A stretch of DNA of 38,103 nt from Lachnospiraceae bacterium. Lineage in GTDB: Bacteria > Bacillota > Clostridia > Lachnospirales > Lachnospiraceae. The stretch covers positions 1 through 38,103 of the forward strand of contig JAFSPF010000115.1 in NCBI GenBank assembly GCA_017443065.1. The letters run 5' to 3'. Both the position numbers and the translations under genes were made by a program. This document shows positions 1 through 38,103 of the stretch, piece after piece. The first letter of the stretch is position 1. Each line of letters starts with the position of its first letter. The notes under the pieces were generated by a model that saw nothing but the letters and a program-made list of their open reading frames with translations, was not told the origin of the DNA and did no database searches.

Positions 1-13
1 GGGAGGTACAGGA

Positions 14-1003
14 ATGAAAAAACGCGGTTCCGGATTAATGGATTATGCAGGTACATTCGGCGCACTGCTGATTCTGTGTATTATCATGACACTTGCAAGC
101 GACAAGTTCTTAAGAGTCAACAATCTGATGAACATTCTGAAGCAGACGTCATTTAACGCGCTTGTGGCAACGGGTATGCTGCTGGCGCTGATCACCGCAG
201 GTATCGACCTTTCGGTCGGCGCGGTGGCAACCTTTGCGGGTTGTGTGGCGGGCTTCCTTTTAAGCAAGGGGGTTACCAGCTCGATCGTGCTGATTCTTGC
301 AATGCTGCTCACGGGCACGGTGATCGGTACGGTGAACGGTCTGCTGCTGACGAGGCTGCACCTGCCGCATCCCTTCGTGTCGACGCTGGGTATGAAAAAC
401 GTGTTATGGGGCGCGTCGCTGATTGTCACAAACTCCCAGATGATTGCGTTCTCCAACAGGGACGTGGACGGTGTTCTGGCACTCGGCAGCGCGACGATCG
501 GCGGATTCCCCGTCAGCTTCCTCGTCGTCATCATCATCTATGTCGTCATGCACATTTTGCTGACAAGGACCTCGCTCGGGCGCTCGATCTACTGCGTGGG
601 CGGTAACCCCGAAGCGACAAGGCTCTCCGGCATCAACTCCGCCAACGTCTTAACCTTCTGCTTTGCGGTTTCCGGTTTTATGGCGGCGCTGGCGGGTCTT
701 GTGACCGTCGGCCGCAGCGGCATCTGCAACGGCGCAAACGCCATCCAGCCCTATGACACGGACGCGATCGCGGCCTGTATCATCGGCGGCGCATCCTTCC
801 GCGGCGGCAAGGGCACCATGGTCGGCACGATGCTGGGCGCGCTCATCATTTCCGTCCTGCGCAACGGCTTTACGCTGCTGTCCGTGGACAGCTCCTGGCA
901 GAACCTGGTCTTAGGGTTGGTCATTATCGGCGCGGTGCTCCTTGACGTCATCCGCGGGCGGATGGCGGCCAACGCACTGCGGAAAGCGGCTGCCGTAAAA
1001 TAA
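14..1003 (+). CDS. RbsC-type sugar ABC transporter permease
   Basis: Membrane permease of a ribose/inositol/galactose-class ABC importer (BPD_transp_2 family). It would form the channel through the cytoplasmic membrane and couple to an ATPase and a periplasmic-type binding protein, neither of which is in the window. The 329-residue length fits the family. Many hydrophobic helices are visible, with the family hallmark AGIDLSVGA at about residues 55-63 and the EAA-like stretch CIIGGASFRGGKGT at about 255-268. A GGAGG site at positions 2-6 supports the ATG at 14. It is followed 36 bases later by iolD, so myo-inositol or a related cyclitol is the likely substrate. That assignment comes from context only; ribose or another sugar is possible. 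Confidence 0.85.
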   Translation: MKKRGSGLMDYAGTFGALLILCIIMTLASDKFLRVNNLMNILKQTSFNALVATGMLLALITAGIDLSVGAVATFAGCVAGFLLSKGVTSSIVLILAMLLTGTVIGTVNGLLLTRLHLPHPFVSTLGMKNVLWGASLIVTNSQMIAFSNRDVDGVLALGSATIGGFPVSFLVVIIIYVVMHILLTRTSLGRSIYCVGGNPEATRLSGINSANVLTFCFAVSGFMAALAGLVTVGRSGICNGANAIQPYDTDAIAACIIGGASFRGGKGTMVGTMLGALIISVLRNGFTLLSVDSSWQNLVLGLVIIGAVLLDVIRGRMAANALRKAAAVK

Positions 1004-1039
1004 AGGTCTCTGCGCCTGCGCAGGGAGAAAGGGGAAAAG

Positions 1040-2968
1040 ATGAAATACGAAAAAATGACGGTCGGACAGGCCATCGTACGTTTCCTCGACAACCAGTACG
1101 TGGCCTTTGACGGAAAAGAAGAAAAATTCGTGGACGGAATCTTTACGATCTTCGGACACGGCATCGTTGTCGGCTTAGGCCAGGCGCTGGATGAAAATCC
1201 GCGCAGCCTGCGCGTGTACCAGGGGCGCAATGAGCAGGGCATGGCGCATGTGGCGGCGGGCTTTGCGAAACAGAACAACCGCAGAAGGATCATCGCCTGC
1301 GCCTCCTCTATCGGACCCGGTGCCGCCAACATGATCACGGCGGCGGCGGATGCCACGGTCAACAACGTGCCGCTGCTGTTATTCCCCGGCGACACCTACG
1401 CCACCAGACAGCCGGACCCCGTCCTGCAGCAGGTGGAGCAGCCGGATTCCCTTACCGTCACGACAAATGACGCCTACAAGCCGGTCTGCAAATACTGGGA
1501 CCGCATCATCCGCCCGGAGCAGCTCATGAGCGCGATGATCAACGCCATGCGCGTGCTGACGGATCCGGCGGACACGGGCGCGGTCTGTATCGCGCTCTCG
1601 CAGGATGTCGAGGGAGAGGCCTATGAATATCCGGAATCCTTCTTTGCAAAGCGGGTGCACCGCATCACCAGGCCCCGTCCGGTGAAGGAGGATCTGGACG
1701 CGCTGGTAAAGCTGTTCAAGGGCAGCAAAAAGCCGCTCGTCATCTGCGGCGGCGGTGTCCGCTATTCCGAGGCGGGCGCGGCCCTTCAGAGCTTCTGCAA
1801 GGCGTTTCACATTCCCTTTGCGGAGACGCAGTCGGGAAAGAGCGCCTGTCAGTCCTCCGACCCGATGAACCTCGGCGGTGTCGGCGTGACGGGCAATCTT
1901 TCCGCCAACATGATCGCGGAAAAGGCGGACCTGGTGCTGGCCGTCGGCTCGCGCCTCTCCGATTTCACGACGGGCTCCAAGAGCCAGTACAAGAATCCGC
2001 AGGTGAAGTACGCGGCGATCAACCTGTCAAAGTTTCATGCGTATAAGCTGGATGCGTATCCGGTGGTCGCGGACGCGAAGGCGGCGATCGAAGACCTGAC
2101 GGCGGCCTTAAAGAAGGCAAAATACAAATCAGCCTACAAGGGAGAGATCAAGGCGGCAAAGGATGCATGGGCGAAGGAGATGAAACGCCTGGCGGATTAC
2201 CGTTATAAGAAAAACTTCAAGACCATCGTTCCGGCACAGTACCCCGGCAGCATAGAGGAGTTTGTACGCGTGACCGGCGGTACCGTCACACAGACGGCGG
2301 CGCTCGCGATGATCCGCGAGGAGATCCCGAAGGATGCCATCGTGGTGGGCGCGTCCGGCTCCCTGCCGGGTGATTTGCAGCGCATGTGGACGACGGACAC
2401 GAAGGACGCCTATCACATGGAGTACGGATACAGCTGCATGGGCTATGAGATCGCGGCGACGCTCGGCGCAAAGCTTGCGGAGCCGAAGCGTGAGGTCTAT
2501 GCGATGGTCGGTGACGGCTCCTTCCTGATGCTGCATTCGGAGCTGATCACCTCCCTGCAGGAGGGCGCAAAGATCAACGTCCTGCTCTTTGACAACTGCG
2601 GCTTCGGCTGTATCAATAACCTGCAGATGTCCAACGGCATCGGAAACCTGGCGACGGAGTTCCGCTACCGTGACAAAAAGGGGCAGCTGCTGGGAGACAT
2701 GATCCCGATCGATTACGCACAGGTGGCCGCGGGCTACGGCTGCGTGACCTATACCGTGCGGACGATGGAGGAGCTGCAAAAGGCGCTCAGGGATGCGAAG
2801 AAACAGAAGGTTTCCACGCTGATCGACATCAAGGCGCTGCCCAAGACCATGACGGAGGGCTACCGCTCCTGGTGGAACGTGGGGCTTGCGGAGGTGACCT
2901 CCAAAAAAGCGCAGAAGGAAGCGTACGCGCGTCTGAAGAAAGCAAGGGACGCCGCGAGAAGATACTAA
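1040..2968 (+). CDS. iolD: 3D-(3,5/4)-trihydroxycyclohexane-1,2-dione hydrolase (acylhydrolase), IolD
   Basis: Thiamine-diphosphate enzyme of myo-inositol catabolism that opens the six-membered ring of the diketo intermediate to give 5-deoxy-glucuronate, in the cytosol. At 642 residues it has the usual IolD length. Visible features are the N-terminal RNEQGM segment with the likely cofactor-activating Glu65, the central domain around residues 200-360, and the C-terminal ThDP/Mg motif beginning VGDGS near residue 490 and ending in [12 protein letters not shown] about 27 residues later. The ATG at 1040 is preceded by a purine-rich site (GGGAGAAAGGGG). It sits between the permease and iolE in the same direction, consistent with one inositol operon. 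Confidence 0.93.
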
Positions 2969-2995
2969 TCAACTTTTTTCACGGAGGAGATGTAT

Positions 2996-3895
2996 ATGCT
3001 GGACAAAAGCAAAGTCAAACTGGGGATCGCGCCGATCGCGTGGACCAACGATGACCTGCCGGACTTAGGCGGCGAAAACACCTTTGAGCAGTGTGTCTCG
3101 GAGATGGCGCTGGCCGGGTTCACGGGGTCCGAGGTCGGCAACAAGTATCCGAAGGATCCGGAGGTGCTGAAGAAGGCACTGGAGCTGCGCGGGATTGAGA
3201 TCTGCAACGCCTGGTTTTCCGCTTTCCTCATCAGCAAGCCCTTTGAGGAAACGGAAAAGCCCTTCCGCGAGCATGTGGCCTTTTTGAAGGCCATGGGTGC
3301 AAAGGTGGTCGGGATCTCGGAGCAGAGCTACTCGACGCAGGGCAATGAGAAGCAGCCTGTCTTCGAGGACAAGTATGTCATGAATGACGAGGAATGGAAG
3401 AGGCTTTGTGACGGCTTAAACCGCCTCGGCAGGATTTCCAAAGAGGAATACGGCATTGCCCTGACCCTTCATCATCACATGGGCACCGTCGTGCAGACGG
3501 CGGAGGAAACGGACCGTATGATGGAAGGCACGGACCCGGCATATTTCAGTCTCCTGTTTGATTCCGGACACTTCGCATACTGCGGCGAGGATCCCGTAAA
3601 GGAGCTGACAAAGCATATCGCGCGCGTGAAGCACGTGCACTTAAAGGACATCCGGCCGGATGTCGTGAAACGGGTGAAGGAGGAGCGCTTAAGCTTCCTG
3701 GACGGCGTGCGCGCCGGTGCCTTCACCATCCCGGGTGACGGCTGCGTGCAGTTTGATCCGATCTTCAAGCTGCTGGAGGATAACGCTTATGAGGGCTACA
3801 TGGTGGTAGAGGCGGAGCAGGATCCGGCAAAGGCCAATCCGCTGGAATACGCGATCCGCGCCAGGAAGTTTATCGCGGAGAAGACGGGTCTGTAA
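2996..3895 (+). CDS. iolE: myo-inosose-2 dehydratase, IolE
   Basis: TIM-barrel (xylose-isomerase-like, AP_endonuc_2) enzyme that dehydrates scyllo-inosose to the diketone used by IolD. The N-terminus [16 protein letters not shown] is the classic IolE opening. HHHMGT near residue 160 and the LLFDSGH and KHVHLKD strands supply metal and substrate ligands typical of the fold. Two in-frame ATGs exist, at 2990 and 2996. The GGAGG at 2983-2987 is only 2 bases from the first but 8 bases from the second, so 2996 (MLDKSK...) is chosen, giving 299 residues. It follows iolD by 27 bases and precedes iolG. Confidence 0.92.
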
Positions 3896-3948
3896 GGCTT
3901 CTCCGGAGTTCATTCACAAATGTCAGACAGACGGAAAGGAAATCACAT

Positions 3949-4959
3949 ATGATTACAGTCGGAATCATCGGTGCGGGACGCATCGGCAAAGTACACGCGG
4001 GCACGATCGCATACCATGTGCCGGGGGCAAAGATCAAGACGATCGCGGACCCCTTCATGAATGCGGAGACGGAAAGCTGGGCAAAGTCCATCGGGATCGA
4101 AAACACCACAAAGGATTATAAGGAAATCATCGCGGACAAGGAGATCGACGCGGTGCTGATCTGTTCCTCGACGGACACGCATTCCCCGATTTCCCTGGAG
4201 GCGATCGCGGCGGGCAAGCACATCTTCTGCGAAAAGCCCATTGATCATGATGTCGCGAAAATCAAAGAGGTGATGGAGGCGCTGAAAAAGAATCCGGTCA
4301 AATACCAGGTCGGCTTCAACCGCCGCTTCGATCATAACTATGAGGCGGTTGAGCAGGCCGTGCGCGCCGGCAAGGTCGGCGATCCGCATCTGATCCTGAT
4401 CACCAGTCGTGATCCCGCGCCGCCGCCGGTGGAATACATCAAGGTCTCCGGCGGACTCTTCCTTGACATGATGATCCATGACTTTGACATGGTCCGCTAT
4501 CTTGCCGGCTGTGACGCGGTGGAGGTATATGCGGAGGGCGCGGTGCTGGTGGACAAGGCGATCGGTGAGGCCGGTGACGTTGATACCGCCGTGGTGACGC
4601 TGAAGATGGAGAACGGCGCGATCGCGGTGATCGACAACTCCCGTCAGGCGGTTTACGGCTATGACCAGCGCGCGGAGGTCTTCGGCTCCAAGGGCATGGT
4701 ACAGTGCTCCAATGACGCCGCCTCGACGGCCGTGCTGTCCAATGAAAACGGCGTGACCGGTGAGGTGCCGCTGCACTTCTTCCTGGAGCGCTACACGCAG
4801 GCCTATGCCAAGGAGGTCATACAGTTCTGCGAAGCGATTGAGAAAAACACGGACACGCCGCTGGGTGTGGAGGACGGCTTAAAGCCCGTTCTGATGGGGC
4901 TTGCCGCGAAAAAATCACTGGAGGAGCATCGACCGGTGAAGATTTCGGAGATCGGCTGA
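3949..4959 (+). CDS. iolG: inositol 2-dehydrogenase (Gfo/Idh/MocA family), IolG
   Basis: NAD(P)-dependent oxidoreductase predicted to oxidise myo-inositol to scyllo-inosose, the first step of the pathway. The Rossmann fingerprint GIIGAGRIGKVHA starts at residue 5. The family EKP motif contains Lys96, and the DMMIHDFD segment supplies Asp173 and His177. Together these match the Lys/Asp/His catalytic set of characterised inositol dehydrogenases. The 336-residue length is normal. A GGAAAGGAA site lies just upstream of the ATG. Relatives act on scyllo-inositol or other cyclitols, so the exact isomer is uncertain, but the iolD/E/B neighbourhood makes an inositol substrate very likely. Confidence 0.9.
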   Translation: MITVGIIGAGRIGKVHAGTIAYHVPGAKIKTIADPFMNAETESWAKSIGIENTTKDYKEIIADKEIDAVLICSSTDTHSPISLEAIAAGKHIFCEKPIDHDVAKIKEVMEALKKNPVKYQVGFNRRFDHNYEAVEQAVRAGKVGDPHLILITSRDPAPPPVEYIKVSGGLFLDMMIHDFDMVRYLAGCDAVEVYAEGAVLVDKAIGEAGDVDTAVVTLKMENGAIAVIDNSRQAVYGYDQRAEVFGSKGMVQCSNDAASTAVLSNENGVTGEVPLHFFLERYTQAYAKEVIQFCEAIEKNTDTPLGVEDGLKPVLMGLAAKKSLEEHRPVKISEIG

Positions 4960-4975
4960 GGAGGACGAAAGCGAT

Positions 4976-5809
4976 ATGAGCATGTTTTTATATCCGTCGT
5001 TTGACGACGGTGTCAAGGTGTTGTCCCGCGCGGGAGATAAGGACAACGACATGATGATGGACATCGATGTCTACCGGATGCGGGAGGGCGACACGCGTAC
5101 CTTTGCGGACGCCGCGCAGGAAACGGCCGTGATGCTGGTGCAGGGGGATATCATCTTTGAATGGGAAGGCAGAAGCGAAACGGCGCACCGGGAAAGCTTT
5201 ATCAGCGAATCCCCCTGGTGTCTGCATGTGATGCGGGGCGTCAAGGTAAAGGTGACGGCGAATGCCGAAAGCGAGGTGCTTGTGCAGCGCACCGAAAACG
5301 ACGCGACCTTTGACGCGGTCTTTTACCGGCCGGAGGATGTGAACGAAAAGGTGCTCGGCATCGGCGTCTGGGAGGACCGGATGCAGCGGACGGTCCGTAC
5401 GATCTTTGATTACACGAACGCGCCGTACTCCAATATGGTGAACGGCGAGGTCATCAATCACCAGGGAAGCTGGTCCTCGTACACGCCGCACTGGCATCCG
5501 CAGCCGGAGGTGTATTATTACCGCTTCGAACGTCCGGAGGGCTTCGGCGCATGCTTCCAGACAAAGGGGGAAAAGAGCAATGTCCCCGGAGATGAGGAGG
5601 GAGAGGAAATCTTCCTGATCCGGGACGGGTCCGTTGCGCATATCAAACCCGGAAGACTGCATTCCCAGTCCGCGGCACCGGCCTTTGACATGTACTATTG
5701 CTGGATGATCCGGCATCTGCCGGACAATCCCTGGACGGACCGCGTGGTGGACCCCAGGTACGAATGGATTGATGAGAATATGTATGCCGGCATGAACGGC
5801 GCCAAATAA
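4976..5809 (+). CDS. iolB: 5-deoxy-glucuronate isomerase, IolB
   Basis: Bicupin isomerase converting 5-deoxy-glucuronate to 2-deoxy-5-keto-gluconate, downstream of IolD. The second cupin carries the metal-binding cluster HWHPQPEVYYYRFE near residue 172 and a later His in HIKPGRLHSQSA near residue 221. The 277-residue length is close to that of known IolB proteins. GGAGG at 4960-4964 directly follows the iolG stop and is 11 bases from the chosen ATG at 4976; an alternative ATG at 4982 is further from it. This is the last recognisable iol gene in the window. The kinase (IolC), aldolase (IolJ) and semialdehyde dehydrogenase (IolA) are not here. Confidence 0.9.
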   Translation: MSMFLYPSFDDGVKVLSRAGDKDNDMMMDIDVYRMREGDTRTFADAAQETAVMLVQGDIIFEWEGRSETAHRESFISESPWCLHVMRGVKVKVTANAESEVLVQRTENDATFDAVFYRPEDVNEKVLGIGVWEDRMQRTVRTIFDYTNAPYSNMVNGEVINHQGSWSSYTPHWHPQPEVYYYRFERPEGFGACFQTKGEKSNVPGDEEGEEIFLIRDGSVAHIKPGRLHSQSAAPAFDMYYCWMIRHLPDNPWTDRVVDPRYEWIDENMYAGMNGAK

Positions 5810-5821
5810 AAGTAGTATAAT
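5792..5821 (+). promoter_or_regulatory. possible internal promoter before the GAPDH-II gene
   Basis: A perfect TATAAT lies at 5816-5821, just after the iolB stop. The best -35 candidate is ATGAAC at 5792-5797 with an 18-base spacer, which matches the consensus poorly (3 of 6). The only other gaps upstream in the run are short, so this 74-base gap is the natural place for an internal start. Weak support. Confidence 0.3.
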
Positions 5822-5859
5822 AGGCAGGTAAGTCATTTGTCATTCCGCGGGCGGAGGAG

Positions 5860-5871
5860 CGTTCGCGAACG
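5860..5871. promoter_or_regulatory. 12-bp perfect palindrome upstream of GAPDH-II
   Basis: CGTTCGCGAACG is a perfect palindrome with no spacer. It lies about 40 bases downstream of the TATAAT at 5816 and directly upstream of the AAAGGAG ribosome binding site of the GAPDH-II gene. It could be an operator for a dimeric repressor, or a small mRNA hairpin near the ribosome binding site. No binding protein can be named. Confidence 0.4.
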
Positions 5872-5883
5872 AAAGGAGAAGAC

Positions 5884-6924
5884 ATGAGCAAAATCAAAGT
5901 TGGTGTGGCAGGTTACGGCACGATCGGACAGCGTCTCGCGGACGGTGTCGCAAGGCAGGAGGACATGGAGCTGGTCGGCGTTGCCGATATGGCCCCGACA
6001 CTCGCGGTGCGCGCACTGTATGAAAAAGGCATGCCCTATGATCTGTATCTCGTGGACGGTGCGGACAAGGCGGCCTTTGACAAGCTGGGCATTCCGACAA
6101 AGGGCAGCATGCAGGATCTGATCGGCAAGGTCGATATCATGCTGGATTCCGCACCCGGCGGCATCGGCGCAAAGAATAAAGAACTGTACCAGAAGGCCGG
6201 TGTGAAGGCCATCTTCCAGGGCGGCGAGAAAAACGATGTTGCGGATGTCTTCTTCCACGGCTATGCAAATTATGAAAAGGGCGTGGGCAAGGATTACCTG
6301 AAGCTGACCAGCTGCAACACGACGGGTCTGATCCGTACGGTGGACTGCCTCGACCGTTCTTACGGTGTGGAGAAGGTGGCCATCACCATCATCCGCAGGG
6401 TGGCGGACCCGGGAGATTACCACAGGGGTCTCACCAACGCGCTGCAGGTGGACAAGGCGCCGTCCCATCAGGCGGTGGATCTCATGACCATCATGCCGCA
6501 TGTCGACGCAACCGGCATCCTTGTGCACACACCGGTGACGCACGGCCACATCATCACGGTGCTGGCAAAGGGCAAAAAGAAGATCACAAAGGAAATGGCG
6601 CTCGAAGCCTTCGAAAAGCATCCCAGAATCCGTGTCGTCAGACTGGCGGACGGCTTCCAGGGCAATGCCTCGCTCTTCAAATACGCGCGTGATCTCGGCA
6701 ACACCAGGGGAGACATGTATGAGATCGGCCTCTGGGAGGAGTCCATCGTCGAGAGCGGCGATGACATCATGTACGCGATCAACATCCCGCAGGAATCCGT
6801 CACGATTCCGGAGACGATCGACGGCATCCGCGCCGCGATGAAAATGCAGGAGAAGGGTGAGGAAGGCACGGCCAAAACGAACGAATACCTCGGGATCGGC
6901 AAATTCAAGGCAATGGGGCTGTAA
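5884..6924 (+). CDS. type II (archaeal-type) glyceraldehyde-3-phosphate dehydrogenase
   Basis: Phosphorylating aldehyde-phosphate dehydrogenase of the type II family, best known from Archaea and unlike the usual bacterial GapA. The NAD(P) fingerprint GVAGYGTIGQRLAD is at the N-terminus. The catalytic cysteine is Cys144 in TSCNTTGLI, and THGHI (His220/His222) supplies the expected histidine region. The family signature INIPQESVTIPE is near the C-terminus. The length of 346 residues is typical. The expected reaction is glyceraldehyde 3-phosphate to 1,3-bisphosphoglycerate, but the setting beside a second PGK, LarA and a split transketolase makes a different aldose phosphate possible. AAAGGAG precedes the ATG. 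The stop is 2 bases from the next ATG, so translation is probably coupled. Confidence 0.88.
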   Translation: MSKIKVGVAGYGTIGQRLADGVARQEDMELVGVADMAPTLAVRALYEKGMPYDLYLVDGADKAAFDKLGIPTKGSMQDLIGKVDIMLDSAPGGIGAKNKELYQKAGVKAIFQGGEKNDVADVFFHGYANYEKGVGKDYLKLTSCNTTGLIRTVDCLDRSYGVEKVAITIIRRVADPGDYHRGLTNALQVDKAPSHQAVDLMTIMPHVDATGILVHTPVTHGHIITVLAKGKKKITKEMALEAFEKHPRIRVVRLADGFQGNASLFKYARDLGNTRGDMYEIGLWEESIVESGDDIMYAINIPQESVTIPETIDGIRAAMKMQEKGEEGTAKTNEYLGIGKFKAMGL

Positions 6925-6926
6925 GT

Positions 6927-8183
6927 ATGAGATTCGGAATCAAAACAATCGATGAATTCGAACTGAAGGATAAAACGGTTCTGATCCGTGTTGACATGAA
7001 CCAGCCGGTGGACATGGAAACCGGAAAGCTCAAATCCACGGCGCGCATCAAGGCATGCGCGCCGACCGTGAAGGAGCTGGCGGAAAAGGGGGCAAAGGTC
7101 GTGGTGCTGGCGCACCAGGGCTCGGATATTGAGTACAAAAACTTCTACACGACCGCGCCCCACCGGGAGGTGCTGGAGGGCTTTGTCTCACGCCCCGTGC
7201 AGTTCATCGAGGACGTCTGCGGACCGGCCGCGATCGAAAAGATTAAGAGCCTGCAGAGCGGCGATATCCTGCTGCTGGACAACGTGCGCTTCATGTCGGA
7301 GGAGCAGACGCTCTTTGAGCAGAAGCTGCAGCTGACGCATGAGGAGCAGGCGAAGACGCTTGTCGTCCGGAAGCTTGCGCCGCTCGCGGACCTTTATGTC
7401 AATGACGCCTTTGCGGCGGCCCACCGTGACCAGCCGACCCTCTGCGGCTTTGAGCAGGTGCTGCCGAGCGCGATGGGAAGACTCTTCGAAAAAGAATACG
7501 TCGTGATTTCGGAGCTGATGGAAAGCCCCGCGCGTCCCTGCACCTTTGTGCTGGGCGGCGCCAAGATCTCCGACGCCTTTCTGATGATGGAGACGGTGCT
7601 GTCGAAGGGCGCGGCGGACCGGATCCTGACCGGCGGCCTTGTCGCCAATATCATGCTGATCGCCTCCGGTGAAGCAATTGGGCAGGGGAGTCATGATTTC
7701 ATCGTCAAATCCAATTACGGCGAATACATCGAAAAGGCAAAGGAGATTTACGCGAAGTACAGGGACAAGTTCGTGCTGCCGAAGGACCTTGCCTTCACAA
7801 AGGACGGCGCGCGGAAGGAAGCGCGGATCGGGGAGATCCCCGCGGAGATCGCCGCGACGGACATCGGCACGGAGACGGCGGCGCTGTATCAGCAGATCAT
7901 CCGGGAAAGCGCGACGGTCTTCGTGAACGGCCCGATGGGCATCTTTGAGGAGGAAGCAACGGAGCACGGCACAAAGGCGGTCTGGGAGGCCCTCGGAGAC
8001 ACGTCCGCCTATACGGTGGTCGGCGGCGGTGATTCGATCACGGCCACGACAAAGTACGGCAAGACGGAGGATATTTCTTATATCTGTACCGGCGGCGGTG
8101 CGCTGATCCGCTTCCTGACGGGAGAGGAGCTTCCGGTGGTAAAGGCGCTCCGTCACGGCGCGACGATACAGGAGAAGTCATGA
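6927..8183 (+). CDS. pgk: phosphoglycerate kinase, archaeal-like
   Basis: Reversibly transfers phosphate from an acyl phosphate (1,3-bisphosphoglycerate) to ADP, forming ATP. Substrate-side motifs are RVDMNQPVD near residue 21 and LAHQGSD, which resembles the archaeal AHQSRPG region more than the bacterial SHLGRP. The nucleotide-domain motifs GGAKISDAF, GPMGIFE and VGGGDS are present, so the fold looks complete. The protein is 418 residues. The gene starts 2 bases after the type II GAPDH stop with only a weak ribosome site, suggesting translational coupling, and it overlaps larA by 4 bases. The GAPDH-PGK pair could form a substrate-level phosphorylation module. A non-glycerate substrate cannot be excluded. 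Confidence 0.85.
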   Translation: MRFGIKTIDEFELKDKTVLIRVDMNQPVDMETGKLKSTARIKACAPTVKELAEKGAKVVVLAHQGSDIEYKNFYTTAPHREVLEGFVSRPVQFIEDVCGPAAIEKIKSLQSGDILLLDNVRFMSEEQTLFEQKLQLTHEEQAKTLVVRKLAPLADLYVNDAFAAAHRDQPTLCGFEQVLPSAMGRLFEKEYVVISELMESPARPCTFVLGGAKISDAFLMMETVLSKGAADRILTGGLVANIMLIASGEAIGQGSHDFIVKSNYGEYIEKAKEIYAKYRDKFVLPKDLAFTKDGARKEARIGEIPAEIAATDIGTETAALYQQIIRESATVFVNGPMGIFEEEATEHGTKAVWEALGDTSAYTVVGGGDSITATTKYGKTEDISYICTGGGALIRFLTGEELPVVKALRHGATIQEKS

Positions 8184-9430
8184 ACATAGAGATCGGAATC
8201 GGCCAGGGCACGCAGACGCTCACGGTGCCGGACAAAAACCTTCTGCAGGTGCTTGGCCCGAATCAGGTCGCGTATGACCTGAAGGGCGAAGCCGAGGTGA
8301 AGCGCGCGCTGGAAGCGCCGGTCGGAACCCCGGCCTTAAAGGACATCGTGCATCCGGGGGAGAAGATCATCATCATCACGAGCGATATCTCGCGACCGAT
8401 GCCGACGCATGTGGTGATGCCCGCGCTCCTGGACGCGCTCTATGCGGCCGGCTGCAAAAGGGAAGACATCACGCTGATGTTTGCGCTCGGCTCTCACCGT
8501 CCGCAGACGGAGGAGGAGAAACGAAAGCTCGCGGGAGACCGCGCCTATGAGGAGATCCGCTGCATTGACTCGGATCCGGACGACTGCGTGCATCTGGGCA
8601 GCACGCCGCACGGCACGCCGATCGACATCTCGAGAGCGGTCGTGGAGGCGGACAGACGGATCTGCCTCGGCAACATCGAATATCATTATTTCGCAGGATA
8701 CTCCGGCGGCATCAAGGCGGTGTTTCCCGGCTGCTCCACGCGTGAGGCGATCCAGGCCAACCACAGCATGATGGTGGAGGACGCGGCCTGCGCCGGCAAT
8801 CTGGATCACAACCCCGTGCGCGATGACCTGGAGGAGATGACGAAATACCTCAAGGTGGATTTTATCCTGAATGTCGTTCTGGATGAGCATAAGCAGATTG
8901 TCAAGGCGGTCGCGGGAGATATCGTCAAGGCCCACCGGGAGGGCTGCAAATTCCTGGATACCATGTACCGCGTGGAGATTCCTTCCCGCGCGGAGATTGT
9001 CGTCGTCTCCCAGGGCGGCGCCCCCAAGGATCTGAATCTGTATCAGACGCAGAAGGCGCTGGACAATGCCAAGCATGCAATTGCGGATGACGGCGTGATC
9101 GTTCTGGCAGGCTCCTGCAAGGAGGGCCTCGGCGAAAAGACCTTTGAGACCTGGCTTACGGAGGCAAAGGCGCCGGATGATCTGATCGAGCGCGTGCGGA
9201 AGGATTTCAAGCTCGGCGGACACAAGGCCGCGGCGATCGCCATGGTATTGAAGCGCGCAAAAATCTTTCTGGTCAGCGACATGGAGGATGATTTTGTCAG
9301 AACACTTTTTATGGAACCGTACCCTTCCGTGCAGGCGGCGTTTGACGCGGCCCTTGCGGAAAAGGGAGAGGACGCGAGGGTGATCGTGATGCCGTACGGC
9401 GGATCGACCTTACCCCGCGTGAAGGAATAA
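8180..9430 (+). CDS. LarA-family nickel-pincer 2-hydroxyacid racemase/epimerase
   Basis: Member of the LarA (DUF2088) family, which uses the nickel-pincer nucleotide to racemise or epimerise 2-hydroxy acids by hydride transfer. All four hallmark residues can be placed: His106 in LGSHRP, His169 and Lys179 in YHYFAGYSGGIK, and His195 in ANHSMM. The spacings from His169 to Lys179 (10) and Lys179 to His195 (16) match lactate racemase. Length is 416 residues. It starts inside the pgk stop (ATGA overlap) with AGGAGAAG upstream. The family includes lactate, malate and gluconate-type enzymes; here the sugar-phosphate neighbours suggest a sugar acid, but this is inference. The cofactor genes larB, larC and larE are not in the window. 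Confidence 0.85.
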   Translation: MNIEIGIGQGTQTLTVPDKNLLQVLGPNQVAYDLKGEAEVKRALEAPVGTPALKDIVHPGEKIIIITSDISRPMPTHVVMPALLDALYAAGCKREDITLMFALGSHRPQTEEEKRKLAGDRAYEEIRCIDSDPDDCVHLGSTPHGTPIDISRAVVEADRRICLGNIEYHYFAGYSGGIKAVFPGCSTREAIQANHSMMVEDAACAGNLDHNPVRDDLEEMTKYLKVDFILNVVLDEHKQIVKAVAGDIVKAHREGCKFLDTMYRVEIPSRAEIVVVSQGGAPKDLNLYQTQKALDNAKHAIADDGVIVLAGSCKEGLGEKTFETWLTEAKAPDDLIERVRKDFKLGGHKAAAIAMVLKRAKIFLVSDMEDDFVRTLFMEPYPSVQAAFDAALAEKGEDARVIVMPYGGSTLPRVKE

Positions 9431-9450
9431 TCATTTCGGAGGTAACACGT

Positions 9451-10287
9451 ATGCTGGATGATGCAAAGATCAGGGAACTGCAGAAAAAGGCGCTGGAGAT
9501 CCGCATCGGTGCGGTGGAGGAATTTCAGGCGCTCGGCTTCGGACACATCGGCGGGTCGCTTTCCATTGCGGACCTTCTGGCGGTGCTGTACTGGGCTGTC
9601 ATGGATGTGGATCCGAAGAACCCGAAAAAGGAAGACAGGGACAAGCTTGTCTGCTCCAAGGGTCATGCGGGGCCTGCCATCTACGCCGCGCTTGCGCTCA
9701 AGGGCTTCTATCCCTATGAGGACATCAAGACGCTCAATGTGCCGGGCACGAATTTCCCGAGCCACTGCGACCGCAATAAGACGCCCGGCGTTGACATGAC
9801 GACGGGGTCGCTCGGTCAGGGAACGAGCGCCGCGGTCGGTATGGCGCTCGGTGACAGGCTGAAGGGGCTTTCCTGCAGGACCTTCCTGATTGTCGGCGAC
9901 GGGGAATCGGATGAAGGACAGGTATGGGAGGCGGCGATGTTTGCCGCGGCCAAAAAGGTCACCAACCTCGTCTGGATCGTGGATGACAACAAAAAACAGC
10001 TGGACGGCTATACGAAGGACATCCTGAATCCCTTTGATTACCGCGAGAAGCTTGCGTCCTTCGGTTTTGATGCGGTGCGCGTGGATCCCGGTGATATTGC
10101 CGCGCTGTATGAGGCGCTGACGAAAAAGGCCGCGGACAAACCCGTTGCAATCGTGCTCGACAACATCAAGGGGCGCGGCATCAAGGAAGTGGAGGAGACC
10201 TTCTCCAACCACTCGATGAACGTTCCGAAGGAAAAATACGAAGAGTGGCTGACGCAGCTGCGCAAAGAGCTTGCGGCGTTTGACTAA
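9451..10287 (+). CDS. transketolase, N-terminal subunit
   Basis: ThDP-binding half of a two-gene transketolase. Visible motifs are GHIGGSLSIADLLAVLY near residue 30, CSKGHAGPAIYAAL, TGSLGQG and the ThDP/Mg motif GDGESDEGQVWEAAMFAA near residue 149, followed by VDDNKKQLDG. At 278 residues it ends where the fused enzyme would continue into the pyrimidine-binding domain, which is supplied by the next gene 14 bases downstream. GGAGG lies upstream of the ATG. Split transketolases are common in catabolic clusters and often act on unusual ketose phosphates, so the substrate should not be assumed to be xylulose 5-phosphate. Confidence 0.9.
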   Translation: MLDDAKIRELQKKALEIRIGAVEEFQALGFGHIGGSLSIADLLAVLYWAVMDVDPKNPKKEDRDKLVCSKGHAGPAIYAALALKGFYPYEDIKTLNVPGTNFPSHCDRNKTPGVDMTTGSLGQGTSAAVGMALGDRLKGLSCRTFLIVGDGESDEGQVWEAAMFAAAKKVTNLVWIVDDNKKQLDGYTKDILNPFDYREKLASFGFDAVRVDPGDIAALYEALTKKAADKPVAIVLDNIKGRGIKEVEETFSNHSMNVPKEKYEEWLTQLRKELAAFD

Positions 10288-10301
10288 GGAGGGGCATCAT
10301 C

Positions 10302-11264
10302 ATGAAGATTATTTATAACGGAGAAAGAGATGTTGCGTTTAAGGAGGTGCTCGGCGGTACCATCATCCGGATGCTGGAGGAGGATGACCGCACGGTTTAC
10401 CTCGATGCCGATCTGATGAGCTGCATCGGCACGGCCTCCTATGCGAAGGAGCATCCGGACCGCGCCATCAACGTGGGCATTGCGGAGGCCAACATGATGG
10501 GGATTGCGGCAGGACTGTCCGCCGTGGGATTCAAGCCCGTCGTGCATTCCTTCGGCCCCTTCGCCTCCAGGCGCTCCTTTGACCAGATCTTTCTGTCGAT
10601 CGGCTATGCGAAAAACGACGTGACGATCATCGGTACGGACCCCGGCGTCTGCGCCGCGTACAACGGCGGAACGCACATGCCCTTTGAGGACATGGCGCTG
10701 TACCGCGCGATCCCCGGCGCTTATGTCTTTGACATGACGGATACGGCCATGCTCAAGAGCATTCTTCCGCAGTGCGCGGGGCTCCCCGGCGTCAAGTTCA
10801 TCCGTGTCGGCCGCAAGAGCAATGACAAAATGTATGAGGACGGACAGGACTTCACGCCCGGCAAAGGCATTGTCACATATGAGGCCGGTACGGACTGCTG
10901 CATCATTGCCTGCGGCATCATGGTCGGCATGGCGATGAAAGCGGCCGCAGAGCTGGAAAAAGAAGGCATCCGCGTCACGGTCGTCGATCTGTTTACGGTG
11001 AAGCCCCTGGATGAGGAGCTGGTGCTTTCCCTCGCAAAGAAGTGCGGCTGCGTGGTGACGGCGGAAAACCATAACCGCATCGGCGGGCTCTACAGTGCGG
11101 TGACGGATTTCTTAAGCCTGAACGCGCCGACACCCGTGGAATATGTTGCGGTGGAGGATGAATTCGGTGAGGTCGGCCCGCAGGATTACCTGGAGAAACG
11201 CTTCGGCCTGACGAGCGAAAACATCGTGAAAAAGGTGAAGCAGGCTGTCGCAAGGCGCGCCTGA
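10302..11264 (+). CDS. transketolase, C-terminal subunit
   Basis: Partner of the preceding gene, carrying the pyrimidine-binding and C-terminal domains (320 residues). The INVGIAEANMMGIAAGLSA segment contains the conserved Glu62 that activates ThDP, followed by the SFGPFASRRSFDQI region. The C-terminal domain holds VVTAENHNRIGGLYSAV, typical of transketolase/DXS-like enzymes. An AAGGAGGGG site sits 8-10 bases before the ATG. It is the last gene of the catabolic run: a hairpin and a new promoter follow within 60 bases. Confidence 0.9.
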   Translation: MKIIYNGERDVAFKEVLGGTIIRMLEEDDRTVYLDADLMSCIGTASYAKEHPDRAINVGIAEANMMGIAAGLSAVGFKPVVHSFGPFASRRSFDQIFLSIGYAKNDVTIIGTDPGVCAAYNGGTHMPFEDMALYRAIPGAYVFDMTDTAMLKSILPQCAGLPGVKFIRVGRKSNDKMYEDGQDFTPGKGIVTYEAGTDCCIIACGIMVGMAMKAAAELEKEGIRVTVVDLFTVKPLDEELVLSLAKKCGCVVTAENHNRIGGLYSAVTDFLSLNAPTPVEYVAVEDEFGEVGPQDYLEKRFGLTSENIVKKVKQAVARRA

Positions 11265-11289
11265 GGAAAAAAGTTTTTTTAAAACTGTT

Positions 11290-11322
11290 GCGGCTGCAAC
11301 TTTACGAATGAGTTGCAGCCGC
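11290..11322. repeat. perfect 12-bp inverted repeat between tktC and ribU
   Basis: Arms GCGGCTGCAACT (11290-11301) and AGTTGCAGCCGC (11311-11322) pair perfectly around a 9-base loop. On the plus strand no clean T-run follows (the next bases are TATAATAATCTTT), so it is a poor intrinsic terminator in form. The right arm ends exactly where the ribU -10 element begins. It may be an operator, a terminator for the upstream operon, or both. Confidence 0.55.
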
Positions 11323-11328
11323 TATAAT
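11301..11328 (+). promoter_or_regulatory. promoter of the ribU transcript
   Basis: TATAAT at 11323-11328 with a -35 candidate TTTACG at 11301-11306 (4 of 6 matches, 16-base spacer). Transcription would begin near 11335, about 10 bases before the FMN aptamer, which is the expected layout. The promoter overlaps the inverted repeat at 11290-11322. Confidence 0.6.
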
Positions 11329-11345
11329 AATCTTTGTCACAATTG

Positions 11346-11459
11346 AATCTTTCGGGGCAGGGTGCAATTCCCGACCGGCGGTGACAGTCCGCGACTCCCT
11401 GAGCAGGGATTGATCCGGTGGAATTCCGGAACCGACAGTACAGTCTGGATGAGAGAAGG
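11346..11459 (+). ncRNA. FMN riboswitch (RFN element)
   Basis: The conserved RFN blocks occur in order: TCGGGGCAGGGTG, AATTCCCGACCGGCGGTGA, CAGTCCGCGA, GATCCGGTGGAATTCCGGAA, CCGACAGTACAGTCTGGATG and AGAGAAGG. It binds flavin mononucleotide. The closing helix P1 pairs CTTTC (11349-11353) with GAAGG (11455-11459, one G-U pair). The AGGAGG used by ribU is at 11457-11462, so its first bases lie inside the P1 3' strand. That points to control of translation start: FMN stabilises P1 and hides the site. No terminator hairpin with a T-run is seen between the aptamer and the ATG. Confidence 0.95.
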
Positions 11460-11469
11460 AGGTCATATC

Positions 11470-12243
11470 ATGAACGAAACTCTGTTACAGGGAGTGGCGG
11501 CCCATACCGCCTACGTCTTAAGTTTTCTCGGCATCATCTTCGCGGTTTTCCTGATTGCATACGCGGCGGAAAGAATAGCAAAGAAAAGGACAGGGGATAC
11601 GGAACGGATCTTAAGCACGCGCAGGATCGCGGTGATCGGCGTGTTTTCCGCGATCGCCTGCGTCGTCCATCTCTTTGATTTTCCGCTGCCCTTTGCGCCG
11701 CCCTTTTACAAGCTGGACTTTTCGGAGATCCCGGTGCTGATCACGGGCTTCGCCTACGGTCCGGTCGCGGGCGTGATGACGGAATTCATCAAGGTGCTCT
11801 TAAAGCTTGCGGTCAAAGGCACCAGCACCGCCTTTGTCGGGGACCTCGCCAATTTCGTGGTGGGCTGCTCCCTCGTGGTGCCGGCCTCGATCGTGTACAG
11901 CTTCTTTAAATCGAGAAAGGGCGCCATTGCGGCCTGCGTCACGGGCACCGTGATGATCACGATCTGCGGAACACTGTTAAACGCCGTCTATCTGCTGCCG
12001 GCCTTTGCCGCGCTCTACGGGATGCCGATGGAGTCGCTGATCGCCATGGGCACGGCCATCAACGGCAATATCACGGGGGTCATGAGCTTCGTGATCCTTG
12101 CGGTCGCGCCGATGAACCTCTTAAAGGGCGTTTCGGTCTCCATGGTGACCATGCTCGTGTATAAGAGCCTGTCCCCGTTCATGAAAGAGGGCCTGCCGAA
12201 GAAACAGTTGAAAAACAGCACCGTTTCGGGTAAACTGATGTAG
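11470..12243 (+). CDS. ribU: ECF transporter S component, riboflavin-type (RibU)
   Basis: Membrane substrate-binding (S) component for riboflavin uptake, working with a shared ECF ATPase/T module encoded elsewhere. The core has about six hydrophobic segments and the RibU-like stretch [19 protein letters not shown], followed by [14 protein letters not shown]. At 257 residues it is longer than many RibU proteins because of an N-terminal hydrophobic segment (about residues 12-34) ahead of the S-component core. The start is the ATG at 11470, 7 bases after AGGAGG (11457-11462). An upstream in-frame start at 11362 lies inside the riboswitch and is rejected. The FMN riboswitch strongly supports a riboflavin function. 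Confidence 0.9.
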
Positions 12244-12274
12244 TCACATATCACATTACTTTGGAGGGTGTTTT

Positions 12275-12832
12275 ATGATTTCCGCAGGCGATTTCAGAAA
12301 CGGTGTTACCATTGAGTACAACGGCAACGTATGCCAGATCATCGAGTTCCAGCACGTCAAGCCCGGCAAGGGCGCGGCCTTTGTGCGCACGAAGCTCAAA
12401 GACATCATCAACGGCGGCGTGACGGAGCAGTCTTTCCGCCCGACGGAAAAGTTTCCGCAGGCGCGCGTGGACCGCAAGGACATGCAGTACCTGTATCAGG
12501 ACGGTGATTTATACAACTTCATGGACAATGAGAGCTACGAACAGATTTCCCTGACGGGGGATGTGGTCGGGGATTCCCTCAAGTTCGTCAAGGAGAATGA
12601 GACGGTTAAGGTCAATTCCTATAACGGCAATGTCTTCGCCGTGGAACCGCCGCTCTTTGTGGAGCTCGAAATCACGGAGACGGAGCCCGGCTTCAAGGGA
12701 GACACCGCCACCGGCGCGACAAAGCCCGCCACGGTGGAGACCGGCGCCACGGTCAACGTGCCGCTGTTTGTGGAGATCGGCAACGTGATCAAGATCGATA
12801 CGCGGACGGGAGAGTATCTGTCCCGCGCATAA
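12275..12832 (+). CDS. efp: translation elongation factor P
   Basis: EF-P relieves ribosome stalling at proline-rich stretches. It has the three-beta-barrel length of 185 residues. The tip loop KPGKGAAF carries Lys32, the position modified in many bacteria, and the C-terminal barrel ends RTGEYLSRA as usual. TTGGAGGG lies 6-10 bases before the ATG. Only 31 bases separate it from ribU with no clear promoter, so it is probably on the same transcript, and it ends at the strong terminator at 12858-12896. Confidence 0.96.
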
Positions 12833-12857
12833 AGGGAATCGTGTCAGCAAGACCGGT

Positions 12858-12896
12858 GCCGTCCGCAACGGGGAGTCGTTGCGGACGGCTTTTTTT
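12858..12896 (+). terminator. strong intrinsic terminator after efp
   Basis: A perfect 13-bp stem pairs GCCGTCCGCAACG (12858-12870) with CGTTGCGGACGGC (12877-12889) around a 6-base loop, followed by seven T residues (12890-12896). The next gene's ribosome binding site starts one base after the T-run. Confidence 0.95.
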
Positions 12897-12911
12897 CAAA
12901 GGAGAAGGACC

Positions 12912-13592
12912 ATGGGTGAGATCCGGATCGTGACGGACTTTTCCGAAAAGCAGAAAACGCGGCCGCTCTATGAGCAGGCCTTTGCCGATCCGGCCGCTTT
13001 TGTCGATTATTACTACCGCGAAAAGTGCCGTGACAACATCATGGTGGTACGGTACGGGGAGGCGGGGGAAGTCCTTTCCATGCTGCATTTGAATCCCTAT
13101 ACCGTCAGGGTCCTCGGGCAAGACGTGCCCGCTTATTACGTGGTGGCCGTCGCGACGGACCGCGCACACAGAAGAAAAGGCCTTATGGCGGAGGTTCTTC
13201 GCAGAGCCTTTGCCTTTCTGGAGGAGGAGAAGGTTCCCTTTGTGTTTCTGCTTCCCGTCGATGAGGCCATCTATACGCCCTTCGGCTTTTCGACGGTCTG
13301 TGATTTTATTACAAGGGAGCATCCGCTGTATGCGATGCCCTATGAGGAGGTGCAAAGGCGATATGACGTTTACTGCCTGCGGGATGAGCTGTATCTGAGG
13401 CGGCAGGCCGAAGAGGATGCCCTCGCCGCGGAGGGCTGTGCGGAGGTTCTGCCGGACCGTCCGGTGATGATGATCCGTGTGACGCATGCCGGGGGCTTTT
13501 CGGCTTTGCTCGGGCTTCCGGGGGATGCGGAGGCGCAGATCCTGCCGGAGGCGATGAAGGGGCTGCGGGTTTATTTCCGGGAAGAGGTTTGA
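12912..13592 (+). CDS. GNAT-family N-acetyltransferase
   Basis: Predicted acetyl-CoA-dependent acetyltransferase; substrate unknown. The N-terminal half resembles the GNAT domain of Eis-like proteins, with the acetyl-CoA loop VATDRAHRRKGLMAEVL at about residues 81-97 and FLLPVDEAIYTPFGF following it. The C-terminal 80 residues are less clear. The start is the ATG at 12912, preceded by AAAGGAGAAGG. A longer reading frame beginning at 12879 would start inside the efp terminator and is rejected. No promoter fits between that terminator and the gene, so expression may depend on read-through or on a promoter inside efp. Length 226 residues. Confidence 0.8.
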   Translation: MGEIRIVTDFSEKQKTRPLYEQAFADPAAFVDYYYREKCRDNIMVVRYGEAGEVLSMLHLNPYTVRVLGQDVPAYYVVAVATDRAHRRKGLMAEVLRRAFAFLEEEKVPFVFLLPVDEAIYTPFGFSTVCDFITREHPLYAMPYEEVQRRYDVYCLRDELYLRRQAEEDALAAEGCAEVLPDRPVMMIRVTHAGGFSALLGLPGDAEAQILPEAMKGLRVYFREEV

Positions 13593-13624
13593 TAAAAATT
13601 CTGAAAAAAATCTAATGTTAATCT

Positions 13625-13653
13625 TTGACCCTTTCCTCAAATAATGGTATGAT
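13625..13653 (+). promoter_or_regulatory. strong sigma-A-type promoter for the DUF5717 operon
   Basis: TTGACC (13625-13630), a 17-base spacer, and TATGAT (13648-13653): five of six matches in each hexamer at the optimal spacing. The predicted start is near 13660. A small 5-bp hairpin, CCGTT/AACGG (13672-13685), lies in the leader. The operon appears to run from here through purA. Confidence 0.8.
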
Positions 13654-13712
13654 TAAGGTTGGTTTTTTATGCCGTTTTTTAACGGTAATCTTTTGTTGCG
13701 CGGAGCGGGGTT

Positions 13713-16700
13713 TTGGAGAAGCACATCGAACGTCTGATCGACGGGCAATTTGAATACGAACGGGGGATGCTGGAGTTTTCCGAGCAGCGGATCGAATGCA
13801 CGCTGCGCCCCGGAGATATGATTGAGGGGAGCTTTACCGTGTTCGGCCCGGAGGACAGGCCGGTGGAGGGATTCGTGTCCTCCACGGAGATCCGCATGGA
13901 GGTTCTCACCCCTTCCTTTTCGGGCGCGCAGGATGTGATCGGCTATCGCTTCCGGGCGGAGGGTCTTTCCTCCGGGGACGTGATCAAGGGAGATTTCCGC
14001 ATCATTTCCAACCGCGGGGAGTATATGCTTCCCTTTGTGGTGACCGTGGAGCTGGAGCATGTCGAATCCACGATGGGCGAAATCCGCAACCTCTTTCATT
14101 TTGCCAATCTCGCAAAAACTGACTGGAACGAGGCGATGAACCTCTTTTACCATGAGGACTTTATTCTGCTGCTCAGCGGCCATGACGCACAGTACCGCAG
14201 CGTTTACAGGGGCCTGAAGGGCGCGCCGCGTTCGGCACAGTCGATGGAAGAGTTTCTGATCGCCATCAAAAAGAAAAAGAGCGTCACCTATCTGCCGGAC
14301 AAGGCGGAGATCCTTCTGGAAAATCCGGATTCCGTCAACGAGGAGACGCTGACCCTTTCCAGAAACGGCTGGGGCTATACGGAGCTGGAGGTTTCCGCGG
14401 ACGGGGATTTCCTGCAGCTCTCAAAGGACCGGATCGATGAAGAGGACTTTATCGGCAACAGCTGCCGCTACCGCTTCCGCATTGATCCCGGGGGACTGCA
14501 TGCGGGCAATAACTTCGGCTCCGTCACATTTTCCAATGCTTATTTTTATCTGCGCGTGCCGGTGACGGTGCGCATGATCGTGACGCCGTCATCGCGGGAA
14601 AACTATCTGCAGATGAAGCGCCTGACCCTGGATCTGATCCGGCTCTATTCCATGTTCCGTCTCAGAAGGATTCCGGCCCAGCGGTGGCTGCAGGAAGCGG
14701 GAGAGATCACCTCCAAAATGCGGGCACTGGATCCGGAGGACCCTGTCCCCGCGCTGTATCAGGCGCATTACCTGATCACGGCAAACCGTGCGGGAGAAGG
14801 CGCGAGGCTTCTTTCCGAGCAGCGCGAGTTTTCCCTGAAAAAGGACGGCTCGGAGGCGGTCTATTGCTACTATCTCTACCTGACCACCCTGCTCGACGTG
14901 ACGGATGAGGAGATTGCGCAGGTGCAGCGGCAGATCCGCAGTGCCTGGTACGGGAATCCGGAGGACTGGCGCATCGCATGGCTCATGCAGTTTGTGTCGG
15001 ATGAATACACGACGAGCGTTTCCGCCAAGTGGGAGCTGTTCAAGGAGCAGTACGCGCGCGGTGCGCGCAGCCGCATCATTTACATCGAGGCGCTGCTGCT
15101 GTGCGCGTCGCATCCCGCGACACTGATGCGGCTGGATGATTTTGAGATTGCGATGCTGCGCATGGCGGTCAGGGAAAAGCTTCTGCCCGCGCAGCTGATC
15201 GAGCGGATCGTTTACCTCGCAAGGGGGAGCAAGCGCTATGACGAGGCCGTATTTCATGCGCTCACCGCCTGCTATGAGATGAAGCCGCAGGATGAGACGC
15301 TGACGGAAATCTGTGCGATGCTGATCAAGGGGGCGCGTACGGATGCGGAAGCGCATGAATGGTATGACAGGGGTGTCCGCGCTTCGCTTCGTCTGACCAG
15401 ACTATACGAGTATTTCATGATGAGTGTCGGGACGGACGAGCAGGGCGCCGCTGCTTCGGAGATTCCGCGCGCCGTGTTAATGTATTTTTCCCACGGCTCC
15501 GATCTGGACTATAAGTCCAATGCCCTGCTGTACCGCTATATCTGCGAACACAGGGATGCCGGCGGGGAGCTGTATGAAATGTATGAGCAGCGGATCCGGG
15601 ATTTCTGCGCAAGACAGATCGCGCAGGGACGGATCGACGAGACACTGGCCTTCCTCTACAGGAAGTTCCTCGACGAGAGCATGGTCACGGCGGAGAATGC
15701 GCATACGGTGCTGCGTGTGCTGCACACCTCCAGGATCCGCGTCGGGCATGAGGGCATCAAGGAGATCGTGCTGATCTATGACAAGCTGCTGCACGAACGC
15801 ACCTATCCCGTGACGAACGGTGTGGCCTATGTGCCGTTGTACGGCGCGGAGTATGTCGTGCTGCTTGCGGACAGGGCCGGCAGGCGTTACGCGGAGGGCA
15901 TTACCTTTGATACGGACAAGCTGATGCTGGCGGGACGGCTGGTGCAGCTGGTCAGTCCCTATATCACGGGAGGGGAGGAATATATTGATCTCTTCCTCTG
16001 CGAGCAGGGCAGCGCATACAACATCAACATGGAAAACGTGGCGGGATACCGGATGCTTTCCGCGTCCAATGTGCTGGACATGGATTGCCGCTCGGAAATC
16101 AGGCAGCATCTGATCCGCTTCTATCATGACAATGATTTTACGAGACAGCTGTCGGAGGCGTTGCAGGAGGAGGATCCGTCTGAGATGAGCGTGCAGCGGC
16201 GCAACGAGGTGCTGGAGCTCATGGTGCTCTTTGACAACGCAGACCGCGCGCTGAAATGGATGAAGCGCTTCGGCACCTACGGCATTGATCCGAAGGTGAT
16301 CATGCGGATGTGCGCAAGGCTGACGGACCGCGAGGCGTATCACGGGGATGAGGCCGTCATCGCCATCATCTTCCATACCTTCCGCAGGGGACGCTATGAC
16401 AATACGGTGCTGGAATTCCTCGTGCGGGAGTTTTCCGGGACCGTGCGGGAGATGCGGGATCTCTGGAAGGCGGCGGTTTCTTTCGGTGTGGATTCCGCGC
16501 CGCTTCTGGAACGCATCATTGACCGGATGCTGTATTCCGGTGCCTATGTCGGGGAGCGGATTGATATTTTCAAGGAATATGTGCAGCAGGGAGCTTCGGG
16601 GGACATTGAGATCGCATTCCTGGCGCAGTGCGCATATGATCATTTTGTCAGGGAATCGGTGACCAACGAATTCATCTACCGCAGAATCGGGAGACTGCTT

Positions 16701-17312
16701 GCGGCGGGAACAAAGTTGCCCGATGTCTGCGGGATGGATTACCTGAAATACTTTGCGGGACGGAGAACAGGAGAATTTGATCTGGAGGTGGCGGAGGAGG
16801 TCCTGAAAAAACTGACCGCCACGAACCGGTACTTCCCCTTCTTTTCCGAGTACACGGACATTCTGCCGAAGGCGGGACGTTTTTCGGAACGTGTCATCCT
16901 GCATTACAGGACGCGCCCGCACCGTCGCGTGACGGCGCATTACATGCTGCACCGGGAAGGCGGGGAGGAATCGGAAAAGGCCTACACGACAAAACGCATG
17001 GTGGAGATGTACGACAGTATTTATGTGCTGTCCTTTATGCTGTTCTTTGGCGAGGAGCTTCAGTACTACATCACGGAATCCTCTGACGCAGAGACGGATG
17101 ACATGCAGGAGGAGCAGCTGACGGAAAGCGGGATGCTTTCCCGCAGCGATATCCGCCATCTGCAGACGGAGGGCGGCCGGTTCTCCGTGATCAATGATCT
17201 CTGTGTGGCGGAGGCCTTAAAGGATTACGAAACCTTTGACCGCCTGATTCAGGAATACGAACATGTCGGCTTTTTGACGGAGCAGCTGTTCCGTATGAGG
17301 GAAGAGACATGA
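13713..17312 (+). CDS. DUF5717 family protein, large, function unknown
   Basis: I recognise this as the DUF5717 type found in Lachnospiraceae; no function is established. The start is TTG at 13713 (MEKHIERLIDG), 7 bases after GGAG at 13702-13705; no better ATG is present. The 1199 residues have no signal peptide or obvious membrane segment. About residues 18-115 and 185-290 look like two beta-sandwich domains (alternating hydrophobic strands). From about 295 to the end it is predominantly helical, with repeated short amphipathic helices like an alpha-solenoid or TPR-type scaffold. Its TGA overlaps the ATG of the Hsp70-like gene, so the two proteins are probably made together. Confidence 0.8.
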   Translation: MEKHIERLIDGQFEYERGMLEFSEQRIECTLRPGDMIEGSFTVFGPEDRPVEGFVSSTEIRMEVLTPSFSGAQDVIGYRFRAEGLSSGDVIKGDFRIISNRGEYMLPFVVTVELEHVESTMGEIRNLFHFANLAKTDWNEAMNLFYHEDFILLLSGHDAQYRSVYRGLKGAPRSAQSMEEFLIAIKKKKSVTYLPDKAEILLENPDSVNEETLTLSRNGWGYTELEVSADGDFLQLSKDRIDEEDFIGNSCRYRFRIDPGGLHAGNNFGSVTFSNAYFYLRVPVTVRMIVTPSSRENYLQMKRLTLDLIRLYSMFRLRRIPAQRWLQEAGEITSKMRALDPEDPVPALYQAHYLITANRAGEGARLLSEQREFSLKKDGSEAVYCYYLYLTTLLDVTDEEIAQVQRQIRSAWYGNPEDWRIAWLMQFVSDEYTTSVSAKWELFKEQYARGARSRIIYIEALLLCASHPATLMRLDDFEIAMLRMAVREKLLPAQLIERIVYLARGSKRYDEAVFHALTACYEMKPQDETLTEICAMLIKGARTDAEAHEWYDRGVRASLRLTRLYEYFMMSVGTDEQGAAASEIPRAVLMYFSHGSDLDYKSNALLYRYICEHRDAGGELYEMYEQRIRDFCARQIAQGRIDETLAFLYRKFLDESMVTAENAHTVLRVLHTSRIRVGHEGIKEIVLIYDKLLHERTYPVTNGVAYVPLYGAEYVVLLADRAGRRYAEGITFDTDKLMLAGRLVQLVSPYITGGEEYIDLFLCEQGSAYNINMENVAGYRMLSASNVLDMDCRSEIRQHLIRFYHDNDFTRQLSEALQEEDPSEMSVQRRNEVLELMVLFDNADRALKWMKRFGTYGIDPKVIMRMCARLTDREAYHGDEAVIAIIFHTFRRGRYDNTVLEFLVREFSGTVREMRDLWKAAVSFGVDSAPLLERIIDRMLYSGAYVGERIDIFKEYVQQGASGDIEIAFLAQCAYDHFVRESVTNEFIYRRIGRLLAAGTKLPDVCGMDYLKYFAGRRTGEFDLEVAEEVLKKLTATNRYFPFFSEYTDILPKAGRFSERVILHYRTRPHRRVTAHYMLHREGGEESEKAYTTKRMVEMYDSIYVLSFMLFFGEELQYYITESSDAETDDMQEEQLTESGMLSRSDIRHLQTEGGRFSVINDLCVAEALKDYETFDRLIQEYEHVGFLTEQLFRMREET

Positions 17313-18613
17313 TGCTCAGAAACGCAAACAGGGCAAAGGGCTATGTGCTCGGTTATGATCTCGGAATGTCCTTTTCCCAGATCAGCTTTATGGAGCTTGG
17401 CGCATCCGTCCCGAAGACGCTGTCCGTCCTGACGGGACGGGAGGTGTATGACATCCCGACCCTCCTCGCGAGACGGGAGGATATCAACCAGTGGTTTTTC
17501 GGGCGCGAGGCCTTAAAGCAGATAGAGGATTCGGGCGCGATCCGCGTGGACCGTCTGATTGAGCTTGCCATGACGGGGACGCCGGTCACCGTCGGTGCGC
17601 AGGAATATGATCCGGTATCCCTGCTTGCGCTGTTTGTGAAACGGTCGCTGTCCCTTCTCTCCATGGAGCTGGATGCGTCGCATATCCGCGCAATGATGTT
17701 CACCACCGCGCAGATGGACGCGCGGATGGTGGAGGTTTTGCGCGGCATCGTCAAGGCGCTGCAGCTGCCGATGAAGCATGTGTTCTTCCAGAGCTATGCG
17801 GAGAGCTTTTACCATTACATGCTCCGGCAGGACAGGGAGCTCTGGCAGCACCAGGTGCTGGCCTGTGATTATCATTACGAGCTGCTGCGCACCTATGTGC
17901 TGCAGTTCAATGCGCATACGACGCCGGTGGTGGCCACCGTGGAGGAGCAGACCTTCACGGACATGGAATTCAACATGGACGGCCTTCCGGAGGATAAGAT
18001 CAACCGGGAAAAGGCCTTGTCCATGCTGGACACCTCCTTTTTCAACACCGTGGAGAGCCTGACGCAGGGCAAGGTGTTCTCGACGGTATACCTTTTGGGC
18101 AACGGCTTCAAGGACAACTGGATGAAGCGCTCGCTCGAATACCTCTGCCGCACGCGCAAGGTGTTCCAGGGCAGCAACCTTTTCAGCAAGGGCGCCACCT
18201 ATGCGGCGGGCGCAAGGCTGCAGAAGGAGGGGGAGAAGACCGGCTTTGTCCTGCTGGATGCGGAGAAGCTGCGCTTTAATCTGGGGATCATGGCGCATGT
18301 CCGCGGGAAGGAACAGTACTGCGGGATTCTGGACGGCGGCTGCAACTGGTATGAGGCCTCCGCCGCGGCGGATGTCATTCTGGAGCACGGGGACAGCTTT
18401 TTTATCCAGGCAACGCCGCTGACCGGCGGCATCGCAAAGTCGCTCGCGTTTTCCCTGCAGGGACTGCCCGAACGCGAGGAGAGGACCACAAGGCTTTCCA
18501 TCGCCATGGAGATGCTTTCCGTGAACCGCCTGAAGGTGACGGTGACGGACCTGGGCTTCGGCGAATACGCGCCGGCCACGGGAACGGTGCTGACCGAGGA
18601 GTATGAGTTATGA
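17309..18613 (+). CDS. divergent Hsp70-like protein (DUF5716-like) with degenerate nucleotide site
   Basis: The 434 residues follow the DnaK layout at low similarity. GYDLGMSFSQISF (residues 14-26) aligns with the phosphate-1 loop. A segment with FFGREALKQ then RLIEL matches the GQPAKRQ...IKRLIG region. MKHVFFQSYAESFYHYM matches the VKRIINEPTAAALAYG helix. The YLLGNGF...SKGATYAAGA stretch matches the adenosine-side loop. RLKVTVTDLGFG near residue 415 matches the end of the substrate-binding beta domain. Where DnaK has its glycine-rich phosphate-2 loop, this protein has LACDYHYELLRTYV, so ATP hydrolysis may be weak or lost. The family is uncharacterised; a chaperone-like or scaffolding role with the DUF5717 protein is my inference. 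Confidence 0.75.
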   Translation: MMLRNANRAKGYVLGYDLGMSFSQISFMELGASVPKTLSVLTGREVYDIPTLLARREDINQWFFGREALKQIEDSGAIRVDRLIELAMTGTPVTVGAQEYDPVSLLALFVKRSLSLLSMELDASHIRAMMFTTAQMDARMVEVLRGIVKALQLPMKHVFFQSYAESFYHYMLRQDRELWQHQVLACDYHYELLRTYVLQFNAHTTPVVATVEEQTFTDMEFNMDGLPEDKINREKALSMLDTSFFNTVESLTQGKVFSTVYLLGNGFKDNWMKRSLEYLCRTRKVFQGSNLFSKGATYAAGARLQKEGEKTGFVLLDAEKLRFNLGIMAHVRGKEQYCGILDGGCNWYEASAAADVILEHGDSFFIQATPLTGGIAKSLAFSLQGLPEREERTTRLSIAMEMLSVNRLKVTVTDLGFGEYAPATGTVLTEEYEL

Positions 18614-19455
18614 CCAATCTGATGCTGTGCACAGGTGCATATGCCGTACATCCCTTTGACTGGGAACAGATCGAGACACGGGTTCACAGCATGGAGGAGC
18701 TGTGCTTTTATATTGTCCGGAACCGCTATCTGCTGACGCGTGACGCCTTCACGCAGGAGCTGTTTGACTGGATCGGGACGGAGTGTGCGCTGCCGGAGCT
18801 TTCGCGTTCCCTGCTGAAACGGTATGGCGCACGCGCCTCCGCGGCGGAGCTGGCGGTGACGATCCTGGAATACGTCCGCTTCAATTCTCCTGAGGAAATC
18901 GCCGAGACGAAGCGCGTGCTGAAGGAAAGCGCGGAGATGGATGTCTATGAAAAGAGCCTTGCGCGTGCGGATTTCCTCATGGAGAACCAGCATTTTCATC
19001 AGGCAATCGATGCCTATGAGGATTTGCGCCGCTCCACGCCGGAGCCGGACGCGGACAAGCATGCCTACCTGCTCTATTGTGAGGGCGTGATGAATGCGCG
19101 CATGTTCCAGTTTGCGCAGGCGGCGGAATGCTTCCGGAGCTCCTACGAGATCACGCGTGATGCGGAGACCTATGTCAATTATCTTGCGGCGCTCAGGATG
19201 CAGATGACAGAGAAGGAATACCTGGATTACATTTCGGATGACCCGAAGGGATACCAGCTGTCCATGACGTTGGAGGAGCGGATCTCGCGCGCGGAGGAGG
19301 AGTACGGACTCAGCGACGGATACCGGAGGATCCGCCATTTAAAGACGCTCAAAAACGAAGGAAAATCAAAAGAGTATTATGAGGCCGTTGCGGGAATTGT
19401 CAGGGAATTAAAGGATGATTACCGAGGCACGAAGGACGTACTGGTCAGGAACTGA
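18610..19455 (+). CDS. TPR-like helical protein of unknown function
   Basis: A soluble, helical protein of 281 residues with no membrane segment. Residues 115-205 contain helix pairs such as ADFLMENQHFHQAIDAYEDL and AQAAECFRSSYEI that look like tetratricopeptide repeats. The N-terminal third (MEELCFYIVRNRYLLTRD) is distinctive for this locus. It overlaps the Hsp70-like gene by 4 bases and is followed 2 bases later by the next gene. TPR proteins often partner Hsp70 proteins, so a co-chaperone or adaptor role is plausible but unproven. Confidence 0.7.
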   Translation: MTNLMLCTGAYAVHPFDWEQIETRVHSMEELCFYIVRNRYLLTRDAFTQELFDWIGTECALPELSRSLLKRYGARASAAELAVTILEYVRFNSPEEIAETKRVLKESAEMDVYEKSLARADFLMENQHFHQAIDAYEDLRRSTPEPDADKHAYLLYCEGVMNARMFQFAQAAECFRSSYEITRDAETYVNYLAALRMQMTEKEYLDYISDDPKGYQLSMTLEERISRAEEEYGLSDGYRRIRHLKTLKNEGKSKEYYEAVAGIVRELKDDYRGTKDVLVRN

Positions 19456-19457
19456 GG

Positions 19458-20720
19458 ATGGCAGGAGCTACGGCACGGAAAAAGAAAAGCGTGCGGCGCG
19501 GCGCACCCGCAGCGGGGAGGGCGGCATCCGCAAGGAACAGGGAGAAGCCTTCCGCCGCGAGGAGCAGGGGGAGGACCGCATCCGCCGGGGACCGGGCTGC
19601 GGCAGCCGCGCAGATACAGTGGCAGGCGGAGGCCGGAGAGGACATGCGGCGGGAAGAGCTGGTCGCAAGCTGTCTTGACCGCATGTACGAGGGCGCAAAG
19701 GAAATCGAAAAGCTGAAGCAGGAGTATGGTTCGGTTACGGGACAGATCCGTGATCTGGACACGGTCCGTGAGATGCCGCCGGAAAAAAAGGCGCTTGTGG
19801 AAAAGAACGCCGGCCGCCTGAAGGAGTTTCTGCGCAGACAGGAGGAGTCCGCAAGGCGCGAGGGCCAGATGAGCGATGACGAGTTCACGCGCATGGAACG
19901 GCTGCAGGACGAATACCCGACAGCGATCGGCAAATTCTCCGACGCGGAGGATTACCACCGGAAGATCAAGAACGATCTGCGCAAGCTGGACAACGAACGG
20001 GAGGCGTATTATCTGCGGGAGGAGGATCTGGAGAAGACCCTCTCCGGCACGCACGATCTGTCCATCATCTGTATGGCGGCACTGTGCGCGGTGCTCGCGG
20101 TGCTCTTTGTCCTGCAGACGGTGTTCCGGCTGAACGTGGTGTACGGCTACATGGCGGCGGTGCTGCTGGCGGCCGTTGCGATCGTGTTTCTTTATACGAG
20201 AAACAGCTCCGCGGCGCGCGAGCTCAAGTCCGTGGAGAACACGATAAACCGTTTGATTTTATTACAAAATACCGTCAAGATTCGTTATGTCAACAACCGC
20301 AACCTCCTGGATTATTACGAGCTGAAATACGGCGTGCAGAAAGCCTCGGAGCTCAAGTCCATGGCGGCGCGTTACGAAAAGGAACGGGATGCCAGACAGC
20401 GGCTGTCGGATACGATGCGTGAAATTGCCCGCACGGAGCAGGACTTACAGCGTCTGTACTATGATGCGGGCGTGCGGGAGCCGCAGCGTCTCGTGAAGAT
20501 GCCGGAGGTGATCCTGAACCCTTCGGACGAAAGCGCCTACCGCAGCGAGCTCTTAAAACGCAGGAAGCAGCTGCGGGGACAGATGGATTACAACCAGGAC
20601 AAGGTGATTGCAAAGGCCAAGGATGAGATCAAACGGATTGTCAAAAAGAACCCGCGTGACGCGGACGCGATTTCGGCACAGGTGGACCGCTTCATGCAGG
20701 AGAAAGGAATCCGGATTTAA
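19458..20720 (+). CDS. coiled-coil protein with two central membrane segments
   Basis: The 420-residue protein begins with a basic, Ala/Arg/Ser-rich low-complexity tail (residues 1-50). A charged helical coiled-coil region follows (about 60-195), then two adjacent hydrophobic helices (about 200-222 and 228-248) and a second coiled-coil region to the end. Both long arms would lie on the same side of the membrane, probably the cytosol. It starts 2 bases after the TPR gene and ends 3 bases before purB. It could anchor the preceding three proteins at the membrane. No known family is recognised. Confidence 0.7.
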   Translation: MAGATARKKKSVRRGAPAAGRAASARNREKPSAARSRGRTASAGDRAAAAAQIQWQAEAGEDMRREELVASCLDRMYEGAKEIEKLKQEYGSVTGQIRDLDTVREMPPEKKALVEKNAGRLKEFLRRQEESARREGQMSDDEFTRMERLQDEYPTAIGKFSDAEDYHRKIKNDLRKLDNEREAYYLREEDLEKTLSGTHDLSIICMAALCAVLAVLFVLQTVFRLNVVYGYMAAVLLAAVAIVFLYTRNSSAARELKSVENTINRLILLQNTVKIRYVNNRNLLDYYELKYGVQKASELKSMAARYEKERDARQRLSDTMREIARTEQDLQRLYYDAGVREPQRLVKMPEVILNPSDESAYRSELLKRRKQLRGQMDYNQDKVIAKAKDEIKRIVKKNPRDADAISAQVDRFMQEKGIRI

Positions 20721-20723
20721 ACG

Positions 20724-22157
20724 ATGACAAAGGACAGATACGAATCCCCGCTGTCCGGGCGGTATGCGGGGAAGGAGATGCAGCTCATTTTCTCGCCCGA
20801 AAAGAAATTCCGCACCTGGCGCAGACTCTGGATTGCGCTCGCGGAGGCGGAGCAGGAGCTCGGTCTGGACATCACGGACGAACAGATCGAAGAGCTGAAG
20901 GCCCATGCGGATAACATTAATTTCGAAGAGGCGGCGGAGCGGGAAAAGCAGGTGCGTCATGATGTGATGGCGCATGTCTATGCCTACGGCTTACAGTGCC
21001 CGAAGGCAAAGGGCATCATCCACCTCGGCGCGACCAGCTGCTATGTCGGGGACAATACGGACGTCATCCTGATGCGCGAGGCGCTGACGCTTGTGCGCGG
21101 GAAGCTCCTGCGTGTCATCCGCGCGCTGTCCGCCTTTGCGGACCGTTATAAGGATCTGCCGACGCTCGGCTTCACGCACTTTCAGCCGGCCCAGCCGGTG
21201 ACCGTGGGAAAGCGCGCATCGCTCTGGCTGCAGGATTTCATGGCGGACCTGGAGGATCTGGATTATGTCCGCGCGCATCTGAAGCTTTTGGGCTCCAAGG
21301 GGACCACGGGCACGCAGGCCTCCTTCCTGGAGCTTTTTGACGGCGATACGGAAAAGGTAAAGCGTCTGGATCCGTTGATCGCGGAGAAGATGGGATTTTC
21401 CGGCTGTGTGGCTGTCTCCGGGCAGACCTATTCGAGGAAGCTGGATCTCAGGGTGATGAACGTGCTGGGCGGGATCGCGGTCAGCGCATCGAAGATGGCG
21501 ACGGATATCCGCCTGCTGCAGCATCTGAAGGAGGTGGAGGAGCCCTTCGAGAAAGAGCAGATCGGTTCTTCCGCCATGGCCTATAAGCGCAACCCCATGC
21601 GCTCGGAACGGATCTGTGCGCTGGCGCGCTTTGTCATCGCGGACACGCTGAACCCGGCGCTCACGGCTTCCGCGCAATGGATGGAGCGGACGCTGGATGA
21701 TTCCGCCAATAAGCGGCTGTCGGTGCCGGAGGCCTTTCTGGCCACGGACGGGATTTTAAACCTTGTGGCAAACGTCACGGACGGCCTTGTGGTCTATGAA
21801 AAAATGATCACGAAGCATCTGATGCAGGAGCTGCCCTTCATGGCGACGGAGAACATTCTGATGGATGCGGTGAAGGCCGGCGGTGACAGACAACAGCTTC
21901 ATGAAAAGATCCGGCAGCATGCCATGGAGGCGGGAAAAAGAGTCAAGGAAGAGGGAAAAGACAACGATCTCCTGGAACGGATCGCGGCGGATCCCGCCTT
22001 TCCGCAGGACGCGGATGAGTTACAGGCACTGACGGATCCGAAGCGCTATACCGGGATGTGTGCGGAGCAGGTGACGGTGTATCTGAGGGAGACGGTGAGG
22101 CCGCTTCTGGAAAAAGAAGCATCCGCGATCGGGGAAGCGGAAGCAATCACCGTATAG
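20724..22157 (+). CDS. purB: adenylosuccinate lyase
   Basis: Cleaves adenylosuccinate to AMP and fumarate, and SAICAR to AICAR, in purine synthesis. The 477-residue length fits the longer adenylosuccinate lyase clade. The fumarase/aspartase superfamily signature [12 protein letters not shown] is present near residue 288. [10 protein letters not shown] and [14 protein letters not shown] carry other active-site regions. It lies 3 bases after the coiled-coil membrane protein gene and is followed directly by purA, so AMP-branch enzymes are co-expressed with the uncharacterised four-gene set. Confidence 0.95.
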
Positions 22158-22171
22158 CGAAGGAGGAAATC

Positions 22172-23449
22172 ATGGTAACTGCAATCACAGGTGCCAACTG
22201 GGGAGATGAAGGAAAGGGCAAGATTACGGACATGCTGGCCCCGGAGGCGGATATTGTCGTTCGTTTTCAGGGCGGGGCGAATGCCGGTCATACCATCGTC
22301 AACGAATACGGAAAGTTTGCCCTGCACACGCTGCCGTCAGGCGCGCTTCATCCGGATGTGGTGAATGTCATCGGCAACGGCGTTGCGCTGAACATTCCGG
22401 TGCTGGTGCAGGAGATCGAGAAGATCACCGCCCGCGGCGTGCAGGCGCCTCAGCTTCTGGTGTCCGACCGCTGCCAGTTCATCATGCCCTATCACATTAC
22501 CTTTGATACCTATGAGGAGGAGCGCCTCGGAAAGAAGAGCTTCGGCTCGACAAAGTCCGGCATCGCGCCCTTCTATGCGGATAAATACGCCAAGATCGGC
22601 TTCCAGGTGAGTGATTTATTTGATGAGGAGCGCCTGAATGCGCGCCTGGATCTGGTGCTGCCGCAGAAAAACACGCTGCTGGAGCATCTCTATCACAAGC
22701 CGCTTCTGGAAAAGCGTGCCCTGCTTCATGTGCTGAAGGACTACCGGCGCATGATCGAGCCCTATGTCCGGGACACGGGCGCCTTCTTACGACAGGCGCT
22801 GCGGGAGGGGAAAAACATCCTCCTGGAGGGACAGCTCGGGACCTTAAAGGACCCGGACCACGGCATTTATCCCATGGTGACAAGCTCCTCCACGCTGGCC
22901 TCCTTTGCGGCGGTCGGCGCGGGGATTCCGCCCTACGAAATCAAGCGCATCATCGCGGTCACGAAGGCCTATTCCTCCGCGGTCGGCGCGGGCGCCTTTG
23001 TTTCGGAGATTCATGCCGAGGAGGCGGAGGAGCTGCGCAGTCGCGGCGGTGACGGCGGCGAATACGGCGCGACGACGGGGAGACCGAGACGCGTCGGCTG
23101 GTATGATGTCGTGGCCTCCCGCTACGGATGCGCCTTACAGGGCGCAACGGAGGTCGCCTTCACGGTGGTGGACGCGCTCGGGTATCTGGACGAGATTCCG
23201 GTCTGTGTGGCCTATGAGATTGACGGAAAACGCAGGGATGATTTCCCGGTCACGAGGGAACTGGAGCGTGCAAAGCCTGTGTATGAGGTGCTGCCCGGAT
23301 GGAAATGCGACATCCGCGGCATCAGGGAATATGACAAGCTGCCGGAAAACTGCCGGAAATACATCGAATTCATCGAGGAGAAGCTGGGCTTTCCGGTGAC
23401 GATGGTCTCCAACGGACCGTCGAATGAGGACATCATCTACAGACACTGA
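22172..23449 (+). CDS. purA: adenylosuccinate synthetase
   Basis: Makes adenylosuccinate from IMP, aspartate and GTP, the step before PurB in AMP synthesis. The N-terminal GTP loop GANWGDEGKGK and the QGGANAGHTIV segment are diagnostic. The length of 425 residues is standard. The ATG at 22172 has AAGGAGG 7-8 bases upstream; an earlier in-frame start at 22058 is inside purB and would add a non-homologous tail, so it is rejected. It follows purB by 14 bases. Confidence 0.96.
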   Translation: MVTAITGANWGDEGKGKITDMLAPEADIVVRFQGGANAGHTIVNEYGKFALHTLPSGALHPDVVNVIGNGVALNIPVLVQEIEKITARGVQAPQLLVSDRCQFIMPYHITFDTYEEERLGKKSFGSTKSGIAPFYADKYAKIGFQVSDLFDEERLNARLDLVLPQKNTLLEHLYHKPLLEKRALLHVLKDYRRMIEPYVRDTGAFLRQALREGKNILLEGQLGTLKDPDHGIYPMVTSSSTLASFAAVGAGIPPYEIKRIIAVTKAYSSAVGAGAFVSEIHAEEAEELRSRGGDGGEYGATTGRPRRVGWYDVVASRYGCALQGATEVAFTVVDALGYLDEIPVCVAYEIDGKRRDDFPVTRELERAKPVYEVLPGWKCDIRGIREYDKLPENCRKYIEFIEEKLGFPVTMVSNGPSNEDIIYRH

Positions 23450-23498
23450 AGCAATCTGTTGTGTCTGAAACAGCGGCCGGTGCAGGCGGAGGAGTGAT

Positions 23499-23855
23499 AT
23501 GACGAAAAAAACAAAGATGTGGCTGGCACGGATCGCGTTGATTGCCATTGTCATTCTCTTTGTGTATGTTGTGGTATATGCCGTCGCTTCCGATGATCCG
23601 AATGTCTGGTTCGCACAAATCGTTGCGCTCCTGATGCTGCCGATCGTGTGCTTCGGCATTATGGCCAGCGTCGCCTCCATGCGGCGTCGCGCGAAGGAAT
23701 CGGAAGAAGCCCTGCGCCGGTGGGAGGAGGCAATGGGAGAGGAAGAAGACCTTCCGGGGACCCCGGAGGAAGCTGCCGGAGAGGAACCGCCGCCGGTCGG
23801 CACGCAGGAGGAGGGGGAAGCAGTAGACAGAAACACCGCGGATATGGTAAGATAA
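23499..23855 (+). CDS. small two-helix membrane protein, function unknown
   Basis: The 118-residue protein has two hydrophobic segments (about residues 8-27 and 35-55) and a charged, Glu/Pro-rich cytosolic tail from about residue 58. GGAGGAG lies just before the ATG. No family is recognised. It sits 49 bases after purA and 8 bases before the tRNA, with a tRNA promoter apparently overlapping its last codons. Confidence 0.65.
   Translation: MTKKTKMWLARIALIAIVILFVYVVVYAVASDDPNVWFAQIVALLMLPIVCFGIMASVASMRRRAKESEEALRRWEEAMGEEEDLPGTPEEAAGEEPPPVGTQEEGEAVDRNTADMVR
23824..23853 (+). promoter_or_regulatory. possible tRNA-Arg promoter
   Basis: TAGACA (23824-23829, five of six matches), an 18-base spacer and TAAGAT (23848-23853, four of six) predict a start near 23860, just ahead of the tRNA at 23864. 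It overlaps the end of the preceding reading frame. Confidence 0.4.
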
Positions 23856-23863
23856 AGCGTTAT

Positions 23864-23935
23864 GCACCCGTAGTCTAATGGATAGAACGAAGGCCTCCGA
23901 CGCCTTTAATGCAGGTTCGATTCCTGTCGGGTGTA
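23864..23935 (+). tRNA. tRNA-Arg, anticodon CCG
   Basis: A cloverleaf can be folded: acceptor GCACCCG with CGGGTGT (G1-U72 wobble), anticodon stem AAGGC/GCCTT with loop CTCCGAC, giving anticodon CCG (reads CGG, Arg), and T stem GCAGG/CCTGT with loop TTCGATT. The discriminator is A. CCA is not encoded. The D stem GTCT/GAAC has a C-A mismatch at 23875-23886, which is unusual. The position in the gene run and the following terminator support a real gene. Confidence 0.9.
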
Positions 23936-23949
23936 CGAAAACGGCGGAG

Positions 23950-23993
23950 GCGCACAGGGCTTCATGCGGGCATGAACGGCTCTGTGCGCTTTT
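23950..23993 (+). terminator. terminator after tRNA-Arg
   Basis: The outer stem GCGCACAG (23950-23957) pairs with CTGTGCGC (23982-23989) and the inner stem TTCATG pairs with CATGAA (23961-23976), followed by TTTT (23990-23993). The short T-run suggests moderate efficiency. The next coding start is only 24 bases downstream. Confidence 0.7.
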
Positions 23994-24016
23994 GCGAGGG
24001 AGAGAATCCGGAGAAT

Positions 24017-26615
<2,599 letters not shown>

Positions 26616-26666
26616 TCCCGGTTTATAAGTTTTTTATCATTTCGGCGTGCAGGGGTACAGAAACTG

Positions 26667-26675
26667 TGGTATAAT
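26667..26675 (+). promoter_or_regulatory. extended -10 promoter for the CheC-like gene
   Basis: TGGTATAAT gives a perfect TATAAT (26670-26675) with the extended TG element. The -35 region is poor, as is common with extended -10 promoters. The start would be near 26682, exactly where the leader hairpin begins. Confidence 0.7.
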
Positions 26676-26681
26676 GAATGT

Positions 26682-26738
26682 CGCCGTGTACTTGGGGGGA
26701 TGCAGGGCATTTCCGAAGGGTGCACGGCGATCTTTTTC
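26682..26738 (+). promoter_or_regulatory. structured 5' leader with terminator-like hairpin
   Basis: CGCCGTGTAC (26682-26691) pairs with GTGCACGGCG (26720-26729) over 10 bp with one G-U, and TCTTTTTCT follows. The 28-base loop is G-rich on its left side and can form a competing pair (GGGGATG with CATTTCC). It resembles an attenuator at the very 5' end of the transcript. It matches no riboswitch class that I can confirm. Confidence 0.5.
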
Positions 26739-26761
26739 TGAGGAAGGATAACAGGGATATC

Positions 26762-27508
26762 ATGCCGGAGATTACGGGAATCACACACACAAAACCGGGT
26801 ACAAAGAAGACTGTAAAAGGGAAGAAGAAGCGGAAGAGTTCCGTCAATTATGTCCGCTTATATGATCATCTGACAAAGCTTCAGAAGGACGTTTTGGGGG
26901 AGGTGGCCAACATCAGCATGGGCAACTCCGCAACGACCCTTTCCATGATGCTCAATCACCCCGTGAACATCACCGCGCCGCATGTGGACGTGATCCTGCG
27001 TTCGGATGCGCTGGAGGGATACGAAGGCACCTGTACCTTTGTGCAGATTCATTACATCAAGGGACTGTCCGGCTCCAATGTCTTTGTTCTGAAAGACGAA
27101 GATATGCTCTGCATCACCGACATGATGATGGGTGGTGCAGGCAAGGCGGGAGAGATGGCGTTTCCGGAACTCAATGAGATGCATATGTCCGCAGCGAGCG
27201 AGGCCATGAACCAGATGATGGGCACAAGCGCGACTTCCATGTCCTCCATGCTGGCGACGACGGTGGATATCTCGACGCCCTCGCTTTCCCGCATTGATGT
27301 GGATTCCGTGAAAACCTTTGACCGGATGTTTCATTCCCCGCTGGATTATTTCGTGCGCATCACCTTCCATCTCGTGATCGACGAGCGCATTGATTCCACG
27401 ATGATCCAGCTTTACCCGATCCAGTTCGCGGTGGATATGTGCAAGCTCTTCCGCAAGAAGAAGCTGGATAAAAAAGAAACGGTTGTGATCACCAATGAAC
27501 AGGGCTGA
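26762..27508 (+). CDS. CheC/CheX/FliY-like CheY-P phosphatase domain protein
   Basis: Predicted phosphatase of the CheC family acting on phosphorylated response regulators. Both active-site motifs fit the [DS]x3ExxNx22P pattern. The first has Asp43, Glu47, Asn50 and Pro73; the second has Ser143, Glu147, Asn150 and Pro173. The closest pattern is the N-terminal half of FliY, but no C-terminal FliN-type domain is present. A very basic tail (KKTVKGKKKRK) precedes the domain. The start at 26762 is chosen because the earlier in-frame ATG at 26678 lies before the predicted transcript start. Length 248. No flagellar or chemotaxis genes are nearby, so the target is unknown. Confidence 0.8.
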   Translation: MPEITGITHTKPGTKKTVKGKKKRKSSVNYVRLYDHLTKLQKDVLGEVANISMGNSATTLSMMLNHPVNITAPHVDVILRSDALEGYEGTCTFVQIHYIKGLSGSNVFVLKDEDMLCITDMMMGGAGKAGEMAFPELNEMHMSAASEAMNQMMGTSATSMSSMLATTVDISTPSLSRIDVDSVKTFDRMFHSPLDYFVRITFHLVIDERIDSTMIQLYPIQFAVDMCKLFRKKKLDKKETVVITNEQG

Positions 27509-28640
27509 AGTCACAGAGATCAAAAAGCAGTACACGCCCGACCGATGCACCATCGACCGGATCTGCGGCTGTTACGTCAACCACGAAAAAAAGAAGCTCT
27601 TCACCTCCTCCCAGGCCTTTCCGCTGATTCCCGACGAGGAAATGTATAAATACCTGGACGTGTTTCGTCATGCGCTCTCCGGCCGGAACGGAAAGAACCT
27701 GATCGATCTGGCCTTTCCGCGGGAACAGGAGGCGGAGGGCGGCACACAGGATTTCCTGATGCGCCTGCGGGAAAGCAAGCTTTCGGACGAGGTGCTGCTG
27801 GACATGTTTTATGACCGCGTGATCGATGCCTTTAATTACGGGGAGAATTATTACATCATCCTGGTGCATGCGGCCTATGACGTGCCGGGCATCACGACAG
27901 ACCGCATCCGGATGGAGGATGCTTCGGAAAACGTCTATGACCATATCCTCTGCGCGATCTGCCCGGTCGTCCTTTCCAAGGCGGCGCTGGGCTATAACGA
28001 GACAAAGAACCTGATCGAGGACCGCTTCCGCGACTGGTTGATGGACATGCCGGTGAAGGGCTTTCTCTTCCCGGCGTTTTTGGACCGCACGGCCAACATC
28101 CATCAGATGCTCTATTACACGAAGCGGGCGGAGGACATTCAGCCGGAATTCATCGAAGCCTTATTCGGCGCAGAGGAAGTGATGAGCGCCCCGGAGCAGA
28201 AGGAGGGCTTTCAGGAGGTCGTCCGCAGGACGCTCGGGGAAAACGGTAAATTCGAAACCGTGCAGAATCTGCATGAGAATCTGCAGCGCAAAATAGAAGA
28301 ACACACGGATCCGGAGGAACCGCTGACCTTTGCAAAAGAGGACATGAAGAAACTGTTTAAGGACAGCGGCGTGTCCCCGTCCAGGATGCGTGATTTCGAC
28401 GAGCACTATTCCGCCTCCTTTCACAGAGAGGATTATCCGCTGCTGGCGTCCAACATCGCGGAGACGACGCGCTTTGAGATGAAGACGCCGGACGTGAAGG
28501 TGATCGTGAATCCGGAACGGGCGGACCTCGTGGAAACCCGCGTGATCGACGGGCGTCCCTGCCTCGTCATCCGCATCGATGAGCATATCGAAGTCAACGG
28601 GATTAACGTAAAGTCCATTTCGCCAAAGCCCTCCCCCTGA
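27495..28640 (+). CDS. DUF4317 family protein
   Basis: The 381-residue protein is recognised as DUF4317, widespread in Clostridia and without known function. The N-terminal segment DRICGCYVNHEKKKLF is typical. It appears cytosolic with no membrane helices. It overlaps the CheC-like gene by 14 bases and has only a weak ribosome binding site, suggesting translational coupling and perhaps a shared role. The last residues (SISPKPSP) are encoded inside a repeat-like sequence and may not be native to the family. Confidence 0.82.
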   Translation: MNRAEVTEIKKQYTPDRCTIDRICGCYVNHEKKKLFTSSQAFPLIPDEEMYKYLDVFRHALSGRNGKNLIDLAFPREQEAEGGTQDFLMRLRESKLSDEVLLDMFYDRVIDAFNYGENYYIILVHAAYDVPGITTDRIRMEDASENVYDHILCAICPVVLSKAALGYNETKNLIEDRFRDWLMDMPVKGFLFPAFLDRTANIHQMLYYTKRAEDIQPEFIEALFGAEEVMSAPEQKEGFQEVVRRTLGENGKFETVQNLHENLQRKIEEHTDPEEPLTFAKEDMKKLFKDSGVSPSRMRDFDEHYSASFHREDYPLLASNIAETTRFEMKTPDVKVIVNPERADLVETRVIDGRPCLVIRIDEHIEVNGINVKSISPKPSP

Positions 28641-28664
28641 GGAGAAGGTTCCGGATGAGGTGTC
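28611..28664. repeat. possible fragment of a dispersed palindromic repeat
   Basis: Read on the minus strand this stretch has blocks such as CCTCATCCGGAACCTTCTCC and CAGGGGGAGGGCTTTGGCG, which resemble dispersed short repeats common in Clostridia genomes (blocks of CTCATCCG, CTTCTCC and GGGAGGGC). CTCC/GGAG can pair across the DUF4317 stop codon. No second copy is present in this window, so the call rests on resemblance. Confidence 0.3.
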
Positions 28665-30407
28665 ATGCTTCATACATTACTGAAACAGGTCAAAGAGTAT
28701 AAACTCCCGTCCTTCCTCACGCCCGTTGCCATGATCGGCGAAGTCATCTGTGAGATGCTGATTCCGCGCCTGATGGCAAGGATCGTGGATGAGGGTATTT
28801 ATGCGGGAAACATGGACGTGATCCTGCAGACGGGCGGCCTCATGATTCTGGTGGCTGTTGCCGGTCTTTTGTGCGGCATCGGCGGCGGCTTCTTCGGGGC
28901 AAAGGCCGCGGCCGGCTTTGCGAAGAATCTGCGCAAGGCCATGTTCGATAACATCCAGAGCTTTTCCTTTGCCAATATCGACAAGTTTTCCACGGCGGGC
29001 CTCGTGACCAGACTGACGACGGACGTGACCAACGTGCAGAACGCTTACCAGATGGTTCTTCGCATGGCGATGCGCGCGCCGGCCTCCATGATCGTGGCGA
29101 TGGTCATGAGCTTTGTGATCAGCCCGCGCCTGGCCAGCATCTATCTTGTGGCCGTCATTTTCCTGGCGCTTGTGGCGATGGTTCTGATCCGGCGCGTGAC
29201 GGTGTATTTCCGTCAGGTCTTCGAACGCTATGATGAATTAAACGAGAGCGTCAGGGAAAACGTCCGGGCGATCCGCGTCGTCAAGGCTTATGTCCGGGAG
29301 GAGCATGAGATTTCGAAATTCGAAAAGGCGGCGGAAAACATCTACAGAATGTTTGTGAAGGCGGAGATGAACATGACGCTGGTGGGACCGGTCATGAGCT
29401 TCACCGTCTATGCCTGCATCCTCCTGATCAGCTGGTTCGGTGCGCACCTCGTGGTGTCGGAGGAGCTTCTGGTCGGTGATCTGATGAGCCTTCTCACCTA
29501 CTGCATGAGCATCCTGATGAGTCTGATGATGGTTTCCATGGTCGTCATCATGATCACGATGTCCCAGGCTTCGGGACGGCGCATTGCGGAGGTGCTCGAA
29601 GAGAAGAGCACGCTCACGAATCCGAAGATGCCGGTGACGGAGGTTATGGACGGAAGCGTTACCTTTGAACACGTGGATTTTTCCTATCACGCGGATTCGG
29701 AGGAGCCGGTGCTTTCGGATATCAACCTGGAAATCAAATCCGGTGAGGCGATCGGCATCATCGGCGCGACGGGCAGCGCGAAGTCCTCCCTGGTCAATCT
29801 GATCAGCCGCCTCTATGACGTGACGGCGGGACGTGTCACCGTGGGCGGCGTGGACGTGAAGCTCTATGACCTGGAGACGCTGCGGAATGCGGTGTCCGTG
29901 GTGTTACAGAAAAACGTCCTCTTCTCCGGGACGATCCTGGAGAACCTGCGCTGGGGAGATGAAAACGCGACGGAGGAGGAGTGCCGTCATGCGGCACGGC
30001 TGGCCTGCGCGGACGAATTTATTTCGCAGATGCCGGAGGGCTATCTCACAAAAATCGAGCAGGGCGGAAGCAATGTCTCCGGCGGGCAGAAGCAGCGTCT
30101 GTGCATTGCAAGGGCGCTGTTGAAGAAACCGAAGATTCTGATCCTCGATGATTCCACCTCCGCCTGCGATACCGCGACGGACGCGCGGATCCGCAAGGCC
30201 TTCCGCGAGGAGATTCCGGACACGACGAAGTTCATCATCGCGCAGCGCGTGGCCTCAGTGATGGATCTGGACCGCATCATCGTCATGGAGGACGGGAAGG
30301 TGAACGGCTTCGGCACGCATGAGGAGCTGCTGGCAGGAAACGAAATCTACCGCGAGGTCTATGAATCCCAAACCGCGGGCGGCGGTGACTTCGACGAAGG
30401 AGAGTAA
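28665..30407 (+). CDS. ABC exporter half-transporter with degenerate ATP site
   Basis: Fused membrane (about residues 15-310) and ATPase (about 340-575) exporter subunit. Walker A is GATGSAKSS near 367 with the usual Gly replaced by Ala. The signature is VSGGQ near 471. Walker B reads LILDDSTSAC, with Asp where the catalytic Glu should be, and the switch histidine is Gln (IIAQRVASV near 527). It therefore contributes a normal signature but a non-catalytic Walker side, as in heterodimeric exporters such as BmrCD-type pairs. The partner starts 3 bases downstream. Substrate (drug, lipid or peptide) is not evident. Confidence 0.92.
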   Translation: MLHTLLKQVKEYKLPSFLTPVAMIGEVICEMLIPRLMARIVDEGIYAGNMDVILQTGGLMILVAVAGLLCGIGGGFFGAKAAAGFAKNLRKAMFDNIQSFSFANIDKFSTAGLVTRLTTDVTNVQNAYQMVLRMAMRAPASMIVAMVMSFVISPRLASIYLVAVIFLALVAMVLIRRVTVYFRQVFERYDELNESVRENVRAIRVVKAYVREEHEISKFEKAAENIYRMFVKAEMNMTLVGPVMSFTVYACILLISWFGAHLVVSEELLVGDLMSLLTYCMSILMSLMMVSMVVIMITMSQASGRRIAEVLEEKSTLTNPKMPVTEVMDGSVTFEHVDFSYHADSEEPVLSDINLEIKSGEAIGIIGATGSAKSSLVNLISRLYDVTAGRVTVGGVDVKLYDLETLRNAVSVVLQKNVLFSGTILENLRWGDENATEEECRHAARLACADEFISQMPEGYLTKIEQGGSNVSGGQKQRLCIARALLKKPKILILDDSTSACDTATDARIRKAFREEIPDTTKFIIAQRVASVMDLDRIIVMEDGKVNGFGTHEELLAGNEIYREVYESQTAGGGDFDEGE

Positions 30408-30410
30408 GGT

Positions 30411-32306
30411 ATGGCCCAGGCAGGGCGGGGAAGACCCAGACCGAAAATCGAAAATCCCGGAAAGCTCCTGAAACGCCTGCTTTCGTACGTGTTCCGCTAC
30501 TATAAGTGGCAGATGCTCATTGTCTTTGCCTGCATCGGCCTGAGTATCTTTGCCAACACGCAGGGCACGCTCTTTACGCGCACCCTGATCGACGAATACA
30601 TCGATCCGCTGAAGGAGGCGGAGGTGCCGGATTATGTGCCCCTGGCGCACGCGATCGCAAGGGTCTCCGTGTTTTACCTGATCGGCATTCTCGCACAGTT
30701 TGCGCAGGCGCGTATCATGGTCTATGTGACGCAGGGGACGATGAAACGCATGCGCGGCGAGCTCTTTGTGCACATGGAGGGGCTGCCGGTCAAATACTTT
30801 GATACGCATGCGCACGGCGACATCATGAGCGTCTATACGAATGATATCGACACGATGCGGCAGATGGTGTCGCAGAGCATTCCGCAGCTGGTCAATTCCG
30901 TCATTACGATCATCACGATACTCACCATGATGTTCGTGCTTTCCGTGAGGCTGACCTTTGTTTCGCTGGGGATGGTCTTGCTGATGATTGTGGCCTCCGC
31001 CTTTATCTCCAAACGCTCCGCCTCCGGCTTTGTGGCGCAGCAAAAGGGTCTCGGTGTCCTGAACGGCTATATCGAGGAGACCATGACGGGACAGAAGGTG
31101 GTCAAGGTTTTCTGTCATGAGAAGCAGGCGGTGGAGCAGTTTGACGTACTGAATGAGGAACTGTACCGCAGTGCCTTCCGGGCACAGGCCTTCGGCAACA
31201 TGATCGGTCCCGTTTCCATGCAGATGGGGAACCTGAGCTATGTCGTCTGCGCGATCGTGGGAGGTACGCTTGCGGTGAATCCGGCTGCGGGCTTCACGGT
31301 CGGGTCTTTGGCCTCCTTCCTCACCTTCAACCGTAACTTCAACATGCCGATCAACCAGGTGACGATGCAATTCAACATGATCTTCATGGCACTCGCCGGT
31401 GCCCAGCGCATCTTCGCGCTGCTGGATGAGAAGCCGGAGGTGGACGAGGGCTATGTGACGCTGGTGTACGCAAAGGAGGAGAACGGCGTCCTCACGGAAA
31501 GTGAAACGCGCACGGGCAAATGGGCCTGGAAGCATTACCACAAGGCGGACAACACGACGACCTACGTGCCGCTCGAGGGGGATGTGACCTTCCTCGGCGT
31601 GGACTTCGGCTATACGGATGAGAAGATGGTGCTGCATGATATCGTGCTGCACGCCAAGCCCGGACAGAAGATCGCCCTTGTCGGCTCCACCGGCGCCGGC
31701 AAGACCACGATCACGAACCTCATCAACCGCTTCTACACGATACAGGACGGCAAGATCCGTTACGATAACATCAATGTCAATAAGATCCGGCAGGAAGACC
31801 TGCGCCGTTCGCTCGGCATGGTCCTGCAGGATACGCATCTCTTTACCGGCACGGTGATGGAGAACATCCGCTATGGGAAACTGGACGCCACGGACGAGGA
31901 GGTGATTGCCGCGGCAAAGCTTGCCAACGCCCACACCTTCATCAAGCGTCTGCCGGAGGGCTATGAGACAAAGCTGACCGGCGACGGCGCCAATCTCTCC
32001 CAGGGACAGCGGCAGCTCCTTGCGATCGCGCGTGCCGCCATCGCCGATCCGCCGGTGCTCATCCTCGATGAGGCGACAAGCTCCATCGACACTCGCACGG
32101 AAAGATTAGTGCAGGACGGCATGGACCATCTCATGAAGGGGCGCACGACCTTCGTCATCGCCCACCGTCTCTCCACGGTCCGCAACGCGGACCAGATCCT
32201 GGTCATGGAACAGGGCCGCATCATCGAGCGCGGCACGCATGACGAACTCATCGCCCTGGGTCAGAAGTATTACCAGTTATATACCGGCTCTTCGGCCAGC
32301 GCGTGA
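30411..32306 (+). CDS. ABC exporter half-transporter with canonical catalytic side
   Basis: Second subunit (631 residues) of the heterodimeric exporter. The membrane domain occupies about residues 30-330. An extended linker follows (about 345-395, with KWAWKHYHKADNTT) before the ATPase. Walker A GSTGAGKTT near 425, Walker B LILDEATSS with catalytic Glu near 554 and the switch His in VIAHRLSTV near 585 are all intact, while the signature is LSQGQ near 529. In the dimer, this Walker side pairs with VSGGQ of the first subunit to form the hydrolysing site; the other site is degenerate. AAGGAGAG precedes the ATG-proximal region. Confidence 0.93.
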   Translation: MAQAGRGRPRPKIENPGKLLKRLLSYVFRYYKWQMLIVFACIGLSIFANTQGTLFTRTLIDEYIDPLKEAEVPDYVPLAHAIARVSVFYLIGILAQFAQARIMVYVTQGTMKRMRGELFVHMEGLPVKYFDTHAHGDIMSVYTNDIDTMRQMVSQSIPQLVNSVITIITILTMMFVLSVRLTFVSLGMVLLMIVASAFISKRSASGFVAQQKGLGVLNGYIEETMTGQKVVKVFCHEKQAVEQFDVLNEELYRSAFRAQAFGNMIGPVSMQMGNLSYVVCAIVGGTLAVNPAAGFTVGSLASFLTFNRNFNMPINQVTMQFNMIFMALAGAQRIFALLDEKPEVDEGYVTLVYAKEENGVLTESETRTGKWAWKHYHKADNTTTYVPLEGDVTFLGVDFGYTDEKMVLHDIVLHAKPGQKIALVGSTGAGKTTITNLINRFYTIQDGKIRYDNINVNKIRQEDLRRSLGMVLQDTHLFTGTVMENIRYGKLDATDEEVIAAAKLANAHTFIKRLPEGYETKLTGDGANLSQGQRQLLAIARAAIADPPVLILDEATSSIDTRTERLVQDGMDHLMKGRTTFVIAHRLSTVRNADQILVMEQGRIIERGTHDELIALGQKYYQLYTGSSASA

Positions 32307-32364
32307 CGGATGCTTCGCCTGCCGGCGAAACGTAACATTGGACGTTTTCCGGACGATTTTATGT

Positions 32365-32390
32365 TTCAACTTACACGGGAAGAAGTTGAA
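32365..32390. repeat. 8-bp inverted repeat after the ABC exporter
   Basis: TTCAACTT (32365-32372) and AAGTTGAA (32383-32390) pair perfectly around a 10-base loop. CACGG (32374-32378) inside the loop can instead pair with CCGTG (32392-32396), which would disrupt both this stem and the next palindrome. The arrangement resembles mutually exclusive RNA folds. Confidence 0.5.
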
Positions 32391-32393
32391 TCC

Positions 32394-32418
32394 GTGAAGT
32401 CACAATTTGTGACTTCAC
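32394..32418. repeat. 25-bp near-perfect palindrome
   Basis: Arms GTGAAGTCACAA and TTGTGACTTCAC flank a single T at 32406, with no mismatches. As DNA it is a strong candidate binding site for a dimeric protein; as RNA it would form a long stem just ahead of the terminator at 32425-32448. Confidence 0.65.
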
Positions 32419-32424
32419 AGATGC

Positions 32425-32448
32425 AGCCCACCGGAGCGGGCTTTTTTT
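32425..32448 (+). terminator. intrinsic terminator after the ABC exporter genes
   Basis: AGCCC (32425-32429) pairs with GGGCT (32438-32442) and seven T residues run through 32448. The stem is short but GC-rich; the preceding palindrome may assist. Confidence 0.75.
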
Positions 32449-32454
32449 GCATGT

Positions 32455-32483
32455 TTGAAGCAAATGTGTGAATCGGGTATACT
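32455..32483 (+). promoter_or_regulatory. promoter for the Fic-helicase island
   Basis: TTGAAG (32455-32460), a 17-base spacer, and TATACT (32478-32483), with four and five of six matches. It lies directly behind the terminator, and the start would be near 32490, giving a 160-base leader before the Fic gene. Confidence 0.65.
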
Positions 32484-32511
32484 TGTCTATGTGGCAAACT
32501 TGGGTTTTTTT

Positions 32512-32532
32512 GAGGTTCCAAATTGGAATCTC
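32512..32532. promoter_or_regulatory. 21-bp palindrome downstream of the Fic promoter
   Basis: GAGGTTCCAA and TTGGAATCTC flank a central A, pairing at all ten positions with one G-U. It is about 20 bases past the predicted transcript start, a position suited to an operator or a leader hairpin. It shares the one-base centre with the 25-bp palindrome upstream but not its sequence. Confidence 0.45.
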
Positions 32533-32548
32533 AAAGATGGAGGTCTGA

Positions 32549-32623
32549 ATGGGAAATACAAAGCAGGAGCAAACGACGAGTGTAATTGTTCCGGCTTATT
32601 CTGAAATAAAGGACATCGGATGA
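32549..32623 (+). CDS. 24-codon small ORF in the Fic leader
   Basis: ATG at 32549 with GGAGG at 32539-32543 (5 bases away) opens a 24-residue frame, MGNTKQEQTTSVIVPAYSEI..., ending TGA at 32621-32623, 29 bases before the Fic start. It could be a real small protein, a leader peptide coupling translation, or the remaining N-terminus of a lost gene (antitoxin or regulator). It lacks the Fic-inhibitory motif. Only the good ribosome site supports it. Confidence 0.35.
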   Translation: MGNTKQEQTTSVIVPAYSEIKDIG

Positions 32624-32652
32624 GAGCACGGTTATAAGCGGAGGGAATCGGT

Positions 32653-33684
32653 ATGAAGTATCATCTGTCATCCATCATAGAAGAATACGAACGCCTCGGC
32701 ATCCGGCAGCAGCTGGACTATGATAAGTTTTATCTGTATTCCATCATCACGCATTCGACTGCAATCGAGGGATCGACAGTTACAGAGATTGAAAACCGCC
32801 TGCTGTTTGATGAAGGAATCAGTGCAAATAAGCCTATGCCGGAACAACTCATGAACCTGGATCTTAAGGCGGCATATGAGCGGGGATTTGCGATGGCCAA
32901 AAAGCATACTGCATATTCCGTTGCCATGTTATGCAGACTGGCCGCCCTTGTCATGAAGAATACCGGTTCCGATTATAAAACGATTGCGGGTGACTTTTCT
33001 TCTGCAAAGGGAGACCTCAGGAAGGTAAACGTCAGCGCCGGACGGGGTGGGAAATCATATCTTTCCTGGCAAAAGATAAGGGATCGCCTGGAGGAGTTTT
33101 GCCGGTGGCTGAACAGTGAGCGTAAAAGCATCGGCAAAAAAGATCTACAAGGTATTTATGAACTGAGTTTTGAAGCCCATTATCGTATCGCAACGATCCA
33201 TCCGTGGGCGGACGGCAATGGGAGAATGAGCCGCCTTGTGATGAATATGATTCAGCGCGAGGCGGATGTGGTTCCCTCTGTTGTTAAAAAGAATAAGCGT
33301 GCGGACTATATTAAAACAATATCGAGAAGTCAGGAAAAAGAAGAATCATCCGGATTTCTGTCATTTATGCTGCGCCATCATTGCGAAAACCTCCTGCAGG
33401 AAATCAAGGAGTACAAGACATCTGTGAACAATGAGGGTGGTCAGAAACAAAGGGTGGTCAGAAAAGGTGGTCAGAAACAAAAAGGTGGTCAGAAAAGGTG
33501 GTCAGAAACCACCGCAAGAGTATATGAGATAATCAGCGAAAAACCGGCAATTACCAGAAAAGAGCTAAGCACTGAACTTGGCGTCAATCCAAGCGCCGTC
33601 CAAAAGCATATTGCCCGGTTGAAGGAAGAAGGTGCCATTGAACGCGTGGGCGGTGCAAGAGGCGGTTACTGGAAAATACTGTAA
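32653..33684 (+). CDS. Fic family protein, self-inhibited, with C-terminal winged helix
   Basis: Predicted AMP/nucleotidyl-transferase modifying a protein target. The core motif HPWADGNGRMSR has catalytic His183, Asp187, Asn189 and Arg194. An N-terminal SxxxEG inhibitory motif (Ser35-Glu39-Gly40 in HSTAIEGS) predicts a class II enzyme held inactive by its own helix. Residues about 263-285 form a repetitive GGQK-type linker, followed by a winged helix-turn-helix (RKELSTELGVNPSAVQKHIARLKEEG), suggesting DNA binding or autoregulation. GGAGGG precedes the ATG. Length 343. Base composition is clearly lower in GC than the neighbours (about 37-48% in sampled lines against roughly 60%), a sign of acquisition. 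Confidence 0.9.
   Translation: MKYHLSSIIEEYERLGIRQQLDYDKFYLYSIITHSTAIEGSTVTEIENRLLFDEGISANKPMPEQLMNLDLKAAYERGFAMAKKHTAYSVAMLCRLAALVMKNTGSDYKTIAGDFSSAKGDLRKVNVSAGRGGKSYLSWQKIRDRLEEFCRWLNSERKSIGKKDLQGIYELSFEAHYRIATIHPWADGNGRMSRLVMNMIQREADVVPSVVKKNKRADYIKTISRSQEKEESSGFLSFMLRHHCENLLQEIKEYKTSVNNEGGQKQRVVRKGGQKQKGGQKRWSETTARVYEIISEKPAITRKELSTELGVNPSAVQKHIARLKEEGAIERVGGARGGYWKIL
33436..33508 (+). repeat. five copies of a 12-base repeat in the Fic linker
   Basis: GGTGGTCAGAAA occurs at 33436, 33453, 33466, 33484 and 33497. Successive spacings are 17, 13, 18 and 13 bases, so neighbouring copies fall in different reading frames (read as GGQK, VVRK-like, GGQK, GGQK, RWSE). Gain or loss of one 13-base unit would shift the frame before the winged-helix domain. 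Confidence 0.85.
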
Positions 33685-33751
33685 TAACACCTGCGGAAAA
33701 GGTGTACTTCAAATGCAAGCGGTGAGCGGGACTGAATAGAGAGGGTGTATC

Positions 33752-35620
33752 ATGATCGTCTACGACGGGAAGAAGACGGATTTTCTCCGCAGCATCGAGG
33801 CTGATTCCATTGTCGATGAAATAGAGCAGAGTATTCTGGAGAAGATGGGGCGTCACACAGCAAAGAGCGAAATCCGTTCCTGGGAAAACTCTTTGAAGGA
33901 AATGTATGTCGTCATGAACGATCCGGAGATTCCCGACGGGGCCGGTGTGGCGATCGAGTACAACATCCCGCAAACCTCCAAACGCGTTGATTTTATGGTT
34001 TCCGGCTTCGATGCACAGAACCGGCCGGGCGTGATTATCATTGAATTGAAGCAATGGGAAGAGCTGACAGCGGTCGAAGGAATGGATGCCCTTGTGGAGA
34101 CGTTTATCCATCAGGGCAGACACCGTCTGGTGCATCCTTCCTATCAGGCATGGTCGTATGCACAGCTGATTCGTGATTACAATCAGACGGCGCAGGAGGA
34201 AAACATCGGATTGTTCCCCTGCGCTTTTTTGCATAACTACAAAAGGAAAGAGCAGAATGATCCCGTGGATGCGGAACAGTATCGGGAGTATTACGAGGAT
34301 GCGCCGGTTTTCACGAAGGGTCAGCGGGAGCAACTGCGTGCGTTTATCAAAACCGCGGTATGCCGTGAAGATCACAGCGATCTGCTGTACAGGATAGATC
34401 ACGGAAAAATCCGTCCCTCCAAGAGCCTGCAAAATACGATTGCCTCTATGCTGAAGGGCAATCGTGAGTTTATCATGATTGATGAACAGAAGAGGGTGTA
34501 TGAGGAGATTCTGGATGCCTCCAGGAGATGCCAGAAGGATTTGAGAAAACGGACGGTTATAGTACAGGGCGGCCCCGGAACCGGCAAGACGGTGGTGGCC
34601 ATGAATCTTTTGTCCGAACTGACCGGACAGGAGCAACTGGTGCAGTATGTCACAAAGAACAGCGCACCGCGCGATGTGTTCAAACTGAAACTGAAGGGAA
34701 ACCACAGGAAGAGCGTCATTGACAACATGTTCAAAAGCTCCGGTAACTATGTCGGCGCGCCGGATAATGCCGTGGGGACGCTGTTGGTGGATGAGGCGCA
34801 TCGGCTGAACATGAAATCCGGGATGTTTCATAACATGGGAGACAACCAGACGCGGGAGATCATCCATGCCGCACTTTGCTCCGTCTTTTTCATCGACGAA
34901 TCGCAGCGTGTGACGATGGACGATGCGGGTTCCATCGATGAAATCTATCGCAGTGCGGCGGTGGAGAATTCAGAAGTGATTCCGATGGAATTGCAGTCGC
35001 AGTTCCGTTGTAACGGTTCCGACGGATATCTTGCATGGCTTGACCATGTGTTGCAGATCCGGGAGACGGCCAACTTCGATCTGGAGGGATATGATTACGA
35101 CTTTCGTGTCTTTGATACCCCGAAGGAAGTATATGATCTGATTCTTGAAAAAAACAGCCTCACAAACCGTGCGCGCATGGTAGCAGGGTATTGCTGGGAA
35201 TGGCCGAAGGACAAACGGAATGATACGAATTACCATGATATCGTTATCGGCGATTTTGCAATGAGTTGGAATCTAAGTGAGGGGGAGCCCTTTGCCGTGA
35301 GTGAGACCTCCGTGCATGAAATCGGCTGTATCCATACGGCACAGGGACTGGAATTTGACTATGTGGGCGTGATCATCGGACAGGACATGCGATACGAAGA
35401 CGGTCAGGTCATCACGGATTTTCATATGCGTGCAAAGACAGATAATTCGCTGAAGGGCATCAAAGCACTGGAGAAGACCGATCCGGAGGCAGCGTACCGG
35501 CGGGCGGACGAACTGATTAAGAATACCTACCGCACCCTGATGACGCGCGGGATGAAGGGTTGTTACGTGTACTGCACGGATGCCGCGCTGCGAAAGTATC
35601 TGCTGGGACGTTCGTCCTAA
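33752..35620 (+). CDS. PD-(D/E)xK nuclease-DUF2075 helicase fusion
   Basis: The 622-residue protein has an N-terminal nuclease-like domain (Asp80 in RVDFMV, Glu98 and Lys100 in IIIELKQW) joined to a DUF2075 superfamily 1-type helicase. Helicase motifs are Walker A GGPGTGKTVV near 272, Walker B LLVDEAHRL near 345, FFIDESQRV near 380, QSQFRCNGSDGYLAWL, HTAQGLEFDYVGV near 530 and TRGMKGCYVYC near 601. Proteins of this design often act in phage defence or DNA/RNA processing; that role is inferred. It follows Fic by 67 bases, and a small CACCT/AGGTG hairpin lies in the gap. Its stop overlaps the convergent minus-strand gene by 4 bases. Confidence 0.85.
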   Translation: MIVYDGKKTDFLRSIEADSIVDEIEQSILEKMGRHTAKSEIRSWENSLKEMYVVMNDPEIPDGAGVAIEYNIPQTSKRVDFMVSGFDAQNRPGVIIIELKQWEELTAVEGMDALVETFIHQGRHRLVHPSYQAWSYAQLIRDYNQTAQEENIGLFPCAFLHNYKRKEQNDPVDAEQYREYYEDAPVFTKGQREQLRAFIKTAVCREDHSDLLYRIDHGKIRPSKSLQNTIASMLKGNREFIMIDEQKRVYEEILDASRRCQKDLRKRTVIVQGGPGTGKTVVAMNLLSELTGQEQLVQYVTKNSAPRDVFKLKLKGNHRKSVIDNMFKSSGNYVGAPDNAVGTLLVDEAHRLNMKSGMFHNMGDNQTREIIHAALCSVFFIDESQRVTMDDAGSIDEIYRSAAVENSEVIPMELQSQFRCNGSDGYLAWLDHVLQIRETANFDLEGYDYDFRVFDTPKEVYDLILEKNSLTNRARMVAGYCWEWPKDKRNDTNYHDIVIGDFAMSWNLSEGEPFAVSETSVHEIGCIHTAQGLEFDYVGVIIGQDMRYEDGQVITDFHMRAKTDNSLKGIKALEKTDPEAAYRRADELIKNTYRTLMTRGMKGCYVYCTDAALRKYLLGRSS

Positions 35621-36015
35621 CGCGTCACCTTAAACGGACTCTCGTCGAAGTTCATTTCCGTTTCATCCGTATAGACGCGGTATTCGGTGACGGTGAGGCC
35701 GTCTGCGCCGGATTCGATTGTCACGCGCAGATACTGGTTTTCGTCAAAGGGGAAATCTTTGGTGACGCCGTCGCCGTCAGAAGCGCTAGCGCCTTCGACC
35801 GCGCCACTTTCCGCGCTCGCCGCAATCCATTCCTCCGCCTCCGCCACGGCCTCGTAATACGCGAGGGTGCGGGCGGAGAGCTTGTCGCTTAAGCGCTTGT
35901 CCGCGTTGGCGTTCACGAGGGTCAGCACGGCAAAGGAAGAGAGGCAGAGCGTCAGAAAGACGAGCAGGATGGAGGCCGTGCCGACATGCAACTGATAACT
36001 GCGTCCTGGTCTCAT
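35617..36015 (-). CDS. small membrane-anchored protein, last gene of the pilus-like operon
   Basis: The 132-residue protein has one hydrophobic segment at about residues 12-35 (TASILLVFLTLCLSSFAVLTLV) and an external C-terminal domain beginning with a helical stretch (LSARTLAYYEAVAEAEEW). This resembles minor pseudopilin or PilX/ComGG-like proteins in layout, but there is no clear prepilin cleavage site. Its start overlaps the previous gene by 4 bases. Its stop overlaps that of the convergent helicase gene. Function inferred from context only. Confidence 0.65.
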   Translation of the reverse strand: MRPGRSYQLHVGTASILLVFLTLCLSSFAVLTLVNANADKRLSDKLSARTLAYYEAVAEAEEWIAASAESGAVEGASASDGDGVTKDFPFDENQYLRVTIESGADGLTVTEYRVYTDETEMNFDESPFKVTR

Positions 36016-36500
36016 CGTTCGCCCTCCTTTGCATGCGCTTCCGGAAAGCAGGCGAGCGGCAGCTCGTAAACGATACGGTCGCTTTCGTTCACCGGCGTGA
36101 TGATGACCTTTGCGCGTAAGAGCGTATCCTGCGCGGCGGCAGCGTCCGGGCCGTCCTCCGGAAGGATGGAGGCGCGATAGAAGGCGGCCTCCTTGCGGTC
36201 TGCGGGCAGTGCCCGGAAGGTGCTGTCATAATAAAGCGTGACGGAGTTTCCTTCCGTTTCACTGAAGGAAAAGACCTCCGCGGTTTTCTCCGGATCCCCG
36301 CCCGCGGCGTACCAGCCCTCCGCGAGGTTTCTGGCGATCATTGTGGCCTCCGTGAGGGCCTTGGATTCCCGGCCGATCCGCTGTGCGGAAGCAAAGACGC
36401 GCACATAGACGGCAGAGGTCAGCGCAAAGAAGAACACGACCAGTGTCATCTCCAGTAAAAACAATCCGCTTTTGCTGCCGCCCTGCAATCTGTTCCGCAT
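36012..36500 (-). CDS. pseudopilin-like protein
   Basis: The 162-residue protein has a type IV prepilin-like N-terminus: a short basic leader ending SG, then LFLLEMTLVVFFFALTSAVY with Glu at position +5 after the glycine, the expected prepilin peptidase site. The rest is a small external domain (AEGWYAAGGDPEKTAEVF...). It probably forms a minor component of a type II secretion or type IV pilus-like filament. The stop overlaps the downstream gene start. Confidence 0.7.
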   Translation of the reverse strand: MRNRLQGGSKSGLFLLEMTLVVFFFALTSAVYVRVFASAQRIGRESKALTEATMIARNLAEGWYAAGGDPEKTAEVFSFSETEGNSVTLYYDSTFRALPADRKEAAFYRASILPEDGPDAAAAQDTLLRAKVIITPVNESDRIVYELPLACFPEAHAKEGER

Positions 36501-36507
36501 GAATCCG

Positions 36508-37011
36508 TCAGTCTCCTCCGCGATTCCCTGCCCTGCTTCTCACATGCGCAAGGAGGCTGCGCTCCTCGCCGCCGGTTTCAATCAGCGTGATCTTCAGAAG
36601 GTCCTCCGACAGCTCCTGACACTTCAGCTTTCCGAGCGCCGTCACGGGCTGTCCGGCAGAGGGCGGGAAGGAAAGATCCGTTCTGGCCACCAGCTCCGTC
36701 AGCATGCCCTCATGGACATAGAGTGTTGTTGTGTACGAAATATCGTCAATATAATAACGCAAAAACAATGCATCCCCGTCCCCGAAGCTGCCGCTTTCGA
36801 TCAGCCCCTCCGCATCCGCACGGCGGATTTTTTCGGAGACATAGGCATAGGAGGTGCGCACGGTGTTGTTTTCACCCATGGCCTCCGCGCCCTGCCGGTA
36901 AACGCTGACGCCGATCGCGATCAGCAGAACGGACGCGATGGCAAAGAGCGCAAAGAGCGCCAGGACAAAGATCATGTCAATGATATGCCGCTCGTCCCGT
37001 CCCCGCCGCAT
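36508..37011 (-). CDS. DUF4860-type membrane-anchored protein
   Basis: The 167-residue protein has an N-terminal membrane helix HIIDMIFVLALFALFAIASV and an external domain, recognised as DUF4860-like, a family seen beside pilus-type genes in Lachnospiraceae. No prepilin glycine-glutamate site is clear. It shares one base with the upstream gene's stop (TGATG), and the next gene starts 7 bases on. Likely part of the same envelope machine. Confidence 0.7.
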   Translation of the reverse strand: MRRGRDERHIIDMIFVLALFALFAIASVLLIAIGVSVYRQGAEAMGENNTVRTSYAYVSEKIRRADAEGLIESGSFGDGDALFLRYYIDDISYTTTLYVHEGMLTELVARTDLSFPPSAGQPVTALGKLKCQELSEDLLKITLIETGGEERSLLAHVRSRAGNRGGD

Positions 37012-37355
37012 CAGTGCTTCCTCCTGTCGAGAATCGTGACATCGGGATAGAGATTGGCGGCAACGGGCTGATAATCCACGAAGAAAAGGCTTTCATCATA
37101 GGTCAGGCCGTAGTGCTCCTCCAGGTATTCCAGATCCGGCGGATAGATGCCTTCGATCGCATAGCAGGAGGCGATGCCGCGCTGCAGTGCGTGCTCCAGG
37201 GACTCCCGCTGCTTTTCCTCCGTGTAGCCGCCGAAGGAGCGGACGCCGAAAAAGAAGGCGCCGAGAATGATCCCCCACACCAGAAGAGAGAGGAGTGCCA
37301 GGGGGATGCGCGGCAGGCGGCTTTGCTTTTGCCCCGTATAGGAAAAACGTGCCAT
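37011..37355 (-). CDS. small single-pass membrane protein in the pilus-like operon
   Basis: The 114-residue protein has a basic N-terminus, one membrane helix (about residues 20-40, ALLSLLVWGIILGAFFFGV) and an external segment with YPPDLEYLEEHYGLTYDE. That YPP..L.YL..HYGL pattern recalls the C-terminal region of pseudopilin-like proteins, without a cleavage site. AAAGGAA precedes the ATG. It lies between the GspF-like and DUF4860 genes. Function unknown. Confidence 0.65.
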   Translation of the reverse strand: MARFSYTGQKQSRLPRIPLALLSLLVWGIILGAFFFGVRSFGGYTEEKQRESLEHALQRGIASCYAIEGIYPPDLEYLEEHYGLTYDESLFFVDYQPVAANLYPDVTILDRRKH

Positions 37356-37373
37356 CGCGGTTCCTTTCGTCCC

Positions 37374-38103
37374 TTATCCGATACTTGACATCACACCCAT
37401 CAGCGGCAGGATCACGGAGAGCAGAATGAGGCCGACAATGAGGGAAAGCAGGATGATGAGCGTCGGCTCCACAACGGAGATTGCGTGGTGCAGCCTGCGG
37501 TCCGTTTCCTGCTCGTAATGCTCCGCGATCAGTCGCATGGAGGCGTCCATGGAGCCGGACTTGAAGCCGACCAGCACCATGCGGGTATAAATCTGCGTGA
37601 AGATTTCAATCTTTTCCAGGGCCTCCGGGAAGGTCAGACCCTCCTCCCGGATGAGGCGTTTCGCCTCTTCGATTTTGGCCGCCACCTTTTTGTTTTCCAC
37701 GAGCTTCTGCACGAGGTCCAGACTCTGGTAGGTATCCATGCCGCTGGCAAGCGTCAGGGCCATGCCGCTTGCAAAGCGACCGGCCGCGATGTCCTCATGC
37801 AGCGAGGCGGTCAGCGGAAACCATTGCGTGAAGCGCGAGAGCAGCGCGCGCCCCTTCTTCGAGTGCGAAAGATACAGCGCAAGGGCAATCAGCAGCGCCA
37901 CAATGATGACGATCACGATCGTATCACGGTTTAAGCGCTCCCCGAGCCTCAGCAGCGAATCCGAGAAGGCGTTCATGCCGGTGCCGAGCTGTTCGAAGAC
38001 CTGCGAGAAAATCGGCAGCACGCGCGTGATGATGACGAAGACAATCAGGAACATGATGCCGATCATGATGAGCGGATAGCGCAGGGCGCTCCGGACGGTT
38101 TCC
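37374..38103 (-). CDS. type II secretion/type IV pilus inner-membrane protein GspF/PilC-like (partial)
   Basis: Only the C-terminal 242 or so residues are in the window. The frame stays open upstream of the first in-window ATG (38066), continuing with ETVRSALRYPLIM, so the true start is beyond 38103. Visible are three hydrophobic helices (near the start, around residues 35-55 from the first ATG, and at the C-terminus LIILLSLIVGLILLSVILPL) and a GspF domain (ASGMALTLASGMDTYQSLDL...EEGLTFPEAL). Family members form the membrane platform of pilus and type II secretion machines. Confidence 0.85.
   Translation of the reverse strand, partial: ETVRSALRYPLIMIGIMFLIVFVIITRVLPIFSQVFEQLGTGMNAFSDSLLRLGERLNRDTIVIVIIVALLIALALYLSHSKKGRALLSRFTQWFPLTASLHEDIAAGRFASGMALTLASGMDTYQSLDLVQKLVENKKVAAKIEEAKRLIREEGLTFPEALEKIEIFTQIYTRMVLVGFKSGSMDASMRLIAEHYEQETDRRLHHAISVVEPTLIILLSLIVGLILLSVILPLMGVMSSIG

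Follow-up and report, generated by a model that had tools for sequence, protein, structure and literature searches.

The four-gene locus in Lachnospiraceae

The window analysed here, 38,103 nucleotides of contig JAFSPF010000115.1 from a Lachnospiraceae bacterium, carries four open reading frames (g1–g4) between positions 13,713 and 20,720, together with the following features:

13,625–13,653, + strand: promoter-like site TTGACC-N17-TATGAT with a TG extension, upstream of g1
13,713–17,312, + strand: g1, TTG start, 1,199 amino acids; Pfam DUF5717_N and DUF5717, large scaffold-like protein
17,309–18,613, + strand: g2, 434 amino acids; DUF5716 protein, an Hsp70 relative lacking key ATPase residues
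18,610–19,455, + strand: g3, 281 amino acids; TPR protein
19,458–20,720, + strand: g4, 420 amino acids; coiled-coil-like accessory protein with two membrane helices
20,724–22,157, + strand: purB (adenylosuccinate lyase), a neighbour outside the system

The coordinates of the four frames, their two 4-base overlaps and their 2-base gap agree exactly with the initial annotation. The purB gene begins 3 bases past g4, is followed by purA and is possibly co-transcribed with the g1–g4 operon. The identified neighbours comprise these purine genes, valS, an aminotransferase, and transport and similar genes. The adjoining genes gave no hint of the client of a complex.

The initial annotation also placed a near-consensus promoter ahead of g1. 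A site is present, and sites scoring at least 10 of 12 within 200 bp upstream of g1 are enriched across 68 loci of reduced type, defined as having g1 and lacking H1, an Hsp70 of the larger operon described below (26 of 68, versus 21 of 340 mononucleotide shuffles). However, a promoter-type scan found 6 sites where 4.2 were expected, so the case for a promoter from sequence alone is weak, and the five same-genus relatives for which scores were printed reached only 7–8 of 12, so that conservation of the site within the genus of the window is not clear. Heat-shock regulation through a CIRCE element was rejected: across 114 upstream regions the mismatch counts were equal to those of shuffles or worse, in a scan that found no element in the short DnaK pieces either and hence lacked a positive control.

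The g1 product matches its Pfam family as a full member (DUF5717_N, E = 2.8e-290; DUF5717, E = 1.9e-83). Its profile had no match in the PDB at E = 1, and neither g1 nor its N-terminal part gave a convincing match to solved structures; statements on the folds of g1 and g2 rest on sequence profiles. For g3, Pfam returned weak TPR matches only, and its proposed role as a partner is upheld by natural g2+g3 fusions in five genomes from two genera. No 19-residue hydrophobic window scoring over 1.6 occurs in g1, g2 or g3. The g4 product, which matches no Pfam family, contains a pair of hydrophobic helices near residues 195–250 and, after the second (TM2), a conserved motif.

Conservation of the gene order across Lachnospiraceae, which had been proposed as a check on the four-gene system, holds for g1–g3, with g4 being accessory. 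DUF5717_N is present in 147 of 150 Lachnospiraceae genomes, sampled at one per genus; g1 is followed by g2, with short gaps, in all 71 reduced-type loci; and g3 is also found in 70 of these, the remaining locus being cut by a contig end. Two genomes that lack g1 (G089 and G151, each more than 90% complete) also lack g2. A class-wide search for DUF5717_N gave 8 of 196, of which seven belong to the family of the window; in addition, G311 showed a weak partial match below the cut-off. All four genes are present in Kineothrix alysoides (L171), for example. The g4 gene was found in just 65 of the 150 genomes, and at least 82 of the 85 in which it was not found retain g1. Membrane tethering therefore cannot be general, and of the membrane anchor first proposed for the system, the helices stand but a general attachment does not.

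Spread by phages or viruses was rejected, one scan of viral contigs having confirmed no relative. A literature search gave no description of the operon, in keeping with the original view of it as undescribed. Already known are the Pfam families of which g1 and g2 are full members (PF18984 and PF18983 for DUF5717_N/DUF5717, and PF18980 for DUF5716_C), listed as being of unknown function. The present analysis added to this their larger operon, the descent from Hsp70 and the dead active site.

A larger operon in sister families

In other families of the same order, including Ca. Epulonipiscium, Defluviitalea and others, the homologues lie in an eight-gene operon, to which a g4 homologue is added as a ninth gene in a few cases; Defluviitalea phaphyphila Alg1 (L125) is one with the larger operon and no g4 homologue. 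The scaffold, DUF5716 and TPR homologues follow the same order in the larger operon and in the reduced unit, and the counterpart of g1 is in most larger operons split into two separate proteins, aN and aC. The additional genes encode three Hsp70s with complete ATPase motifs (H1, H3 and HV; H3 is a plain Hsp70, and one of the three carries a vWA fusion) as well as a long GrpE-fusion (GE), mostly of 500–650 amino acids, with a GrpE-like C terminus; the g2 homologue is denoted H2. No J-domain protein was found in the one larger operon that was scanned by Pfam. A search for the GrpE-fusion outside the order matched 20 of 292 genomes of the class, in each case through the C-terminal GrpE part only and in frames of 170–246 amino acids, which look like ordinary GrpE.

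None of the 71 reduced-type loci contains H1, GE, H3 or HV, a count in which only GE, H3 and HV are independent, because the absence of H1 defines the type. An orthologue of H3 was absent from all 100 Lachnospiraceae genomes searched, including the window genome, with a best match of 199 bits; in the larger-operon genomes H3 was found in 8 of 8, at 903–1,076 bits. In the tree, the reduced forms group together as a single clade (100/99), and the row that is sister to it has the larger operon (99/97); growth of the four-gene form into the larger operon was therefore rejected. The four-gene unit appears to derive by reduction from an Hsp70/GrpE/vWA operon of eight or nine genes: Lachnospiraceae lost the three active Hsp70s and the GrpE-fusion, apparently once, while keeping the scaffold, the dead Hsp70 and the TPR protein. 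A similar, independent loss occurred in one other lineage, which brings the number of losses to at least two. The genome concerned (G051, 96% complete) has only the scaffold and the dead Hsp70 at the locus and a single DnaK-like match overall, whereas other genomes of its family keep the larger operon.

Hsp70 ancestry and lost ATPase features of g2

The window g2 is a full member of DUF5716_C (E = 9e-96) and has no direct match to the Hsp70 family PF00012. A mixed g2/H2 profile nevertheless matches DnaK structures with E = 7.2e-20 over query positions 15–409, from the NBD into SBD-beta, and a profile built from Lachnospiraceae g2 proteins only matches the H3 profile with a probability of 99.6% (E = 1.8e-24, 407 columns). 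The same Lachnospiraceae-only profile matches DnaK in the PDB weakly (E = 0.04), so the link to Hsp70 depends on intermediates from the sister families. By these profile matches, g2 qualifies as a member of the Hsp70 (DnaK) superfamily by descent, homologous across NBD and SBD-beta, and the earlier designation of g2 as a divergent Hsp70 is borne out as to its ancestry.

The DUF5716 protein lacks key catalytic residues in the reduced and larger operon forms alike. Among distinct, length-filtered proteins, the full set of Lys70, Glu171 and Thr199 is found in every H1 (48 of 48), H3 (48 of 48) and HV (38 of 38), and in none of 66 H2 and none of 65 g2 proteins. Residue by residue the loss is not total: Glu171 is kept in 12 of the 66 H2 and Thr199 in 1 of the 65 g2 proteins, and the phosphate-2 Asp is retained in every H2 (66/66) and in 39 of 65 g2 proteins. 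The stretch from phosphate-2 to the adenosine motif has a median length of 63 residues in g2 (range 51–70, n = 65), compared with 137 in H2, 138 in H3 and 136 in DnaK, so that about half of the NBD stretch holding subdomain IIB is gone; the subdomain is incomplete in g2, shortened rather than wholly absent, and some of its residues remain in all but one of the 65 proteins. The C-terminal helical lid is missing throughout, all 65 g2 proteins ending 14–34 residues past the last SBD-beta motif, D-x-G-[FLY]-G.

A working ATP-driven chaperone cycle is unlikely for g2, which has lost key ATPase residues together with roughly half of the IIB stretch. However, binding of a nucleotide or another ligand by g2 is conceivable, since each of the 65 proteins retains the adenosine-side glycine and a stretch resembling NLxSKGA is conserved; that its SBD-beta binds peptides is assumed from ancestry. 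The likeness to DnaK/Hsp70 with GrpE thus lies in the homology to NBD and SBD-beta and in larger-operon relatives that have three complete-motif Hsp70s and a protein with a GrpE-like C terminus. Unlike DnaK, g2 has no lid, has lost much of the IIB stretch and is missing key ATPase residues; the larger operon goes beyond DnaK and GrpE in having a scaffold, an Hsp70–vWA fusion and the GrpE-fusion.

A candidate platform and its alternatives

We propose, with a probability of about 0.5, that the four genes form one operon for one complex that would act as a non-ATPase holding, adaptor or assembly platform. In such a complex, g2 would no longer cycle with ATP but would use its retained SBD-beta to bind peptides or proteins, with g3 docking directly onto g2 and g1 assembling several g2–g3 units; g4, where present, would tether the assembly to the inner membrane face. 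The complex would be a static platform for a house-keeping client and not a foldase. Of the membrane-attached chaperone or assembly complex in the initial annotation, an ATP-driven chaperone is unlikely, given the eroded ATPase of g2, and the membrane part is optional, g4 having been found in 65 of 150 genomes.

A reduced complex that is still a chaperone, with the housekeeping DnaK–GrpE as its engine and g2 as an Hsp110-like exchange or recruitment partner of DnaK, seems to us unlikely, although several observations point towards it. DnaK is the sole Hsp70-sized match in the window genome, the two other PF00012 matches lying in frames of 335 and 341 amino acids, a length from which we take them to be MreB; the ancestral dead Hsp70 adjoined active Hsp70s and the GrpE-fusion; and TPR proteins are frequent Hsp70 binders. 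Hsp110, Grp170 and other divergent Hsp70s likewise serve as partners rather than foldases. Hsp110, however, is an ATP binder that relies on an intact NBD, which g2 lacks, and exchange of the Hsp110 and GrpE type works through the IIB lobe, of whose stretch g2 has lost about half. Moreover, the four genes include no J-domain or GrpE protein, and no CIRCE stood out upstream in the scan without a positive control.

Somewhat less probable again is an envelope or division platform, in which the complex, by way of g4, would organise a process of the cytoskeleton or cell wall at the membrane. The two TM helices and the conserved post-TM2 motif of g4 would suit such a role, as would the near-universality of the unit in one family, but the many genomes that have g1 without a detectable g4 argue against it, as do the identified neighbours, which are purine, valS, aminotransferase, transport and similar genes; the few that were checked by Pfam included no division gene.

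A defence or conflict system was rejected and is very improbable, even though the part list resembles that of the GTPase-centred systems described by Kaur et al. 2020 (PMC7159879), in which Hsp70 and GrpE are likewise combined with a protein that is Hsp70 only and with TPR or DnaJ parts. The GAP1-N2 systems described there share with the present operons an operonic Hsp70 and GrpE accompanied by a TPR protein, an additional Hsp70 that is incomplete and, in related themes, vWA parts. They differ in that the loci scanned here (one larger operon and ten window neighbours) gave no Pfam match to a GTPase/GAP1 component, tubulin or effector domain, in that synteny is conserved here across an order, and in that the dead Hsp70 here keeps its substrate domain, whereas its GAP1-N2 counterpart keeps the ATPase domain only (PMC7159879). 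The operon is also near-universal and syntenic, unlike patchy defence genes, PADLOC gave weak matches only, to TPR and Hsp70 stretches, and the one scan of viral contigs confirmed no relative.

Returning to the non-ATPase platform, a bolder version, which we advance tentatively and hold to be rather less probable than the platform itself, is that of a family-wide machine without its engine: Lachnospiraceae would have kept a complex with a pseudo-chaperone as its only Hsp70, which may work as a constitutive peptide-binding organiser, and discarded three active Hsp70s and their exchange factor. Loss on at least two independent occasions would mean that the scaffold–pseudo-Hsp70 core, not the ATPases, does the essential job. 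If true, this organiser would have no counterpart among the bacterial chaperone systems described, and, if the core works without an ATPase, bacteria would offer a clear example of a pseudo-chaperone that has outlived the engine it once had. The comparison splits the problem into the client of the dead Hsp70 and the role of the active Hsp70s, the GrpE-fusion and vWA in the relatives. Lachnospiraceae are among the commonest gut bacteria, and the operon is nearly universal in them, with its first two proteins hitherto filed merely as domains of unknown function.

Gene order and distribution of the four-gene unit

All four open reading frames lie exactly where the initial annotation had placed them, with its 4-base overlaps and 2-base gap. 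A Pfam scan of the window proteins gave the assignments below, and NCBIfam named none of the four proteins above its cut-offs.

The four-gene unit
13713-20720, + strand: g1-g2-g3-g4
g1: DUF5717_N plus DUF5717
g2: DUF5716_C
g3: weak TPR matches
g4: no Pfam family; two hydrophobic helices near residues 195-250

A promoter-like site is present upstream, as claimed, but is unremarkable by itself in the window. It gains some support from relatives, in which strong promoter-like sites precede g1 at 26 of 68 loci versus 21 of 340 shuffles, and this support is weakened by five same-genus relatives with printed scores, whose sites reach only 7-8 of 12.

The gene order, proposed as a check on the unit, proved to be conserved. 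Among 157 mapped loci, 145 carry non-identical g2 or H2 (the g2 homologue of a larger operon), and 71 of these fall into the reduced type (g1 present; H1, a larger-operon Hsp70, absent). None of the 71 holds the larger-operon genes GE, H3 or HV, and the successive intergenic gaps of reduced loci have medians of 15, 4 and 7 bases.

Gene content of the 71 reduced loci
g1-g2-g3-g4: 40
g1-g2-g3, some cut by contig ends: 22
fused g2+g3, plus g4: 4 (g1 split in two pieces in one)
fused g2+g3, without g4: 1
g1 split in two pieces, plus g2-g3-g4: 2
g1-g2-g3 with an extra downstream TPR gene: 1
cut by a contig end after g2: 1

Both halves are present in the g2+g3 fusions, which come from four species of the window's genus and from a single genome belonging to a different genus; the g2 half is most divergent in the fifth (G103). 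A g4 match occurs anywhere in the genome in 65 of 150 family genomes, and g4 adjoins the reduced locus in 46 of 71. The helices of g4 are in keeping with the membrane anchor originally proposed, though not as a general component. At the level of sequence, these comparisons show g1-g2-g3 to be a fixed unit, with g2 and g3 directly linked in natural fusions and the membrane protein g4 an optional accessory.

DUF5716_C was found in 36 of 37 genomes of the window's genus (its own counted) and DUF5717_N in 147 of 150 family genomes (one per genus), 97 of 196 order genomes (28 from the window's family, 69 from 12 other families) and 8 of 196 class genomes (7 from the family, plus one weak partial match). 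The family in question is Lachnospiraceae, and record titles for reduced loci include Kineothrix, Anaerocolumna, Acetatifactor and, in many entries, 'Lachnospiraceae bacterium'. Two family genomes more than 90% complete (G089, G151) have neither g1 nor g2, and a third, 67% complete, lacks g1 but has g2 (G080). A record titled Muribaculum (Bacteroidota) holds a typical Lachnospiraceae four-gene locus and is probably a mis-binned contig.

Hsp70 ancestry of g2

The description of g2 as a divergent Hsp70 was upheld by profile comparison. A Lachnospiraceae-only g2 profile matched H3, a plain Hsp70 of the larger operon, at 99.6% (1.8e-24, 407 columns) and the PDB weakly (E 0.04); a combined g2+H2 profile reached DnaK structures at 7.2e-20, spanning the nucleotide-binding domain into the substrate-binding β domain (SBD-β). 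One H2 protein (L040) matches PF00012 at 1.9e-16.

Catalytic residues were read from alignment to the window genome's own DnaK, with residue names in E. coli numbering. The full ATPase set (both phosphate-1 threonines, Lys70, Glu171, phosphate-2 Asp with its glycine and Thr199, and Asp201) is present in 48/48 H1, 48/48 H3 and 38/38 HV proteins.

Residues retained in H2 (66 proteins) and g2 (65 proteins)
Lys70: 0 H2, 0 g2
Glu171: 12 H2, 0 g2
Thr199: 0 H2, 1 g2
Asp201: 0 H2, 2 g2
phosphate-2 Asp: 66 H2, 39 g2

The stretch from phosphate 2 to the adenosine motif has a median length of 137 residues in H2 and 63 in g2, indicating that subdomain IIB is strongly shortened in g2. The g2 C terminus falls 14-34 residues past the last SBD-β motif, so the lid is absent. 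Conservation within g2 persists at the glycine on the adenosine side, in a stretch resembling NLxSKGA and at the D-x-GFGE end of SBD-β. On this sequence evidence, g2 is shown to have lost catalytic residues and retained SBD-β homology.

A larger operon and the direction of change

Other families of the order carry a larger operon, in the order listed.

Subunits of the larger operon
aN: DUF5717-N protein
aC: DUF5717 solenoid-like protein
H1: Hsp70
GE: mostly 500-650 aa, with a GrpE domain at its end
H2: DUF5716 Hsp70
H3: Hsp70
HV: Hsp70-vWA fusion
TP: TPR protein

A ninth gene, CC (the g4 homologue), is present in a few loci (L035, L040 (= L119), L107, L108, L109, L120). The set comprises 73 loci or fragments (74 minus L197, a truncated locus of the reduced type). 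Many of them run off a contig end or contain inserted genes; aC-H1-GE-H2-H3-HV-TP is uninterrupted in 21. In L035, HV and TP are each split over two frames. Among the named carriers are MAGs of Candidatus Epulonipiscium and of Defluviitaleaceae, together with Defluviitalea phaphyphila Alg1 (without CC). A strict pattern for the vWA metal site was found in 26 of 38 distinct HV proteins, and a pattern for the GrpE end in 56 of 61 GE proteins longer than 480 aa. No J-domain protein was found in the single larger operon scanned by Pfam. Extra ORFs of ~110-530 aa lie between subunits in L103 (= L164), L116, L129, L159 and L165, from MAGs mostly titled Defluviitaleaceae or Clostridiales. One genome (G040) has the set split over three contigs, L043, L046 and L112, which hold aN-aC-H1 (at a contig end), GE-H2 and TP-HV-H3.

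Maximum-likelihood analysis of a 70-row subsample gave a tree, drawn with a midpoint root and containing several long branches, in which the 27 reduced rows form a single clade (100/99). Its sister row, L035, still has the larger operon (99/97), and the H3 outgroup joins among larger-operon rows. An H3 orthologue was found in none of 100 family genomes (best score 199 bits, DnaK-like), six of which gave no H3-search match at 1e-30; eight larger-operon genomes, as positive controls, scored 903-1076 bits. Separately, the locus of G051 (family f16; a draft, 96% complete) holds only aN-aC-H2, and the sole Hsp70 match of this genome at 1e-20 is DnaK-like; G416 and G434, of the same family, keep the larger operon. 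The single reduced clade, the family genomes without H3 and the separate G051 lineage together point to a probable loss of the chaperone engine on two or more occasions, the scaffold and dead Hsp70 being kept each time.

Genomic neighbours, related systems and proposed role

Neighbours of the operon vary between loci and include purB, valS, an aminotransferase and transport genes (representatives Pfam-checked); those of the mapped loci point to no client. A class I/II aminotransferase gene lies upstream of g1 or aN in 41 loci (copies not removed; 22 reduced, 19 larger-operon; for example, L059:651-1745 and L101:1360-2505; two members Pfam-checked), on the opposite strand in 37, and is absent from the upstream side in the window. 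Two further window genes were noted.

33752-35620: 622-aa protein with a Schlafen group 3 DNA/RNA helicase domain (PF09848, 1.6e-98), possibly defence-related
23909-25243: 444-aa protein after purA, with a bacterial SH3 domain at its C terminus

The open-licence PMC literature yielded no description of the DUF5717/DUF5716 system or of the larger Hsp70/GrpE/vWA/TPR operon; the only DUF5716 paper found there (PMC8115291) bears an unrelated title. The nearest printed systems, those of Kaur et al. 2020 (PMC7159879), join a GAP1-N2 GTPase to Hsp70, GrpE and TPR/DnaJ, and differ in their GTPase core and effectors. We place the present operon in the known group of multi-part Hsp70 systems, as a form not described in that literature.

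Taken whole, the reading of descent from the larger operon, a dead ATPase and a holding or adaptor complex has about an even chance of being correct (roughly 0.5). Descent and the dead ATPase, as read from sequence, are much firmer than the whole, and the holding or adaptor function is much more tentative. In such a complex, g2 would hold peptides or client proteins with no ATP-driven cycle, g3 would dock onto g2, g1 would serve as the scaffold and g4, where present, may tether the assembly.
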